Part shown: one piece after another, positions 1 through 64,000 of the stretch
How the letters are laid out: the number at the start of each line of letters is the position of its first letter
Numbering within the stretch: the first letter of the stretch is position 1
Source: Ensifer sp. IC4062
GTDB lineage: Bacteria > Pseudomonadota > Alphaproteobacteria > Rhizobiales > Rhizobiaceae
Assembly (NCBI RefSeq): GCF_020193575.1
Contig: NZ_JADYVD010000013.1
Coordinates: 1-64,000, forward strand
Reading direction: 5' to 3'
Length of the DNA: 64,000 nt
Notes under the pieces: generated by a model
The model's database searches: none
What the model saw: the letters and a program-made list of their open reading frames with translations, nothing else
Told to the model about the DNA's origin: nothing
Position numbers and translations under genes: made by a program

Positions 1-1
1 C

Positions 2-181
2 TTCATCCATGACTTCAAGCATGGCATCAGCGCGATCTCCAACCATCCCGTTCCGCTCCTATCGATTAAGGAGCTTATCTCGCGGCCTCGATCACAAAAG
101 GAAAGGTGGGCTGTTCGTCGCGCTCACCCACATTCCAATGACGATTATAAAAATCGCATCCGAATTTTGAGGGACGCCTAA
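2..181 (+). CDS. C-terminal end of an unidentified protein (runs in from the left edge)
   Basis: An open frame of 59 codons enters from the window edge and stops with TAA at 179-181. The visible tail is basic and polar (many Arg, Lys and His) with no membrane segment. I do not recognise the family. It reads on the same strand as the nod box and DUF3846-like gene that follow, but the decayed toxin-antitoxin remnant on the other strand separates them. It could be a genuine gene end or the tail of another pseudogene, since only about 180 bases are visible. Confidence 0.4.
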   Translation, partial: FIHDFKHGISAISNHPVPLLSIKELISRPRSQKERWAVRRAHPHSNDDYKNRIRILRDA

Positions 182-197
182 AGATGGTGTCAGGGAT

Positions 198-646
198 TCA
201 GCGCGCTGTTGAGATCATGCAACCACCATCAGCATCGTGGGCTCGGGGCTCGCGCGTCATTGGAAATCGCATGCACCAGCACGCAGTGGATGCCGAGGAT
301 TTCAGCAGCATTGAGCAGGCGCAGGCCTGCGCCGCGCACATGCCCTGCCGACGCCGCGTCCCTGATAGGCATGGTCGATGGCGAGGCGGCCGAGGACGGC
401 GAACCGGGTCGGGCATATGCGCCGGAACCGGCCAGGCGCTTCCGGCTGCTTTACCGCACCGGAAGCGAGTGCATAATAGCCGATGACGCGGTTGCCTCAC
501 CGACAACGAAGGTGCGTGATGCACCACCCGCCCTGCTTGGCGCGGGCGCGGCGACGCAGCCAGTCATCCAGTTCAGGGACGCCGGAGTTGAATTCGGCCA
601 GTCGTGATGATCGGCAAGCGTTGCCGGTGCGCTGAGGGTCACGCCC
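198..646 (-). pseudogene. Decayed GNAT-family acetyltransferase toxin
   Basis: On the minus strand the pieces of a GCN5-type N-acetyltransferase toxin (the type paired with DUF1778 antitoxins, which acetylate aminoacyl-tRNA) can be read, but only by switching frames. One frame gives the N-terminal signature with LAEFNSGVPELDDWLRRRA. Another gives ASRTFVVGE. A third gives the acetyl-CoA loop region (like AIDHAYQGRGVGRA) and the ILGIHCVLVHAISNDARA stretch. At least two frameshifts and a 3' deletion make it non-functional. The identification rests on family knowledge of these conserved stretches. It sits just downstream of a matching antitoxin remnant, as expected for such a module. Confidence 0.6.
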
Positions 647-830
647 CAATCCCACGGCGCGTTGGTCGACATGGTGCGTTTCAGAGCCCATTGGGCTACG
701 TGGGCTCATCGAGCCGGGCAAGGTACTCGGCACAGATTTCGGGGCTGACCATGAATATGGTACGCAACGACCCAGGATTCAGACCAATACTGTCCGGCTT
801 CGCGTCGGAATGAAATCGAAATGGTGGCCG
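647..830 (-). pseudogene. Remnant of a DUF1778 antitoxin
   Basis: Immediately upstream of the GNAT remnant on the minus strand, one frame reads FMVSPEICAEYLARLDEPT. After a shift, the tail ends in ...RTMSTNAPWD. This is how DUF1778 (TacA-type) antitoxins end: a C-terminal toxin-neutralising helix and a short Pro-Trp tail. The N-terminal ribbon-helix-helix part is not recognisable. In intact modules the antitoxin would repress the operon and neutralise the acetyltransferase toxin. Here both partners are broken. Confidence 0.5.
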
Positions 831-935
831 CTTCGTTTCGGGAGCATTGTCCGACTTCACCAAAATACGCAGTCAACTCGCGAATAAATACCGCAAGCGC
901 ACTCAAGCCGATGTCTAAACGCATTCGCTCGCACG

Positions 936-984
936 TTCCATGGTGTGGATAGGGCCCATACAAACAATCGATTTTCCTAATCTT
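936..984 (+). promoter_or_regulatory. nod box (NodD-binding site) upstream of the DUF3846-like gene
   Basis: The sequence contains TTCCATGGTGTGGAT, a short gap, then CAAACAATCGATTTTCC and AATCTT. These are the spaced blocks of the rhizobial nod box, including the strongly conserved AAACAATCGATTTT core. It points rightward and lies about 110 bases upstream of the start at 1094. It predicts flavonoid- and NodD-dependent transcription. The call is by eye against the known consensus. Confidence 0.8.
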
Positions 985-1093
985 GCCAAATGCTGCATAG
1001 CGAAACCATCAACCGAGGTGGGCTGATCACGCCGCTGCTTAATCGTTCGACGCTTGCCGCATGACATTTACGACAATAGAGAAAGGCTGGGAC

Positions 1094-1579
1094 ATGAAGA
1101 ATGTCGCATACCTCTTGGACCCGGAGACGACACTCTTTCGCACTGTTGAGATTGCCGACGGCATCGGCCTCGCGCCGATCTTTAGTTTGCTCGGTTGCCG
1201 ACTAGTGCAGATGATCCGCTTTGACGACTCGCATACACTATTCTTAGATGAAGAGGGACTGCGGGATGGGGTAACAGCCTTCACGTTTTTTGACTCCTAC
1301 CCTCAGCCTCTTGGGGGGAAAATCGTTCTTATCCGAGGTGATGGAAGCGATCCTCTTTTTTCACCCTCGATAAAAATCGAGGCGGCTGCCGTGCATTTCC
1401 AATGCTGTCGTCCGGTACTTGACCCGGTTTTTGTCACAGCAGATGATGTGACTCCGAAAGGTCTCATCCTTGCGGGCGGGTTGGCAGACTTGAAAGTTCG
1501 AATCGAACGTCGTCCGCCCATGCTCTTGGACGGAAGGCATGATGTATATCGCAATCATGGAAAAGACTTGAATTCTTAA
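1094..1579 (+). CDS. DUF3846-like protein behind a nod box
   Basis: The 161-residue protein starts MKNVAYLLDPETTLFRTVEI. Its early part (predicted isomer of a strand/helix module, then GCRLVQMIRFDDSHTLFLDE, then YPQPLGGKIVLI) resembles DUF3846, small proteins of unknown function common on plasmids and phages. I chose the ATG at 1094 because a purine-rich AGAAAGG precedes it and DUF3846 proteins start at this point. An in-frame ATG at 1061 is possible. It lies about 110 bases downstream of a good nod box with no other gene between, so it should be induced with the nodulation genes. No signal peptide or membrane segment is visible. Function is unknown. Confidence 0.65.
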   Translation: MKNVAYLLDPETTLFRTVEIADGIGLAPIFSLLGCRLVQMIRFDDSHTLFLDEEGLRDGVTAFTFFDSYPQPLGGKIVLIRGDGSDPLFSPSIKIEAAAVHFQCCRPVLDPVFVTADDVTPKGLILAGGLADLKVRIERRPPMLLDGRHDVYRNHGKDLNS

Positions 1580-1756
1580 AAGATGTCGAGCCAATCACCG
1601 GCGCAGGAGCAGGATCCGCTCCCCCCGTTCCCCCGGCGAAAAGCAAATAGTTCTATGCCCCCGGAGACAAGGGCCTTTGTCTGCCGCCCCTTCCAGAGAA
1701 ATCGGAGCCGAAAACGCGGTGCGTCGGGTGAAAGACTTGCAGCGGCGCGCGTGGAT

Positions 1757-2947
1757 TCACCGCTTTATCGAGATCCAAGATCCGCCAGATTCGTGGCTGT
1801 CGGCACAAGCATCGATGAACAACATACCTTTGAGCCCGTCCTCAACCCCGGAAAGCTCGACGCTATCTTTCGGGAGAGCATACCCCGCGCGGCGCGCGGC
1901 TATCGCTATGCCAGCCTCGGCATAGAGATTTGCCCATGCATCCACTAAAGCTTCTCCATGCCCCCGTGGGAGGTGTATCAGGCGTTCTGCTTCGGGTAAC
2001 ATTCCACTGCCGTGACCGCGCACAAAAATCTGCTCCTGCTCCCCTAAGGGCACATAGCGCAGCACTTCCGGTTTTTCCTGATCCCACTCGAGCCCACCCT
2101 TGTCGCCCCACACGCGAATGCGAAGGCCGCAATATTGGCCAGGAGCAGCTTGCGTTACCCAAAGGATCCCAGGTGCACCATTCTCGAGACGGAAAGTGAT
2201 GTAGGCGGTGTCTTCCATCGCCTTCGGAGCGCCACAGGTGTGAAACTCAGCCCTGAGCCTGTCGATATCCTGTCCAGTCATTGTGTGCAGGAGATGATAG
2301 GCGTGCGTGCCGATATCTCCGGTCGCCGACGCGCGACCCACCTTCTCGGGATCTTGTCGCCACATAGCCCCCCTCGCCTCAGATGAGAAGGGCCCTGTCG
2401 CCCACTCCTGAACATACTCCACATGTGCCTGCCGGACCGTGCCGACGGCCCCGTTTCGAATCATGTGCTTAGCCTGGCGAACCATCGCGTGATGTGCGTA
2501 TGGGTAAGTCATGATGACCAGGCGATCCGTCGCTCTTTGCAATTCCACGAGTTCTTGGGCGTCGGAAACTGTTGTTGTCATGGGCTTGTCGAGTATTACA
2601 TCGATGCCGGCCTTCAGAAATGCCGTCGCGATCCGATGGTGTGTCCAGTTTGGCGTCACGATCGAGACTGCCTCTATACCGTCGGCCCGTGCGGCTTCTG
2701 CTGTTGCCATAGCGTTCCAGTCGCTGTACGACCGGTCCGGCGCGATCATCCACTCTGCAGCGGAAGCGTGCGCGTTATCCGGGTCTGAAGAAAGAGCCCC
2801 CGCGACAATTTCCCAGTGGTTCGACAGCCGGGCCCCAGCGAGATGCCATCGGCCGACAAGCCCCCCCTTTCCACCGCCGATGAATCCTAACCGCAGGCGT
2901 CGTCCGAGCAGCGGACTCCGCAGGTCGCTTTTTCCAATAAAGACCAT
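1757..2947 (-). CDS. Gfo/Idh/MocA-family NAD(P)-dependent oxidoreductase (y4hM-like)
   Basis: The 396-residue protein has an N-terminal Rossmann fold ([16 protein letters not shown] around residues 19-35, the GxGxxG-type dinucleotide site) and the family motif [15 protein letters not shown], where the EKP-type lysine is the catalytic/cofactor contact. The C-terminal half is the usual alpha/beta substrate domain. Relatives act on inositols, rhizopine or other polyols and sugars, and the substrate cannot be told from sequence. pNGR234a carries a similar gene (y4hM) near its nod locus, as I recall. It is transcribed toward the DUF3846-like gene, leaving only about 180 bases between their ends. 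Confidence 0.85.
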
Positions 2948-3402
2948 TGATCACTCCTTGTTTATTTTTCTACAGCATTGCCGGCGGCAAGCCACTGCAG
3001 GAGACTGAGCGTTGCACAGCACCCACCGTTAAATGCCCTCGCGGCCGCTGCTGCCTTATTGCGGCCCTGTTGCTGCTCGGTGCTCGGTGCCCCCCCGGGG
3101 AAAGGCTGTACTCCCAGTGTGCTCCTCTCAAGTCCTCAACTCGGGCATTTGCGGATTAGCGTGCATGTATCATGCCAAGGAGAAAATCGTCTCTAAACAA
3201 CAAGATTGGCTCTCGATACGCCTATGTCGCGTGTCCGACATCGTCTCGAATCGCATACGCAAAATAGGTTCAATCAGCAGCGCAAACTGAAGCGATCTTC
3301 GACAAAGACCTCCGCCTGTCGAGATTGCAGCCGAAATGCGCCGCATTGGTTTGCGGCATCGATGAGAGCTAGAGCGATATGGACCCCGGCGGGGCGTACA
3401 CC
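2948..3402. other. Intergenic stretch with no recognisable gene
   Basis: This 455-base stretch lies between the oxidoreductase start and the end of the small gene at 3403. Short open frames on both strands look like shadows and match no family I know. It must contain the promoter of the oxidoreductase near 2950-3050, but I cannot assign boxes with confidence, and I see no nod box here. Confidence 0.5.
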
Positions 3403-3684
3403 TCAATCGACACGGTTCGATAGCAATACACTCAGGACTTCCGCAGCGGTGACGAGGGCCCGCTTGACATCCTCCTCGGAGAGGTGGCGAACGCGCTCTG
3501 ACGATATCCGAAGACAAATCACAACGCCCTGCATATATGTACATGCGACGCCAGCCTGTTCGCGTATATCGCGGATGGTGTCAATCGAGCGGTCTAGAAG
3601 GCGGCTGATCTCATAAGGAGTGAGTTTGTCGACCTCGTTTGCCGCGCTGAGCAACTCTGCAATGAAATCCGTCGTTAAAGTCAT
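3403..3684 (-). CDS. Small conserved-looking hypothetical protein
   Basis: The 93-residue protein (from the ATG at 3684) reads MTLTTDFIAELLSAANEVDK and continues with LTPYEISRLLDRSIDTIRDI. It has a regular amphipathic helical pattern with a helix-turn-helix feel around residues 17-40, then a mixed C-terminus. Composition is like a folded cytosolic protein rather than a shadow frame, and nothing on the other strand is convincing. I do not recognise the family. The flanks hold only decayed DNA, so context gives no function. Confidence 0.5.
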   Translation of the reverse strand: MTLTTDFIAELLSAANEVDKLTPYEISRLLDRSIDTIRDIREQAGVACTYMQGVVICLRISSERVRHLSEEDVKRALVTAAEVLSVLLSNRVD

Positions 3685-3696
3685 ATTTGAACGCAA

Positions 3697-4194
3697 TGTC
3701 GGAACTCCGAATTAGTCACATGCCGAACCCTGCCGGGCAGAAAGAGCGACTGCTGCCCGCAGCCGTCCAGATCGGGGCCGCACAAAAGGGCGCCATGCTT
3801 ACCCCTACCGCCGGCCAAACTCATTCACACATGATCTGGCAAGTGTAGAGTACAAGAGCGGCTACATCTGCCCAAAACCTGTCCACCGCCTTATGGACAA
3901 CCGGATTCATGTGGATTCCGAGCGATGTGCTTTCCACGGGTAATCCTTCCTTTGAGACGCAAAGCGGTTTCAAGCGCCAGCACTCTCGAACTGCTCTAAT
4001 ATCGATGCAAATCAAGCGTGGTTGTTTTTGCAGCATTGGTAAGGCTAGTAAAATAGATAGTTTGCATCACGAGCATCCGCACTTTGAATACGGCGCCGAC
4101 GGTCTGCCGGATTGGCAGAGAGCTCTCTCATGACCCGGCGAAGCCGTGCCCTAACGTATGCGCGGCGACCGCTCTCCGAATTGTGACCTTCTTC
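3697..4194. other. Gap before an insertion-sequence remnant; nothing recognisable
   Basis: About 500 bases with short, low-quality open frames on both strands. I see no motif, RNA gene or regulatory box that I can support. The right end adjoins the 3' end of the decayed IS5-type transposase. Confidence 0.4.
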
Positions 4195-4950
4195 AGAGAT
4201 CGCTCCATCAGATTCGCGTGGCGACCAGCTTTACGGCGGCAAGATAGTTTTGGGACGCTTGCCATATCGGGTTGCGATGTCTCGGGACTGCTTGATCTTG
4301 TTCAACAATCGCTCAAAGAGGTTCCGCTGCCGATAGACCCAGCGGGAGAACACGAAGGAGCCTTCACGGTTTGTCTTCGGCGGGATGTTGGCCCAGACCT
4401 TTCGCTCGGCCGCCTTGGCCCGAATGGCATTGCTGACGTACCCCTCGTCGGCCCGCAGGATGTGTCCCGTCGCCGAGCTCGTCCGTCAGCGCGCCGCCTC
4501 AGTGCAGTCGGCGATCTGCCCGCCAGTCATACGAGGGGTGACGGGGCGACCTTCAGCGTCGACCAGCGCGTGAATTTGTTCGTAAGTCCCCCGCGGGAAA
4601 GTCCCATGTCGCAATTATCTCCGTCCCCTTTTCCGTGGCCGCATGCTGGTAAACACAGACACAGGTCGAGTCGATCGTGACGATGTCGCCATCGTAAGCC
4701 TCCGAAACTGCTTCAAGAAGCCAATCCCCGAACCCCGGCTTTCCGCCAGTGGACGACGCGATTGTAGCGGGTGGTCGACGGACCATACCGTTCCGAGATC
4801 TCCGCACCGGGCCACCCCGTACGGAACTGCCCGCGAACGCCGTTCAGCACCCGCCAATCTTGACCAGGGAACGCCGCGAGGCTTGTTGGGCAACAACGGC
4901 GGCAGGATTGATCGTTCGTGATCCGTGAGTTCATAGCGGCGAGCCTTGAA
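4195..4950 (-). pseudogene. Decayed IS5-family transposase
   Basis: Read on the minus strand, the frame starts MSRRYELTDHERSILPPLLP and continues with pieces typical of IS5-group transposases: ERYGPSTTRYNR, WRKAG, EAVSEAYDGDIVTIDSTCV, HQHAATEK, then an ILRADEGY-like stretch and a C-terminal NLFERLLNKIKQ-like segment ending KLVATRI. The pieces lie in at least three frames and the middle is damaged, so no transposase can be made. I could not identify clear terminal inverted repeats. Confidence 0.7.
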
Positions 4951-5201
4951 TCACGACAGGCGATGAACACACTAAGCAATTTAATGAGTTTACGCCCTAA
5001 CTATTCCCTGCCCTGTCGGAGCCTATGGTCAACAGGAGGACCGTGCTGGTCAGGAGGTCGGTCGTCGGGGATTCATTCAGCGACCTTTGGTCGAGGGCCG
5101 TCTCGTCTCAGCCGCGGATGAGAATAGTACGCCTTCGCGCCTGCTCCTGCCAGTGCGTAGAGCTGGGCAAAGGTTTCGGTGCAAGCAAAATGGGCACTCC
5201 A

Positions 5202-5945
5202 TCACCAAATAAGCTTGAGGCCGGATACCATCAGAAGCACGGAAAGAATAATGCGAATCCAGCAAGCGGAAAGATATCGGCTTCCGATTAAAGCGCCTAT
5301 CGATCCACCTGCCGCAACCGCAAGCAACCACCACGGCAGGAAGTTTGGAAGTGCATTCCATGAAGCGCAGGCTCCAATCAAGGCAGCGGTTGAATTCATC
5401 AAATTATAGACGGCCGTGGTTGCAGCGGTCTGATGTGCTGTTCCCCAATTCCTGGCAAGGATCACTGGTGCGAGGAATATGCCGCCTCCGCTCCCGGTGA
5501 TGCCCGAGACGAAACCGACAACAGCTCCCGTGATCAATGCAGCGTGGAGCGGCGGCGTTTTTGGCATGGTTATGACTGAAGCGCTCTTGCGAAGCGCGGA
5601 TCGCGCCATCTGAATCGCGGAAACTATAAGGATCAACCCGACAACCGGGTGATAGACTCTCTCGGGAAGGTGCACTGAACCACCGAGAACTGAAAAAGGA
5701 AAGCCCAGAATGGCGAAAGGATACACGTTACGCCAGGACAGCCGCCCCACCTTCAGGAAATGGGCCGTGCCGATCGCCGCGACCATCAGGTTCAAAGCGA
5801 GAGCTGTCGGCTTAATGACCAACGGCGAAAAGCCAGAAAGCGCCATGGCGGCAATGTAGCTTGATGCCCCAGCTTGTCCGACTGCTGCATACGCCAATGC
5901 AATGACGAAAAAAGCTATTCCGAGGCCGGTTGCTACCGTGTCCAT
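5202..5945 (-). CDS. TauE/SafE-family sulfite/organosulfur-type permease
   Basis: The 247-residue, very hydrophobic protein has about seven to eight predicted membrane segments. It carries the family's two repeated halves, each with a small-residue motif: GQAGASSYIAAMALSGFSP near residue 25 and GITGSGGGIFLAPVILA near 150. TauE/SafE permeases move small anions (sulfite, sulfoacetate and similar) across the inner membrane, and the substrate here is unknown. It stands alone with decayed DNA on both sides, so it has no operon partners to suggest a role. Length is normal for the family. Confidence 0.85.
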   Translation of the reverse strand: MDTVATGLGIAFFVIALAYAAVGQAGASSYIAAMALSGFSPLVIKPTALALNLMVAAIGTAHFLKVGRLSWRNVYPFAILGFPFSVLGGSVHLPERVYHPVVGLILIVSAIQMARSALRKSASVITMPKTPPLHAALITGAVVGFVSGITGSGGGIFLAPVILARNWGTAHQTAATTAVYNLMNSTAALIGACASWNALPNFLPWWLLAVAAGGSIGALIGSRYLSACWIRIILSVLLMVSGLKLIW

Positions 5946-6058
5946 TGCTGTCTTAGCCTCTGTGCGAACGCCAGCGCGCGACGGTGCGGCCGTTTTGCAG
6001 TTGCGGAAAGCGGGGACCCGCCGATTAGTTCAGGTTTACCCAGTAGAAAGGCCGTCTT

Positions 6059-6290
6059 TCACAGTGCTTCCAACTGCAATAAACGGACCATTCCCAATCG
6101 TCCCTCGCCATTGCGCATTACCGGTAACCTATCCATCCCCTTTGAACGCACGGATGCATCTTGCGCAACGAGCGCCGTCGACGTCGCATTCATCTCCTCA
6201 ACGATCACAGCGTTCTGCTGGGTTGTCTGAACCGCAAGTTGACCGCGGAAGGACCTCCAATCCGACTGTCTGCTCCTCAGTAGCCGAAAT
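6059..6290 (-). pseudogene. C-terminal scrap of a methyl-accepting chemotaxis protein
   Basis: One minus-strand frame reads TTQQNAVIVEEMNATSTALV. This is the characteristic end of the signalling domain of chemoreceptors (family form TQQNAAMVEE..AAS..L). Nothing of the sensor domain or the rest of the signalling hairpin is intact, so this is a fragment. The remaining sequence to about 6710 has short frames on both strands and may hold more of the same decayed gene, but I cannot place it. Confidence 0.55.
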
Positions 6291-6713
6291 GCAAAGGCGT
6301 ATCGGAGTGCAGCCCCTTGGTCGGCCTCGAGTCTGACGGCTCCGCTTAGCTTCCTCCTTCGCGAACTGGCAAGACTGCTGGCGTTATGGGACATTCAACT
6401 GACCTACTTCTGAACAGCACCATCCTCCACTGTCGCAAAGTGTGCCCCGGCAGCAAGCTCACGCAGGTAGCTGGAAATCTGCAGGAATTTGCCGTCAGTC
6501 TTTTGACAAGCAGAATGTGGATCGATTGCCGACAACTCTGTCGTGTTTGTCGAATCCGCGACAGAAATCTTTTTGACTTTGGATCTCCACTAGCCAACTG
6601 AAAAGTACCGGCGAATCTGAGCTGCAATAGCATCGACGCAATTGGCATGGATTTTGAGATCCTCATCGAAAGGCAGCGGGAACTGCTGAGTGGCATGCGA
6701 GCGGGAGACCATG

Positions 6714-8102
6714 ATGGCTGACGGCGGAAAGACTTGCGCGGGAACGCGTACGATCGAAAGCATCGCGCCGCTGACCTCCACCCTTGCAAAGTACTGCGAG
6801 GCGCACCTACCATGGTACACCATCTATCCGACTGTACCGGATTTCTCCGCAGCCGTCGGCGCTGAGGCTTGTAAGGAGTGGCTAAGCAGTTTGCCGGCTT
6901 CAGACCCCGTGTCGTTGTATCTCCACATTCCGTTCTGCCGGTCTATGTGCTGGTATTGTGGCTTTCCCACGAGCATCACTCGGCGAGACGCATCGATCCT
7001 CGATTATCTCACGGCCCTGCGTGAGGAGATCCGTTTGGTAGCAGCCCACGCGCCGCAGGCGCTGTCCGTCAGCGACGTGCACTTCGGCGGTGGAACACCG
7101 ACCATCATCAAGCCAGAAGATTTTCTGGCTCTGATGGATCTCCTGCGCCGCTGTTTCACGTTCAGGAAAACGGCTACCATCGCTGTCGAGATCGAGCCGC
7201 GCACCTTCACGGCCGAGATGGCCGAAGCCTTAGGAGCAGCCGAGGTAAGCCGCGTGAGCCTCGGCGTGCAAAGTTTTGATCCCATTGTTCAAAACGCGAT
7301 CAACCGGGTCCAGAGCGAAGCGCAGACGACCGCTGCCATTGAAAACCTGCGCCGGATTGGGATAAGTCGCATCAACTTCGACCTCATGTACGGGCTCCCG
7401 CATCAAACGGTGCAATCCTGCGTTCAGAGCGCGACGGCAGCGGTCGCAATGCGCCCTGACCGGCTTGCGGTGTTTGGCTACGCGCACGTTCCATCCTATA
7501 GGAAAAATCAGCGCCTGATCGACGAGAAGTCGCTGCCTGATATAGCTGCCCGAGCTGAGCAGGCCATGGCTGTGGCCGATACGCTGATCGCCGGCGGCTA
7601 TCGCCAAATCGGGCTCGACCATTTCGCCTTACCGGACGACGAACTCGCGCTCGCTCAGAAGGCCGGTCGTCTACGGCGCAATTCTTTGGGCTACTCAGCC
7701 GACACCTGCCAAACCCTGATTGGCTTCGGCGCCTCGGCTATCGGCCGTCTCGGTGACGGTTATGTCCTGAACGAACCTGCACAGAGTTCCTACACCCGGC
7801 GCATAGCAGCTGGCCACCTGGCGACTACCAGGGGCTGTCGTCTCACTGACGAAGATCGCGTGCGAGCCGCAATCATCGAGCGCCTGATGTGCGATTTGGA
7901 GGCCGACGTGTCGTCAATCTGTTCCGACCATGGCTTCGATGCGACCCGCTTTCTCGATTCAGCTCAGCGCTTGTCGGTGCTGGCCGAGGACGGGATAGTG
8001 GAGGTCGACAAGGGGTTCGTTCGCGTGCGGCAGGAGCATCGCTTTGTGCTTCGCGCCGTCGCTGCCGCATTCGACGCCTATCTTGACCGCTCACGCTATT
8101 AG
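6714..8102 (+). CDS. hemN: Oxygen-independent coproporphyrinogen III oxidase
   Basis: This radical-SAM enzyme decarboxylates coproporphyrinogen III to protoporphyrinogen IX without oxygen, supporting haem synthesis in micro-oxic nodules. The motif CRSMCWYCG near residue 60 supplies the three cysteines (CxxxCxxC) of the [4Fe-4S] cluster. It is followed by HFGGGTPT (the SAM-binding GGGTP), GVQSFDP, and the C-terminal HemN domain. Length of 462 residues is normal. I placed the start at the second ATG of the pair at 6711/6714 because GGGAG lies about six bases before it. A GTG at 6690 is also open. It is separate from the nod operon, ending 230 bases before the second nod box. I could not find a convincing FNR/FixK box. 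Confidence 0.93.
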   Translation: MADGGKTCAGTRTIESIAPLTSTLAKYCEAHLPWYTIYPTVPDFSAAVGAEACKEWLSSLPASDPVSLYLHIPFCRSMCWYCGFPTSITRRDASILDYLTALREEIRLVAAHAPQALSVSDVHFGGGTPTIIKPEDFLALMDLLRRCFTFRKTATIAVEIEPRTFTAEMAEALGAAEVSRVSLGVQSFDPIVQNAINRVQSEAQTTAAIENLRRIGISRINFDLMYGLPHQTVQSCVQSATAAVAMRPDRLAVFGYAHVPSYRKNQRLIDEKSLPDIAARAEQAMAVADTLIAGGYRQIGLDHFALPDDELALAQKAGRLRRNSLGYSADTCQTLIGFGASAIGRLGDGYVLNEPAQSSYTRRIAAGHLATTRGCRLTDEDRVRAAIIERLMCDLEADVSSICSDHGFDATRFLDSAQRLSVLAEDGIVEVDKGFVRVRQEHRFVLRAVAAAFDAYLDRSRY

Positions 8103-8334
8103 CAGGGCCAAGGGGAATTCGCAGATACGCATGGAGATCGAGCCACATTGATCTCGCGGGTTTCTGCCGAACGGCTCGGGAGCAAGGAGTATTAGCTTCA
8201 TTGCCGCTGTCGGCCAAGTCTCAGTCCGATAGCGTGGCCGCACGGCCTCGCGCGCGCGGCTGGGTGGTGATGCTCCCGCCGCCGCATCGCTTTCGCTCAT
8301 CAACCGACGCGAGCAGGTAGATTTGGATCAGATG

Positions 8335-8383
8335 TATCCACAGGATCAATGACTATAATCCAAACAATCAATTTTACGGATCC
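8335..8383 (+). promoter_or_regulatory. nod box driving nodABCIJ-nolO-noeI and probably more
   Basis: The blocks TATCCACAGGATCAATG, then AATCCAAACAATCAATTTTA and GGATC follow the nod box layout on the + strand, with the usual AAACAATC.ATTTTA core. It lies about 235 bases upstream of the nodA start, a long leader typical for this promoter. NodD with a flavonoid inducer should activate transcription of the genes that follow. Confidence 0.88.
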
Positions 8384-8617
8384 GTACAATCGATATTAGA
8401 AGATGCTCAAGTTGAAAAAAATCAAGGGTGTCACTGGTATAGACTTACGAGTGATACGGGAAGGTTGGGAAATGTCACCCACTCGCTGTGCAGGTTCTAA
8501 CAACCAACTTGGTCCGCAATGGGGGGTCGACGACAGTGACGAGCGTCCATCGACCGCGGCAGCTTCGGTCGTTTGATGTGCACGTCAAGAAGCAGCAATA
8601 TGTGGAGTTCTTTGGAT

Positions 8618-9208
8618 ATGCGTCCTCAGGTGCGGTGGAAACTGTGCTGGGAAAATGAGCTGGAGCTCTCCGACCACACGGGACTCGCTGAGTTCTTGCG
8701 GAAGACCTATGGACCGACCGGAGCCTTCAACGCCAAACCATTTGAAGGTGGGCGCAGTTGGGCCGGAGCAAGGCCGGAGTTACGCATAATCGGCTACGAC
8801 GCGCACGGAGTGGCTGCTCATATGGGGCTGTTGCGCCGTTTTATCAGGGTGGGCGATGCCGATCTATTGGTGGCGGAACTGGGTTTGTGGGGGGTTCGAC
8901 CGGACCTCGAAGGACTGGGGCTCAACCACTCCATGCTCGTCATGTACCCCGTGCTGCAGCAGCTTGGCGTTCCGTTCGTGTTTGGCACCGTTCGGCACGC
9001 GCTGCACAAGCTTGTAGGCAGACTCTGCCGAAACGGTCACGCATCAATCTTGGCTGGCGTTCGCGTGCGGTCCACCCTTTCAGATGTCTATCTCAACCTA
9101 CCTCCAACGCGCACTGAAGACGTACTCGTTGTGGTATTTCCGATTGGGCGCTCAATGAACGAATGGCCATCCGGCACATTGATCGAACGGAATGGTCCGG
9201 AACTATGA
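8618..9208 (+). CDS. nodA: Nodulation N-acyltransferase NodA
   Basis: NodA transfers a fatty acyl chain to the free amine made by NodB at the non-reducing end of the chitin oligomer, giving the lipochitooligosaccharide Nod factor. The 196-residue product starts [20 protein letters not shown] and keeps the family hallmarks [46 protein letters not shown] and the end IERNGPEL. I chose 8618 because it gives the standard length and N-terminus. ATGs at 8600 and 8573 are in frame upstream. It overlaps nodB by four bases (ATGA), so the two are translationally coupled. Confidence 0.96.
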
Positions 9209-9843
9209 AAGAGCTTGACTATCTATGCGCAGTGCCCAGTAGCGGCACTGGGGCTCCGAGCGTCTACCTGACGTTTGACGACGGTCCCAATCCGGTTTTT
9301 ACCCCCGAGATCCTCGATGTGCTGGCCGAATACCGTGTCCCGGCCACTTTCTTCGTCATCGGAGCCTATGCTCAGGACCGGCCGCAACTCATCCGACGCA
9401 TGATTGCGCAAGGGCACGAGGTCGCCAATCACACGATGACCCATCCGGACCTGTCTACCTGCGGACGTCAGGACGTGGAACGCCAGGTACTTCAGGCGAA
9501 CAGGGCCATCAGGATGGCGTGCCCCGACGCTTCGGTGCGGCACATACGTGCGCCTTACGGGATCTGGAGCGAGGACGTGCTAACAACATCGGCGAGCGCT
9601 GGACTGGCGGCTGTGCACTGGTCTGTGGACCCGCGAGACTGGTCCCGCCCTGGCATCGACGCGATCGTCGAAGCGGTACTCGCCTCGGTCCGGCCCGGCT
9701 CAGTCATTCTCCTGCACGATGGGTGCCCTCCCGACGAGTTGGCGAACACTGAAGCCAGTCTGCGCGACCAGACGGTGGCGGCATTGTCTCGTCTCATCCC
9801 TGCCCTGCATGGCCGCGGATTTGTAATCCGCTCGCTTCCTTAG
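9205..9843 (+). CDS. nodB: Chitooligosaccharide deacetylase NodB
   Basis: NodB removes the N-acetyl group from the non-reducing terminal GlcNAc of the chitin oligomer so that NodA can acylate it. The 212-residue polysaccharide-deacetylase (CE4) domain shows motif 1 [10 protein letters not shown] (residues 21-30, catalytic base and metal Asp), motif 2 NHTMTHPDL (metal His 76 and 80), motif 3 RAPYG, and late motifs VDPRDW and ILLHDG. The start at 9205 overlaps the nodA stop and gives a normal length. nodC follows after 23 bases. Confidence 0.96.
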
Positions 9844-9866
9844 AATCATTAAATGGACGGTTTTTC

Positions 9867-11111
9867 ATGGATCTGCTTGGCACCACCGGCGCCCTAGCCA
9901 TCTCCTTGTATGCAGTGCTCTCGACGGCTTACAAAGGCATGCAAGCCATTTATGCTTTGCCAACAAACGCCGCGGCTGCGTCAATGCCCCTGACCGGCTC
10001 CGGTGCACCGCCTAGCGTGGACGTTATCGTCCCCTGCTACAATGAGGATCCGCGCGCGCTGTCCGCGTGCCTAGCTTCTATTGCAAAGCAAGACTACGCT
10101 GGAGAACTGCGAGTCTATCTGGTTGACGACGGTTCTGGCAATCGCGACGCCGTCATACCTGTACACGATCATTATGCGAGCGACCCGAGATTCAGATTCA
10201 TCCTGATGCCAAAGAATGTCGGAAAGCGCAAGGCGCAGATAGTCGCGATACGGGAATCATCGGGAGATTTGGTGCTCAACATTGACTCGGACACGACCAT
10301 TGCGCCGGACGTGGTCACCAAGCTTGCCCTGAAGATGTCCAGTCCTGCGGTCGGCGCAGCGATGGGTCAGTTGAAGGCCAGCAACCGCAGCGACACTTGG
10401 CTGACGCGGTTGATCGACATGGAGTACTGGCTCGCCTGCAACGAGGAACGCGCAGCACAGGCTCGCTTTGGAGCCGTTATGTGTTGCTGCGGCCCGTGTG
10501 CCATGTACCGGCGGTCCGCACTCCTATTGCTGCTCGACGAATACGAGACGCAACTGTTTCGAGGAAGGCCAAGCGACTTCGGGGAAGACCGCCACCTCAC
10601 AATCCTCATGCTAAACGCAGGCTTTCGAACCGAGTACGTTCCGGAAGCCATCGCGGCGACCGTCGTCCCAAACACGATGGCGGCGTATCTGCGCCAACAA
10701 CTGCGCTGGGCACGCAGCACGTTTCGCGACACATTGCTCGCGCTCCGCCTACTGCCGGGCCTCGATCGCTATCTTACGCTTGACGTGATCGGACAGAATC
10801 TTGGTCCGCTGCTCCTCGCAATCTCGGTGCTAACGGGTCTAGCACAGCTCGCTCTGACAGCGACAGTGCCCTGGTCGACAATCCTGATGATTGCATCTAT
10901 GACAATGGTCCGCTGCGGCGTAGCGGCCTTTCGAGCGCGCCAGCTGCGTTTCCTTGGGTTTTCGCTTCACACCCTCGTCAACATCACTCTCCTGCTCCCC
11001 CTCAAAGCATACGCGTTGTGCACGTTGAGCAACAGCGATTGGCTGTCGCGCGGTTCGCCGGCTGCCGCACTCAACAGCGGAAAAGATTCCATCCGGAGCC
11101 CCCATTGCTGA
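9867..11111 (+). CDS. nodC: N-acetylglucosaminyltransferase NodC
   Basis: NodC is the inner-membrane family 2 glycosyltransferase (chitin-synthase type) that polymerises UDP-GlcNAc into the short chitin backbone of the Nod factor. The 414-residue protein has an N-terminal membrane segment. It has the GT2 acidic motifs VDDGSG (residue 86 on) and NIDSDTT (138 on), the GED of the catalytic site (239-241), the processivity motif QQLRW (277-281), and three hydrophobic C-terminal segments. All are intact. It is 23 bases downstream of nodB. nodI follows after a 151-base gap without another gene. Confidence 0.96.
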   Translation: MDLLGTTGALAISLYAVLSTAYKGMQAIYALPTNAAAASMPLTGSGAPPSVDVIVPCYNEDPRALSACLASIAKQDYAGELRVYLVDDGSGNRDAVIPVHDHYASDPRFRFILMPKNVGKRKAQIVAIRESSGDLVLNIDSDTTIAPDVVTKLALKMSSPAVGAAMGQLKASNRSDTWLTRLIDMEYWLACNEERAAQARFGAVMCCCGPCAMYRRSALLLLLDEYETQLFRGRPSDFGEDRHLTILMLNAGFRTEYVPEAIAATVVPNTMAAYLRQQLRWARSTFRDTLLALRLLPGLDRYLTLDVIGQNLGPLLLAISVLTGLAQLALTATVPWSTILMIASMTMVRCGVAAFRARQLRFLGFSLHTLVNITLLLPLKAYALCTLSNSDWLSRGSPAAALNSGKDSIRSPHC

Positions 11112-11262
11112 AACAAGCGCTGCGGAGGCCCCTGAAACTGCGCCACCCGCGTCGCTGGCTCAGTCTTGCGCGGGCTGCGAGGCTGCTGACATCAGGCGGC
11201 TGTTACGGTGACGCTAGCCCGTCATGCCAATCAGGTGAACGAATTTGAGATAGGACGAGAAA

Positions 11263-12294
11263 TTGCAGCTATTGACTCGAGCAAATGTCTCAAGCTCACC
11301 GTCGCGGCGGCCTGAGAGCAATCCATTCAAGCAGGAGTGCCACGGGCATAACAATGCGGATAATTCGCTATTTCGCTCCAAATCAGATGTGGCAATCGAG
11401 CTTACCAACGTAAGTAAGTCTTATGGCGACAAAGTCGTTGTCGACCAACTGTCATTCACCATCGCATCAGGAGAATGCTTCGGCTTGCTGGGACCGAACG
11501 GCGCGGGCAAAAGCACGGTATCGCGCCTGGTTCTCGGCATGGCACCGCCTGATGAGGGCACGATCACAGTGCTCGGTGAGCCGGTGCCTGCCCGCGCGCG
11601 TCTGGCGCGCAGCCGTATAGGGGTGGTCCCGCAATTCGACACTCTTGATCGTGAGTTCACGGCGCGCGAGAACTTACTGGTGTTCGGACGCTACTTTGGC
11701 TTGCGCACTCGCGAGCTCGAAGCAGCCATTCCATCGTTGCTCGAGTTCGCCCGGCTCGAGAGCAAGGCGGATGTACCCGTGGCGGAATTATCCGGCGGTA
11801 TGAAGAGGCGGCTGACGCTGGCTTGTGCGCTGATCAACGATCCACAACTCCTGATACTGGATGAGCCGACTACCGGCCTCGACCCGCATGCTCGCCACCT
11901 AATCTGGGAACGGCTGCGGTCCTTGTTGGCGCGTGGCAAGACGATTCTACTGACCACCCACTTCATGGAAGAGGCGGACCGGTTATGTGACCGCCTGTGC
12001 GTGATCGAGCACGGACGCAAAATCGTGGAAGGCCGCCCTCATGCGCTAATCGACGAGCAGATCGGGTGCGACGTGATTGAAATCTACGGCGGTAATCCGC
12101 GGGAACTGATTTCGGTAGTCGGGCCGTATGCGCAGCGTGTGGAAGTGAGCGGTGAGACGCTGTTTTGCTATGCGTCCGATCCAGAACAGGTGCGCGTGCA
12201 ATTGCGCGGGCAAACCGGTCTACGCCTATTGCAGCGTCCACCAAATCTCGAGGATGTTTTCTTGCGGCTGACCGGGCGCGAAATGAAGGACTAA
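11263..12294 (+). CDS. nodI: Nod factor export ATP-binding protein NodI
   Basis: The 343-residue ABC ATPase is paired with NodJ to export Nod factors. It shows Walker [10 protein letters not shown] (after ECFGLL), Q-loop VVPQFDTLD, signature LSGGMKRRL, Walker [13 protein letters not shown], and the switch histidine in [13 protein letters not shown]. The N-terminal 40 residues (MQLLTRANV onward) are a polar extension that I recall in the NGR234-type protein, so I kept the 11263 start. An internal start nearer the [13 protein letters not shown] stretch is less likely. nodJ begins three bases after the stop. Confidence 0.95.
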
Positions 12295-12297
12295 GCG

Positions 12298-13086
12298 ATG
12301 TGGAAACGTTACGCGGCGGTGCTCCCCGCCAATCCTTGGAACTGGGTTGCAGTGTGGCGTCGTAATTACATGGCATGGAAGAAAGCCGCGATCGCTTCAA
12401 TTCTTGGCAACCTCGCCGAGCCCATGACCTCGCTGTTTGGCCTCGGCTTCGGCCTCGGCGCAATGGTTGGAGGCGTCGACGGCATCCCATATGTCGCGTT
12501 CTTGGCGGCTGGAATGGTTGCAACAAGTGCAATGATCTCAGCGACGTTCGAGACCATTCACGCGACCTTCGCTCGTATGCACGCAAAACGCACTTGGGAA
12601 TCAGCCCTGTGCACGCAGCTCACGCTCGGGGACATCATTCTCGGTGAACTGGCGTGGGCAGCCAGCAAGGCGTTGTTGGCTGGAACAGCAATGATGCTCG
12701 TTGCCGCCACGATCGGCTATGCATCGTGGCCGTCCGTTCTCTTTGCGTTGCCAGTGATCGCACTCACGGGGTTCGCCTTTGCAAGCCTGGCGATGATCGT
12801 CACGGCGCTTGCGCCCAGTTACGACTATTTCATATTTTATCAGACGCTCTTCCTCACACCCATGCTGTTCTTGTCTGGAGCGGTCTTCCCAGTCACCCAG
12901 CTGCCCGACATTTTTCAGCAGCTATCGCATTTGCTGCCGCTGGCACATTCAATCGAGCTCATTCGTCCAGCGATGCTAGATCGCCCAGGCGGAAGCGTCG
13001 GTCTGCACATCAGCGCGCTTTGCATATACGCGGTGGTACCATTTTTCTTATCTGTGGAACTGCTTCGTCGGCGTTTAATGTGCTGA
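12298..13086 (+). CDS. nodJ: Nod factor export permease NodJ
   Basis: This is a 262-residue ABC-2-type membrane protein with six predicted membrane segments, the partner of NodI. It contains the typical [19 protein letters not shown] cytosolic stretch and the ABC-2 signature region [17 protein letters not shown] before the last loops. It begins three bases after nodI, so the two are transcribed and probably translated together. Length and features are normal for NodJ. Confidence 0.95.
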
Positions 13087-13185
13087 CCCTAGGGCTGAAA
13101 GAGCACTGCTTGAACCTAGCGAACGAATAAATACGGTCGCGGCAATGGCCTACCTGTTAGAAGTGACGAGAGATTGGAGAGCAAC

Positions 13186-15228
13186 ATGCTGTGTCTGGGA
13201 CTGAGCGGCGGCCTAAGCAAGATTTACGAAAACTCGCTCGATCTGCCGAATACATTTATGCACGATGGTGCAGCGGTTCTCGTCCGGGACGGCCGAGTAA
13301 TAGCTGCTGTCGAAGAGGAGCGACTTAACAGAATCAAACATTCAAACAAGCTACCGAGACGTTCGATTCAATACTGCCTTGAATACGCCGGAGTTCAACT
13401 CAGCGACATCGACCGCATCGCGTATTACGCAACCGAGGCGTACTGCAACGCTATGCTCGAGCGCTTGCTCATTTCTCAGCCGCACACCTCAATGCCGTTG
13501 GACGCCAAGCTGTTGTTGTGTGAGTTGCTCGCGCAGGAATTTGGTACTGAGGTCGATCCGTCGCGGATCTCATTCGTAAGCCATCACCTGTCGCACGCTT
13601 GGAGCGCGTTTTCTATGTCGGGTTTCGAGCAAAGTCTCATCCTGACAATTGATGGCGGTGGAGACTTCCTCTCGGGTCTTTTGGCGGTAGGATCTGGCAC
13701 GGAAATCAAGCCGCTTGCGACATTTCCGGAGAATGATTCTTTAGGGCTTTTGTACCTTGAGACCATAAAATATCTCGGTTATGGCCTCTTTGATGAATAC
13801 AAGGTCATGGGGCTTGCACCCTACGGCAATCCCGCTCCCCATCGCGAACTCTTTGAACAGTTCTACGAATTATCAGACAACGGTGGCTACCGGGTCTATC
13901 TGGACCGGATTGGTCCCACACTGCTTCGCAGCATCCAGGTCCGGCGAAAGGGAATGCCTTTCACACAGCAGCATAAAGACTTGAGTGCTTCGTTGCAAGA
14001 AGCACTCGAACGGATCGTGTTTCACGTTCTACGGCATCACAGCGAGGTCACCGGCATAAAGCGCTTGAGCTTGGCCGGAGGAGTAGCTCACAATTGCACT
14101 TTGAACGGTAAACTGCTGCGTTCGGGAATCTTCCAAGACATCTTCGTGCAACCCGCGGCACACGACGCTGGCTGCGCATTAGGCGCTGCATTGATGATGT
14201 CTAATGAACTAGGGCAGCCCACACCTCGTGAGCGTTTGCAGGAGGTCTATTGGGGTCCTGATCTCGGGAGCGACCGCACCGTGGAGCAGGAACTAATTGC
14301 ATGGGGCGGCCACCTCGACATTGAGCGGTGCGATGATGTGGCCGGCAGAGCAGCCGAGTGGATTGCCAATGGCGCCGTGATCGGTTGGATGCAGGGACGT
14401 TCGGAATTCGGACCGCGCGCGCTCGGCAACCGTAGCATTCTCGCCGACCCTAGGCCAGCCACAAATAAGGATCGGATCAATGCGATTGTCAAGAAGCGCG
14501 AAGGCTATCGCCCCTTCGCGCCATCCGTATTGGAGGAGAGCGCCCACGAATTCTTTGAACTGCCAGATAGCAGGCCGGAATTTCCCTTTATGAATTTCGT
14601 AGTACCCGTGCGCGAATCCAAGCGCAATTTGCTCGGTGCCGTCACGCACGTAGATGGTACGGCGCGCTTGCAAACAGTATCGCGCAACACCAATCCCGCC
14701 TATTGGGAGGTCATTAACGCCTTCAGGAAGCGAACAGGGGTCCCAATTCTGCTCAACACATCCTTTAACAATAACGTTGAGCCGATAGTGGATTCGGTTG
14801 CGGATGCGGTAACCACGTTTTTGACGACCGATCTGGATGGACTCGTGGTTGGGTCGTTTCTCGTTAGGAAGCGGACTGCAACACGGGAGGACTGGAGTAG
14901 ACTTGCGGTTTCGTTGCCGCCTTATTCAAGCCTCCATCAAGTACGTGCGTATACGGCGCTAGATCATCAAGAGACGCTATGCGAGATCCGCACGGGTCCC
15001 TCCAGCCGTGAAGCCGTGCGGGTTTCACCCGAGTTGTTCGAACTGCTAATGCGGATCGAGGGAGAAGCTCGGCTCGGCGATATCTTGGATGTCCTTGCGC
15101 TTAATCAGACCCAGCATGAAACTCTCCTGAATGAACTGCGCGGTCTGTGGGAGCAGCGTAGCGTCCGACTAAATCCGATGCGCGCCTGCGCTTCAGCGGA
15201 ACCACTCTCAAGTTCAATCAATCGCTAG
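13186..15228 (+). CDS. nolO: Nod factor O-carbamoyltransferase (NolO; NodU/CmcH family)
   Basis: The 680-residue enzyme is predicted to transfer a carbamoyl group from carbamoyl phosphate to the non-reducing sugar of the Nod factor (3-O or related position, as shown for NolO of NGR234). The N-terminal domain has the ASKHA-type fold seen in VRDGRVIAAVEEERLNRIKH and the metal-binding histidines in SHHLSHAWSAF. The C-terminal YrdC-like carbamoyl-adenylate domain includes GRSEFGPRALGNRSILADPR and LLNTSFNNN. I chose ATG 13186, with GGAG about six bases upstream, because it gives MLCLGLSGG, the start I recall for NolO, rather than the TTG at 13174. NodU is the alternative name, but the start and length favour NolO. 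Confidence 0.88.
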   Translation: MLCLGLSGGLSKIYENSLDLPNTFMHDGAAVLVRDGRVIAAVEEERLNRIKHSNKLPRRSIQYCLEYAGVQLSDIDRIAYYATEAYCNAMLERLLISQPHTSMPLDAKLLLCELLAQEFGTEVDPSRISFVSHHLSHAWSAFSMSGFEQSLILTIDGGGDFLSGLLAVGSGTEIKPLATFPENDSLGLLYLETIKYLGYGLFDEYKVMGLAPYGNPAPHRELFEQFYELSDNGGYRVYLDRIGPTLLRSIQVRRKGMPFTQQHKDLSASLQEALERIVFHVLRHHSEVTGIKRLSLAGGVAHNCTLNGKLLRSGIFQDIFVQPAAHDAGCALGAALMMSNELGQPTPRERLQEVYWGPDLGSDRTVEQELIAWGGHLDIERCDDVAGRAAEWIANGAVIGWMQGRSEFGPRALGNRSILADPRPATNKDRINAIVKKREGYRPFAPSVLEESAHEFFELPDSRPEFPFMNFVVPVRESKRNLLGAVTHVDGTARLQTVSRNTNPAYWEVINAFRKRTGVPILLNTSFNNNVEPIVDSVADAVTTFLTTDLDGLVVGSFLVRKRTATREDWSRLAVSLPPYSSLHQVRAYTALDHQETLCEIRTGPSSREAVRVSPELFELLMRIEGEARLGDILDVLALNQTQHETLLNELRGLWEQRSVRLNPMRACASAEPLSSSINR

Positions 15229-15432
15229 AACGGTGCCCGCCTATGAAAAGCGCTATAGTTCCGCGCCTTCCCGCTTCACCGCCGATGCGGGGTGAGGCCG
15301 AGACGCACATGACTGATGGCGCGGCGTTTCATAGCAAGCACATAATTGAGGCTCCAGCGAAGCGCGGCACGAGCACTCAGTATCTCACAGAACTCAGCAG
15401 CGCATATGCAACCGTAATTGAGGTGTAATTTG

Positions 15433-16167
15433 ATGGAAGTATCGCGGTATCTTAAAGAAGGCCTGCTAATCTCTCTTCAGAGATCCATGCGAGAATTTGT
15501 GAAGGGCGTGAGGGGGCCAACGTCTTCCTTGAAGATCCATCGACAGATCGTTTCGCTTCTCAAAAAGCCTGACCCCGTGATCCTGGACATCGGCTGCAAT
15601 GATGGAAGCGATGCACGACGCTTTCTCCAGCTTTGTCCGAAGGCCCAGCTTTACTGCTTTGAGCCAGACCCTCGAGCCGTTGCTCGCTGTAGGGAAAACA
15701 TGGGGCTTTATCTGGACAGGATGAGGCTATTTGAAGTCGCGATCAGTGACCGAAACGGCAAAATCGATTTCTACCCCAGTAATGGAGATGGAGATGCAAA
15801 GGAATGGGATTTGTCGGGCTCAATACGCCAGCCCAAGAACCACCTTTCCGAATACCAGTGGGTTCGGTTTGACGGACCCATCTCAGTTGAAACTCGGAGG
15901 CTGGATGATTGGTGCAGTGAAGCTGACTTGGAGAGCGTCGATTTGATCTGGATGGATGTGCAGGGGGCCGAGTCGGACGTCATCGCTGGCGGCAAACAGA
16001 CTCTAAACAAAACGCGCTTCATCTACACGGAATATAGTGATCGGGAGCTGTATGAAGGTCAACTGCCCCTCAGCGCAATTCTTGACCTACTACCTTCGTT
16101 CGAATTGGTGGCTCAGTTTCCACGCGGAGTGGAGGGTGACGTTTTGCTCAGAAACACGAGTCTTTAG
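15433..16167 (+). CDS. noeI: Nod factor fucose 2-O-methyltransferase (NoeI; FkbM family)
   Basis: The 244-residue FkbM-type SAM methyltransferase has motif I ILDIGCNDGSDARRF (near residue 52), an acidic residue at the end of strand 2 in YCFEPDPRA, and the late IWMDVQGAES motif typical of the family. In NGR234 NoeI methylates O-2 of the fucose on the Nod factor. I infer the same role from position directly after nolO and from length. The ATG at 15433 is preferred over a TTG at 15418. The 204 bases between nolO and noeI hold a 61-codon open frame (15243-15428) that I do not consider proven. Confidence 0.82.
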   Translation: MEVSRYLKEGLLISLQRSMREFVKGVRGPTSSLKIHRQIVSLLKKPDPVILDIGCNDGSDARRFLQLCPKAQLYCFEPDPRAVARCRENMGLYLDRMRLFEVAISDRNGKIDFYPSNGDGDAKEWDLSGSIRQPKNHLSEYQWVRFDGPISVETRRLDDWCSEADLESVDLIWMDVQGAESDVIAGGKQTLNKTRFIYTEYSDRELYEGQLPLSAILDLLPSFELVAQFPRGVEGDVLLRNTSL

Positions 16168-16499
16168 CACTAGCACTTGGCAGATTAAACGGCAGCCTTG
16201 AAGTAGTTTCTGCATTCTGTGACAGAGAAGTGATTGCAGATGCCGCCGAGGGCCTCCCCTCTCGACGTCGCCTTCTCACGAGGCAACGCGATGGGCGAGT
16301 GCAGTCGATGTACGCCGAGAACACATAGAAGGCATTGAATACTCTAGCGCTTAGATCGTCACAGCCCAAAGGCGGCCGCATTGCACCTCCGGGTTGGCGA
16401 TCGCTTTACACATTCGTTCAGTTCCTCTTGCCTTCGCGACGCTGAGGACAAACGTCACTCATACGTTCGCGTTCCCACTGCTAAACTGGCAAAGATTCG
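16168..16499. other. Intergenic gap after noeI; no box or gene seen
   Basis: These 332 bases separate noeI from the acyltransferase gene. I looked for a third nod box or a terminator and found neither, and the short frames look accidental. The acyltransferase gene is therefore either read from the nod operon promoter or has an unrecognised one. Confidence 0.5.
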
Positions 16500-17702
16500 A
16501 TGCTTGAGTCCACAACAACTTTAAAAATGATGCGGCCCAGAACCCAGGAGAGCTCCTCCCGAAACCTGAGGCTCGACTTCGCGAAAGGCGTACTCATCCT
16601 TCTGGTAATAATCGGGCATCTATTGCAGTCGATCATTCACCGAGAAGGTGATTCCTTTTGGGCGTCGCCATATTTTAAGTCGATATACATGTTTCATATG
16701 CCTCTCTTCATGGGGATAAGCGGATATCTTTCCTCGGGAGCAGTTCTCCGGAGGTCGTTCATTCACAGCGCCAGTGATCGGGCGAGGCAGTTGCTCCTAC
16801 CGATGTTGTTTTGGTGCGGCTTGATTTGGGCAGTTAAGTTCTTCTTTGTTTCTCACCCGAGCAGCTTCACCGCTAATCTGTTGGACTTCTGGAAGGAGTT
16901 GATTGGCACATACTGGTTCATTTGGGCAGCATTTTTTTCATCCCTCCTTGTAAGGCTTCTTGCGAGCTTCAACAGGTTTTCCATATGGATCATAGCCGCA
17001 TCTGCAATTGTGGTCGCATCCGTGCCTGTCACAGTATCAATAATACCGCTGGTAAGATACACGTATCCGTTCTTCTGTTTGGGATTCTTGTTTGCCCAGG
17101 GGATCGCACCGGCAGGTGTCATCCTGCGCCACAAGTCTGCGTTAATGGTCTTGCTTTTGGTGACTTTCCTGTGCTTTCTTGCTTGGGGCAAGGAGACTTA
17201 CGCCTACAACAACCTTGTTTTAATTCGTGGCGCGCACTCGGCTGAGCAAGTATTGCTGATGTTCATTGGCTCTGCAGCGGCTTCTGCAGTTGCGATGCAG
17301 TTCATCTCCCTATGCTGGAGAGTCGGCGGCTCAGTACGAATACCTCGCTTCGTGGCGGTGGAGATTGGTCAGAGCACGTTGCTGATTTACCTAGTCCAGG
17401 GGGCCGTCTTTCGCGCCGTTGATTTGATACAGTTTGGAGAACACTGGGATCTCTCGACCAGAGTTGCAGGCGCAAGTGTGCTTGGGGTGGCCATTGTGGT
17501 TTTAGCGACACTAATTCGCAGGATCGTGCGCGACCTTGGATGTGCATTTGGGGTCGTTGTCGGAGCACATCATGCGCGGCCCCTCTCCCAGTCGGGGCGA
17601 GCCAGGCCCGGCGCGGGGTGCACCGCCGCCAGCACACGCGAAACAGCCGCCGACTCCCAACCAAATCGTAACCCTCGGAACATTCCTACTGTGGGCGAAT
17701 AA
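16500..17702 (+). CDS. Membrane O-acyltransferase (acyltransferase 3 family; NolL/NodX-like)
   Basis: A 400-residue protein with about ten predicted membrane segments. It shows acyltransferase-3 features: an N-terminal LRLDFAKG then ILLVIIGHLLQ (catalytic-type His in the first helix), and MFHMPLFMGISGYL near residue 65. Such enzymes O-acetylate extracytoplasmic sugars. In rhizobia NolL acetylates the Nod factor fucose and NodX the reducing GlcNAc. Lying between noeI and noeE, it is probably a Nod factor acetyltransferase, and NolL is my best guess. The last 50 residues or so (after RIVRDLGCAFG) are Arg/Pro/Ala-rich with no membrane segment and look like a frameshifted or foreign tail, so the 3' end may be altered. 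Confidence 0.72.
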   Translation: MLESTTTLKMMRPRTQESSSRNLRLDFAKGVLILLVIIGHLLQSIIHREGDSFWASPYFKSIYMFHMPLFMGISGYLSSGAVLRRSFIHSASDRARQLLLPMLFWCGLIWAVKFFFVSHPSSFTANLLDFWKELIGTYWFIWAAFFSSLLVRLLASFNRFSIWIIAASAIVVASVPVTVSIIPLVRYTYPFFCLGFLFAQGIAPAGVILRHKSALMVLLLVTFLCFLAWGKETYAYNNLVLIRGAHSAEQVLLMFIGSAAASAVAMQFISLCWRVGGSVRIPRFVAVEIGQSTLLIYLVQGAVFRAVDLIQFGEHWDLSTRVAGASVLGVAIVVLATLIRRIVRDLGCAFGVVVGAHHARPLSQSGRARPGAGCTAASTRETAADSQPNRNPRNIPTVGE

Positions 17703-18087
17703 CCTGTGCTCGAACGCGTTCCCGAGGTCAGTACATTGCTTCCTCGTTGGCCAGGATGCATTGCGCCATTGTAGATTGTCGAACTTCTTGGCGCACGGAT
17801 CAACGCTTTGTGTTCGCAAATCTACTATGCGCACCATCATCCATAACGTCGATGTGTTTCATTGGCAGAAACGATTTGACCGGGTTTGCCAGAACGGCGC
17901 ATAGCAAACGAAGGATAGAAGGAGTCCGGCGTATCAGGATGGCTATCGATCTTTGCCGTGGTTCTGAGGAAGAATTCTCCGGTGTACAGTACGATAAACT
18001 AACGGGTGGCGCACGCCCCAGTGGGTCAATTAGAAGCTCACGCGCGGCGATATGTGTTCCCACAAGCCGGCAAAGGGGTCGGAACTC
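17703..18087. other. Gap between the acyltransferase gene and noeE; decayed DNA
   Basis: These 385 bases carry overlapping short frames on both strands but no domain I recognise. Together with the odd tail of the acyltransferase gene, this suggests a small rearrangement or insertion between it and noeE. No nod box is visible. Confidence 0.4.
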
Positions 18088-19353
18088 ATGAGCCGCGATG
18101 TCCGCCATTTCCCTGCGGTCTGTTTTCTCCTCGGCGTTCCCCGCTCGGGGACCACGCTGCTGGCGCATTTGCTCCAGCAGCATCCGGATATCACAGCCCC
18201 GCCTGAGCCTTGGCTAATGTTGGCACTCGAGGCATTTGGTAGAGTGGACCACCGTCATGCAGCAGGGGCATCACTGATCCAGGTTGCGACCCAAGAGTTC
18301 TTGGGACGAATAAATCACATTAGCGTCAGCCGAGCTTTTGCCGATGCCGCTTACTCTCAATATTTAGCAGCAGCGGGCAAGCGCACGTTGATCGACAAGA
18401 CTCCGCGGTACTGGATGGTGCTCGATTATTTGCATTCCCTGTACCCAGAAGCACCACATATCCTTCTATTGCGTAATCCTTATGCGATTGCGGCATCACT
18501 GAAATCGACGTGGGGCATCCCGTTTGTTTCAGAAAGATGCCCACCGACCAGTGTATCCTGTCTCGCCGACCTCGTAATCGGCACGCCTACTGCGGCTGTC
18601 GCGTTGGCTCTCGCCGATCTCGTGCTGGGCCTACCCGCGCTCGCGGCGCAGCGCGGGCGCCCGCATACGCAGATTGTACATTATGAACACCTGGTTGAGC
18701 GCCCAGACGAGGAAATCCGGCGTGTGATCGCTGCGCTCGGCTACGATCCAAGTGGCATTATAGTTCCAGCAGTTGAGCAAACGGAATATCTTAGGCTAAG
18801 TAGCTTCGGGGATCGGAGGCTCCTGAAGAAAAAGGCTGTCGACAACCGCTCAGTCGAAGCTTGGCGAACCGAACTGACCATCGAAGAGATGCAAACAGTA
18901 ACCGATGTAGTCGGCGCCGAGCTATTGGTGGAACTCGGTTACGAGCAGTCACTTCAGCACGCAAAAGACGCTGGGATCGTGGACAGGGGCAAAGCGGTAA
19001 CGGAACGATACCGCCAGGTATTTCAAACTTGGTGGGACTTGCGTCGTGGCGAGGCAGACGGCATTCCCGCCGGTGCGAGTGAGTGCAACAGCATCTTTCG
19101 GCAAGCGGAAGAGAACACCCCCATTGGCTCTAACTCCTCCACATATGGAGAGGCGCAACGTCTACCACAGCTCAAAATAGGTGAAAACCTGCAGCTGGCC
19201 ACATCAATGGTGGCTCAGCTGAAACAGGCGCTCATGGCTTCCGAGGACGACCGAGCCACACAGCTTGAAGCCATTCGCAACCGTGATGCAACGATCGAGG
19301 CGTTGCGACGCGAGGTCGTGCGCCTTGAGCAGAGCCTCGCAAAGGAGACCTGA
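18088..19353 (+). CDS. noeE: Nod factor sulfotransferase (NoeE-like, fucose 3-O-sulfation)
   Basis: The 421-residue sulfotransferase has the PAPS 5'-phosphosulfate loop FLLGVPRSGTTLLAHLL near residue 12 and the 3'-phosphate contact region ILLLRNPYAIAASLKS. It also has a downstream IVHYEHLVERP motif usual in this fold. It is unlike NodH, whose loop and length differ, and matches what I remember of NoeE from NGR234, which sulfates fucose on the Nod factor. The C-terminal 100 residues are polar with a coiled-coil-like end. I chose the ATG at 18088, which gives MSRDVRHFPAVCFLLG, over 18052. Confidence 0.82.
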   Translation: MSRDVRHFPAVCFLLGVPRSGTTLLAHLLQQHPDITAPPEPWLMLALEAFGRVDHRHAAGASLIQVATQEFLGRINHISVSRAFADAAYSQYLAAAGKRTLIDKTPRYWMVLDYLHSLYPEAPHILLLRNPYAIAASLKSTWGIPFVSERCPPTSVSCLADLVIGTPTAAVALALADLVLGLPALAAQRGRPHTQIVHYEHLVERPDEEIRRVIAALGYDPSGIIVPAVEQTEYLRLSSFGDRRLLKKKAVDNRSVEAWRTELTIEEMQTVTDVVGAELLVELGYEQSLQHAKDAGIVDRGKAVTERYRQVFQTWWDLRRGEADGIPAGASECNSIFRQAEENTPIGSNSSTYGEAQRLPQLKIGENLQLATSMVAQLKQALMASEDDRATQLEAIRNRDATIEALRREVVRLEQSLAKET

Positions 19354-19619
19354 ACTTTCGAGACGGGCTGGGGAGCATAGCTCCGTACACCTTCAAGTAC
19401 ACCACAGCTTTGACGTGCCTAATCACATGAAAGGCGCTTCTCAGGGCAGGCAGAGCCTGCTTCTTGCACCTGCCGCGACGGCGGTTGACGCCACACTCAA
19501 GGGCTCGTCCTGCGTGTTGCTAGATCTGACGAACCTCGCCCGGTTCTCCGAAGCCTTGGTTCGGTACGCCGATTGCCGCAGCAAGGAACCTCGCATACTC
19601 GTCACCAAGGAAGGGAAAC

Positions 19620-20735
19620 ATGAAATCTAGATTGCAGGATAGCTCCGCATATGTCCCGCTGTGGTCTTGGATCGTTCCGCTATTTGGTTCCGTCATCGCG
19701 GCTATGACATTGGCGCACGTGCTGCCGGAACGATCCGTTGTACTTCTGTTGATGTCGGCCGGCTTGCTCGCGGGTGCGGTCTTTGCGTCCGTGCATCATG
19801 CCGAAATTCTTGCCGCTCGAGTGGGCCAACCTTCTGGAGCGATCCTCCTCGCCGTGTGCGTGACAATCATCGAAGTGGCGATCATCGTTTCTTTAATGCT
19901 GTCCGGCGCGGAGGGAAACGAAGTGGTCGCGAGAGATACGGTCTTTGCCGCCGTGATGATCGTTCTCAATGGCGTCATCGGCCTTTGTCTCGTGCTTGGC
20001 GGCCGACGCCATCGCGAGCAGTCGTTCCAGTTGGATGCCGCGTCGGCGGCACTGGCGGTACTAGGCACACTCGCGACACTGTCTCTCGTGTTGCCGAATT
20101 TCGTCACCGCAGGAAAACCACAGCAGTTCGCTGTAACACAGCTCGTCGTCATAGGACTTGTGTCTGTGGCCCTCTACGGTGTGTTTCTATTCGTGCAGAC
20201 CGTTCGCCATCGCGACTATTTCATCGATGTTGTAGCCGCTGACGAAGACGCCATTTCGCCTCCGGCTCCATATGAGACGCCGTGTAATTCGCTAGCGGCC
20301 GGAGGCTTGCTTGTGCTGGCCCTCATTGCAGTCGTCCTATTGGCAAAGCTACTTTCCTCTCCGCTCGACAGCGCCGTCGCGGCGCTGGGACTGCCACAAG
20401 CCGTAGTGGGCGTGACTATCGCGGGGGTGGTTTTGCTGCCAGAGGGGATAGCCTCTGTCAAGGCGGCACTAATGAATCGTCTTCAAAATAGTGTCAACCT
20501 CGTACTCGGATCTGCGCTTGCGAGCATTGGGATGACAATTCCGGTGGTAGCTGCCATATCTGTCGCGCTTGGCCGAGATCTTGCTTTGGGTCTCGCGCCA
20601 CAGAACCTCATTATGCTGATCCTGACGCTGTTCGTCGGTACGATCACCCTGGGAACGGGCAGAACGACCGTCCTACAGGGCGCCGTTCATCTGGCGATAT
20701 TCACGGTATTTCTCTTGCTTTCGGCCATTCCGTGA
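19620..20735 (+). CDS. Ca2+/H+ antiporter-family transporter (y4hA-like)
   Basis: The 371-residue integral membrane protein has about eleven predicted segments arranged as two repeats. Each repeat has a conserved acidic motif of the CaCA/ChaA superfamily: VCVTIIEVAIIVSLML in the first half and VVLLPEGIASVKAAL in the second, with the key Glu in each. Such carriers exchange Ca2+ or Na+ for protons. I recall a protein of this kind (y4hA) next to noeE in pNGR234a. It starts 266 bases after noeE. That gap holds a short frame (19427-19630) overlapping its ATG, which may be a remnant. No signal for separate regulation is visible. Confidence 0.8.
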   Translation: MKSRLQDSSAYVPLWSWIVPLFGSVIAAMTLAHVLPERSVVLLLMSAGLLAGAVFASVHHAEILAARVGQPSGAILLAVCVTIIEVAIIVSLMLSGAEGNEVVARDTVFAAVMIVLNGVIGLCLVLGGRRHREQSFQLDAASAALAVLGTLATLSLVLPNFVTAGKPQQFAVTQLVVIGLVSVALYGVFLFVQTVRHRDYFIDVVAADEDAISPPAPYETPCNSLAAGGLLVLALIAVVLLAKLLSSPLDSAVAALGLPQAVVGVTIAGVVLLPEGIASVKAALMNRLQNSVNLVLGSALASIGMTIPVVAAISVALGRDLALGLAPQNLIMLILTLFVGTITLGTGRTTVLQGAVHLAIFTVFLLLSAIP

Positions 20736-21248
20736 AAATTCCAGCAGCAGTGGTCTGCGGCATTTCAGCACGCGCGTCGAACGCGATGAGCGACCAGGCC
20801 AAGCGTCTTACAGATCAGCCTGCCCATCTTCGGCGTCGCTCATCCCTTCGATCTGTGCCAATTAAGCAAGTTTTTTGCGAACCTTCTCGTAGCATAGCGG
20901 TAGCCTAATAGGCATAGATGCTATGCCTTCTATGCCTCACAGTAGTGCTGTGTGGGTCGTTTGGCGCTTTCTCGGCCGGCGAGCGAGGCGATGCCGCGGG
21001 CCACTGGCGGGCGCCAGAAAACGGACGATGGTTCGAGCTGTCCATATTGAAAAAACGCATGCCGTTACGCGCGCAACAACGGCAATTGCCGTTCCGGCCA
21101 GAACGGCTTTGGTGGCTTCCCAGGCGCACCAATTCACCGTTTGCTTGGCGGCGTGCTGCCAGGCAGCCATAATTCTCATCTCCGATCGCGCAATCACCGC
21201 GGCGACGGCCGAGGGGAAACAGCGACTGCCCTCGCATGAGCGGCCGCT
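20736..21248. other. Gap holding a small palindrome and a possible small membrane protein
   Basis: About 510 bases between two genes whose 3' ends face each other. A perfect inverted repeat AGGCATAG-ATG-CTATGCCT lies at 20910-20928. On the minus strand an 83-residue frame (20937-21185) begins MRIMAAWQHAAKQ and has one hydrophobic segment (KAVLAGTAIAVVARVTACVF). It starts about 60 bases after the effector gene and could be a small membrane protein, but I have no family for it and composition is borderline. Confidence 0.3.
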
Positions 21249-22880
21249 TCACAGCCCAAGACCGCGATCCCGGAGTACCGTGTCCATTAAATCGCCTTTG
21301 ATCTCGCGGGCGATCTCGTTGCGGATCTCGGCTCCGAGCACCCGCTCGGCATCGGCATCGCCTGCCAGGCCATGCTCGGCGAGCCTTTGATGCAGGCGGA
21401 TGACGAACTCCTCTCCCATCGCATCGATGAGCTGCTCCTGCATCGCTGCATGACTTTCGGGGGCGATGCGCTTCACCACTCTTTCCCAAGGTTGCCAGCC
21501 CGTTGCCACATAGTTCCTGAATCCCGTCGCCTCCAGTTCCCGCACCAACCTCGCGGCCCTGGCAATGTCGTCCTCGGTAACGTGAGAGATATTCAAGAAG
21601 CGCATGTCTGGGGCGACGTGCCGCAGCTCCAGGGTGTCGCGCAGCCGTGTCTGGTAGGCAAGATAGACCTCGATCTCGTCGATGTCGGGATCAGCATGGC
21701 GGAGCGAGTTGACCGTCTCACGCGCGATCCCGTCCAGCGCCTCCAAACGGAACATGACACGCCCGTGCTGGAGCAGTTGGTGGAGTGACCCGTCATAGAC
21801 CCCATCCTCTACATCAGCATTCAGACGTGCGGTCTGCATTCCATTCCAGGTCAAAGTGATGCGATCCTCGCAGCTATCGCTCGCTCCAGAAGCCTGTTCA
21901 AAATACTGCGCGCGCAATTGCGGCCTGGCCACTGCCTGCCGCAGATCTGTGGCCACCGCCTGCCGGAACGCGTCATTGCCATAGTTCACAGTGGTACGGA
22001 GCCTGTCGAGGAAGTGCGCATAATCCTGGGCACCTGGCTCTTCGGCGAAGCCCTGCCAAGCGGCCACCGTTTCCGAATCCCCCTCGAGCCAGTCCGCGAC
22101 AACCTCGTGCAGGGGCCGCGGTTCAAATTCCACCGATCCCATAGGCAAAAAGATCTGCGGGCCGGCATAGTCCCCGGCATGCATGGCTGTCGCCAGGTTT
22201 GTTTGTACCCAATGCGGAATCGGATTATTTTCGAGATCAACGCTGGACCAGCGGCCTAACTGCGTCAGCAGGCTTTCGGGCACGCTGGTCAGCTGATTGT
22301 TGCTGACGCCCAGCCATATAAGCTCGGGGGGAACCATCTCGGGCAGGCTGGTTAGCTGGTTGTGGGCAGCACCGAGCCACTCGAGCGCTGCCGGGAGGGG
22401 CTCGGGGAGATTGGCCAGCTGGTTGTTTTCGACGTTCAGGCTCTGGAGCCCGGCAGGAAGGTCTGGCAGTCTGGTCAGCCGATTGCCGCTGGCGTCCAGC
22501 TCCCGAAGCGTTGTCGGAAGTGTGTCGGGCAGATCCGTTAGCTGGTTATTGTTGACGTTCAGGCGCCGGAGCCCAGGGAGGAGCGGGACGGACAAGGCAG
22601 CCAGGGACAGGGACGACAGATCCAGCGGCTCATTGACATCGCCCGCCTCCCGCCAAGCCCTCGTTCGACTCACCGCCTCCTGCCGACCGCCTTCGCCCGG
22701 CCGCTCTTCGGCGGTTGGGGCTGCCACGACCTGCCCCTGCGAGGAGGAGGAGGCGGACCCCTCCGCCTCCGTCGACGCTTCGACCCATCGCGCCGCGGCC
22801 GGAGATCCTGGTTCTGAGCTTTCTGATCCGGAATTCTCGAAAGGAGTGCCTGCGCCAAGCCCGGCCCGTTCTACATTCAT
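21249..22880 (-). CDS. nopM: Type III effector: LRR-NEL E3 ubiquitin ligase (NopM type)
   Basis: This 543-residue protein is predicted to be injected into plant cells and to ubiquitinate host proteins. Residues 1-80 are a polar Ser/Glu/Ala-rich secretion region. Residues 87-205 hold about six leucine-rich repeats of the L..L.V..NQL..LP type. From about 230 to the end is the novel E3 ligase (NEL) domain shared with IpaH, SspH and rhizobial NopM. The catalytic CxD motif is intact: Cys337-Glu-Asp339 followed by RITLTWN. Length is the same as I recall for NopM of NGR234. A tts box lies about 150 bases upstream and GAGGAG precedes the ATG, supporting T3SS co-regulation by TtsI. Confidence 0.92.
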   Translation of the reverse strand: MNVERAGLGAGTPFENSGSESSEPGSPAAARWVEASTEAEGSASSSSQGQVVAAPTAEERPGEGGRQEAVSRTRAWREAGDVNEPLDLSSLSLAALSVPLLPGLRRLNVNNNQLTDLPDTLPTTLRELDASGNRLTRLPDLPAGLQSLNVENNQLANLPEPLPAALEWLGAAHNQLTSLPEMVPPELIWLGVSNNQLTSVPESLLTQLGRWSSVDLENNPIPHWVQTNLATAMHAGDYAGPQIFLPMGSVEFEPRPLHEVVADWLEGDSETVAAWQGFAEEPGAQDYAHFLDRLRTTVNYGNDAFRQAVATDLRQAVARPQLRAQYFEQASGASDSCEDRITLTWNGMQTARLNADVEDGVYDGSLHQLLQHGRVMFRLEALDGIARETVNSLRHADPDIDEIEVYLAYQTRLRDTLELRHVAPDMRFLNISHVTEDDIARAARLVRELEATGFRNYVATGWQPWERVVKRIAPESHAAMQEQLIDAMGEEFVIRLHQRLAEHGLAGDADAERVLGAEIRNEIAREIKGDLMDTVLRDRGLGL

Positions 22881-23029
22881 GATCTTCTCTCCTCGGTAGC
22901 AATATGAAGGAAATGCGCCGGAGCGATGCTTTGAGGAGCCGGTAGTCCCTCAGAATGGATAGTGATCAAACTAATGATGATGCAGGCGATCACGGAGCGC
23001 GGCTGCAATCCCAGAACCGCCAAACACGC

Positions 23030-23057
23030 TAAAAGACTTAGCTGTCGATAAACTGAC
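23030..23057 (-). promoter_or_regulatory. tts box upstream of nopM
   Basis: Read on the minus strand the site is GTCAGTTTATCGACAGCTAA followed by GTCTTTTA. This matches the tts box layout GTCAG.TT.TCGA.AGCT, bound by the regulator TtsI, which itself depends on flavonoids and NodD. It lies about 150 bases before nopM and points at it. The second tts box in this window shares its core. Confidence 0.85.
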
Positions 23058-23151
23058 AATTTTCGGAAGGGTCATAATGCGCCGATGAAACCCTATCGGG
23101 GCCCGTTGCACGGCTTGGGGCTGTGATGGCGTTGCGCGCCCGGCACGCTAA

Positions 23152-24330
23152 CTATGTGGCGGGAGTGCGAGGAACAGGCCGTCTACCGTTCAGGTAGGTG
23201 CTTCCACTATTGGCGACGGCACCCGTGAAAAATGCCCTGAAGAACGGAACGCAGCCGGCACCAACAGCGCTGGCGTGAACGCCAAGTCGAGATACGGAAA
23301 CCGGAGCAGTCGGCAAACCTCGCGATGGTCCTTCAATCGGCACCGAAAGGATCGTTTCAACAAGCCTTTCATTTAGATCGCCGGGTAACCGCCCACCTAC
23401 GACGATGCGAGCCGGATCGAAAAATGCTGTTGCGATACGGACGCTTTGCCGAAGCTGTGCGCCAGCGCGCCTGATCCATTCGCTCACGGTCGAGTGAGCG
23501 GCCGGAGGTATCGCGCCCATGTCCTCGAAATCTCGAAGATGGAAACCAGCCTTCTTCAGGTTTGCCAGAAGGTCTTGCCCGGACGGCCGAGGCTGGTCGT
23601 AGGGATAGAGGACACCCGGCAAGCAGGCATTGCCATGTGCACCGCCATACGGTTTGCCGTCGATTACTGCGCCGCCGCCGACGCCATGACCGATGTGGAG
23701 AAAGAAAAGGGGATCATGAACGACGTTTTCACTTGCGAACACATATTCTCCGAGTGCCGCTGAAGTCCCGTCGTTCTCGACATGGCAAGGGACATCGAAA
23801 GCCTTCTGGAATGCTTCGATTGCACGACCGTCTTCGAACGCCGGAAAGAAGGGATGCGCCTTCAACAGGTTTGAGGCAGTGCCGAAGTTTCCAGGGACGG
23901 AAACTCCAATGCCGAGCACGTCACTCTTCAGAATCGACAACTCAGCAAGCATGTTATCGACGGCGGTCTGGGCTGCTTCCGCTACCTCCTCCGGCCTGCC
24001 GGTTAGTACCTCCATACTTCTCGTGGCCAAAATCGAGCCGCTAAGATCGATGACGACCACTTCCATGCGGGTGACGGAAAAAGTGACGCCGGCGGCAAAA
24101 AACCGCCGCGCCTGGAGCTGCAACAGCCGGCGGGGTTGGCCCTGCGCACCGCTTCGATCCGGTTCCTCCGTGATCAGACCGAGATCCAGCAGGCTCGCAA
24201 TCAAGCGCGTGACAGTGGCGCCGGTCATCCCGGACAGCTGCGCCAACTCGACGCGAGCCACTCCCTTGTTCTTGAAGATCAGCTCGACAAGCCGTCGTTC
24301 GTTGAGCGAGAGTTCCGGAGTTGCAGCCAT
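23152..24330 (-). CDS. ROK-family transcriptional regulator of the divergent ABC operon
   Basis: The 392-residue protein has an N-terminal winged helix (LSLNERRLVELIFKNKGVAR, then LAQLSGMTGATVTRLIASLL, residues 6-50) and a C-terminal ROK sugar-kinase-like domain. ROK regulators (NagC, Mlc, XylR) are usually repressors released by a sugar or sugar phosphate. The Cys-rich zinc motif of typical ROK proteins (GHxxxxxCxCGxxGCxE) is not seen at the expected place, where the sequence reads HGNACLPGVLYPYDQPRPS. The sensor site is therefore atypical. It is divergent from the ABC transporter operon with a 119-base shared promoter region, so it probably controls that operon and itself. Confidence 0.85.
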   Translation of the reverse strand: MAATPELSLNERRLVELIFKNKGVARVELAQLSGMTGATVTRLIASLLDLGLITEEPDRSGAQGQPRRLLQLQARRFFAAGVTFSVTRMEVVVIDLSGSILATRSMEVLTGRPEEVAEAAQTAVDNMLAELSILKSDVLGIGVSVPGNFGTASNLLKAHPFFPAFEDGRAIEAFQKAFDVPCHVENDGTSAALGEYVFASENVVHDPLFFLHIGHGVGGGAVIDGKPYGGAHGNACLPGVLYPYDQPRPSGQDLLANLKKAGFHLRDFEDMGAIPPAAHSTVSEWIRRAGAQLRQSVRIATAFFDPARIVVGGRLPGDLNERLVETILSVPIEGPSRGLPTAPVSVSRLGVHASAVGAGCVPFFRAFFTGAVANSGSTYLNGRRPVPRTPAT

Positions 24331-24363
24331 CAGGGTTCCGTTATCACAGCATCAGGAAAGCTA

Positions 24364-24400
24364 TTGCAAACAAAATTAACTTACGCAATGTAATTAAAAT
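24364..24400. promoter_or_regulatory. Probable operator of the ROK regulator / ABC operon
   Basis: Between the divergent genes the AT-rich stretch begins TTGCAAACAAAATTAACTTA and continues CGCAATGTAATTAAAAT. It contains an imperfect dyad (TTAC-GCAAT-GTAA inside TTAA flanks). A second copy of this arrangement (TTGCAATG...ATTAATTTGCGCAATGTAA) lies at 35726-35762 before a decayed paralogue of the first transporter gene. Conservation while the gene itself decayed argues for a protein-binding site. Assigning it to the ROK protein is inference. Confidence 0.5.
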
Positions 24401-24449
24401 GACGCAGAGCGCGGGTAAGAGGACTCATCGCTAAAAGGGGAGAAACACC

Positions 24450-25451
24450 ATGAGGCTTTCAATTGCATTCGCGTCCGCCGCCATTCTCGTGACAGCAGTA
24501 GTTCCAGCACTGGCCGACGCTCTGACGATCTACAGCCCGCAGGGCGGTGAGCGCGGGCAATGGATTGCTGAACGGGCCAAGGCCGCGGGCCACGACGTCA
24601 ACTTATTGAACGCGGGGGGCGGCGAGCTTTACGATCGCCTGGTCGCCGAGAAGAACAACCCGCAAGCGGACGTAGTTCTCGGCATGGTTGACACGTCCAT
24701 GGCCCTGCTCAAGAAGATAGGTCTGTTCCAGCCCTATTCTCCGTCCTGGGCTACGGACCTTCCGGCGCAATACAAGGACGCGGAAGGCTTGGTCCACAAG
24801 TTCTGGCAGACGCCGATCGTGCTTGCCTATTACCCGGACCGACTGTCCGACGCACAAGTGCCGAAAAGCTGGCTGGACCTGACGAAGGACGAATATGACG
24901 GCAAGTATGTCATCGGCTCCACGGCGGCCCAGACGACACGCATGTATCTTGCCGGCATCCTCGTCCGTTTCCTCGACCCCAATGGCGAGGTATCCGATAA
25001 GGGGTGGGATTTCCTGAGCAGGTTTTATGCACGGGGTATCGTCGCCAACGATGCGGATTCCCAGCTCGAAGCCTTCAAGTCCGGCCGCGCCTGCATCGAC
25101 CTCAACTGGCTTGGGGGTGCCTTCAAGCGCGCCAATGACCTCGGCGCGAAAGTCCAGTTGATCGACACCGATGGCGGAACTCCGGTGATTTCCGAAGGTG
25201 TGGCGATCATGGCCGGTACCGATCAACTCGACAAGGCCAAGGCCTTCGTCGACTGGTGGGGATCGGCCGATGTGATGGCCGCCTATGCCGCCAAATTCGG
25301 CCAGGCTCCCGTCCTGCCGGAAGCGCTCGCAAAGTCACCGGCTATCGTTCAGGAGAACGCTAAGCTCGTGAAGGCGCAGCCGATCGACTGGGATGCCGTC
25401 GCACCAAAGCTCGACCGGTGGCTGCAGAAGATCGAGTTGGAAATCCGCTAG
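24450..25451 (+). CDS. ABC transporter periplasmic solute-binding protein
   Basis: The 333-residue protein has a clear Sec signal peptide (MRLSIAFASAAILVTAVVPA then LADA, cleavage around residue 24). The mature part is a family-1 binding protein of the Fe(III)/phosphosugar (AfuA/FbpA-like) group, with LTIYSPQGGERGQWIAERAK at its start and a KFWQTPIVLAYY hinge region. GGGGAG precedes the ATG. It opens a five-gene operon with an ATPase, a fused permease, a TIM-barrel isomerase and an IMPase-family phosphatase. This suggests a phosphorylated sugar or cyclitol as ligand rather than iron. The ligand is not determined by sequence. Confidence 0.88.
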   Translation: MRLSIAFASAAILVTAVVPALADALTIYSPQGGERGQWIAERAKAAGHDVNLLNAGGGELYDRLVAEKNNPQADVVLGMVDTSMALLKKIGLFQPYSPSWATDLPAQYKDAEGLVHKFWQTPIVLAYYPDRLSDAQVPKSWLDLTKDEYDGKYVIGSTAAQTTRMYLAGILVRFLDPNGEVSDKGWDFLSRFYARGIVANDADSQLEAFKSGRACIDLNWLGGAFKRANDLGAKVQLIDTDGGTPVISEGVAIMAGTDQLDKAKAFVDWWGSADVMAAYAAKFGQAPVLPEALAKSPAIVQENAKLVKAQPIDWDAVAPKLDRWLQKIELEIR

Positions 25452-25488
25452 CCGGCGGTTGGATCTGACATGGATTGGAGGTCCCGCC

Positions 25489-26487
25489 ATGGCTGACAGC
25501 GTTCTATCTCTCAAAAATCTCAACGTCGGCTTCCCTGGCATGACTGTTGTCCGTGACCTGAACCTCGACGTGGCAGATGGGGCCTTCGTCTCGCTTCTTG
25601 GGCCGTCGGGAAGCGGAAAATCAACCGTTCTGCGCACCATTGCCGGGTTGCTGCCCGCTTTAGGCGGGCGGATTGTCCTCGAGGGGCTGGAGATTACCGC
25701 CCTCCCCCCCGAGCGCCGCAACGTCGGCATCGTCTTTCAAAACTACGCGCTGTTTCCGACAATGACGGCCTTCGAAAACATCGCCTTTGCGCTGCGCGTG
25801 GCAAAGAACCGTCAAGAGGAGATTGCAAGGCGCGTGCACGAGGTGGCGGCGATGGCCGCTATCACCGACCAGCTCGACAAGAAGCCGGCGAGCATGTCGG
25901 GCGGCCAGCAACAGCGCGTCGCCATTGCTCGCGCGCTCGTTACCGGCTCACGCGTTCTGCTCTTCGACGAGCCCTTGTCCAATCTCGACGCTAAGGTCCG
26001 CACCTCGATGCGCAAGGAAATCAAGCGCCTTCAATCGGAACTTGGTTTTACCGCCATCTTCGTCACGCACGATCAGGAGGACGCCCTGACTATGTCGGAC
26101 GCCATCGTGGTGTTCAATCACGGCAGGATCGAGCAGATCGGCGACGGGCGCACACTCTACCGCAAGCCGGCGACGCCGTTCATTTGCGAGTTTATTGGCA
26201 TCTCCAACGAGCTTGCTCCGCCCCTGGCCGCGCGCCTCCTCGGGCGCGATGTCAAAGGCCGCAGCTTCGTGCGCCATGAAGATGTGGTCCTTGGGGCAGC
26301 CGCCGGAATTCCGGCGAGAGTGAACCACGTCGAATTCCTCGGAGCATATAGCCGCGTCGATCTCGAGGTCGAGGGCCATGCGCTTTCGGCGATGCTGATC
26401 GGCGACCAGTTTCCGGAGCTCGGCAGCACCGTCTCGCTCGGCATTCGCCCAGGCGCCGCGCATACGTTCCCGGAGGAGAGGCGATGA
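25489..26487 (+). CDS. ABC transporter ATP-binding protein (phosphosugar/iron-type importer)
   Basis: The 332-residue ATPase has Walker A LLGPSGSGKSTVLR, Q-loop FQNYALFPTMT, signature MSGGQQQRVAIARAL, Walker B VLLFDEPLSNLD and the switch region FVTHDQEDALTMSD. After residue 240 comes a C-terminal regulatory TOBE-like domain, as in PotA/FbpC proteins. I chose ATG 25489, with GGAGG eight bases upstream, which gives MADSVLSLKNLNVGF. The longer upstream frame from 25393 overlaps the binding-protein gene. The permease gene overlaps its stop by four bases. Confidence 0.92.
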   Translation: MADSVLSLKNLNVGFPGMTVVRDLNLDVADGAFVSLLGPSGSGKSTVLRTIAGLLPALGGRIVLEGLEITALPPERRNVGIVFQNYALFPTMTAFENIAFALRVAKNRQEEIARRVHEVAAMAAITDQLDKKPASMSGGQQQRVAIARALVTGSRVLLFDEPLSNLDAKVRTSMRKEIKRLQSELGFTAIFVTHDQEDALTMSDAIVVFNHGRIEQIGDGRTLYRKPATPFICEFIGISNELAPPLAARLLGRDVKGRSFVRHEDVVLGAAAGIPARVNHVEFLGAYSRVDLEVEGHALSAMLIGDQFPELGSTVSLGIRPGAAHTFPEERR

Positions 26488-28193
26488 CCCGATCCGCCGG
26501 TGTCGAGCGCGTTTTATACTGGTTCGGCTTGATGGCTCTCGCCTGGGCCGTGCTGACTTTCCTCCTCATTCCCATGGTTGCCGCCTTGCACGCCGCACTG
26601 TTCCGCCACGGCGGTCTGGCCATGTTTGACGCGATTTCCGAGCTCGCAGGCTCGCGCCGCGTCCGCGCAGCGCTCTGGAACACGCTCTGGATGACGGCGG
26701 CGACCACTGTCACCGTCACCATCATCGGCATGTTCCAGGTGGCGGTACTCGAATATTTCCGCGTCCGTGGCCATGGCCTTCTGAAACTTGCATTCTCGAC
26801 GCCACTGGTCTTTGGCGGCGTCGTTGCGGCCGCCGGCTACAACTTCACCTATGGGCCGAGCGGCGCCGTCACCGCCGCCCTGACTGCGCTCTTCCCGTTG
26901 ATCCCGCGCGATTGGTTTGTCGGCTGGTTGGGCGTCCTTTTTGCCCACACCTTTCTGATGACCAGCTTCCACTTCCTGTTCCTGCGCGCCGCCATGCGCC
27001 GTGTCGACTATTCGACGATCGAGGCGGCGCGCAGCATGGGTGCGTCGGAGGCGACGATCCTGCGGCGCGTCGTGCTGCCGGTGATCACGCCGACCGTGCT
27101 CGCGGTCACGCTGCTCACGCTGATCACGGCGATGGGCTCCTTTGCGGCGCCGCAGGTGCTGGGCGGTCCGGATTTCCACATGCTGAGCCAGATGGTCCTG
27201 ACGCTCAACGGCCTGCGAAGGCCGGATATGGCGGCGCTGCTGGCGCTGTTAATGGGGTTGGTCCTCATGGGACTGATACTGCTCTCGCAATATTTCGAAG
27301 CCAAAGGCGCCTACACGGCTGGGGCAAAGACGACGACTCGCATCCAGGTGCGGTCGATACGCAATCCGCTCGCCAGGCTCGTGGTGACCGCCCTCGCCTA
27401 TTTGCTGGCAGCGATCTACCTGGTGCCGCTCGCACTCATCGTGCTGTTCTCCTTCGCTCCGGCTTCGAGCATCGGCATTGAGGTCCTGCCTGCCACCTTC
27501 ACGCTGGCCAACTACGCTCGGGTGCTGGGTGGTGGCGCGGCTTTTGTCCCGTTCTTCAATTCGATGCTGTTGAGCTCGATCGCGGTTGCTGTGGGCCTCG
27601 CCATCACCCTTTTCGCCGTGCCGATCATGGTGCGAAAGCGCGGCTGGTTGCCGCGAGCCCTGGACATCTGCTTCATTCTGCCCTGGATCATTCCGACAAT
27701 CCTGCTTGCCGTCGGCTTGATCGCCGCCTTCGATGCGCCCAATCCGCTCGTCGGCAATGCCGTTCTGCTCGGCAGCTACTGGCTCCTGCCGATCGGCTAC
27801 ACTATCTTCAGCCTGCCGCTCATGGTCCGGTTCATGCGCTCGGCCTTCATTGGCATCGATCCGGCCTATGAAGAAGCGGCTCGCGCGATGGGTGCTGCCG
27901 GCCCTTACCGGTTCCGTCGCGTCGTCCTGCCTCTTGTCGCGCCGACCGCCGTTCTGGTCGCCAGCATGAAGTTCAACAATCTGCTGGCCGAATATCCGCT
28001 CTCGGCCTTCCTTTACAATGTCAACAACATGCCCCTACCGATCGCCATCGTCGATGGCGCGGTGTCGGCCGATCCCGATCAGGCCGCGATCAGCCTAGTC
28101 TACGTGACCCTGATCATGGCCTTCTCGCTGGCAGTCATTCTCATAGCCGAGCGCCTGAGCTTCGGCCGCACTCCGCAATCGAACAACCTCTGA
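26484..28193 (+). CDS. ABC transporter permease, two permease domains fused
   Basis: The 569-residue protein carries two binding-protein-dependent permease domains in tandem, with about twelve membrane segments. Each half has the EAA loop: YSTIEAARSMGASEATILRRV near residue 175 and YEEAARAMGAAGPYRFRRV near 465. Fused permeases of this kind are typical of FbpB/AfuB transporters, which need no second permease gene, and none is present. It overlaps the ATPase gene by ATGA, and the isomerase gene follows 13 bases later. Confidence 0.92.
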   Translation: MTRSAGVERVLYWFGLMALAWAVLTFLLIPMVAALHAALFRHGGLAMFDAISELAGSRRVRAALWNTLWMTAATTVTVTIIGMFQVAVLEYFRVRGHGLLKLAFSTPLVFGGVVAAAGYNFTYGPSGAVTAALTALFPLIPRDWFVGWLGVLFAHTFLMTSFHFLFLRAAMRRVDYSTIEAARSMGASEATILRRVVLPVITPTVLAVTLLTLITAMGSFAAPQVLGGPDFHMLSQMVLTLNGLRRPDMAALLALLMGLVLMGLILLSQYFEAKGAYTAGAKTTTRIQVRSIRNPLARLVVTALAYLLAAIYLVPLALIVLFSFAPASSIGIEVLPATFTLANYARVLGGGAAFVPFFNSMLLSSIAVAVGLAITLFAVPIMVRKRGWLPRALDICFILPWIIPTILLAVGLIAAFDAPNPLVGNAVLLGSYWLLPIGYTIFSLPLMVRFMRSAFIGIDPAYEEAARAMGAAGPYRFRRVVLPLVAPTAVLVASMKFNNLLAEYPLSAFLYNVNNMPLPIAIVDGAVSADPDQAAISLVYVTLIMAFSLAVILIAERLSFGRTPQSNNL

Positions 28194-28206
28194 ATGGACG
28201 TGAAAA

Positions 28207-29130
28207 ATGGATACTTGCATTACCGTCTGGCACTGGCCAAAGCATGAACGCTGGTACGACGAGGGCATCCGCCACTCGCTCGACTTGATCCGCGAGGCCG
28301 GCTTTACACATATCAACTGGAACCCCGATTCCGGCAGCTCGTATGTTCTTGCCGAAGCCGAAATCGAATTCACCCGCCGCATCGTGGCGGAGGCGGGCCT
28401 GAAGACGCATTCAGTTCATGCCAGCAACGGCGTAAATCCCGTGAGCGAGCTCGCTCGTGCCGGGCCGGCCCCATTTGCCCAGGAGACGCGCAAAAACATC
28501 CTGTCCCGACACGAGTGGCAGCGTCAAAGCGGGGTGGAACTCCTGAAGAACCGCCTCGACCTCGCAGCCGCCCTCGGCGCCCCGAACGTCGTGCTCCATA
28601 TCGACATCACCGACGACACGTTCCGTAGCAGCGAAGCCGAGCAGTCCTTCTTTGAGCCGCTGTTTCGGTCGTTCGACGATGTCGAGGCCCATTGCATCGA
28701 ATGCAAGGTGCAGATCGCGGTCGAGACGCTGGTCAAGGCCAGTGCCGAAAACTACCTCAAACTCTATGCCCGCCTGTTCGACCGCTACAGTTCCGATTTC
28801 GTGGGACTCTGCTACGACAGCGGCCACTGGGAGCTGATCGAGCCGGGCAAGCTGTCGGTGCTGGAGCATCATGGCAGCCGGCTCATCGCCACGCATATAC
28901 ACGACAATTTCGGCGCAAAGGACGACCATCTGCTGCCATTCGACGGCAGGCTGGACTGGGACGCGATCACGAAAGCCATTGCGGCAACCGAATACGCTAC
29001 GCCGTTGAATTTCGAGACGCCAATGGACCGATATGTCTTGGCAGAAGCCTCATACTATCAACGGGCTCACTCAATCGCTCGCCGGCTTGAAGAGATGATC
29101 GCTTCGGCGAGAGATCGGGCGGCAAAGTGA
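28207..29130 (+). CDS. Sugar phosphate isomerase/epimerase-type TIM-barrel protein
   Basis: The 307-residue AP-endonuclease-2/xylose-isomerase-like TIM barrel shows likely metal ligands where the family has them: Glu in VAVETLVKAS-type strand 5 (near residue 175), Asp-His in CYDSGHWELI, His in THIHDNFGAKDDH, and Glu in NFETPMDR. Members isomerise or epimerise sugars, keto-inositols and related compounds. It is the fourth gene of the operon, between the permease and the phosphatase with overlapping or near-touching ends. It probably acts on the imported substrate, whose identity is unknown. Confidence 0.85.
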   Translation: MDTCITVWHWPKHERWYDEGIRHSLDLIREAGFTHINWNPDSGSSYVLAEAEIEFTRRIVAEAGLKTHSVHASNGVNPVSELARAGPAPFAQETRKNILSRHEWQRQSGVELLKNRLDLAAALGAPNVVLHIDITDDTFRSSEAEQSFFEPLFRSFDDVEAHCIECKVQIAVETLVKASAENYLKLYARLFDRYSSDFVGLCYDSGHWELIEPGKLSVLEHHGSRLIATHIHDNFGAKDDHLLPFDGRLDWDAITKAIAATEYATPLNFETPMDRYVLAEASYYQRAHSIARRLEEMIASARDRAAK

Positions 29131-29876
29131 CAAACGATCTCGAAACTCGACTGGATCTGCTCCGGGATGTCGCTGACAAGGTCGGCGCCTTCGCGCTGAC
29201 GCGGTTTCACAATCTTTCGCAGGTCGCCATCGAAACCAAGGGCGAGGCCAACTATGTCAGCGCCATCGACCGGGAGGCCGAAAGTCTCGCCCGCAGGTTA
29301 ATAAAGGCACAGTTCCCAGGCGACGCTATCGTCGGCGAGGAAGAACTGGGTGACGCCCAGGATCACTACTGGCTCATCGATCCCGTCGATGGGACGGCGA
29401 ATTTCTTGTCCGGCATCCCGTTCTGGGCCGTCTCGATCGCTTATGTCCGCGACAATGACCCGGTCCTCGGTGCTGTTGCGCTGCCGGCACTGGATGTTCT
29501 GCTCTGGGCGAGGATCGATGGTCCACTCCATGGGACCGGGACTGTCCCACCAGTCTCTGGGACGCAGCCAATCGCCTTTGGCATCGGCCGGAACCGGGTG
29601 TGGCCGATTGCCCACCGGCTCCAAGTCGAGGCGGCGCTCGAGGCACAAGGTCTTCACATTGTCTGCCTCGGAAGCTGTGCGGCTGCGCTTGCGATGGTCG
29701 CGTCGGGTCGGCTCGCCGGCTATGTCGAGCACGGCACCAATCTTTGGGATTGCGCCGCCGGACACATCTTGTGCCGCGCGGCAAGAGCGCCTTCGTCCAT
29801 TCTCTTCGAGGCAAATGGGAAAGTGGCCGTCATTGCCTCCCAGCCCGCAGCATCTGAGAAGGGCGGCCAAAGCTGA
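29127..29876 (+). CDS. Inositol-monophosphatase-family phosphatase
   Basis: The 249-residue IMPase/FBPase-superfamily enzyme has the metal motifs GEEELG (residue 70 on), LIDPVDGTANF and the C-terminal LWDCAAGHILCRAA, all with their acidic residues intact. It hydrolyses a phosphate monoester (inositol phosphate, histidinol phosphate, PAP or a sugar phosphate in characterised members). It uses a GTG start that overlaps the isomerase stop (GTGA), so they are translationally coupled. A phosphatase inside an importer operon suggests the imported compound is phosphorylated, or is released as a phosphate. Confidence 0.88.
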   Translation: MTNDLETRLDLLRDVADKVGAFALTRFHNLSQVAIETKGEANYVSAIDREAESLARRLIKAQFPGDAIVGEEELGDAQDHYWLIDPVDGTANFLSGIPFWAVSIAYVRDNDPVLGAVALPALDVLLWARIDGPLHGTGTVPPVSGTQPIAFGIGRNRVWPIAHRLQVEAALEAQGLHIVCLGSCAAALAMVASGRLAGYVEHGTNLWDCAAGHILCRAARAPSSILFEANGKVAVIASQPAASEKGGQS

Positions 29877-30585
29877 TGCGATCGGTATCTGCAAAACATA
29901 TCTTCGCCCTCGTGGGCAGTTCGAAATTCCCACAGTACAGGTCGATGCGCGTCTTGGGTCCGTTTTGGTCCGTTGCCAGAAAGAACAAATGAGGTGATTT
30001 CGTTGCGGTTTGGCAAGCGGGGTCTTGCATCTGCCCGCAACGGTGGCGACCGCTGGTCGAGTCGCCGTTCTGCTCTACACCATCGGCGTTGCAATCTATG
30101 CTGGACTGGAACCAGATGTCGGCGCCGAAGGACTTTCGTCGACCTATGAGGTTGAGTAAGCGGGCGGTCGCGGAGCATGCACTCAATACCTTCGCCGAGT
30201 ATCCTGCCAAACATGCGCGTGACGTTATTGCCGGACAAGGATCGCCCTATTGGCTGTCTATGGCTTTCCTGCCGAGCACCAGAGCCAGCTGAGAACTACA
30301 ATCCGATCGAGAGCATCCGCCGTGGTGCGGCAACCGAGCGTGCGAGCCAAGGAAGCGTTGCCGCCACAAGCCGTAAAATTGATGGTGCAAGCTGATCGAG
30401 GTGGCCTCGAAGCGTGCGGGTTGACTGAAGAGACCCAATCAGTTGCCGAGATGGTCGCGGCGTCAGAGTGCCGACGCCATTGTGCTCGTCCCGAACGGGA
30501 AAAGCCATGCCGCCTGCTCGGTCCCGTCACGAGTCGCGGTCAAGAGCGGCGAAATGACTGATCTGAGATCGCAATCCCTAAGCGC
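29877..30585. other. Gap between the sugar-phosphate operon and the tts box; fragments only
   Basis: About 700 bases with short frames on both strands. One + frame (about 30040-30170) reads like a lone membrane helix, VAVLLYTIGVAIYAGLEPDV, and may be the end of a lost gene. Nothing else is recognisable, and I see no terminator that I can support after the phosphatase gene. Confidence 0.4.
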
Positions 30586-30613
30586 GTCAGCTTGTCGACA
30601 GCTGATCCCAATA
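30586..30613 (+). promoter_or_regulatory. tts box upstream of the repeat-containing effector gene
   Basis: The site GTCAGCTTGTCGACAGCTGA followed by TCCCAATA fits GTCAG.TT.TCGA.AGCT. It shares GTCAG.TT.TCGACAGCT with the site before nopM. It points rightward and ends about 65 bases before the ATG at 30678. This predicts TtsI-dependent expression and so a type III secreted product. Confidence 0.88.
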
Positions 30614-30677
30614 GAACGAGAGAGAGCGCCACTATCGGCTCGGCATTGCGAACCGACTCAATCCCCGGGGAGTTGAC

Positions 30678-32057
30678 ATGGACCCATTTAACAGCATCAA
30701 CCCATTCGACCGTGACCACGCCGCAGTGTCACAACCACAACAGCAGCAGCAGCAAGCGGAGTTTGAGCCGTACTTGGATGAACTGCCGCAGCTTGATGCC
30801 CCTGCCGTTGCAGAATTTCCTGCTTCTTCAGATCGCTACTATCTTCCTCTGTCTGAGGAAGAGCGTAGCCTCATCGAGGCTTTGGAACTTGGGCACCAGG
30901 GGGCCCACGGTCCTCTTTCCGAAGACGCCGTCACCAGACACCTCGGGGACACCGCTGCCCAGCACAGCGCGCCGCGGGAAGCTTGGACTTGGCCGATAGA
31001 GCTGCCTGCGGAAGGTCACGATCAGGACCCGCTGCGAGGGATGATGGGCGAACCCACCCTAACATCGTCTCTCCCAACCGCGCGCGATCACCAGGGACCG
31101 GATCGCGGAAAAGCCGTTCGCCAGTTCAACTGGAGCGACGGCTACCAACCGGCTCCGAACGAGCTGACCAGGAGCGCTCACTCTTCAAGTCACGAGGTAC
31201 TCATGGGTGAGGATTACACCGGGGAGTTGACGTCTGCGAAGAGGCAGAGAACACTAAGCCATACGGGAGGGGATGCCATCGGGCGCCAGGTGAGCGAGCC
31301 CGGTAGTTCAGCCGTTCGCGAGCTGATGGAAGACGCCGGCGCACCGTTTCAGACCAGCGATCGGCTCGTCCTTCCTGCGGAAGGCTACGATCAGGATCTG
31401 CTGTGGGCGATGGCGGGAAACGCCGGCCCATCGGCGTCTCTCGAGCCAACCGAGGGTCATCACCAAGGGCTGGATTCAGAATCGGTCGTTCTTCCCTTCA
31501 ATTTCCGGCAGGGCGGCCAGCACGCGTCCGCTGCGCTTGACCGTAGCAACGTCCCGCCGAGCCAGGACAGCCGACCCAACAGTTTTATCGTTCACAATGA
31601 CCGCTACACGGCGCTGTTTGTGCCCGCGGCAACGATGAGGCGAAGCACCCCACTCAATCCGCCAGGCGCTGCCATTCCTCTGGGATTTCGACTGGAAAAC
31701 GTTCCGCAGCCCAGCGCGCAACGAACGAATAGAGCCTCAGCTCTGCTTGGACGGCCGATGGAGCAAGCCGCTCCGGCGTCCTCCAGGGCTGAGAGGACGT
31801 CCCCCGCGCCCCGCGAGATTTATGCTGCATCGTTCGCCGTTCCTGAGAATTTTTCGCACGGCGACCAACCAGCCCCGGACACGATGCTCTCGAAGCTCCG
31901 CCGCTGGGGCCACGTGCCGAACGAGGCGCAGCCGGCAATAAACTACGACATTCGCGGCGACCGTTACACCGCCCTCTTGGGGCCGGGGGGCCCCAATGAC
32001 GTTCGGCTCATCCATCACCCAAGCAATGTAGATGCCGAGAGACAATCCCCACGCTAG
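30678..32057 (+). CDS. Putative type III effector with internal repeats, family not recognised
   Basis: The 459-residue, polar, Pro/Ser/Gln-rich protein has no signal peptide or membrane segment. Residues 1-50 form a disordered-looking secretion region with a glutamine run (21-26) and EPYLDELPQLD. Two similar blocks occur: residues 107-166 (IELPAEGHDQDPLRGMMG...) and 230-290 (LVLPAEGYDQDLLWAMAG...). DRYTALF (308 on) recurs as DRYTALL (428 on). A basic patch, SAKRQR, at 186-191 could be a nuclear signal. GGGGAG precedes the ATG and a tts box lies 65 bases upstream. The Ser/Pro-rich style and tts control recall NopL-type effectors, but I cannot claim that family. Confidence 0.72.
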   Translation: MDPFNSINPFDRDHAAVSQPQQQQQQAEFEPYLDELPQLDAPAVAEFPASSDRYYLPLSEEERSLIEALELGHQGAHGPLSEDAVTRHLGDTAAQHSAPREAWTWPIELPAEGHDQDPLRGMMGEPTLTSSLPTARDHQGPDRGKAVRQFNWSDGYQPAPNELTRSAHSSSHEVLMGEDYTGELTSAKRQRTLSHTGGDAIGRQVSEPGSSAVRELMEDAGAPFQTSDRLVLPAEGYDQDLLWAMAGNAGPSASLEPTEGHHQGLDSESVVLPFNFRQGGQHASAALDRSNVPPSQDSRPNSFIVHNDRYTALFVPAATMRRSTPLNPPGAAIPLGFRLENVPQPSAQRTNRASALLGRPMEQAAPASSRAERTSPAPREIYAASFAVPENFSHGDQPAPDTMLSKLRRWGHVPNEAQPAINYDIRGDRYTALLGPGGPNDVRLIHHPSNVDAERQSPR

Positions 32058-32204
32058 GAATTAAGAACCCGTCCACATAGCTCCGGTATTGGACATTGCT
32101 AATGTAGCATAGCTTGCTCCAGCGAGCTTGGCGCGGCTCCGGGGGGTCCGGGTGAGCGCTACCCCGCCCGATTAACTTGCGCGCATCATCGCTGTGCGGC
32201 TCCT

Positions 32205-32500
32205 CGTTGAGGCAGCCATTTCGGTGATGCGGTGCGCGCCAAAGGTGGCACGCCGCGCGTCATCACTACCGCCATGTGGGGGCGCGACGAAGCCGAAACC
32301 CTGGCACGTCTCGATGCCTGGAACCAGCCGATCCATCGCACTCGTGGCCGGATCGAGAAGATCTTCGGCACCTGGAAGCGAAGCTATGGTCTTCGACGCA
32401 TGCGATAGCGCGGGCTTGCCAAGGCCGCCATGCAGATCCGCCTCACCGCCATCGCCTACAACATCAAACCAAGTTTGAAGATCGTTGCCGCCGGATAGCA
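32205..32500 (+). pseudogene. C-terminal fragment of an IS5-type transposase
   Basis: One + frame reads ARLDAWNQPIHRTRGRIEKI, continues FGTWKRSYGLRRMR, then a stop, then GLAKAAMQIRLTAIAYNIKP. This is the DDE-domain end of IS5-group transposases (glutamate-helix region followed by the AIAYN helix). An in-frame stop and the absence of the first two thirds make it dead. It is a different element from the remnant at 4195-4950, because strand and sequence differ. Confidence 0.6.
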
Positions 32501-33236
32501 CACGAAACAACACGCCATCCAATCGGCCGCCTTCTCAAGGCGGACGTGGCGATGCCCGCAACCGAACCTTTTCCTTCCATCCGGAGAAAATCACAGCAAA
32601 TTCAATCGGAAGACCTACCCGCGCACAGATCTCTGAATGGCTCTCCTCGATGATGCGGACTCTCGGACCGCCTGGAACATGGTGCTCTATTGCACGACCC
32701 TTCTCTCATAGACTACCCGCCAAGATGCTGATCCGTGACGCAGTGGTCTGGTGGTGGACTATCAGGGCGCCGCAGCACCGGTTTCCCTACAGTACACAAA
32801 CGCGATATCGGCGCAGATACGGGGGATTTCGTATGCGGGTTCTTACCTGACCCTGAATCGCCACGTTGGCGACAGTTCGGGCACCTTACACTGAGCGCTG
32901 GTGCCGTGGTCCGGAACTGGGGCGGGTGGTTTCGGATCAGTCGGTGACTGGTTTTCCCATCTATGTTTAGCGCGAGATACCGCAACCGGCCCCATAATAG
33001 ATCCGCCCGCCGTAAGCTGCATTGTGTTCACGTTGGGGAGCCTTATAATTAGTTCACCGCGTTCTCAGCTTAGCAACTGGTCGAGCATCCGACGGGCAAC
33101 GCCTGAGTGATCGGGGAGATCATCGATGAGCTTGTGCGGCCTGGCCTGAAGTTTGCTCGTCGCTGATTGATCTTCTCGCCTTGAAGATCTTTTCAACTGT
33201 TGTTGAGGCGAGGCCAAAGTCTTGCTTGCCTACGAC
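32501..33236. other. Gap with unassigned fragments
   Basis: About 735 bases after the transposase fragment. Several short frames on both strands occur, and one + frame near 32820-32945 looks mildly coding (VCGFLPDPESPRWRQFGHLT) but matches nothing I know. No RNA gene, box or repeat is supported. Confidence 0.35.
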
Positions 33237-34313
33237 CTAGCGATTGATATTGGTGCTGATCCTGTCCTGAGCGATAGAGTTCATGTTCGGTGGCGGATTG
33301 CCAGGACTACCTGTACCGCAGGGAGTACTAATTCGGCCGGATAGATACTGGCCGCTATTGCAGGGCAGCATGTTCACGTCTAGAAAATAACTTCCCTTCA
33401 GAGAGTTCTGGTAAGCTACAACTTCCTTCATCGACAAGGGCGCTGAGAATATCGTCGCTCCCTCGAATCCGGGCAATGCCTCTATCGGCTCGGGCGTCGG
33501 CGGGGTTTGTCCGGGCGCACCAGCAGCGCCAATAAGCCATGGCCCGACCGATCCGAAAGTGACGGACTTCGGCCGGTCGGTCGGCGTACCAGTGTCGAAG
33601 GGAAAATGCGGGAAGCCACCGTCAAGCACGGCCTCATCCCACTGGTAAGCGGTAAACGCCAGAAAATAGATATACGGCGCGAAACGGTCAATGCGAACCT
33701 TTCCGTCTGGAGTGAAGGTATAATAGATCCACTCGGTTCCGGAGAAGTCGCCTGTTGGTCCCAGGAGATTCATATCCCACGGCTTCTGCCAATATGCGGT
33801 TTGCGCCATATTGCCTTGAAGCAAACTTTTGGCGAAAGACCACTTTTGCCCACTTAAGCTGGGCTGGGCGCCCAAAGCGAATGACAAGTAAGCGCCGTTG
33901 GAATCGGAACTCAATAGCGACAGCGTGCTACCGCCATTGGGAACGGTATTATCGCGGGTCTTTTCGACCAGAAGGATCGTAAAACCCGTGGCCGGGCTGA
34001 TCGATGCGATCTCCCTTGTCTCGATTGACGAGCTCGGCGGAAAGTTAAATGAAGTCTTATCCGTATAGAAGTCAAATGCCTGCTTCGTGTTATCAGGCAC
34101 TGGATAATCCGCCTTCGCCGCAGAGTCGTGTATGTATAGCTTTGGATAGTTACCGAAAACAGGCACGACCTTGGGGGTGAGTGTCTGAGACACTTTTACC
34201 GACGCGCTCTTCAAGCAGTCAGCCTGATTGACGCATGCACCAGCTTGGCTTGCACCAGCAACAAAACACGCCATGATAGAGAATGGTAGAGCGATTGTTG
34301 TTCCAGTTTTCAT
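33237..34313 (-). CDS. Secreted protein of unknown function, partner of the phosphodiesterase gene
   Basis: The 358-residue protein begins with a good Sec signal (MKTGTTIALPFSIMACFVAG then ASQA). The mature part starts with two nearby cysteines (CVNQADC) and ends with another pair (MLPCNSGQYL...STPC), consistent with disulfide bonds in the periplasm or outside. It is rich in aromatic residues with a beta-protein look (TGFTILLVEKTRDN, WIYYTFTPDGKVRIDRF) and has one Pro-rich linker (TPPTPEPIE). The middle resembles concanavalin-like lectin folds in pattern only, which I do not claim. It lies 33 bases after the GDPD-type gene, so the two form an operon and may act on the same polymer or lipid. 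Confidence 0.6.
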   Translation of the reverse strand: MKTGTTIALPFSIMACFVAGASQAGACVNQADCLKSASVKVSQTLTPKVVPVFGNYPKLYIHDSAAKADYPVPDNTKQAFDFYTDKTSFNFPPSSSIETREIASISPATGFTILLVEKTRDNTVPNGGSTLSLLSSDSNGAYLSFALGAQPSLSGQKWSFAKSLLQGNMAQTAYWQKPWDMNLLGPTGDFSGTEWIYYTFTPDGKVRIDRFAPYIYFLAFTAYQWDEAVLDGGFPHFPFDTGTPTDRPKSVTFGSVGPWLIGAAGAPGQTPPTPEPIEALPGFEGATIFSAPLSMKEVVAYQNSLKGSYFLDVNMLPCNSGQYLSGRISTPCGTGSPGNPPPNMNSIAQDRISTNINR

Positions 34314-34346
34314 TGGAAGACTCCTCCTTAGGCGGTAGGTCTTACC

Positions 34347-35474
34347 TTAGCGGCTCAGATTGCTGGTGTTGCGGTGCCCTAACTGGCGCAGCATGTCGGC
34401 AACCACATCGGGCCAATCGGTGGTGATCAAATTCGTACGATTGACGATCGCCATTTCCGGATCGCCGCGATAGTCCGGCACGATACCTCCGGGAGCGGCC
34501 GATGTTGGATCTGTGTCGTGCTCGAAGCAACATTTTCCCGCGCTGTTGGCGACGCCCTCCGGATAATAGTTACTTTCATGATAGGTGGCGAAGCCCTGCT
34601 TTTGATCGATATAGTTGAGATACGCCTGAAGACCGTCACCCTTGTAGAATTGGTTCATTTCAAACTGAACGGGGAACGGCGCGACATTCCACTGATCGTA
34701 GATCGTATCCTGGTGAGGATCATCGTTGGAATCCTTAACGTTCTTGTCGTCCGGGTTTTCAACTATAATCAACCCGCCTATGACATTGGGATCGTAGGTG
34801 GTCCGATTCAGAAACGTGCCAATATCCACCGCATCCTTGGCTTTCAGCTTGAATACCACAGCCTTGCTCAACTGGCGGTTCTTTTTGGCCGCGAGGATGT
34901 CAAGGCAACGCTGCGTGAGTTCGATGGGATCAGTGGGATCCTGATCATCCACCGCCCCTTTCACATCGACGATCATCACATAACCATGCCCATCATCGGT
35001 GACGTATTGGGCGAGCAGATCAAGCGCCGCGGAAAACGTCAGGAACTTGGCCTTGCGCCCTTGCGAGTCCTTGAACACGCGCCCATGGCGGTCGCGTAGA
35101 TCGGCTAGCTGCACTTGCGAATAGTTCTGATTGTACAACAAGCCGGTTCCAGTAGACTCCCGTTCAAGCGTGTAATCGTGAGATAGAATGACTTCTTTGT
35201 CGGCAGTAAAGCGGGCATCGACCTCCACGATTTCAATCTGTGAATTCCAGGCATCTTGCAAGGCGTAGGCTGAGTTCTCGGGATATACCTCCCAAGATCC
35301 GCGATGCGCGGATAGTAGAACCAAGTCCTGGTCAGGTTTTGGCAATCTAAACATGTTTCTCGTGATGGCGCCGACCAGATATGATGAAGGGTTCACTGGA
35401 AGCACCGCCTCTGCCCTGACATTCGACGAACAACACAAGAAAAAAATCGACGTAGAAATCAATGTTACTCGCAT
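34347..35474 (-). CDS. Secreted glycerophosphodiester phosphodiesterase-type enzyme
   Basis: The 375-residue protein has a Sec signal peptide from the ATG at 35474 (MRVTLISTSIFFLCCSSNVR then AEA), so I rejected the longer frame to 35732. The mature domain starts SAHRGSWEVYPENSAYALQD, the GDPD catalytic histidine/arginine motif with the metal-binding ENS. It continues with IEVDARFTADKEVILSHDYT (acidic metal ligand and second histidine), KFLTFSAALDLL, and VMIVDVKGAVDDQD, where GDPDs have a metal Glu/Asp-Lys. GDPDs split phosphodiesters to an alcohol and a phosphomonoester, and agrocinopine phosphodiesterase belongs to this family. Substrate is unknown. It is divergent from the decayed solute-binding gene at 35814 across a shared operator-like site. 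Confidence 0.85.
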   Translation of the reverse strand: MRVTLISTSIFFLCCSSNVRAEAVLPVNPSSYLVGAITRNMFRLPKPDQDLVLLSAHRGSWEVYPENSAYALQDAWNSQIEIVEVDARFTADKEVILSHDYTLERESTGTGLLYNQNYSQVQLADLRDRHGRVFKDSQGRKAKFLTFSAALDLLAQYVTDDGHGYVMIVDVKGAVDDQDPTDPIELTQRCLDILAAKKNRQLSKAVVFKLKAKDAVDIGTFLNRTTYDPNVIGGLIIVENPDDKNVKDSNDDPHQDTIYDQWNVAPFPVQFEMNQFYKGDGLQAYLNYIDQKQGFATYHESNYYPEGVANSAGKCCFEHDTDPTSAAPGGIVPDYRGDPEMAIVNRTNLITTDWPDVVADMLRQLGHRNTSNLSR

Positions 35475-35725
35475 GTTCAATCCCCGATAAAAATAATGTG
35501 ATACGCCTGTCATAGGCGGTGCGCGAAGCGCTCTCATCACGAACGTCTGCCAATCCACCGAAGATGTGCCGCTGCCGTCCGCTGTCAACAAAATCCTCCG
35601 AGCAAGTTGCGTGCCGGATTGGCGCGCCCCCTTGGCCGCACCACTGTCGGCGCCGGCCGCCAGCGAAATCCCTGGCCTGCCATCAACATTCTTGTCCGGC
35701 TTCGGACAAAAGGTTCGAACAATCT

Positions 35726-35762
35726 GTTGCAATGTGGATTAATTTGCGCAATGTAAATAAGT
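35726..35762. promoter_or_regulatory. Second copy of the operator-like sequence of the ABC operon
   Basis: TTGCAATGTGGATTAATTTG followed by CGCAATGTAAATAAGTG aligns base for base, with few changes, to the stretch at 24364-24400. The downstream AAGAGGA and Shine-Dalgarno region are also similar. It sits between the divergent GDPD gene and a decayed solute-binding gene. It suggests the phosphodiesterase operon is, or was, in the same regulon as the ROK-controlled transporter. Confidence 0.5.
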
Positions 35763-35813
35763 GGCACACAGGCCCACGTAAGAGGAGTGAATCTTCAACC
35801 CTGGGAGAAGCTC

Positions 35814-36190
35814 ATGAAACTGTCACTCGTCCTTGCATTTCCGCGGCTATCGCGATTGCCGCGGCATATCCGGCGAGGGCCGGCGCGCCGGCCATCTACT
35901 GTGCTCAAGGCGGGGGACGCGCGCGCTGTGGCAGCCGGCGCGACGTATGGCTTCAGATCACCCTGCGCAGGCGGCAGGGAGCATCCTTTCAAGGAAACGG
36001 CTTGCTCCCAGAAGCCAACGCGCATTTCCTGCAACTCAGGCCCGAACTCGAACTGAGCTCCACTTGGGATAAGGAGCAGGAGGGGAGGCATCGGGCTTCA
36101 CTGCGCTCGCCATCCCTCATCAAGAAGTCCCTAGGAGTAGATTGCCACCCGTTGGCCATCCTTTCGCTGGCGATGCTCTTGTTACGGTTT
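35814..36190 (+). pseudogene. Decayed paralogue of the ABC solute-binding protein
   Basis: The ATG at 35814 starts MKLSLVLAF. After a frameshift it continues as ISAAIAIAAAYPARAGAPAI then YCAQGG, which parallels the start of the gene at 24450 (MRLSIAF...VPALADALTIYSPQGG). A later stretch SLIKKSLGVDCHP parallels ALLKKIGLFQPYS. Several frameshifts and a short total length make it a remnant. Its upstream region also matches, so the whole promoter-gene unit is related by duplication, or by arrival of a second related operon that was then lost. Confidence 0.6.
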
Positions 36191-36246
36191 CCGAGGCCGA
36201 TGGTCCGTAGTGCGAGTGCACAATCTGGCGGTTGAATTGGGAAACC

Positions 36247-36435
36247 ATGCTCTCACCCGACGAAAAATCGTGCCTTCGGTGGGTGTCCGAAGATAGATCT
36301 GTCGCCGAGATCGCGCTGATTCAGGGAAGATGTATCCCTGAAGTCGAACAAAGCCTTGCTCGTGCGCTCGCGGCACTTGGAGCAAAATCGATAGATGAAG
36401 CGCTCATGAAGGCCAACCTCTCAACCTGCAAATAA
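36247..36435 (+). CDS. Small stand-alone LuxR-type helix-turn-helix protein
   Basis: The 62-residue protein (MLSPDEKSCLRWVSEDRSVA, then EIALIQGRCIPEVEQSLARA) follows the LuxR/GerE DNA-binding layout: LSPxExxCLRW..., a helix, IA...G.....VE..L..AL..LGA, and A...A at the end. No receiver or autoinducer domain precedes it. It could be a free DNA-binding domain or the surviving end of a larger LuxR regulator, since the region upstream is decayed. I preferred ATG 36247 to the TTG at 36232. Its targets are unknown. Confidence 0.5.
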   Translation: MLSPDEKSCLRWVSEDRSVAEIALIQGRCIPEVEQSLARALAALGAKSIDEALMKANLSTCK

Positions 36436-36803
36436 AATCCCACCTCGAGTCGACGTGGTTTCCCCATCGTGATGGGGGATGTAGCGCAAACTTCATGCTT
36501 GGAGGTGCCGGTCAATCCCGCTCTCTTGTGATGGCGTATTGCGCGGCTCCGTATCTTCCTTAATCGATCCTTGGAGGGTCAACTAGCCGGCTGGGGCTGA
36601 TCGCGCCCGGCTCCCGGCCTTTTGAGGAGCCATTGAGCAGGACCCGCTCCCGATGGAACCTCTTCAAATGCCGCACGATCTTTCACACGCCTTCCAACCC
36701 CTCATGATTTCGGTCACGTCTTCGGGGCCTCATGCATTTTTGAATCCGACAATTGCGCAGCCACGCCCTTTGCTCTTCGCGGCGGTCCGGATCGGAAGCA
36801 ACC
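36436..36803. other. Gap with nothing recognisable
   Basis: These 368 bases between the LuxR-like gene and the Toprim pseudogene hold only accidental-looking short frames. There is a weak hairpin-like stretch CCATCGTGATGGGG near 36463-36476 but no run of T, so I do not call a terminator. Confidence 0.35.
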
Positions 36804-37440
36804 ATGAAAAGGGAAGATGTCGAGCAGTTGCGACAGCGGTCAGCCGTTCGGCAGTGCTGGAGACGTGGGCTTGCCATCGATGTCAGGGAAAGCACCCGCC
36901 GGGCGGTAAAGTTCCGCGCGGCTCCGAAATCGTCATTGTGACTCACGAGGGCGGTGGCTGGGTCGACCCGCTCAGCGACGGCAAGGGCGACGTCTTTTCG
37001 CTCGTCACCCGTCGACGGCGTCGGGTTTATCGAAGGACTTGAGCGGATCGCTACGCTCGTCGGCTATCAGCCGTCACTACTTACCTGGCGCAAACCACTC
37101 CAACCTGAGGCGCCTATCGTCACGACCGCAGAGCGCTGGCTGTCGTGCAGAAGCCCCGTCCCAGGCTCGGGCGCGTGGCGTTACTTTGCGTTGGGAACGC
37201 TCTGCCTCGATCATCCGGACGGCAGCGCGGCAGGGGTATGCTACGCGATGGGCAGTCGGCAGCCCATACCCTCTGCGCCTATCTGAACGGGATGCGCGAT
37301 TGGGGAGGTGCAGGCAATGCAGCGCGGGTGTCTTTCCGTCACGCGCAGTGAAGATGGGATGATCATGCGTCATCGCGTTCGATCGGTCGCCTAGAGGGGT
37401 TGGTCAGACCAAGGTGAGCCGGCTGAGGGAATTACGATCG
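36804..37440 (+). pseudogene. Decayed plasmid DUF3991/Toprim-domain gene (N-terminal part)
   Basis: The start MKREDVEQLRQRSAV is followed, with frame changes, by pieces typical of rhizobial plasmid DUF3991/Toprim proteins: VLETWA..., KFRAAPK / VPRGSEIVIVTHEGGGWVDP, LSDGKGDVFSLV, GVGFIEGLERIATLVGYQPS, and later fragments with WRKP. Intact members are several hundred residues long and carry a C-terminal Toprim domain; here that part is unreadable. At least three frameshifts occur. Such genes usually accompany ArdC-like and DUF736 genes on conjugative plasmids, as here. Confidence 0.6.
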
Positions 37441-38316
37441 AGCTTGTAGCCAAGGCTGTCGAGGTTCTCGAGCGCCGGTCATTTCGGGTGGCATCTGCCC
37501 ATGGCCTCACGTCGCTCTGGCCGGTGCTTATCGCAAGGCCCGTGTGCAAGGATCACCTCTCAGCCGAGATCCTTCGTCAGCTCAACCGCTTCCGCGACCA
37601 TCTCAACGACCTGTTCGGCACACCGGACACACTGGCAATTCCGGACGGACCCGGTGATCGGCCCTAGCGGATCACGACGAGGCAGTTCAGACGCACGATC
37701 GCATGGCACATTGCCAACTGGCCCTTCGGCACAATCGCCGACATGATTCAGTATAAACATGCTTCCGTTGCCGCCTTCTAGGCTATGCCGGCTCCAGCCA
37801 ATTCGGCTTCCGCGCGGAGGTCGAGAACCAGCACAGCCTCGGCGAGCTCGATGATCTGTTGACTTATTTCGATGAGCGTCGGGCCGGCGCGACGCTGTCC
37901 GGACCCGCCGCAACGCGCATACCGAGACGCTCGACGGCATATCGGCAGAACTCGGCCGCATCCGGCGATAATTGCGGATCCTTCCCGGCTCCACAATGCT
38001 GGCGAGCCTCACGCGAACATTGCATGTCGGGGTGCTGGCCGACTGCTTCTTCGATCCCGGCACTGCCGCCTGCCTGAAGCAGGCAACTGATGCCAAAGGC
38101 CCGCTGATAGCGCTTTGCCAGCCGACCCTTTGGCCCAATGCCTGCATCACCGCAAGACATCGGCCCGCCTAGGCTCGTTCAGCGCAAGAAGCCAGGAGCC
38201 TGTTGAAGGAGAAGCGGCTGTCCCATCTGCAGCGCAGTACCCTGCAGCAAGACCTCGAGCGAATGACGGCGGTCCTGATCAGCATAGACGAGGTTCGGAC
38301 CGCGTCTGGCTCCTGA
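37441..38316 (+). pseudogene. Decayed site-specific integrase (tyrosine recombinase) gene
   Basis: In + frames I read FRDHLNDLFGTPDTLAIPDG, then ITTRQFRRTIAWHIANWPFG with TIADMIQYKHASVAAF. This resembles the active-site Arg/His region of plasmid- and island-borne tyrosine recombinases (usual form TTRQFRRTLAWFIA....G...YRH). Next come YAGSSQFGFRAEVENQH, the tail FFDPGTAACLKQATDAKGPL, and SHLQRSTLQQDLERM. Stops and frameshifts interrupt it repeatedly. No attachment site or tRNA is visible next to it. Confidence 0.55.
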
Positions 38317-38663
38317 TGCTAAGCGGGCCGTGGCAGGCTTCGACCGCCGAGCGGGATGCGGGCACCGAGGGGCTGCGGCAGGAGCTGGCCAGATCTGTTG
38401 ACGCCAGGGTTGTCGCCTTGCAGCGCTAGCGGCGAGACAACGCCGGCCGAGAGCCGCGCATCATCCATCCGTCCCGCGCGCGCTGATCATGGTCTGCGCC
38501 TTCTTCAGCTCGCCCGTCGAGGCAGGGCTCGGGTGTGGCAAACGCTGCCAGCCCATCAACCCTGTTCCGCACCACCGCCGAGAACAGGGTGTGACGGGCC
38601 GGCCTCCCGCGTCTGCCCCTGCCGCCTCGCCCTCGACGGAGAGGGCGAGTTAAGGAGGCAGCA
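38317..38663. other. Gap upstream of the ArdC-like gene
   Basis: About 350 bases, high in G+C, with overlapping frames on both strands and no recognisable product. The GAGTTAAGGAGGCAGCA just before 38664 gives the ArdC-like gene a strong ribosome-binding site, so its promoter should lie here. Confidence 0.4.
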
Positions 38664-39590
38664 ATGACCACAGATCGCACCCCCCAGACCCCGACTGATG
38701 TCTACGAGCGCGTCACCAGCCAGATCATCGCCGCCATCGAGGCGGAGGCCGGCGAGTACCGGATGCCCTGGCATCACGACGGATCGCCCATCACCACGCC
38801 CATCAACATCGCCTCAAGCAAGGCTTATCGCGGCGTCAACGTCATCGCGCTCTGGGCCGCGGCGCACGCGGCCGGCTATCCCGCCGGTATCTGGGGCACT
38901 TATCGCCAATGGCAGGCGCTTGGCGCCCAAGTCCGCAAGGGCGAACGCGGTCACCTGGTCGTGTTCTGGAAGGTCGCCGATCGCCACGGCGAAGCAGACG
39001 ACCAGGACGGCGACGCGGATAGCGACGAGCCCGGCCGGCACATGTTCGCCCGCGGCTATACGGTGTTCAACTGCGCGCAGGTCGACGGCTACACGCCGCC
39101 CGCAATGCCGGTGCTGCCCGAGGCCGAGCGAATCGAGCGGGCCGAACGCTTCTGCAGCGCCCTCGGCATCGAGATCCGGCACGGCGGCTCGCAGGCCTAC
39201 TACCGTCCGTCCACCGATCACGTGCAGATGCCCGAGTTCGCCTGCTTCCGTGACGCCATCGCCTATTATACCGTGCTGCTTCACGAATGCGGCCACGCCT
39301 CCGGCGCCAGCCACCGCCTCGACCGCGATCTCTCCGGACGCTTCGGCTCCGCCACCTATGCGATGGAGGAATGCACGGTCGAGCTCTTGAGCGCGATGAT
39401 CTGCGCCGACCTCAGCCTCAGCGTCGAACCGCGGCCCGACCATGCCCGCTACATCGCCTCCTGGCTCGAGGTGCTGCGCTCTGACAAGCGCGCCATCTTC
39501 ACCGCTGCGAGCAAGGCGCAGCAGATCGCCGACTGGATGCACGCGCAGCAGGCCGGCGCTCGCCAACACGAGGTTCGGGGCGCCGCATAG
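38664..39590 (+). CDS. ArdC-like antirestriction protein (DUF1738 / zincin domain)
   Basis: The 308-residue protein has the N-terminal ArdC ssDNA-binding domain (DVYERVTSQIIAAIEAEAGE, YRGVNVIALWAAAHAAGY, WGTYRQWQALGAQVRKGERG) and a C-terminal zinc-protease-like domain with LLHECGHASGASHRLDR (HExxH near residue 210) and EECTVELLSAMICADL (third ligand). Such proteins protect incoming plasmid DNA from host restriction during conjugation. AGGAGG lies just upstream. It is directly followed by the decayed mer genes, after which a fragment of a second copy of its C-terminus appears (42110-42321). Confidence 0.88.
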   Translation: MTTDRTPQTPTDVYERVTSQIIAAIEAEAGEYRMPWHHDGSPITTPINIASSKAYRGVNVIALWAAAHAAGYPAGIWGTYRQWQALGAQVRKGERGHLVVFWKVADRHGEADDQDGDADSDEPGRHMFARGYTVFNCAQVDGYTPPAMPVLPEAERIERAERFCSALGIEIRHGGSQAYYRPSTDHVQMPEFACFRDAIAYYTVLLHECGHASGASHRLDRDLSGRFGSATYAMEECTVELLSAMICADLSLSVEPRPDHARYIASWLEVLRSDKRAIFTAASKAQQIADWMHAQQAGARQHEVRGAA

Positions 39591-39611
39591 GCGCCCACGC
39601 AACTCGTCCAG

Positions 39612-40003
39612 TCACAGTTCGCTCCTTGAACAGCGTCTCGATCAGCGGAATTCCGGGAGCGTGCGGTCGCCGCACTGGGCAACGACGTCCTTGAGCACCC
39701 GTTCCATGCGCTTCAGGTCGGCGATCTTCGCCCTGGCGTCCGCAAGGTGGATGGCGGCGACGTCTCGTGCTTCGGCGCAGCGCCGGTCACGCTCGTCAAC
39801 GAGACGCAAGAGCTTGCGGATTTCTTCCAGCGATAAGCCGAGCTCGCCCGCAAGACGAAGCGGAGACGCCGCTCGTGCGTGCTGTCGTAGCTGCGATAGC
39901 CGCTCGCCGTCCGCGGTGGCTCGAGCAAAAGGCCGACCTTCTCAGAATAGCACACCGTCTCAGATTGCAGGCCGTCCGCCGGGCAAGCTCGGCCCGCTGC
40001 ATA
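39612..40003 (-). pseudogene. merR: Decayed MerR-family regulator of a mercury-type module
   Basis: The minus-strand start MQRAELARRTACNL is followed, one base out of frame, by ETVCYSEKVGLLLEPPRTAS then GYRSYDSTHERRLRFVLRA, the MerR DNA-binding domain. A further shift brings IRKLLRLVDERDRRCAEARD and CGDRTLP near the end, where MerR-type metal sensors have their metal-binding cysteine. At least two frameshifts kill it. It is divergent from the merB/merA remnants, the normal layout for such modules. Confidence 0.65.
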
Positions 40004-40019
40004 CCTGTCACCCCGGCCC

Positions 40020-40690
40020 TCGGCAAGGCTGTCATTTCCACGCCGGCGACGCCGCCGGGCTTTGCCGTGCGGCCGGGCGTGACGTTTCCCGACTGCTCGG
40101 TAGTCACATCGCCGGCGGTCCCCGATGCCCTCAAGGCCATGGTCGGCTCCGACCATGTGCTCAATCGCTGGCGCGGTTATGATCCCGCCGCGGGTCGCGT
40201 GCGCGTCGCGCTGCTCCGGCTCTATGCCGAAGACGGACGCGCCCCGATGAGGAGCGCGCTGGGGGGGCATGCGGAACTCAGCGAGACGGCCATCCGGCCT
40301 CTGCTCGCAGACCTGCGCCGGCGCGACCTCGTCGTTCTCGATGGTGATCGGATCGTCGGTGCCATCCCTTCACCGACGGCGAGACCGGCCATCGGGTGAC
40401 ACTGGATGGACGCGTGCTCAACGCCATGTGCGCGGTGGATGCGCTCGGACCATGACCGATCGCGAATCGCAATCGCCGCGAGCTCGCCTGCGCACCACCG
40501 CCTTTTTCTGCTTGGACGAACATCTCTCCGCCTGGCGCAGCGCACGTTCCGCCGAGCAGCCCCGGTTTCGGCAGACGATCGCGGAAGGACTGGAGGCCGG
40601 GCGCGCGCTGTTCGGGCCGAGCCTCGCCGGTCTCGATCACGGCGCCGAAGAGCACGACGGGAGCCAGCCGCCCTCTCCGCGCCAAGGGTG
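40020..40690 (+). pseudogene. merB: Decayed organomercurial lyase gene
   Basis: The first frame holds a winged-helix-like MerB N-terminal domain: VRVALLRLYAEDGRAPM, LSETAIRPLLADLRRRDLVV and LDGDRIVGA. After a shift it continues FTDGETGHRVTLDGRVLNAM then CAVDALG. The catalytic middle, including the first catalytic cysteine region, is deleted. The C-terminal part TTAFFCLDEHLSAWRSA and EGLEAGRALFGPSLAGLD remains. MerB would cleave carbon-mercury bonds and pass Hg(II) to MerA. This copy cannot do so. Confidence 0.62.
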
Positions 40691-40693
40691 GCA

Positions 40694-41995
40694 ATGGGAG
40701 GCGCCCACAACGTCGTGGTGATTGGCGCCGGCTCGGCCGCGATCACGGCCGTAGATCAGGGTGCCCAGGTCGCGCGCGGCGGCAGCGGCACCATCGGGGA
40801 CACCTGCGTCAATGTCGGCTGCGTGCCGCCGAAGACGCTGATCCGCGCCGCCGAGACCCCTGCACAATGCGCGCGCGGCGGTCCGCTCGCGGCATACGGC
40901 GCAGGCCGAACTGAGCGACTGGCGCGGAACCATTCGCCCAGGAGGATGCGCTCGTCTCCGCGCTGCGCCAGGCCAAGTATGTCGAGCTGCTGCCCGCCTA
41001 CAACGGCATCGCTTATCGCAACGAGCCGGCGCGCCTCACCGACGGCGGTGTCGAGGTGAACCGCACGCGCATTCCTGCCGGCAAGATCATCATCGCCACC
41101 GGTGCGCGGCCGGCCCCTACCCGCCATCCCGGGCATCCACACTGTGCCGTATCTGACGAGGACCACGGCGTCGACCTCGAGGAACTGCCGCGCTCGCTGC
41201 TCGTCATCGGCGGTGGCTATATCGGCGGCGAACTCGTCCAGTTATTTGCTCGCGCCGGAGTCAAGGTGACGCTCGTCTGTCGGTCGCGCCTGGTGCCCCA
41301 GGCCGAACCGGAAATCGGCGCGACGCTGACGGGGTATTTCGAGGACGAGGAGATCACCGTCGTCTCCGGCATTGCCCACCGCGCGATCCGCAAGACCGAG
41401 GACGGCGTCTTGTTAACCATCACGCGTGATGGCCAGGATGGTGCGATCGAAGCGGATCAGGTGCTGATCACAACCCACCGCACGCCCAACATCGAAGGCC
41501 TTGACCTTGCCGAACACGGCATCGCCATCTCGCCGACAGGCGGCATCGCGTCGACGACGCATGCGTACGACCACGGCCGGCATCTATGCCGCCGGCGACC
41601 GGCCGCGACCACTTTGTCTACACGGCCGCCTACGGCGCCAAGCTCGCGGCGAAGAGCGCCCCCGACGGCGACAATCTGCGTTACGACAACAGCGCAATGC
41701 CGGCCATCGTATTCACCGATCCGCAGGTGGCGAGCGTCGGGTTGACCGAGACGGCGGCGAGTGCCGCCTCTCGACCAGGCGCCCCGTGCGCTTGCGGCCC
41801 GCGACACCCGCGGCCTCATCAAGCTTGCCACCGACGCTGGCAGCGGTCGTCTGCTCGGCGCCCACATCCTCGCGCCGGAAGGCGCCGACAGCATCCAGAC
41901 CGCGACGCTGGCGATCCGACAGGGCCTTACCGTCAACGATATCGCGGAGACGATCTTTTCCATAGCTCACGACCGTCGAGGGCTTCAAGCTCGCG
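40694..41995 (+). pseudogene. merA: Decayed mercuric reductase gene
   Basis: A flavoprotein disulfide reductase is readable across several frames: VVVIGAGSAAITAVDQGAQV (FAD site), GDTCVNVGCVPPKTLIRAAE (redox-active CxxxxC), AGKIIIATGARP, RSLLVIGGGYIGGELVQLFA (NADPH site), VLITTHRTPNIEGLDL, then IFTDPQVASVGLTE in another frame and ATDAGSGRLLGAHILAPEGA near the end. Frameshifts occur around 40900, 41560 and 41770, and the final CC pair is not seen. Intact MerA reduces Hg(II) to Hg(0). This copy is dead. Confidence 0.7.
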
Positions 41996-42109
41996 TCACT
42001 GGCCTTCGACAGGCTGTCGTGCTGTGCCGGCTCAACAACGCTGTTGGCAGCGGTTTACCTGGGGGAATTCGCTCAATCGCTGCTGACTGCTTGACTGTCA
42101 GAATATGTT

Positions 42110-42321
42110 GCCGGCTTGGCAGCTGCTTCCTATGCGCCGACCTCGGCATCGCGCCGGAACTCGAGCCGCGGCAGGATCACGTGTCATACCTTCAGTCCTG
42201 GCTCACCGTCCTATCAGGAGACAAGCGGGCGATCATCCACGCCGCGGCGCATGCCCAGCGTACCGCTGCCTATTTTCATGATGTTCAGCCGGCGGAGCAG
42301 CAAGACCGGCAGGCGGCTTGA
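42110..42321 (+). pseudogene. Fragment of a second ArdC-like gene
   Basis: The frame reads LCADLGIAPELEPRQDHVSY, LQSWLTVLSGDKRAIIHAAA, and HAQRTAAYF. This aligns with the end of the intact ArdC-like protein at 38664 (ICADLSLSVEPRPDHARYIA, SWLEVLRSDKRAIFTAASKA). Only the last 65 or so residues remain. It lies immediately after the merA remnant, so the mer block is bounded on both sides by ArdC C-terminal sequence. Confidence 0.7.
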
Positions 42322-42981
42322 AACAGGCTAAAGCAGCTCCCGGCGTCCCGCAATCAGGACTGGCGTCGCCAACGGCGGTGGCCGACTCCACCACCGGCTC
42401 GGTCTTCATCTGCAGTCTTTATCCCTTCGCAAGGCCAACTTCTTCCGATCGAGTTCTTCTGTGGGCCGAATTTCGGCTTGCGGGACGACTTGATTTCGGC
42501 GGTGAACGGCTTTGTCTGCTTGCGCGTGGATCCTCTCGGGCAGAACGATTCGCGCTGCAACGATATACCGCGTATGGATCCATGCAACTGGCGCCTCTGC
42601 GGAGCTCCATCGGAGATGTTGGCGGCAAACGACCTGGCATCCGGCGCGGTTTCACCTATGAGCCGTTTGAACAGATGCGATCGCACGGTGCTAGAGTCAC
42701 CATGCTCCTCCTCCTCATTGTCGCCGGCGCTCCCTCTCGGGGGCTCGATGAGGCATGTCTGACCGGAGAACGGCTTCGCCTCGATCGTTCTCCCGCAACG
42801 CCCCTGCAGAACTTTCTTCCCTTGGCGGCTCCGCCACCATTCCTCGCGGAACAACAAAGTTCATCCCGGCCGCCCTCCATTTCATTCCGGCCCTTCAGGT
42901 GCGGTCCGATCGTCCCCGGTCTTTGCGACAGCCATCGAGGCCGCGAAGGGCGCGGCCCGAACAACGAAAGGAACATGACAA
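42322..42981. other. Gap between the ArdC fragment and DUF736; no gene supported
   Basis: About 660 bases. A long + frame runs from 42318 into the DUF736 gene but is an unlikely protein (wrong composition, overlaps the real gene in another frame). Short frames on the other strand also look accidental. The region just before 42982 carries AAAGGAACATGACAA, the ribosome-binding site of the DUF736 gene. Confidence 0.4.
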
Positions 42982-43293
42982 ATGGCAACTATCGGTACCT
43001 TCACGTCCACCGAAAACGGCTTCACCGGCTCGATCCGCACCCTCGCCCTCAACATCAAGGCTCGCATCGCCCGCATCGAAAATCCCTCCGACAAGGGCCC
43101 GCACTTTCGCATCTACGCCGGTGCCGTCGAGCTGGGCGCCGCCTGGCAGAAGCGCTCCAACGAGAGCGACCGCGACTATCTCTCGGTCAAGCTCGACGAT
43201 CCGAGCTTCCCGGCTCCGATCTACGCGACGCTGACGGAAGTCGAAGGCGAAGACGGCTTCCAGCTCATCTGGTCCCGCCCAAACCGCGACTGA
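42982..43293 (+). CDS. DUF736 family plasmid protein
   Basis: The 103-residue protein reads [20 protein letters not shown], has [36 protein letters not shown], and ends LIWSRPNRD. It is a full-length, typical DUF736 protein. These small cytosolic proteins are very common on alphaproteobacterial plasmids next to ArdC and conjugation genes. The fold is thought to be OB-like and the function is unknown. AAAGGA precedes the ATG. The GCCCCGCCCGG...CGGGCGGGGCTTT stem just after the stop (about 43304-43332) looks like its terminator. Confidence 0.9.
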
Positions 43294-43303
43294 AGCGCCT
43301 GCC

Positions 43304-43333
43304 AGCCCCGCCCGGATGCGGGCGGGGCTTTAA
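43304..43333 (+). terminator. Rho-independent terminator after the DUF736 gene
   Basis: The stem AGCCCCGCCCG-GATG-CGGGCGGGGCT is followed by TTAA on the + strand, 11 bases after the DUF736 stop. The stem is strong and GC-rich, although the T run is short. It separates DUF736 from the toxin-antitoxin pair. Confidence 0.6.
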
Positions 43334-43430
43334 CCGCTGATATACACAACATTTACAACAATACTGTAAATGCTGGATATGTATCGGTTCTGATGCTATA
43401 GTGCCCTTGCAAAGTCATCTGGAGATCAAC

Positions 43431-43697
43431 ATGCCCCGCACCGGTGGTTCCTATTCGACAAGCGATCTTTCCCGGAAGTCCGGCGATATCATCGCCGAGG
43501 CGTTGCGCCATCCGGTCACGATCACCCAGCGCAACAAGCCGCGCCTCGTCCTTCTTAACATCGATGACTACGAACGGCTGATACGGCAGTCCGATGCCCG
43601 TTCAGTCGGCACACTCGAAACCATGCCGAGTGAGCTGCTCAACGAATTCGAGGCGGCGGTGGACACCTATGCGGGGACCGACGAGACCAACCGATGA
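43431..43697 (+). CDS. Phd/YefM-type antitoxin
   Basis: The 88-residue protein starts MPRTGGSYSTSDLSRKSGDI and has IAEALRHPVTITQRNKPRLV then LLNIDDYERL, the Phd/YefM DNA-binding and dimer domain (a small sheet and the DYERL helix). The C-terminal 30 residues are the flexible toxin-binding part. I chose ATG 43431, with GGAG six bases before it, over the upstream start at 43401. The stop overlaps the start of the toxin gene by four bases (ATGA). It would normally neutralise the toxin and repress the operon. The toxin is interrupted here, so it may now be an orphan repressor. Confidence 0.85.
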   Translation: MPRTGGSYSTSDLSRKSGDIIAEALRHPVTITQRNKPRLVLLNIDDYERLIRQSDARSVGTLETMPSELLNEFEAAVDTYAGTDETNR

Positions 43698-44110
43698 GCA
43701 GCTATGATGACATCCAGACCGCGACGGTCATCTATTATCCCTATTTATGGGTGCGGTAAGCCCGAAAAGGGGAGACAGAGGGGCGGAAGGATCGGCCAGT
43801 CGCCGTTGGCGTGAGGCTTGCCCGAACTGACGGCGACCTGGTTCTGTTTTTCCCGATCACCACCAAGCAGCCCGAGCAGGCTCGCTTCGCGGCTGAAATT
43901 CCGGCCATGGAGAAGCGGCGGGCCGGCCTCGATGCAGATCTGCGCCTCTGGATCATCTTCGATGAATTCAACACCGATATCGTTGGCCGCTCCTTTTACA
44001 TCGAGCCGGAGCCTCCGATCGGGCGGTTCAGCAAAGCGTTCTTCCTTCCCCTCCTCCGCGAGTTCATCGCGCGCCGCAAATCGCTCACCGAGATCAGCCG
44101 GATCAGATAG
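43694..44110 (+). pseudogene. Plasmid toxin gene stopped by one in-frame nonsense codon
   Basis: From ATG 43694 the frame reads MSSYDDIQTATVIYYPYLWV-R, then TAA at 43757-43759, then continues in the same frame without another change: ARKGETEGRKDRPVAVGVRL, DLVLFFPITTKQPEQARFAA, then LDADLRLWIIFDEFNTDI, and finally IGRFSKAFFLPLLREFIARR to the stop at 44110. Proteins I recall with this layout are about 138 residues and have Glu in place of the stop, so a single GAA to TAA change is enough. The rest is well conserved, which suggests the mutation is recent. I cannot name the toxin family; it is paired with a Phd-type antitoxin. Confidence 0.75.
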
Positions 44111-44757
44111 CACACTCTGAGATTCCTTCCCGGACGAGTGGGGCGGGACGTCCACTCCGGCCGGCCCCTGAGAAGTGGTGGTGTGCCATTCCGATGTCTT
44201 CGATGAGTTTGTGGCGTTCGTTGCGGGTTGGTGTTGGATCGCCGACTGCTCGGTTCTGTCGGGCTGGCAAGTCATCGTTCGCGGTTTCGAGTACGGCGAC
44301 GGGAGATGTAAACGGGTGACTGGCCGAGGTAACGGCGTCAGAGACGCGAGCCGCCTCCGGCTCATCAGAGAAAAGCGCGAACAGGCATCGACGAACGTCA
44401 GGCATCGTCCCAAATCTCGTCGAGGGCTTTACGGGGAAGAGGCCTGCGAGCGCAGCGATTGCGATCGGTTGCGCCTCTCCTTTCGACCCTGCCGTCATTT
44501 GCATTGGGGATGTTGCACCCTCTTCGTGCCACAACCGGGCGGCGTCAGGTCCTTCACGTCGTTTCGGCCTTTCAGGTGCGTCCCTCCTTTCCGGTCCGCG
44601 ACCTATCCCCGGGATGACCGCAGTTCGAAAGGAGAGAATATATGCAACAGCTCGCTCAATTCCTCGCGGCCACCGGCCGCCGGCTCCGATCCCGTTTTTC
44701 GTCGAGATCGAGGTGTCCTTCGAAACCGACTGGAACCAGCGCCGATGAGGTTTTTCT
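44111..44757. other. Gap with a frameshifted short peptide gene before a terminator
   Basis: Most of these 650 bases hold only shadow frames. GGAGAGAATAT precedes an ATG at 44642 that starts MQQLAQFLAATG. A frameshift later, other frames give SDPVF and ETDWN-like words and a stop just before the terminator at 44758. It looks like a short, damaged gene with its own ribosome-binding site and terminator. I do not recognise the product. Confidence 0.35.
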
Positions 44758-44781
44758 AGGCCCGCTTCGGCGGGCCTTTTT
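44758..44781 (+). terminator. Rho-independent terminator
   Basis: AGGCCCGC-TTC-GGCGGGCCT is followed directly by TTTTTC on the + strand, a strong canonical hairpin and T run. It ends the short damaged gene starting at 44642. Confidence 0.85.
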
Positions 44782-45038
44782 CATCTGGGCATGGACGCAC
44801 GCGGGCGATAACCGCGTCTTCGTTTCTGTCGCAGCAGATCGAGAAACAGCCGGACCGCTTCCTCTTCGTGGCCGAAATGATGGACCATCATCTGTCCTCT
44901 GGTTCCAATGCGGCCCCACTTACGAAGCAGGCAGACATCGCCGAACAGGTTTGGTTCGATCGACATCGCATAGTAGCGAGCCATGTTCTTTGAGGCGTCC
45001 GAGCGTTCGACATAGAGGTGGTAGGGTTGAGAGATCAT
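44781..45038 (-). CDS. WGR-domain protein
   Basis: The 85-residue protein (from ATG 45038, MISQPYHLYVERSDASKNMA) is a single WGR domain: RYYAMSIEPNLFGDVCLLRK, WGRIGTRGQ (the Trp-Gly-Arg signature near residue 41) and a final VRLFLDLLRQKRRRGY helix. WGR domains bind DNA ends or nucleic acid in PARPs and bacterial regulators. Single-domain copies are frequent on rhizobial plasmids, function unknown. I chose 45038 over 45080 because the domain begins right there. It ends at the terminator of the facing gene. Confidence 0.8.
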   Translation of the reverse strand: MISQPYHLYVERSDASKNMARYYAMSIEPNLFGDVCLLRKWGRIGTRGQMMVHHFGHEEEAVRLFLDLLRQKRRRGYRPRASMPR

Positions 45039-45237
45039 AGGACCAGAATCGCCGATCCCGGTGGTTGCGTCCAACGACACTTATGAATCGATAGGCAGGG
45101 ATCGATTCATATCGTTGATGATGCTGGAGTCGTGAAGGGCTTGGGCGAGACGCCTTCGGCGCACGGCTCTATTCGCCTTGCTCACGGGAGCCCGCACGCG
45201 GTCTCCGCCCAGTCGGGTGACGATCCTCTCGCGAACG

Positions 45238-45834
45238 TCAACTACACCATCCGTGTCTCTCACCGTCCCAGGACCTTGCAAGGCCTTCATGGATGAGTGT
45301 GCTGCCGAGCGAGCGTCCCGCGCGGGTCACCGTACGGAGCTTGCGCCCATACTTGTCCTCGTCTCGGACGCCGGTCGAAAGCGAGAACGTCCCCGCGTTA
45401 AGCAGGGCCAGGAGGCGCGCCTTCGCCGCCTCCCCTTTTAGCCGTTCTGCCTCGCATCGCGGCGGGTTCAACTCAGGTGTGTCGATATCGGCAATGCGGA
45501 TTTTCTCGCCTTCGAACCAGAACGTATCGCCGTCGACGACACAGTTGATGTGACGGCTATCGCCGCAGATCGAAAACGAAGCTGACAGTGAATCCGCTGT
45601 CGAGGGGTTGGCGAAAGCCAGGAGGCTCGTGAGGTTGCTTGTGCCGTAAGCTGAGAGGAATCCAGCGACGGCAATGATCGCGAGCCCGACGATCGCGATT
45701 GTTCTTCCGCGACGACGAGGATAAGCGACACGAGGTCGCTTCCGCTTAGTGGGTATTTCTTGCCGACGGCCGCCGCCGGCCTTCCGGGGCCTCCGGAATG
45801 GCGTCACGTTGTTTTGCGCCAATTTAGTCTCCAT
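45238..45834 (-). CDS. Thermonuclease-family (SNase-like) protein with membrane anchor
   Basis: The 198-residue protein has a basic N-terminus (KRKRPRVAYPRRRGR), a membrane anchor or uncleaved signal (TIAIVGLAIIAVAGFLSAYG, residues 44-63), then a staphylococcal-nuclease fold. That fold has VVDGDTFWFEGEKIRIADID-type sequence carrying the DGDT and IRxADIDxPE motifs, EAAKARLLALL, DKYGRKLRTV, and a final LIHEGLARSW. Catalytic Arg/Glu equivalents seem present (IADIDTPE and YGRKLR). It would cut nucleic acid at the cell surface. Such genes are common next to tra regions. It reads in the same direction as traG, upstream debris between them. Confidence 0.85.
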   Translation of the reverse strand: METKLAQNNVTPFRRPRKAGGGRRQEIPTKRKRPRVAYPRRRGRTIAIVGLAIIAVAGFLSAYGTSNLTSLLAFANPSTADSLSASFSICGDSRHINCVVDGDTFWFEGEKIRIADIDTPELNPPRCEAERLKGEAAKARLLALLNAGTFSLSTGVRDEDKYGRKLRTVTRAGRSLGSTLIHEGLARSWDGERHGWCS

Positions 45835-46060
45835 GCATTTCGCCGAACGGTACGATGGCCATGGTTTCGTCCGGGTTTACCGACAACCTGGTACGGCCGA
45901 TAAAGCAGTGTGCGAGGTGCGGGGGCGCAGTCGGTCCCGCCTCCCCTTCGGGTAACTCAGTTGAGGCTCCTGCGGCTGCGCTGTTTCCCGCCCTCCCACG
46001 ACGAGAATTCCCGAAATCCCGCCCGTTGGGCGTCGCGCACGCTGATTTCTCCGATACTCT

Positions 46061-48043
46061 TCATTCTCCTGGATCCGCCTTGTTCGTTGCACTGCGCGCC
46101 GGCTGGATCACGCGGGCTTCAGACATCTTTCCAATCGTGTGAAACCTGTTCGTTCCGACGCAGGCCTTCATGTCTTCACGCCGGAACCAGATCGCGCGGC
46201 CGCATCGGAGCGGCGCATTCCCGGCCGTAAACACGATCTGCTCATCGGCACGCATCCGCAGCACTTCATGGGGCTGGATCAGCGGTCTGGCTGCGAGCTG
46301 CTTCGACCGCGTTCGCGACGATCCCCTGGATTGGGAACTGCGGCTGACCTGGTCGATCTCGACGGTGGTCATGCCGCAGCGCTTCGAGATGTAGTCGGCG
46401 GTGTCGGGATCGTTGATCGCAGCGAACGAAATCCAGCTTGCGCTCTCGAACCATTTGCTCGCTGCGTCGCGACCGCCATAGGTCTCGCGCATCTGGCCGA
46501 TCGACTGGTAGATCATCGTGAGCGTGATCCCGTACTTGCGGCCGGCGTCGCGCGCGGTTTCGAGGATGCGCATGTAACCGAGCCGCGCGACCTCATCGAG
46601 AAGGAAGAGCGCCCTGCCCTTTACCTCGCCATCGCGATTGTAGATCGCGTTGAGGAACGAGCCGATGATGACACGCGCAAGACCGGCATGGGTCTCCAAT
46701 GTCTTTAGGTCGATGTTGATGAACACATCGGTTTCGCCGGCCGCAAGCGCGTCGGTCGAGAATGTGGAACCGGATACGAGTGCGGCGTAGTTCGGATAGG
46801 ACAGCCAGTGCGTTTCCTTGACCGCATTGGCGTAGACGCCGGAGAAGGTTTCCGGTGTCATGTTGACGAAGGCGGCGACGTTTTCCTTCACGAAATCCGA
46901 ATTCGAATTGTCGTAAATCGACTGCAGCCGCTCGCGCAGTTTCGGTTCGGGCTCGGCCAAATTGGAACGCACCTGGCGCAAGGTCTGGTGTTCCTGGTCG
47001 GTATGACCGGATAGGCAGACGTCCGCAATCAGCGCGGTCAACAACTGCAGCGCCGATGCCCGGAAGAAATCGTCGCGGACACCACGCGCGCCGCCGCTGT
47101 CGCTCATGATCCACGATGCGACCGACGCGATATCCTCCTCCTTCGTCCCGCCGAAGCGACCGATCCAGTCAAGCGCGTTGAACCCGGTTTCCGGTTCTTT
47201 CGGATCGAGAATGCGGATGAAGCGTGCCGCCCCTTTGCGATGCTCATGGATCATCGGCGCGACTTCGTTCGAAGGGTCCAGCACGACAAGGCCGCCGCCC
47301 CATTTGAGGGCGGTCGGGATTGTCACCGACGTCGTCTTGAAGCCGCCCGATCCGGCGAACACGATCCCGTGCGAGGATCCAAACGAACCGTCGAAGCACA
47401 GCAGCGGCGACTTGCCGCCGGCGCCCCAGGTCTCCGGGTCATCGGCCCGGAACGCGCGCGCCGCCGTGCTGTCCTTGTCGACCCGGTAGCGCTCGCCGAT
47501 GACGATGCCGCCGGTGTCGGCAAAGAGTTTTTCCGCTTCCTGCATCTTCATCCAGTCGGCTTCACCGTGGAGCGCCCTTTTTCCCCGGATGCGCTTCGGC
47601 TCGGCGCGTGCGAAGGCGGCATTGCCGATCAGTGCGACCCGTAGCGCAAAACATCCCGCCATCAACGCCGCCGCCGCACCGACCATCGTTGCATAATCAA
47701 GGTACGAGGTAATGGACTTGCCGTCCGGCACTTGCCCGGCGAATGCGGCGAGACGAGCAGCCTCGCGCGCCGTCGCGACCAACATCGTTGTCGCGCTTCC
47801 CGCCAGAGCGCCCCAGCCGGCCACTTTAACGCTCGTAGAGCCGGCGTTCGCGAACAGGTAGATCACGCCGATCGCCGCGGCGGTGACATAGGGCAAGGCG
47901 ATCCCGACCCGGCCCAGCGTCAACCTTGCAGCATCGGTCTTGCCGAAGGTCGACAGCCATTGCTCGATCCCGGTCATGCCGATAACGACCAAAACCATCA
48001 GCACGAGCGGGGCGACAGCGACTGTGATCCTATTCGCCGTCAT
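46061..48043 (-). CDS. traG: Type IV coupling protein TraG
   Basis: The 660-residue VirD4/TraG-family ATPase has N-terminal membrane segments (residues 8-26, 47-64, about 80 and 120-150) and a cytosolic RecA-like domain. Walker A is [14 protein letters not shown] with the GSSHGIVF lead-in (near 235), and Walker B is [15 protein letters not shown] (near 470). It docks the relaxase-bound DNA onto the mating channel. It overlaps traD by 14 bases and is the last gene of the leftward traCDG operon. Length and motifs are standard for Ti/Sym-type plasmids. Confidence 0.95.
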
Positions 48044-48245
48044 CGCCGAAGGCCTCCGCCCCGATTGCGATCAACCGCGCCCGCTCACCTTCGTCGGACT
48101 TCAGCCGCTGACTGAGTTCGACCAACGCCCCGAGCAGCAGCGCGCGCTTCTCATACCGCAAGCCTGCCTTCACGATCAGGCCGCCGAGTTCGATCTTCTC
48201 CCGTGTGTCCTTCTTGCGGGCGTCAGATGTCGTCGTCCTCGCCAT
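48030..48245 (-). CDS. traD: Conjugal transfer protein TraD
   Basis: The 71-residue TraD of Ti/Sym-type plasmids starts [20 protein letters not shown] and has [20 protein letters not shown] then LVELSQRL. It is a small helical accessory of the relaxosome, function not well defined. ATG 48245 gives the usual length, and the upstream frame to 48446 is antisense-like. It lies four bases after traC and overlaps traG. Confidence 0.92.
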
Positions 48246-48249
48246 TCGC

Positions 48250-48543
48250 TCAAGCCTCGTCACTGCTGCCCTGAGCCGCGCCAGATGGGACCGAGGCCGA
48301 CGTCGATCCGATGGCGTCGCCGGCACCCTTCTTTCCTCCGGTCGTATTCCCCTGATCCCCGCGAAAGCGTTTCGCCAGGCTCTCGAAGGCCGCCTGAAGC
48401 TCGGCTTCCTCGATCTTGATGTCTCCAAGGCCAGCCTTGAGGGCAATCCGGCCGATGCGCTCGGCGTCGCGGGTTTCCGCGGCCTTGAGCTGTTCCTGCA
48501 GCTTGGCGATTTCGTTGCGGATTTTCGAGGTTGGTTTTTTCAT
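48250..48543 (-). CDS. traC: Conjugal transfer protein TraC (relaxosome accessory)
   Basis: The 97-residue TraC begins [20 protein letters not shown], a predicted coiled coil, followed by [20 protein letters not shown] and a low-complexity Gly/Ser tail. In Ti-type plasmids TraC assists TraA at oriT. The start at 48543 gives this standard N-terminus. It is the first gene of the leftward operon and lies about 145 bases from the nic core. Confidence 0.9.
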
Positions 48544-48685
48544 TCCGTCCGGCTCCTTGGCTGAGAAAGCTTGTCTTTCGAAGCCAGTTTTTCCGAACAG
48601 AGTGCGGCACGCACTACTGTGAGTCCTACAATCGCCAACGGCGATGCTTTGGTGAATGATCCCGGCCGTTCCGAAGGAGCGGCTT

Positions 48686-48710
48686 CCAAGGGCGCAATTA
48701 TACGTCGCTG
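48686..48710 (+). other. oriT nic core of the Ti/RSF1010 type
   Basis: The sequence CCAAGGGCGCAATTATACGT followed by CGCTG is the conserved nick region I know from octopine/nopaline Ti plasmids and related quorum-regulated Sym plasmids. It lies in the 250-base divergent region between traC and traA, exactly where oriT is found in those plasmids. TraA should nick here. Confidence 0.9.
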
Positions 48711-48794
48711 ACGCGACGCTCTGCTTGGGGCCCGGCTGGGCTGCCAATCCCGACGAACCCGTTGAATCTGTTCGCAATCGGAGCTCAGACCGCC

Positions 48795-51700
48795 GTGGCC
48801 GTTCCTCATTTCTCCGTCAGTGTCGTCGCCCGCGGCTCCGGCCGCAGCGCCGTGCTGTCGGCGGCCTATCGCCACTGCGCCAAGATGCAATACGAGCGGG
48901 AAGCGCGGACGATCGACTACACCCGCAAGCAGGGCCTTCTGCATGAGGAGTTCGTCATCCCAGCCGATGCACCTGAATGGTTGCGGTCGATGGTTGCCGA
49001 TCGCTCGGTCTCCAGCGCGTCGGAAGCCTTCTGGAACAAGGTCGAGGATTTTGAGAAGCGCTCCGATGCCCAGCTCGCCAAGGACGTCACCATTGCGTTG
49101 CCGATCGAATTGACGGCCGAGCAGAATATCGCACTCGTCCGGGATTTCGTCGCACGGCACATCACCGCCAAGGGCATGGTGGCCGATTGGGTCTATCACG
49201 ATGCGCCGGGTAATCCGCACGTGCATCTGATGACGACACTGAGGCCGCTCACCGAGGACGGGTTCGGCGCCAAGAAGGTCGCGGTTCTTGGACCGGACGG
49301 CAATCCTATCCGCAACGACGCCGGCAAGATCGTCTACGAGCTTTGGGCGGGAAGCCTCGAGGACTTCAACGCCTTTCGCGACGGCTGGTTTGCCTGCCAG
49401 AACCGGCACCTGGCAATGGCCGGACTCGACATTCGCATCGATGGCCGATCCTTCGAAAAGCAAGGCATCGAAGTGGAGCCGACCATCCATATTGGTGTCG
49501 GTGCAACGGCCATCGACCGCAAGGCGGAGCATGCGGAAAAACAGTCATCGGCAGGGTCACCAAAGCTCGAACGGATCGAGCTGCAGGAGGCACGGCGAAG
49601 CGAGAACGCACGTCGGATTGAGCGCCGTCCGGAGATCGTCCTCGACCTGATCACCCGCGAGAAGAGCGTCTTCGATGAGCGCGATGTGGCAAAGGTCCTG
49701 CATCGCTATATCGATGACGCCGCCCTGTTCCAGAGCCTGATGGTCCGCGTTCTGCAGAGCCCCGAAGCGCTCCGTCTCGAGCGCGAGCGGATCTCGTTTG
49801 CGACCGGCACACGGGTGCCTGCCAAGTACACGACGCGCGAGCTGATCCGGCTGGAAGCCGAGATGGCCAACCGCGCGATCTGGCTTTCGGGGCGATCTTC
49901 GCATGGCGTTCGGGAAGCCGTGCTCGAGGCGACGTTCGCGCGCCACTCGCGCTTGTCGGAGGAGCAGAAGACCGCGATCGAGCACGTTGCTGGACCCGAG
50001 CGGATCGCAGCCGTCATCGGCCGCGCCGGCGCTGGCAAGACGACGATGATGAAAGCCGCGCGCGAGGCGTGGGAAGCGGCCGGCTATCGCGTTGTCGGTG
50101 GTGCTCTGGCCGGCAAGGCCGCAGAAGGTCTGGAGAAGGAAGCAGGGATCGCCTCGCGCACGCTTTCGTCATGGGAACTTCGGTGGCACGAAGGCCGAAA
50201 CCAGCTCGACGCAAAGACGGTCTTCGTTCTCGACGAGGCCGGCATGGTGTCGTCACGGCAGATGGCGCTCCTGGTTGAGACGGTGACCAAGGCCGGCGCC
50301 AAGCTCGTCCTGGTTGGCGATCCGGAACAGCTCCAGCCGATCGAAGCCGGCGCAGCGTTCCGCGCGATTGTCGATCGCATCGGCTATGCCGAGCTCGAAA
50401 CCATCTATCGCCAGCGCGAGCAATGGATGCGCGGTGCTTCGCTCGATCTCGCTCGCGGCAACGTCGGCAAGGCGGTCGATGCCTATACCGCTCAGGGTCG
50501 AATGATCGGTTTGCGTCTGAAGGACGAGGCTGTCGATACCCTCATCGCCGATTGGAGCCGTGATTACGATCCGACCAAGACGACATTGATCCTCGCCCAT
50601 CTCCGGCGCGACGTGCGAATGCTCAACGACATGGCACGCGCCGAGCTGGTCGAGCGTGGCATCCTTGGCGAAGGTTTTGCTTTCCGGACAGAAGACGGAC
50701 ATCGCACTTTTGCGCCCGGCGATCAGATCGTTTTCCTGAAGAACGAAGGCTCGCTTGGTGTGAAGAACGGCATGCTCGGCAAGGTCGTCGAAGCCGCGCA
50801 AAACCGCATCGTTGCGGAGATCGGCGAAGGCGCGCACCGCCGGCAGGTCGCCGTCGAGCAACGGTTCTACAACAACGTTGACCATGGCTATGCCACCACG
50901 ATCCATAAGAGCCAGGGCGCCACCGTCGACAGGGTGAAGGTGCTCGCGTCCCTCTCCCTCGATCGACATCTGACTTATGTGGCGATGACCCGTCATCGCG
51001 AGGATCTCCGCGTCCATTACGGCACCCGATCCTTCGCTTTCGCTGGCGGCCTGATCAAGATCCTGTCGCGAACGAACGCCAAGGAAACCACGCTCGATTA
51101 CGAGAAGGCGACCTTCTATCGCCAAGCGTTGCGCTTCGCGGAAGCCCGCGGCGTGCATATCGTCAACGTCGCCCGAACAGTTGCCCGCGACCGGCTCGAA
51201 TGGACGATCCGCCAGAAACAGAAATTGGCCGATCTTGCCCACCGGCTCCTCGCTATTGGCGCCAAGCTCGGCCTCAGTGCCGGCACCAAACCGACCCATT
51301 CCCAAAGCAGCAAGGAGGCCAGCCCGATGGTTGCCGGCATCGCGACATTCCCGAGAACTGTCGAGCAAGCAGTTGCCGATAAGATCGAAGCGGACCCCGG
51401 TTTGAAGAAGCAATGGGAGGACGTGTCGTCCCGCTTCCATCTCGTCTACGCGCACCCGGAAGCGGCATTCAAGACGGTCAATGTCGACGCAATGCTGAAG
51501 GATGAGACGGTCGCCAAATCGACGCTTGCGAAGCTCACCAGCCAGCCGGAAAGTTTTGGTCAGCTCAAGGGGAAATCCGGCGGCTTCGCAAGTCGCGCCG
51601 ACAAGCGGGATCGCGAGCGGGCGGAACGCAACGTTCCCGCTCTTGCTCAAAGTCTCGGCGACTACATGCGCCAGCGCAGCCAGGCCGAACAGCGCTATCA

Positions 51701-52118
51701 GGCGGAGGAAGTGGCGGTCCGCCGCAAGATGTCGATCGACATTCCGGCTCTGTCTCCGAATGCGCGCCAGACGCTCGAGCGCGTGCGCGACGCCATCGAC
51801 CGCAATGACCTTCCCTCAGCACTCGAATTCGCGCTTGCCGACAAAATGGTGAAGGCGGAACTGGAGGGCTTTGCCAAAGCTGTCGCCGAGCGTTTCGGCG
51901 AACGGACCTTCCTGCCCTTGGCCGCCAGGGACACGAACGGAGAGACCTTCAAGACGATCACCGCCGGCATGAGCCCAGGTCAGAAAGCGGAGGTGCAGTC
52001 AGCCTGGAGCCTGATGCGCGCAGTGCAGAATCTGGGTGCCCATGAGCGAACGACCGAGGCCCTGAAACAAGCCGAGACGCTGCGGCAGACGAAGAGCCAG
52101 GGCCTGTCGCTGAAATGA
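48795..52118 (+). CDS. traA: Conjugative relaxase-helicase TraA
   Basis: The 1,107-residue protein has an N-terminal MobA/MobL relaxase domain (AVLSAAYRHCAKMQYEREAR, with the HxHxxxT-like metal triad in GNPHVHLMTTLRPL near residue 141) and a TraI-type helicase domain. Walker A is VIGRAGAGKTTMMKAA (near 405), Walker B FVLDEAGMVSSRQ, motif VLVGDPEQLQPIEAG, and VAMTRHREDL near the end. It ends with a long charged C-terminal domain. It nicks oriT and unwinds the transferred strand. I chose GTG 48795 (start VAVPHFSVSVVARG) because family members begin there; the TTG at 48762 is less likely. traF overlaps by ATGA. Confidence 0.95.
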   Translation: MAVPHFSVSVVARGSGRSAVLSAAYRHCAKMQYEREARTIDYTRKQGLLHEEFVIPADAPEWLRSMVADRSVSSASEAFWNKVEDFEKRSDAQLAKDVTIALPIELTAEQNIALVRDFVARHITAKGMVADWVYHDAPGNPHVHLMTTLRPLTEDGFGAKKVAVLGPDGNPIRNDAGKIVYELWAGSLEDFNAFRDGWFACQNRHLAMAGLDIRIDGRSFEKQGIEVEPTIHIGVGATAIDRKAEHAEKQSSAGSPKLERIELQEARRSENARRIERRPEIVLDLITREKSVFDERDVAKVLHRYIDDAALFQSLMVRVLQSPEALRLERERISFATGTRVPAKYTTRELIRLEAEMANRAIWLSGRSSHGVREAVLEATFARHSRLSEEQKTAIEHVAGPERIAAVIGRAGAGKTTMMKAAREAWEAAGYRVVGGALAGKAAEGLEKEAGIASRTLSSWELRWHEGRNQLDAKTVFVLDEAGMVSSRQMALLVETVTKAGAKLVLVGDPEQLQPIEAGAAFRAIVDRIGYAELETIYRQREQWMRGASLDLARGNVGKAVDAYTAQGRMIGLRLKDEAVDTLIADWSRDYDPTKTTLILAHLRRDVRMLNDMARAELVERGILGEGFAFRTEDGHRTFAPGDQIVFLKNEGSLGVKNGMLGKVVEAAQNRIVAEIGEGAHRRQVAVEQRFYNNVDHGYATTIHKSQGATVDRVKVLASLSLDRHLTYVAMTRHREDLRVHYGTRSFAFAGGLIKILSRTNAKETTLDYEKATFYRQALRFAEARGVHIVNVARTVARDRLEWTIRQKQKLADLAHRLLAIGAKLGLSAGTKPTHSQSSKEASPMVAGIATFPRTVEQAVADKIEADPGLKKQWEDVSSRFHLVYAHPEAAFKTVNVDAMLKDETVAKSTLAKLTSQPESFGQLKGKSGGFASRADKRDRERAERNVPALAQSLGDYMRQRSQAEQRYQAEEVAVRRKMSIDIPALSPNARQTLERVRDAIDRNDLPSALEFALADKMVKAELEGFAKAVAERFGERTFLPLAARDTNGETFKTITAGMSPGQKAEVQSAWSLMRAVQNLGAHERTTEALKQAETLRQTKSQGLSLK

Positions 52119-52681
52119 CTATCCCTCTCATTGAAATGGCGCTGAAGAGGCGACGCAAAAAAGCGCTCCTTCTCGGCTTTGCCCCTATCACAATGGCGTT
52201 GTTGGGAATGATTTCGGTCGCGTGGTTCGGTGGCTATCGGGTCAATCTTACACCGAGCGAACCGCTCGGTCTCTGGCGCGTCGTCAGACTCGATCGCCCA
52301 GCCGCCGTTGGCGATCTCGTCTTCATTTGTCCACCTCAAACCACGGCCATTCGTGAAGCGCGCGCTCGCGGCTACCTCCGCCCGGGCCTGTGCCCGGCCG
52401 GCGTTGCGCCGCTCATCAAGTCGGTCGTGGCCGTTGCAGGGCGGCGCGTCGACGTTGGTACTAGCGTCTCCGTGAACGGCCGTCTGGTTCCCTCCTCCAC
52501 CCTAGCGCAGCGAGACGCGTGGGGTCGGCAAATGACCCCGTTCTCGGGCGGGATCGTGCCGGCCGATTACGTGTTCCTGCACTCGGCTTTCGCCGGCTCC
52601 TACGACTCCCGCTATTTCGGTCCGATTCCGGCTGCAGGCATTCTCGGCCTGGCGCAAGAGGTGCTGACCTATGCGCCATGA
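52115..52681 (+). CDS. traF: Conjugal transfer signal peptidase TraF
   Basis: The 188-residue S26-family peptidase has one N-terminal membrane segment (ALLLGFAPITMALLGMISVA). The catalytic serine motif is LTPSEPLGLWRVV (near residue 48) and the catalytic lysine motif is LIKSVVAVAGRRV (near 100). It ends with YDSRYFGPIP, the box E-like region. TraF processes pilin, with TrbC being the known substrate type. It overlaps traA by four bases and traB by eleven. Confidence 0.93.
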   Translation: MTIPLIEMALKRRRKKALLLGFAPITMALLGMISVAWFGGYRVNLTPSEPLGLWRVVRLDRPAAVGDLVFICPPQTTAIREARARGYLRPGLCPAGVAPLIKSVVAVAGRRVDVGTSVSVNGRLVPSSTLAQRDAWGRQMTPFSGGIVPADYVFLHSAFAGSYDSRYFGPIPAAGILGLAQEVLTYAP

Positions 52682-53834
52682 TCGCCTCCAGCCGGCAGTG
52701 CTGACCGTCGCGTCTGTTCTTGCCGGAATGATTGGGTGGAGCGGCCATGTCCTGCTCCTTCCGGCGGCGCTGGGTTTCCCCGTCCTATGGGGGCATGCGC
52801 GATCGAGGTACGTGGCGGCGATAGTTTCGGCCGGATATTTCCTGGCGGCATCCCGTTGTCTGCCGCAGGGCGTCGCGTCTTTCTACGCCTCCGATCTTTT
52901 GCCGGGCTTATTGCTATGGCTGTGCGCCTCGGGGAGCTTTGTTGCCGCGCATACCGTGCTCTGGACCAAGCGCCCTGACCGTCGACAGTTTCGCTACCTG
53001 GTGGCGGCCGCGCTCATGGCGGTGCCTCCGTTCGGCTTCACCGGCTGGGCGCATCCCGTAACATCGGCGGGCGTTCTATTTCCTGGATGGGGATGGTGGG
53101 GATTGGCGGCGATGACAGCCGGCCTCATGGGCCTCGTAACCCGCATGTGGCCGGCTGTCGCGATCGCCCTTACAGGCTTCTGGCTTTGGTCCGCCGCAAA
53201 CTGGACCGTTCCGACACTACCGCAGGGCTGGCAGGGCGTCGATCTCGAACTGGGGGCATCGCTCGGCCGCGACACCAGCATTCAGCGTCACCGTGATCTG
53301 ATTGCTACAATAAAGACCCTTGCAACTGGCGGCGTCCGGGATGTGGTTCTGCCCGAGAGCGCCTTAGGCTTCTGGACGCCGACCGTGGAGCGGCTCTGGG
53401 TCAAAGCTCTGCAGGGCACGGACATGGCCATGATCGCCGGAGCGGCGACGATCGATGCGACCGGATACGACAACGTACTCGTGACTGTTTCAGCGAACGG
53501 CGGCGGCATCCTCTATCGCGAGAGAATGCCGGTCCCGGGCTCAATGTGGCAGCCTTGGCGATCCTGGCTCGGCGAGAGCGGCGGAGCGCGTGCGCACTTC
53601 TTCGCAAACCCTATTGTGATCGTAGGCCATAGCCGGGTCCTCCCGCTCATTTGCTACGAGCAACTCGTCGTCTGGCCCGTTCTGCAATCGATGCTCTACG
53701 ATCCGGACCTGATCCTTGCGGTTGGAAACGGATGGTGGACTAAAGGGACATCCATCGTCGCGATCCAGCGAGCCAGCGCGATCGCCTGGGCAAAGCTGTT
53801 CGCGAAACCGCTTGTCCTTTCCTTCAACACCTGA
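52671..53834 (+). CDS. traB: Conjugal transfer protein TraB
   Basis: The 387-residue TraB has about six N-terminal membrane segments (to about residue 175) and a C-terminal nitrilase-like domain resembling the apolipoprotein acyltransferase Lnt: VVLPESALGFW (catalytic-type Glu), a lysine/arginine region YRERMPVPGSMW, and PLICYEQLVVW (Cys nucleophile position). In Ti plasmids it raises transfer efficiency, by an unclear mechanism. It overlaps traF, and traH begins 16 bases after its stop. Confidence 0.92.
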   Translation: MRHDRLQPAVLTVASVLAGMIGWSGHVLLLPAALGFPVLWGHARSRYVAAIVSAGYFLAASRCLPQGVASFYASDLLPGLLLWLCASGSFVAAHTVLWTKRPDRRQFRYLVAAALMAVPPFGFTGWAHPVTSAGVLFPGWGWWGLAAMTAGLMGLVTRMWPAVAIALTGFWLWSAANWTVPTLPQGWQGVDLELGASLGRDTSIQRHRDLIATIKTLATGGVRDVVLPESALGFWTPTVERLWVKALQGTDMAMIAGAATIDATGYDNVLVTVSANGGGILYRERMPVPGSMWQPWRSWLGESGGARAHFFANPIVIVGHSRVLPLICYEQLVVWPVLQSMLYDPDLILAVGNGWWTKGTSIVAIQRASAIAWAKLFAKPLVLSFNT

Positions 53835-53850
53835 AACCCGAGGAGACGTC

Positions 53851-54459
53851 GTGCTGGACGCTGCCCTGATCAAAGAATGCGCCGATCCGTCCTTGAAGCC
53901 CGCGATCGTCGAGCAGTTCGTCGCGGTTGCCGGTTCGACGGACCCGCTCGCCGTGACCGTCAAGTCGGGCGGCCGGTTGGTCCTGGTGCCGAAGGCACGG
54001 TCGGCCGACGAAGCGATGACGATCGTCCGTCAATATGCAGGACAGGCGGTGGTTCGCGTTGGCCTGACGCAGTTTCCGGCTGGCGTCGGCGTGAAGAACG
54101 CCGCGGACCTAAAGCCCCACCTGGTTGATGCCTGCGAAAACCTTCGCAAGGGAACCTCGATGTTTGCCAAAATTCTGAGGATCGTCGCCAAGTGGTATGG
54201 CAATCCCCAGAGCGAAGACGTCTTTCCGCAGATATTCGATGATGCGGTCCATGCTTGGAAGACCGGAGAATTCGAAGGCGTGAGCGTGTTTCAGGCTCAG
54301 GATCCAGGAGATCCCATTGAGCTGCCGCAGCCAAACGAGGTGACCTCGACTGATGACGAGGAGACAGCTGTGACAACGCCTGAGAAACAGCCGGAGGCGA
54401 ATGAGGATGTAGATCGGGCGGGAATTCGGATCGATCTCTCCCGCATCGGCGGGAATTGA
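53851..54459 (+). CDS. traH: Conjugal transfer protein TraH
   Basis: The 202-residue protein (GTG start 53851, preceded by GAGGAGACGTC) begins VLDAALIKECADPSLKPAIV and has EQFVAVAGSTDPLAVTVKSG, VRVGLTQFPAGVGV, and FAKILRIVAKWYGNP. The C-terminus is acidic (residues 150-190). It is a cytosolic accessory gene of the traAFBH operon in Ti/Sym plasmids with no established biochemical role. The 53716 start inside traB was rejected because it lacks family similarity. Confidence 0.9.
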   Translation: MLDAALIKECADPSLKPAIVEQFVAVAGSTDPLAVTVKSGGRLVLVPKARSADEAMTIVRQYAGQAVVRVGLTQFPAGVGVKNAADLKPHLVDACENLRKGTSMFAKILRIVAKWYGNPQSEDVFPQIFDDAVHAWKTGEFEGVSVFQAQDPGDPIELPQPNEVTSTDDEETAVTTPEKQPEANEDVDRAGIRIDLSRIGGN

Positions 54460-54465
54460 CCGTCA

Positions 54466-54798
54466 TTCCGGAAGCGCATAGCGCGTCAAGACGGCCTCGC
54501 CGCCGCATCGACCAGTTCCTGCAACACGGCCGAGAACAACTCCCGCTGCAGTGCCGGCAGGACCTGCGGAACGATGATGACCAGGCCGGCGTGCAGCTCC
54601 TCTTTTGCGTAGAGTTTTCTGAAGTCGCGCGCGTTGTTCGTTACGAAGGTGAAGTCGTCCGCGACGATGCGCGGCATCAGATCCCAGTCGGTCTCACCGC
54701 TCAGGCCAAGCCAATTGACATGAAAACAGTCGCGGCTATGGTCTTGAGCACACGCCCACGAGCGAGGTGTGCAGGCATTCATCGACGAGGAACTTCAC
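54466..54798 (-). pseudogene. Frameshifted DUF5615-type PIN-like toxin
   Basis: A GTG at 54798 overlaps the antitoxin stop (GTGA) and starts VKFLVDECLHTSLVGV. The rest, CAQDHSRDCFHVNWLGLSGE then TDWDLMPRIVADDFTFVTNN and ARDFRKLY, is in another frame, so a small indel lies near 54750. A second change near 54490 cuts the usual end. DUF5615 proteins are PIN-fold RNases whose acidic residues are seen here as FLVDE, DWD and TNNARDF. The toxin is therefore broken while the antitoxin gene is intact. Confidence 0.65.
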
Positions 54799-55424
54799 GA
54801 AGCCGTGCCTGAGGCCTTTCGGGAACCAGCCTTGGAGAGAGGCAGGCGCTTCACCGACTTCACCTTCAGTCCCTGTTCCGAAAGTTTTTTCGGCCGTCCG
54901 CGGGCTGGGTGAGCTGCCGTCCAGATTTCGGCGAGTTCCACCATGCGCGCCGTTACAGACGGATAGCCGTCAACGATTTCCGCGCTGCTGGCGCCTTGCT
55001 GTTTCATCGCGGCGATCATTCGCACTGGAACCCGGGTCCCCTTGAAAACCGGTTCGCCGCCTACAACGCCCTTCACAGCCTCAATCTTTTGCTCGGCTTC
55101 TCGAAGCGCCTCGGCGCGCTCGGCGAGTTGCTCCCTCGCCCGCGCCACGTCGACGATCAGATAGTCGTCTGCTCTCACCGTATCCGCGTCGGGATTCTGG
55201 TCGATTGTATCGAACAAGCGCTTGCGACGTTCGGCGGAGAGGATCGAGCCCACGCCATACCAGAGCTTCAGGCGCAGCAGGTCCTCGTCTGTAAGTTCTC
55301 GGCCCTCACGCCCGAAATGGGCCTCTATGATCCGCTTATCGATTGCATTGTGCACCGACTTTACAGCAATCTCGCTTAGAGCTGCGGCTTCGGCAGGCGT
55401 GTAGGCGCGGGAAGCAGTGGTCAT
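54795..55424 (-). CDS. DUF433-type antitoxin with N-terminal HTH
   Basis: The 209-residue protein starts MTTASRAYTPAEAAALSEIA, a MerR-like helix-turn-helix (residues 8-45). It is followed by a charged linker and coiled coil (AREQLAERAEALREAEQKIE) and a C-terminal DUF433 domain: GEPVFKGTRVPVRMIAAM then GASSAEIVDGYPSVTARMVE. DUF433 proteins pair with DUF5615 PIN-like toxins and are believed to be antitoxins that also autorepress. ATG 55424 follows GGAGAATGATT and is preferred over 55457. Its toxin partner is frameshifted. Confidence 0.82.
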   Translation of the reverse strand: MTTASRAYTPAEAAALSEIAVKSVHNAIDKRIIEAHFGREGRELTDEDLLRLKLWYGVGSILSAERRKRLFDTIDQNPDADTVRADDYLIVDVARAREQLAERAEALREAEQKIEAVKGVVGGEPVFKGTRVPVRMIAAMKQQGASSAEIVDGYPSVTARMVELAEIWTAAHPARGRPKKLSEQGLKVKSVKRLPLSKAGSRKASGTAS

Positions 55425-55523
55425 AATCATTCTCCGTGTGGAGAATATATAAGGCATGCCGCTTCAAACGTAAAGGCTGATTGGCGATTTCAACCCGTCT
55501 ATCGTCAGCCCAGCCTTGCAGCT

Positions 55524-55742
55524 TCACTTCTTCTCCGGCCGCCGTTTCAGCAAATCAGCTTCGATTTCGAAAACAGTCGCCAAGTGATCCACCACGTCGA
55601 TACTCGCATTGTAAACGCTGCGCTCCAGAGAACTGATGTAGGTACGGTCGATACCTGCTCGGTGTGCAAGTTCTTCCTGCGACAGGCCTTTGGCCCGACC
55701 CGCGGCTTTCAGGTTTCGTGCAAACACCTCTCGAATCTCCAT
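55524..55742 (-). CDS. Small XRE-family transcriptional regulator
   Basis: The 72-residue protein is a single Cro/CI helix-turn-helix: VFARNLKAAGRAKGLSQEEL, AHRAGIDRTYISSLERSVYN then ASIDVVDHLATVFEIE. The SQEELAHRAGIDRTYISSLE core is intact. It probably works as a dimer on a nearby promoter. The upstream region contains a near-repeat GAGTATTC / GAATACTC-like arrangement (55768-55800), a possible self-operator. It reads leftward toward the DUF433 gene, 99 bases away. Confidence 0.82.
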   Translation of the reverse strand: MEIREVFARNLKAAGRAKGLSQEELAHRAGIDRTYISSLERSVYNASIDVVDHLATVFEIEADLLKRRPEKK

Positions 55743-56518
<776 letters not shown>

Positions 56519-57777
56519 TCAATTTCCCCGATAGGCGGACGGAAAAATAATGTCCTGATCGACGAGCACATTAAATTTGTAACCTGGTCGAATACGAATT
56601 GTCGGCTGAACGTTCAGGTTCTTCGAGATCGTCTGTTCCGCGACGCGACCAAAGCTCTCGGCGAAATTGCGTCCGGCGGCGTCGGACGCCGTCTCCTGTG
56701 TCGCGAGGGTCGAGCTCTGCGGCAGAGACATGTCGATCCCGGTTCCGATCAGCGCCGCCGATCCGAAGGTCCGCCAGAGATGACGGTCGACCTTGTCAGC
56801 GAAGCCGCCATAACCCTCGGCGTCCGTGCCGGCCATGTCGCCCGATCTGCAGGGTTGACCCGTTTGGAAAGATGAGATCGGTCCAGACGACCAGCACCCG
56901 CTCCTGACCGAAGGATACCTTCGAGTCATATCGGCCGAACAGCTTGGCGCCTTGCGGGATGAGGAGCCGGTATCCCGTCGCACTGTCATAGACATTCTAG
57001 CTGACCTGCGCGGTGATGCGTCCAGGTAGGTCGGAGTTGAGGCCGGTGATCAATGTCGCCGGGATGACCGAGCCGCGCTTCAGTTCATAGGGCGACATCT
57101 GCGGCACGAACTTGTTCGGCAGGTAGCCGAGATTCCTTTATGTCCTGATTAAAGAAGTCCTCCTTCGAGATCTGGCCGTTCTGATCGACATTCTGTCCCA
57201 TGAGCCCGGATTTCATCGCGGCTGCGTAGAGGTCCGATGTGTTGTTTGCTGTCGCTGTCGCATTCTGTCGGCTGGGATCCGTCGCCTTCGCCGTCGTCTC
57301 GACATCCGAGACGTCAACCTTCAGCGGTGAATCGAGCGCTGTCGCACGGGCCTGAAGGCGCGCCATTCTCTGGCGCTGGGCCTCGCGGATATACTGCTCG
57401 TCCTGCTCGCGCTTCAGTCGGGCCTTCCACTCCTCTTCGGACTCGAGCCTGGCCGTCGTACCTCCCGTTCCGCCAGGCGGCGCTCGATAACCGGCTCCTG
57501 TTTCTCGACCTTCTGCTCGGGTGACCGGCGTCGGCTGGAAGGTCTCACGTTCGACTGGCTCGCCTATAATACCGTCCGTCACGCCACGTTTAAGTTGGTC
57601 GCCGAAGCTGGTGGCCGGCGTATCGTCTGCTCGCCCGTCCGTGCAGGCGTCAAGACCGCAATGTGCCACGGCCGTCGCTGCCTCGTCGCCGAACAGTTCG
57701 ATCGCTGCGTCCGCGGTGCTCTCCGGGTCCGACAGGGCTGGTAAGATCGCCTTCGTCATCGCTATCTCCCTGATCAC
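56519..57777 (-). pseudogene. trbI: Decayed trbI (mating-pair formation protein)
   Basis: Most of TrbI/VirB10 can be followed on the minus strand: SFGDQLKRGVTDGIIGEP, FQPTPV, EWKARLKREQDEQYIREAQR, LYAAAMKSGLMGQN, PNKFVPQMSPYELKRGSVIP, ATLITGLNSDLPGRITAQVS, a TAG stop in place of Glu (at about 56998), NVYDSATGYRLLIPQGAKLF, and FADKVDRHLWRTFGSAALIG. There is a frameshift near 57120 and the nonsense codon. The usual N-terminal membrane segment is replaced by an unrelated stretch (MTKAILPALSDPESTADAAI), so the 5' end is also rearranged. No other trb gene is present in the window. Confidence 0.75.
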
Positions 57778-57961
57778 TGCTTCTCAGGCGCTGGGGATGC
57801 TACGCTCATTTGAGCGTTGCGCAAACGATCCCGTTTATGCAACGGTTGCACGGAAGACAAAAACGCATTTAGTAGATAATGAAGGCTGAAATTTCTGATT
57901 GCGGCAGGAAACAGGGAAAATCCTTCTTTATCAGCGTGCCGCAACGGAACTCTGCCAGGCG

Positions 57962-58195
57962 CTAATACCAGCGAGCGGTGATCATGGCACGAAGCGGATA
58001 CTCTTTCGGTCGGACGTGGACCTGCTGCTGTCCTACGTTTAGCGATCGAGTGATGCGCCGAGCATTATGCGCCAGGGGCTCGACTTCTCCTATGAAGTGC
58101 ACGTGACCCGGCATGAGCGATATCGGCGCCTCGTCGTCATTAGGGCGCTGAATGTCGTGCTGGAGTGGGGAAGGACTAAACGCACCCAGTTTCAT
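57962..58195 (-). CDS. Small orphan protein, last gene of the protease-nuclease operon
   Basis: The 77-residue protein starts at ATG 58195, 11 bases after the nuclease stop (a TTG at 58216 would overlap it). It reads MKLGAFSPSPLQHDIQRPND then DEAPISLMPGHVHFIGEVEP and ends RPKEYPLRAMITARWY. It looks like a folded beta-rich protein and its codon pattern is not shadow-like. I know no family. Its place at the end of a coupled operon makes it a candidate immunity protein or regulator for the nuclease, which is inference only. Confidence 0.5.
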   Translation of the reverse strand: MKLGAFSPSPLQHDIQRPNDDEAPISLMPGHVHFIGEVEPLAHNARRITRSLNVGQQQVHVRPKEYPLRAMITARWY

Positions 58196-58205
58196 CACTA
58201 CCCCG

Positions 58206-59138
58206 TCAGCGTTCAAGAATGATCTGATCCGCCGAATTTACTCTTATTTCGACTTGGGGGCCTGCTTGCGCCATCACGTCGATCGCCTTGAATGCCGCGA
58301 GATCTAGCCCTGTGTCGATCTCAATCGCCTCCACGCTTACCTGAGTGTCCTCGAAGTCGCCAAATACAAACCGCGACCGCTGCGGACGGGGCATAAAGCT
58401 CGTTTGCGAGCGGCGGTACGCAATAGCAGTCGGGGCCCTGGTCCGGGCATGGGTGAACGCGACAATTTTCCAGAAAGCTACGGGAACCTTTACTCCATAG
58501 TAGACCGGGTCTTCTGCAGTCAATACTGGCCCAGTGATCACAGATATCCGTAGGTTTTCGCGATCAGTGTTATCGAGTATGTAGCTCTCGAGGTCGAGCC
58601 AGACACCCGCGTTGAAGTTTTGTTGCTGCGGAGCGGCATTGGTTACGTGAAAGGTGTCGGCGTCTGCTTGCTTTGCAGTTCCCGGGTCGCCCCAGTTCGG
58701 ATCTTCGCGCCGTGTCATGTGCCCGCGACTGAAAAAACCGCGGGACGCGTCGCCGTAGACCTCTCTAATAATCTGAAGGTCAAGATCGATCCGCGGGTCT
58801 TTTCGCCATGCGTCCGTTCGCTCGACGTCCCGGTTGGACTGGGATCCATCGATGTTCACGGCGCTGAATAGCGGCAGTTTCCGTGACTTGGACATTACCA
58901 CGGAGAAGTGGGTGTACTTCAACTCATACGGCAACGCTCCATCGCGAGCGGCTTCCGGAAGGAGCGTTATGACATCTTCGCTCCAGTCCCTGAGCCCGGG
59001 TAGTGGCAACGACTTCTGCCCGGACACGAAGTCGGCCTGATATCCATCACGTTCTGCGTAACTTTCGATCGACCAGACGGTGTTGACCACCCTGAACGTG
59101 GACACGGTTTGGGGTGCGGGACCGAACGATTTGGCCAC
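58206..59138 (-). CDS. DNA/RNA non-specific endonuclease (EndoG/NUC1 type)
   Basis: The 310-residue protein has the beta-beta-alpha-metal nuclease fold. LKYTHFSVVMSKSRKLPLFS and VNIDG (72-98) are the core strands before the active site. FSRGHMTRREDPNWG (136-150) has the catalytic RGH with His140; the usual DRGH Asp is Ser137. FHVTNAAPQQQNFNAGVWLD (163-182) carries the metal-binding Asn and is followed by LESYIL. The TNAAPQ...N..W..LE pattern is typical. No signal peptide is seen, so it would act inside the cell unless exported. AGGAG precedes the ATG. It is the third gene of the operon, after the protease and the small inhibitor-like gene. Confidence 0.85.
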   Translation of the reverse strand: MAKSFGPAPQTVSTFRVVNTVWSIESYAERDGYQADFVSGQKSLPLPGLRDWSEDVITLLPEAARDGALPYELKYTHFSVVMSKSRKLPLFSAVNIDGSQSNRDVERTDAWRKDPRIDLDLQIIREVYGDASRGFFSRGHMTRREDPNWGDPGTAKQADADTFHVTNAAPQQQNFNAGVWLDLESYILDNTDRENLRISVITGPVLTAEDPVYYGVKVPVAFWKIVAFTHARTRAPTAIAYRRSQTSFMPRPQRSRFVFGDFEDTQVSVEAIEIDTGLDLAAFKAIDVMAQAGPQVEIRVNSADQIILER

Positions 59139-59190
59139 GTTTTAGCTCCTAAGAGGTGAGATGGAGTGCTCTTGAAAAAAATAGGCCGAA

Positions 59191-59442
59191 TTACCGGCCC
59201 ACTTTCACCTTCGTATCGGGGGCGGAGTACCGTCTCGTCGGGAAGCTCCGCCATCCCTTGATAGATTGAGTGGCCGACTTGATCGCCGCCTCGTCCCCCT
59301 CGATCAGAAGGGATGACGGCTTTTCGTCGACGACCGAAATCCCGCGGGTCTTGACCATCCGTTTGACAGCCTTGCCAGAAGGAGCACTGTCATTTTCCTT
59401 TCGCAGGATTACCTGCTGAATGACTGTATCGCTCATGTTCAT
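59191..59442 (-). CDS. Small protein, likely I9-type inhibitor/propeptide of the adjacent subtilase
   Basis: The 83-residue protein (MNMSDTVIQQVILRKENDSA, then PSGKAVKRMVKTRGISVVDE, KPSSLLIEGDEAAIKSATQS) has the beta-alpha-beta-beta-alpha-beta order of peptidase inhibitor I9/subtilisin propeptide domains: strand, helix after SGKAV, strands around ISVV and SSLLIEG, helix DEAAIKSATQS. No signature residue proves it. Its start overlaps the protease stop by ATGA, so it is translated with the protease. Known I9 proteins fold and inhibit subtilases, sometimes in trans. Here that would be a natural lock on the protease. Confidence 0.6.
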   Translation of the reverse strand: MNMSDTVIQQVILRKENDSAPSGKAVKRMVKTRGISVVDEKPSSLLIEGDEAAIKSATQSIKGWRSFPTRRYSAPDTKVKVGR

Positions 59443-60953
59443 CCTTGACCGGGCAACCCGAAGCCCTCGTAGTCTCGACCAAAACCCACAGCACGTGCGG
59501 CTTCGAACAAAGCGTCGGTAAGCGCCCTGCTGCGGTTTTCATCTATCTGTTGAAATATAGTATTGTTCGACGCCAAAAGGAAGGCTGCGTAGCCCGCGAC
59601 GGTGGGAGTCGCCATGGACGTGCCGCTCATCGGTCCATAGGTAGCTCCCGGCAAGGTGGACACGACCCCCACGCCAGGCCCAGTCAGGTCTATTTGCGGG
59701 CCAAAATTCGAAAATGCCCCTACGAAGCTGTCGTTAGCCCCGAACGGAGCCGCAATGTCCAGAGCTTCGGTCGAGTCCTGCGGAAACGAGTCCCGCCGGC
59801 CCATGGCGGACACAGCGATGCAGAATGGAAGAGCGGCCGGGAAGCTGACAGGCTTTCGCCCATCGTTTCCAGCTGCTGCAATAACTATGACGCCTCTGCT
59901 CAAAGCGGAGCCGATGGCTGCGCGAACGGCCTCATCCTCGGCTCCGCCTCCGAGACTGAGGTTGATTATGTGGCAACCGTCCTGAACAGCCCGGTCGATA
60001 GCGTTCATTATATCGTAGTTTATCGCCCCCTCTCCCGAGTGCGGAAAAACCCGATAGCTCCTGAGGGTGACGCCGGGAGCAATGCCCGACAACGGGATGT
60101 CGGCTGTAGGCCTTGCCCCCACGATGCCTGCGACGTGAGTACCGTGTTCGCCGTCGACCGCCGCTGGACCCCACTCGTCGATACAGCCGGGGTCGTCGCG
60201 GGTTTCCTCAGAAACCATGTTCGCGCCGCCAGAAACGTTCGGCAGCAGCGGATGGTCGCGGGCAATTCCAGTATCAACTATGCCGACGATCACATTTGTG
60301 CCAGCGTCTACAGGTATTCCCGCACGAAAGCGGTTCAAGGCCAACGAAGCCCGGCGGAGATCGACAGACTCCAACGCCACGGTTGCGTTTGAAACCAGTT
60401 CGTAGCGGCGAGCGGAGTGTCCCCAGTAAGTCGGAGGTCCGTAGACGTATATGCGATCAAGGGACGTGCCCTTGGCAATTCGAAGGCGTACCCGCCCCTG
60501 GTCGTCGGAGATACCCTCGTCCCCTGCTTTTCTTCGGAAGTTTGTGAATGCGATGACCTGAGCGCCGGGGATCGGATTGCCGTCCTTGTCCTTTACAAAA
60601 AGGTTGGTCGCTGCCGATCGAGTGGTGCGCACCGAGGCCGAAGCTTCGCGGAGAATACGATGCTGCATTTTCATAGTGCGATAACGGACGACCGGAACGA
60701 TCTTGAGGTCTGGTTCCTCAATTCGAAGCGCTAGCTCGGCTTCCGGAGTCATCTCCACAAGCCGCGGCCCATCGGCGCTGACGTAATCAAGGAGCTCGAT
60801 TCCAGCCTCAGGCGAAATTGGTGCCGCCATGGCGACACCCCGCCTGCCTGCCGCACCCGGAATTGTGGGACGAAGGCTCGCGGCCCTTTCGAGCGTTGCC
60901 GATCTGAAGCCGTACGAAGGAAGAACAACGTATTGTTTGCGCAAGGGGATCAC
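59439..60953 (-). CDS. Subtilisin-like serine protease (S8) with N-terminal carboxypeptidase-regulatory-like domain
   Basis: The 504-residue protein has no signal peptide. Residues 1-110 are a mixed segment (possibly a poor propeptide). Residues 115-175 form an Ig-like carboxypeptidase-regulatory-like domain (NLFVKDKDGNPIPGAQVIAF, RVRLRIAKG). Residues 215-504 are the S8 protease with the triad intact: Asp227 in IVGIVDTGIA, His270 in GEHGTHVAG, and Ser446 in MSGTSMATPTVAG. The oxyanion Asn363 is in AAAGNDG. It probably works in the cytosol, since no export signal is visible. It heads a four-gene operon with an I9-like protein, a nuclease and an orphan. Confidence 0.9.
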   Translation of the reverse strand: MIPLRKQYVVLPSYGFRSATLERAASLRPTIPGAAGRRGVAMAAPISPEAGIELLDYVSADGPRLVEMTPEAELALRIEEPDLKIVPVVRYRTMKMQHRILREASASVRTTRSAATNLFVKDKDGNPIPGAQVIAFTNFRRKAGDEGISDDQGRVRLRIAKGTSLDRIYVYGPPTYWGHSARRYELVSNATVALESVDLRRASLALNRFRAGIPVDAGTNVIVGIVDTGIARDHPLLPNVSGGANMVSEETRDDPGCIDEWGPAAVDGEHGTHVAGIVGARPTADIPLSGIAPGVTLRSYRVFPHSGEGAINYDIMNAIDRAVQDGCHIINLSLGGGAEDEAVRAAIGSALSRGVIVIAAAGNDGRKPVSFPAALPFCIAVSAMGRRDSFPQDSTEALDIAAPFGANDSFVGAFSNFGPQIDLTGPGVGVVSTLPGATYGPMSGTSMATPTVAGYAAFLLASNNTIFQQIDENRSRALTDALFEAARAVGFGRDYEGFGLPGQG

Positions 60954-62759
60954 CGATCTATTCGAGAAAAGCGAATGCAGGGGAGAGCGAACTATAAGGC
61001 TAGTGACAATTTACTAATGCACGATAAACTTGTCTAGAGTTAGGACTGCAGCCCGGTAACACTGACAAGACATCAAAGGTACTGTGCCCTTTAGCGGACC
61101 TCACGAAGAAGTTCTGGACTTCATGCAGGACCCTGAGCGCCATCGACGTCTCCGGCTTGAATAAGATGAACAATCTGAACAACTCTTGGCTACCGGGGTT
61201 TGAGGGGGCGTGGCATGGAAGATGCTTTAAACGGGACCGGCGGTGCGAAGACACCGCCGCGCAACCCTGCTCAAGACAAGGCTTGGTCGAAGGCGCACCC
61301 CCACCATAAGGAGGCTGGCTTACGGCCCCCTGGTGATCAGTCTTTGATCGCCTGCCGATGAGAAAAGACAGGGCGACTTCTTGATGCGGAACTCAGGGGT
61401 CGTGGCTGGCATTTCTAACGAGTGCAGTATGTCGATTCCTTATTAGAGGATGTTAAAAGAAGCCGATATTGCCGGGGCATCATCTCAGCGATCGGGACCT
61501 TGCCTCCAAGCTTAACCTTGGCCGAACCCCAGTACGCAAAGCGCTTATCCGACTTGCGGCGGAGGGCAGGCAGTCCCCCTTTGCAGCGTAACGTCGAACC
61601 TCTTCCCGGCGGTTGCCTTGACCTCGGCCCAGTTGACCGAAAGGTGGTCCTCGATAAGGTCGTGCGTTTCCTTTTTCGCAACTCTTGCCCGCTCCCATGA
61701 GGCGGGCGCCACGTGGGGCTTCGATGGCTGCGATTGCATCGTCGGCCACTCTTTTATGGGCTCCAGCGGGTCTCCGAAACGTCTCGAAGCCGGGCGGGTG
61801 GATGTCGATGTGGTAGTTGCGGCGCTGCGGCTTGGAATATTGATCCTAACCAACCAGGTAGGGCGATCCCGCGCCGTGAGACGGAGGACGGCATGCTGCG
61901 CCGACAACTGCAGGATACGGCGGGTGGAGCCGGTCTTGGACTCGGACCCGATCAGGTACTTCTGCCCGACGCCGAGTCTATTCTGGGACGTGGTGGATTT
62001 GCCGAAAACTCTTTTCTCAGAAGATGCGATCTGACGCCGACCGGACATGTTGCTATCGCTCCTTCGTTCGCTCTATTGGCACCTACGACGTCGTGGCCGG
62101 CGGCTCCTGCCGGGGAATTGCAAAAACCGTGCCAAACTGCAGAGAAGCAGTCGCAGAAAAAATACTCTTCATCTTATTCAATGGTTTAGCTCCGAGTGCG
62201 GCAAGAAGCCCCCGGCCGAGGCCACCGTGTCGTATGCTCGACAAGCTACGACAGCTCGTGTCGGCTCTACGGCTTCTTCCTGGGAGACCGGCAGGAATAC
62301 TACGCAGGTGAGCGGGATGCCTGCCTCATTTAACCCCCGCGCCATCGGTGGAGGTCGAGCGCAGGCGCGGTGTTACCAACCCGCAGCAATGGATATTAGC
62401 GCCTCAGGATATCAAACCTCGTGTTGAGCAGCGGCAGTGCGTTCCAAATCAGGATGGGCAGGGTCGGCTATGCCCCCGGCAATTTGCTGGCCAGCTGGCT
62501 GGTTCCGACCAGCGGCCGGGCCGAGCCTCTGGCGTTTGGTCCATAGTGGACAGCGAAGCACGACATTGTGATGCAACCGCCGTCTTCGAGGCGGTTCAGC
62601 GACCCCCCCCCAGCGATGTCAAATGGACTTGGAAATCACATCTCCGCCTGTTGCGCTCAATATAGACTACGTTACCAACGCGAATCCGACGCATCTCCTG
62701 TAGGTAGGAGTTCAGTGTCAATGCCGCCGTAAATTTGCCCAATTATGCCGACTGGGTCG
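60954..62759. other. Large gap with one weak, damaged minus-strand frame
   Basis: About 1.8 kb. The best candidate is a minus-strand frame at 61545-62048, read in pieces (HAVLRLTARDRPTWLVRINI, HDLIEDHLSVNWAEVKATAG, then in other frames SDKRFAYWGSAKVKLGGKVP). The pieces look mildly coding but jump frame and match no family I know. A + frame at 61215-61361 (48 residues, MEDALNGTGGAKTPPRNPAQ) is too short to judge. The rest holds nothing I can support. The subtilase promoter should lie near 60960-61060. Confidence 0.35.
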
Positions 62760-63123
62760 TCATGGAGAGATGGCCGTTTTTCGGCGGCCGTTCTTGGGTT
62801 TCGGCGGCGGGGTAAAGGCTGGCGGAGTGATCAGCGCTTTCGAGTGGACATGCTCCGGCATGAGCTCGGCACCCTGACGCAGACGAGAGCTTGATCCCTC
62901 GATCTGCACGACGACGGCATGGTGCAGAAGCCTGTCGAGTAGCGCGGTGGCAACGACCGGATCGCCGAAGACATCGCCCCATTCGGCAAAGCCGCGATTT
63001 GAGGTGAGGATCATTGCGCCGCGTTCGTAGCGGGCGTTGAGGAGTTGGAAGAACAGATTGCCGCCGCCGGCGATGACCGGCAGATAGCCGATCTCGTCGA
63101 CGATCAGCAGGCTACAGCGGCTC
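62760..63123 (-). pseudogene. istB: C-terminal fragment of an IS21-family helper ATPase (IstB)
   Basis: On the minus strand the frame reads SLLIVDEIGYLPVIAGGGNL, FFQLLNARYERGAMILTSNR, GFAEWGDVFGDPVVATALLD, RLLHHAVVVQIEGSS and a C-terminal tail. This is the Walker B to C-terminal half of IstB, the ATPase that assists IS21 transposases. The N-terminal half with Walker A is missing. It is cut off at about 63123, just where the inverted-repeat element starts, so that element may have inserted into or replaced the rest of the IS. Confidence 0.75.
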
Positions 63124-63145
63124 CGGCTTTACTGAATCGGTGGGA

Positions 63146-63281
63146 ATTGAACTAACCCGCTGCCGCGGGAGAGGTGGTATTTGGAGGCGCGGTCTCCTGG
63201 TGGGACGTTGGGGTGTTGAGAACCAACCCCTGACCAGGAGACCGATCGATGACCGACGTCCCGGCAGCGGGTTAGTTCAAT
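63146..63281. repeat. 136-bp nested inverted-repeat element (MITE-like or cruciform)
   Basis: The outer arms begin ATTGAACTAACCCGCTGCCG (63146-63170) and are complementary to 63259-63281 (23 of about 25 bases, one 2-base bulge). Inside lie perfect 11-base arms GGTCTCCTGGT (63191-63201) and ACCAGGAGACC (63233-63243), and a loop with GGGGT...ACCCC. The unit can fold into one long hairpin. It contains no gene and borders the cut istB fragment, so it may be a non-autonomous element. It is not the RIME family as I remember it. Confidence 0.65.
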
Positions 63282-63313
63282 CACGCCTTCCGAGGGCGCA
63301 ATCCGCAATATCA

Positions 63314-63348
63314 GAAAGAAAAGCGCACTCAGCGAGCGCTTTTCTTTC
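63314..63348. terminator. Perfect 13-base-pair hairpin, possible bidirectional terminator
   Basis: GAAAGAAAAGCGC (63314-63326) and GCGCTTTTCTTTC (63336-63348) are exact complements around a nine-base loop. A-rich and T-rich arms on both sides of a short GC core resemble a bidirectional terminator. It could also be an insertion scar. It lies between the inverted-repeat element and the dead gene at the right edge. Confidence 0.5.
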
Positions 63349-63419
63349 AACACTGCGCCGCAGAAAAGCGGAAACTACACAGCATCATCAAAGACGTGCG
63401 GATAGTTCACGGGCGACCC

Positions 63420-64000
63420 GAGAAACGTCGCATGCGCTTAGACCTTCGGCCGGTTCGCATGCGCCAGTCTTCTTTGAGCCGCGATGCGGAACGGCGCATT
63501 CAATGCGCCGTTTCCCGCATACGAACGTCTCCTTTCTACGATCTCGAAGAAGAAGCCCTCGCCGAAGGTGCGGCTATAGATCTGGAAGTATTCGCCGTGA
63601 TCATCACGGTCGTAGTGGATGCTCGCGGCTCTGAGCCTGTCGGAGAACTCCGGCTCCAGACCGAAGCGGGCTTCCAGATCGTCGTCTTTCGGTTGTCGAC
63701 GCCATTCATCGTCAGTCGGAAGCCTCGGCTGGCAGTGCTTTCGACAGCCTGGCTGCGGACCAGACCGCCGGGGTCAACGACGTCAATCATAGCGTGCGCT
63801 TTGTATCGAAGATCGAGGTGTAGAACAGCAGCCACGTCAGCATCTCGTCATATCGTGTGGTCTGGGCCAAATGATCGATGCGGGTTAAACCGGCAGTTTC
63901 ACTCGATCGTGCGATTTTCGCCGAGACAAATTCCTGATCCCAGACCGATGCCAAGACAGCAGAGTCATCGAGGAAATAGATAGCGCTGTTTCCCACGCCC
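63420..64000 (-). pseudogene. Decayed sugar-isomerase/HPPD-like (3-dehydroshikimate dehydratase type) gene, runs off the edge
   Basis: From the right edge the minus strand reads NSAIYFLDDSAVLASVWDQE, then GLTRIDHLAQTTRYDEMLTW, the start of the C-terminal 4-hydroxyphenylpyruvate-dioxygenase-like (VOC) domain. After a frameshift come MIDVVDPGGLVRSQAVES and FRLTMNGVDNRK. After a deletion DDLEARFGLEPEFSDRL follows, and then DDHGEYFQIYSRTFGEGFFF and EIVERR. This is the metal-site half of two-domain QuiC-like enzymes of aromatic acid metabolism. At least two frameshifts and a deletion (the VOC central part with a metal His is missing) make it dead, and the TIM-barrel half would lie beyond the window. 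Confidence 0.65.

Follow-up and report, generated by a model that had tools for sequence, protein, structure and literature searches.

A plasmid-borne S8 peptidase, small protein and NucA/EndoG-type nuclease cassette in Ensifer: a possible variant of a predicted conflict system

The cassette and its surroundings

On a rhizobial plasmid of Ensifer sp. IC4062, an S8 peptidase, an 83-residue protein and an Endonuclease_NS nuclease are encoded by three head-to-tail genes in an operon-like arrangement on the minus strand (Table 1). The stretch analysed (64,000 nt, referred to here as the window) is part of a 144-kb contig in a genome of 7.1 Mb. Within it, 52 nt separate the small gene from the nuclease gene. 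The same DNA is carried by Ensifer sp. IC3342, with 99.98% identity across 11.8 kb.

Table 1. Genes, remnants and the rejected reading frame at the cassette locus (window coordinates)
Feature	Coordinates	Strand	Evidence
S8 (subtilisin-family) peptidase, 504 aa, GTG start	59439..60953	-	Pfam Peptidase_S8
83-aa small protein; its start overlaps the S8 stop (ATGA)	59191..59442	-	
NucA/EndoG-type nuclease (Endonuclease_NS), 310 aa, GTG start, RGH at 138-140	58206..59138	-	Pfam
'Orphan' frame, not a gene, antisense to a conjugation-ATPase remnant	57962..58195	-	
T2SS/T4P/T4SS-family ATPase gene, decayed fragment, in-frame stop	57983..58126	+	
trbI remnant, broken	57085..57777	-	

The cassette is located in decaying transfer DNA of the plasmid, beside a broken trbI. 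DNA similarity to the trbI genes of other plasmids covers approximately 56529-57623; of 120 matching plasmid records, 25 were listed, and none of these shows similarity beyond 57623. Genes for a conjugation-type TraG/VirD4, a MobA/MobL relaxase and an ArdC-like protein are also found within the window. The repeats flanking the cassette are short pairs only (16-20 nt), its G+C content resembles that of the flanks, and a scan for promoters and terminators gave signals that were not above those in shuffled sequences. A sensor gene was not apparent in the operon. The first-pass annotation had described the peptidase as lacking a signal peptide, and had named clear export signals as something that would count against its proposal; a plain hydropathy scan, which is not a signal-peptide program, found no hydrophobic N-terminus in any of the cassette proteins.

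That annotation had also proposed a fourth gene, encoding a 77-residue orphan that might be an immunity protein removed by the protease. The frame has no Pfam match at E 1, and in blastp against all frames of the collected loci it found only itself and the identical copy in Ensifer sp. IC3342. A tblastn search of plasmids returned five records; in both of the two inspected, the match is on the strand opposite to a T2SS/T4P/T4SS-family ATPase gene. On the opposite strand of the window, the ATPase fragment corresponds to residues 69-118 of the conjugation ATPase (74-78% identity, with a gap as well as the stop), and its DNA is 85% identical to Sinorhizobium plasmid pSS05631d. The frame is the antisense of this decayed fragment and is not a real gene, which rules it out as an immunity protein or antitoxin and leaves the four-gene set unsupported. 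The cassette consists of three genes, all of which had been correctly recognized.

The S8 peptidase

The peptidase matches Pfam Peptidase_S8 (PF00082, 4.1e-44) over residues 218-467. Asp227, His270 and Ser446, on which the earlier description of an intact protease was based, are aligned in 11/11 S8 rows. Residues 119-162 include a CarboxypepD_reg-like stretch that is below threshold, and the N-terminal ~100 aa are possibly a prodomain. When the N-terminus was compared with I9 using hhalign, the score was 17.1, and the highest among 40 I9 alignments with shuffled columns was 11.1. The match spans just 18 columns and the I9 set had five sequences, and this I9-like signal is suggestive at most. 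At E 1e-30, relatives of the peptidase were found in 3/385 genomes of the class and 4/199 of the family, own genome included.

Among the PADLOC models, the peptidase matches 'subtilase' (3.7e-36) and, weakly, IetS. The resemblance to IetAS lies in the S8 peptidase, through weak PADLOC and NCBIfam matches. However, the window operon contains no ATPase gene, and the score for NF042956 is 20.6 bits against a cut-off of 900.

The small protein

The gene for the 83-residue protein, overlapping the S8 gene by ATGA, was confirmed. Its product looks like the S8 peptidase's own partner, judging from gene neighbourhoods: on plasmids, 8/8 records with a match to the small protein have a matching S8 gene adjoining, and these represent five distinct loci because four Agrobacterium records are alike. 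The small gene accompanies S8 with or without a nuclease nearby. The window and Rhodobacter small proteins are only 14% identical, which leaves position, size and a few residues as the grounds for homology. A profile of the small protein found 2/385 genomes across the class, namely the own genome and one evidently false match, and the single protein found 1/199 across the family, its own.

Subtilases are known to have I9 propeptides as well as detached propeptide-like inhibitors of ~80 aa. The small protein shares with these the size of ~80 aa, the partnership with an S8 peptidase and possibly a similar strand-helix order. Unlike I9 (PF05922), it has no Pfam I9 match, even at E 10, and no HMM-HMM signal, with an hhalign score of 9.8 where shuffles reached 11.6 (I9 set of five sequences). 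The I9-propeptide topology attributed to it earlier was thus not borne out at the sequence level. Against the N-terminus of the S8 peptidase hhalign gave 12.7, a score with no shuffle baseline, and the best hit of the small-protein profile among solved structures had an E value of 0.91. Neither the small protein nor the nuclease matched a PADLOC model.

The nuclease and its peptidase company

The nuclease matches Endonuclease_NS (PF01223, 2.2e-42), and its closest sequence relatives of solved structure are entries for EXOG, bacterial 'Nuclease' and Endonuclease G (E no better than 2.4e-6), in keeping with its earlier designation as an EndoG-type enzyme with an RGH motif. The G-H of the motif is present in 11/11 aligned rows, and the R is replaced by K in L022. 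No gating insertion stands out. Trypsin was not detected in the operon proteins (Pfam) or in any window frame of at least 50 codons (trypsin profile). No relatives of the nuclease were found in 160 pattern stretches of viral contigs, and a phage search returned eight records, all with <31% identity. A NucA/EndoG-type enzyme without an export signal has to be kept inactive inside the cell.

Nuclease loci were drawn from plasmids (12 of 97 matching records), the Rhodobacter locus, genomes of the class (11 places in the 9/385 genomes with a match, own included) and genomes of the family (15 of 16 non-own matching genomes among 199, G015 being left out). This gave 39 distinct loci, which exclude the IC3342 copy and the remnant in Ensifer adhaerens SD006, where no more than 37 codons of the nuclease were found. 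In 31/39, the nuclease has a peptidase fused to it or encoded next to it. The peptidase is of the trypsin or S8 type, in the same protein or adjoining, in 29/39, many of them identified by in-house profile only and the fragmentary L029 being counted. L019 has a CHAT protein and a SIR2-pYEATS protein beside the nuclease and no S8, and L084 has a metallopeptidase-like neighbour. The eight loci recorded as lacking a peptidase (L028, L031, L033, L035, L037, L038, L040 and L079) had their neighbours scanned with the trypsin, S8 and CHAT profiles only. A Lamin Tail Domain was found in four of the eight, one of them below the Pfam cut-off.

Some arrangements are more elaborate. L082 is a single trypsin-nuclease-S8 polypeptide, and L073 has an S8-trypsin protein followed by the nuclease and then another S8, much as Kaur et al. 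2020 (PMC7159879) described for some members of their System 3.

Recurrence of the S8 and small genes

Fifteen loci of the S8 group were examined (the window, L006, L020, L024, L043-L048, L050, L071 and L091-L093), leaving out L049, in which no small gene was found, and L053, on a short contig. The small gene follows S8 in 14/15, with only a doubtful frame in L048. Of ten small genes in the main set, five besides that of the window match by blastp and four were assigned by position; the small gene of L071 was picked up weakly by the profile (E 0.006), and those of L091-L093 were read by eye.

A nuclease gene follows S8 and the small gene in four of the 15 loci, with the small gene always between the two. 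The trio recurs in Rhodobacter xinxiangensis (L006) and is more tightly packed there than in the window, S8 and the small gene being 2 nt apart and the small and nuclease genes overlapping by 4 nt. In L020 and L024, on an Agrobacterium Ti plasmid and in Rhizobium CIAT894, S8 and the small gene precede a nuclease fused behind a trypsin domain (detected by Pfam in L020 and by profile in L024). The trio looks rare. Short peptide patterns, run against contigs and able to pick up close relatives only, gave three loci, one of them the 37-codon remnant. Neighbours that were not conserved beyond close relatives had been named as grounds for abandoning the original proposal, and this is not what was found: Rhodobacter has the trio, with a nuclease about 60% identical. 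In the stretches examined, though, S8 and the small gene occur without the nuclease in 11/15 loci.

Two of the three nucleases nearest to that of the window, in L019 and L031, have no S8, and L031 has no peptidase by profiles.

Conflicting histories of the peptidase and the nuclease

Identities to the window run in opposite orders for the two enzymes. L006 is 36.5% identical in S8 and 60.3% in the nuclease, whereas L020 is 63.5% identical in S8 and 44.1% in the nuclease. In the nuclease tree, the window, L006, L019 and L031 form a clade (100/98) that is joined by L020, L024 and L023 (100/97). In the S8 tree with outgroups, the window groups with L020, L024, L043 and L044 (99/99), and L006 with two Paracoccus S8s. 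A grouping of the window and L006 with L046 and L047 (Paracoccus) was rejected in the latter tree (p 2.2e-4, or 0.005 with L045 added; all p values here are descriptive, as clades were named after the trees had been seen). In the nuclease tree, a grouping of the window with L020 and L024 was rejected (p 1.7e-5), as was a single clade of all four nucleases linked to S8 and the small gene (p 1.3e-5), and the window and L006 as sole sisters were neither found nor rejected (p 0.3). The AU test of the window and L006 alone in the S8 tree (p 2.7e-47) says no more than that the S8s with a nuclease partner do not form a clade, since L006 is joined by Paracoccus S8s that have none.

When only the four shared loci are compared, the unrooted trees of the two enzymes are in agreement; a conflict is seen only once other rows are added as outgroups, some of which have long branches in the S8 tree, and in the order of the identities. 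As the two histories disagree, S8 with its small gene was paired with the nuclease on more than one occasion, or the modules were exchanged. The reversed identity order is not what losses from a single ancestral trio would produce by themselves. Repeated pairing and exchange both speak for a functional bond.

Relationship to predicted and known systems

Kaur et al. 2020 predicted NucA-peptidase conflict systems, found mostly in alphaproteobacteria, as 'System 3' (PMC7159879), and the NucA-trypsin proposal has been repeated (PMC8195603). In the System 3 account, S8 is present in some members, flanking NucA in one polypeptide, EAD1 occurs in a subset of operons, and a proteolytic cascade is proposed to deploy the nuclease (PMC7159879). 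The window shares Endonuclease_NS and an S8 peptidase with System 3. However, the trypsin of that account is found with its S8 relatives L020 and L024 and not in the window, and in the window S8 has a gene of its own, accompanied by a small partner that the System 3 description does not mention. As it has no trypsin, the window is not a strict member of System 3 but a variant of it. Searches of open-licence PMC papers (no preprints) did not bring up the exact set of S8, small gene and nuclease, in line with the first-pass statement that it is not a named system; the wider kind does have a name. The cassette is real and is a variant of a predicted kind, not categorically new.

Nor did these searches bring up an experimental test of NucA-peptidase systems. 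Licensing of a nuclease by a partner protease in antiphage defence has been shown experimentally for HamM, Avs1 and Canu (Tuck et al. 2025, PMC12799240). The logic would be common to both; in those systems the nucleases are of the MBL superfamily with gating insertions and the proteases trypsin- or caspase-like, whereas the window has an Endonuclease_NS nuclease and an S8 protease.

Interpretation

Our leading reading, which is tentative and falls a little short of an even chance, is that the window carries a plasmid-borne three-gene conflict cassette with a protease-licensed nuclease. The regular company that peptidases keep with this nuclease family suggests proteolytic licensing, and the peptidase-coupled nuclease of the first-pass annotation is upheld to that extent by the 31 peptidase-linked loci and the repeated pairing or exchange of modules. 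The recurrence of the trio in R. xinxiangensis and the position of S8 and the small gene ahead of trypsin-nuclease fusions in L020 and L024 point the same way. We infer a defence role, a trigger, cleavage and inhibition by the small protein. An intracellular S8 and its small partner would control the NucA/EndoG-type nuclease, standing in place of the usual trypsin of System 3. The small protein would most likely bind and restrain (or chaperone) S8. A cue would release S8, which would license the nuclease through cleavage of the nuclease itself or of a factor that interacts with it; nucleic acids would then be cut, and either the invader harmed or the cell killed. Several observations weigh against this reading: most pairs of S8 and small gene occur without a nuclease, two of the three nearest nucleases have no S8, neither a gating insertion nor a sensor gene is evident, PADLOC has no model for the nuclease or the small protein, the small proteins of the window and Rhodobacter are only 14% identical, and the small protein gave no sequence match to I9.

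The strongest alternative, which we consider unlikely, is that S8 and the small protein are an independent intracellular protease with a propeptide-like partner, acting in processing or quality control, and that the nuclease joined the transcript with no proteolytic control. The 11 S8 loci without a nuclease favour it, among them L043 and L091, with tyrosinase and DUF2182 instead, and L092 and L093, among apparent cox genes (by eye), as does the nuclease without S8 in L031. It sits less well with the same nuclease clade having been paired or exchanged more than once, with tight or overlapping gene spacing, and with the peptidase linkage of the nuclease family.

A toxin-antitoxin arrangement, in which the small protein would inhibit the nuclease until S8 destroyed it under stress, is improbable. 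The small gene does lie between S8 and the nuclease in 4/4 loci with both, and L031 has a weak small-like frame before its nuclease (E 0.0014). But the small protein accompanies S8 where the nuclease is not near, a profile search found no small-like frame in L019, and the L031 match is weak, the same profile hitting a MutM-like protein, evidently falsely (by eye), at E 4e-4. Slightly more improbable still is a relic or digestive enzyme set with no present function in a decaying plasmid region, as the broken trbI, the ATPase fragment and the E. adhaerens remnant might suggest, given three intact frames with catalytic residues, the same DNA in IC3342, an intact trio in Rhodobacter and no export signal in the hydropathy scan.

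Returning to the protease-licensed nuclease, a broader and rather doubtful possibility is that S8 and the small protein together make up a transferable protease unit that keeps itself in check and has been coupled on more than one occasion to dormant effectors, namely the NucA nuclease and perhaps a tyrosinase. A subtilisin-type protease would then take the part that caspases or trypsins play in other forms of nuclease immunity, and a propeptide-like protein with its own gene would serve as the safety catch. The activation of nucleases by proteases is a recent topic in bacterial immunity and has been tested for nucleases of the MBL superfamily that have a trypsin or caspase as partner (PMC12799240). 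If our reading is true, the combination of S8, small protein and EndoG-type nuclease, paired anew in the course of evolution, would extend this theme to a nuclease type linked with eukaryotic apoptosis, and the three-gene system would offer a minimal case for testing the 2020 prediction of Kaur et al.

Relatives of the nuclease in other gene contexts

Relatives of the Endonuclease_NS nuclease of the window are also found in other operons. On a Rhizobium leguminosarum plasmid (locus L019), a relative sharing 57% identity with it follows two genes, one encoding a hydrolase/M17_N/CHAT protein and the other a protein of SIR2-pYEATS type, and this gene set is an operon of conflict type. On a Polaromonas plasmid (L026), a trypsin-AAA protein, a large ATPase (AAA_16/NPHP3_N) and the nuclease are encoded in a single operon. 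The window's own contig carries another family member (L034). A C-terminal Lamin Tail Domain match was seen in four members (L033, L035, L038 and L040), with that of L038 falling under the Pfam cut-off. The window also holds a DUF5615/DUF433 pair, and such a pair is annotated close to the nuclease fusion of plasmid pNGR234a too. At L031, a frame weakly resembling the small protein (E 0.0014) directly precedes a lone nuclease, and may be the leftover of a lost S8 peptidase and small-protein pair, or due to chance.

Features noted in the window and at related loci (L coordinates are positions within each locus's own stretch)
Feature	Coordinates	Content
DUF5615/DUF433 pair	window 54486-55457	
L034 nuclease	G000:C44:134792-136783; L034:4793-6784	664-codon open frame; Endonuclease_NS domain, then C-terminal trypsin domain
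L019 gene set	L019:1456-6915	
L026 operon	L026:103-5816	
Small-protein-like frame	L031:5551-5769	
S8 and small-protein pair with tyrosinase and DUF2182 genes	L043:6007-9307; L091:2402-6345	

Genes adjoining the S8 and small-protein pair

In two rhizobia (L043 and L091), this pair is adjoined by tyrosinase and DUF2182 genes, convergent toward it at L091. The two copies are 49% identical over 94 residues (tyrosinase) and 36% over 174 (DUF2182), and the match of the L043 tyrosinase is confined to its first 93 residues. This neighbourhood perhaps reflects a further enzyme controlled by the S8 peptidase, or else coincidence.
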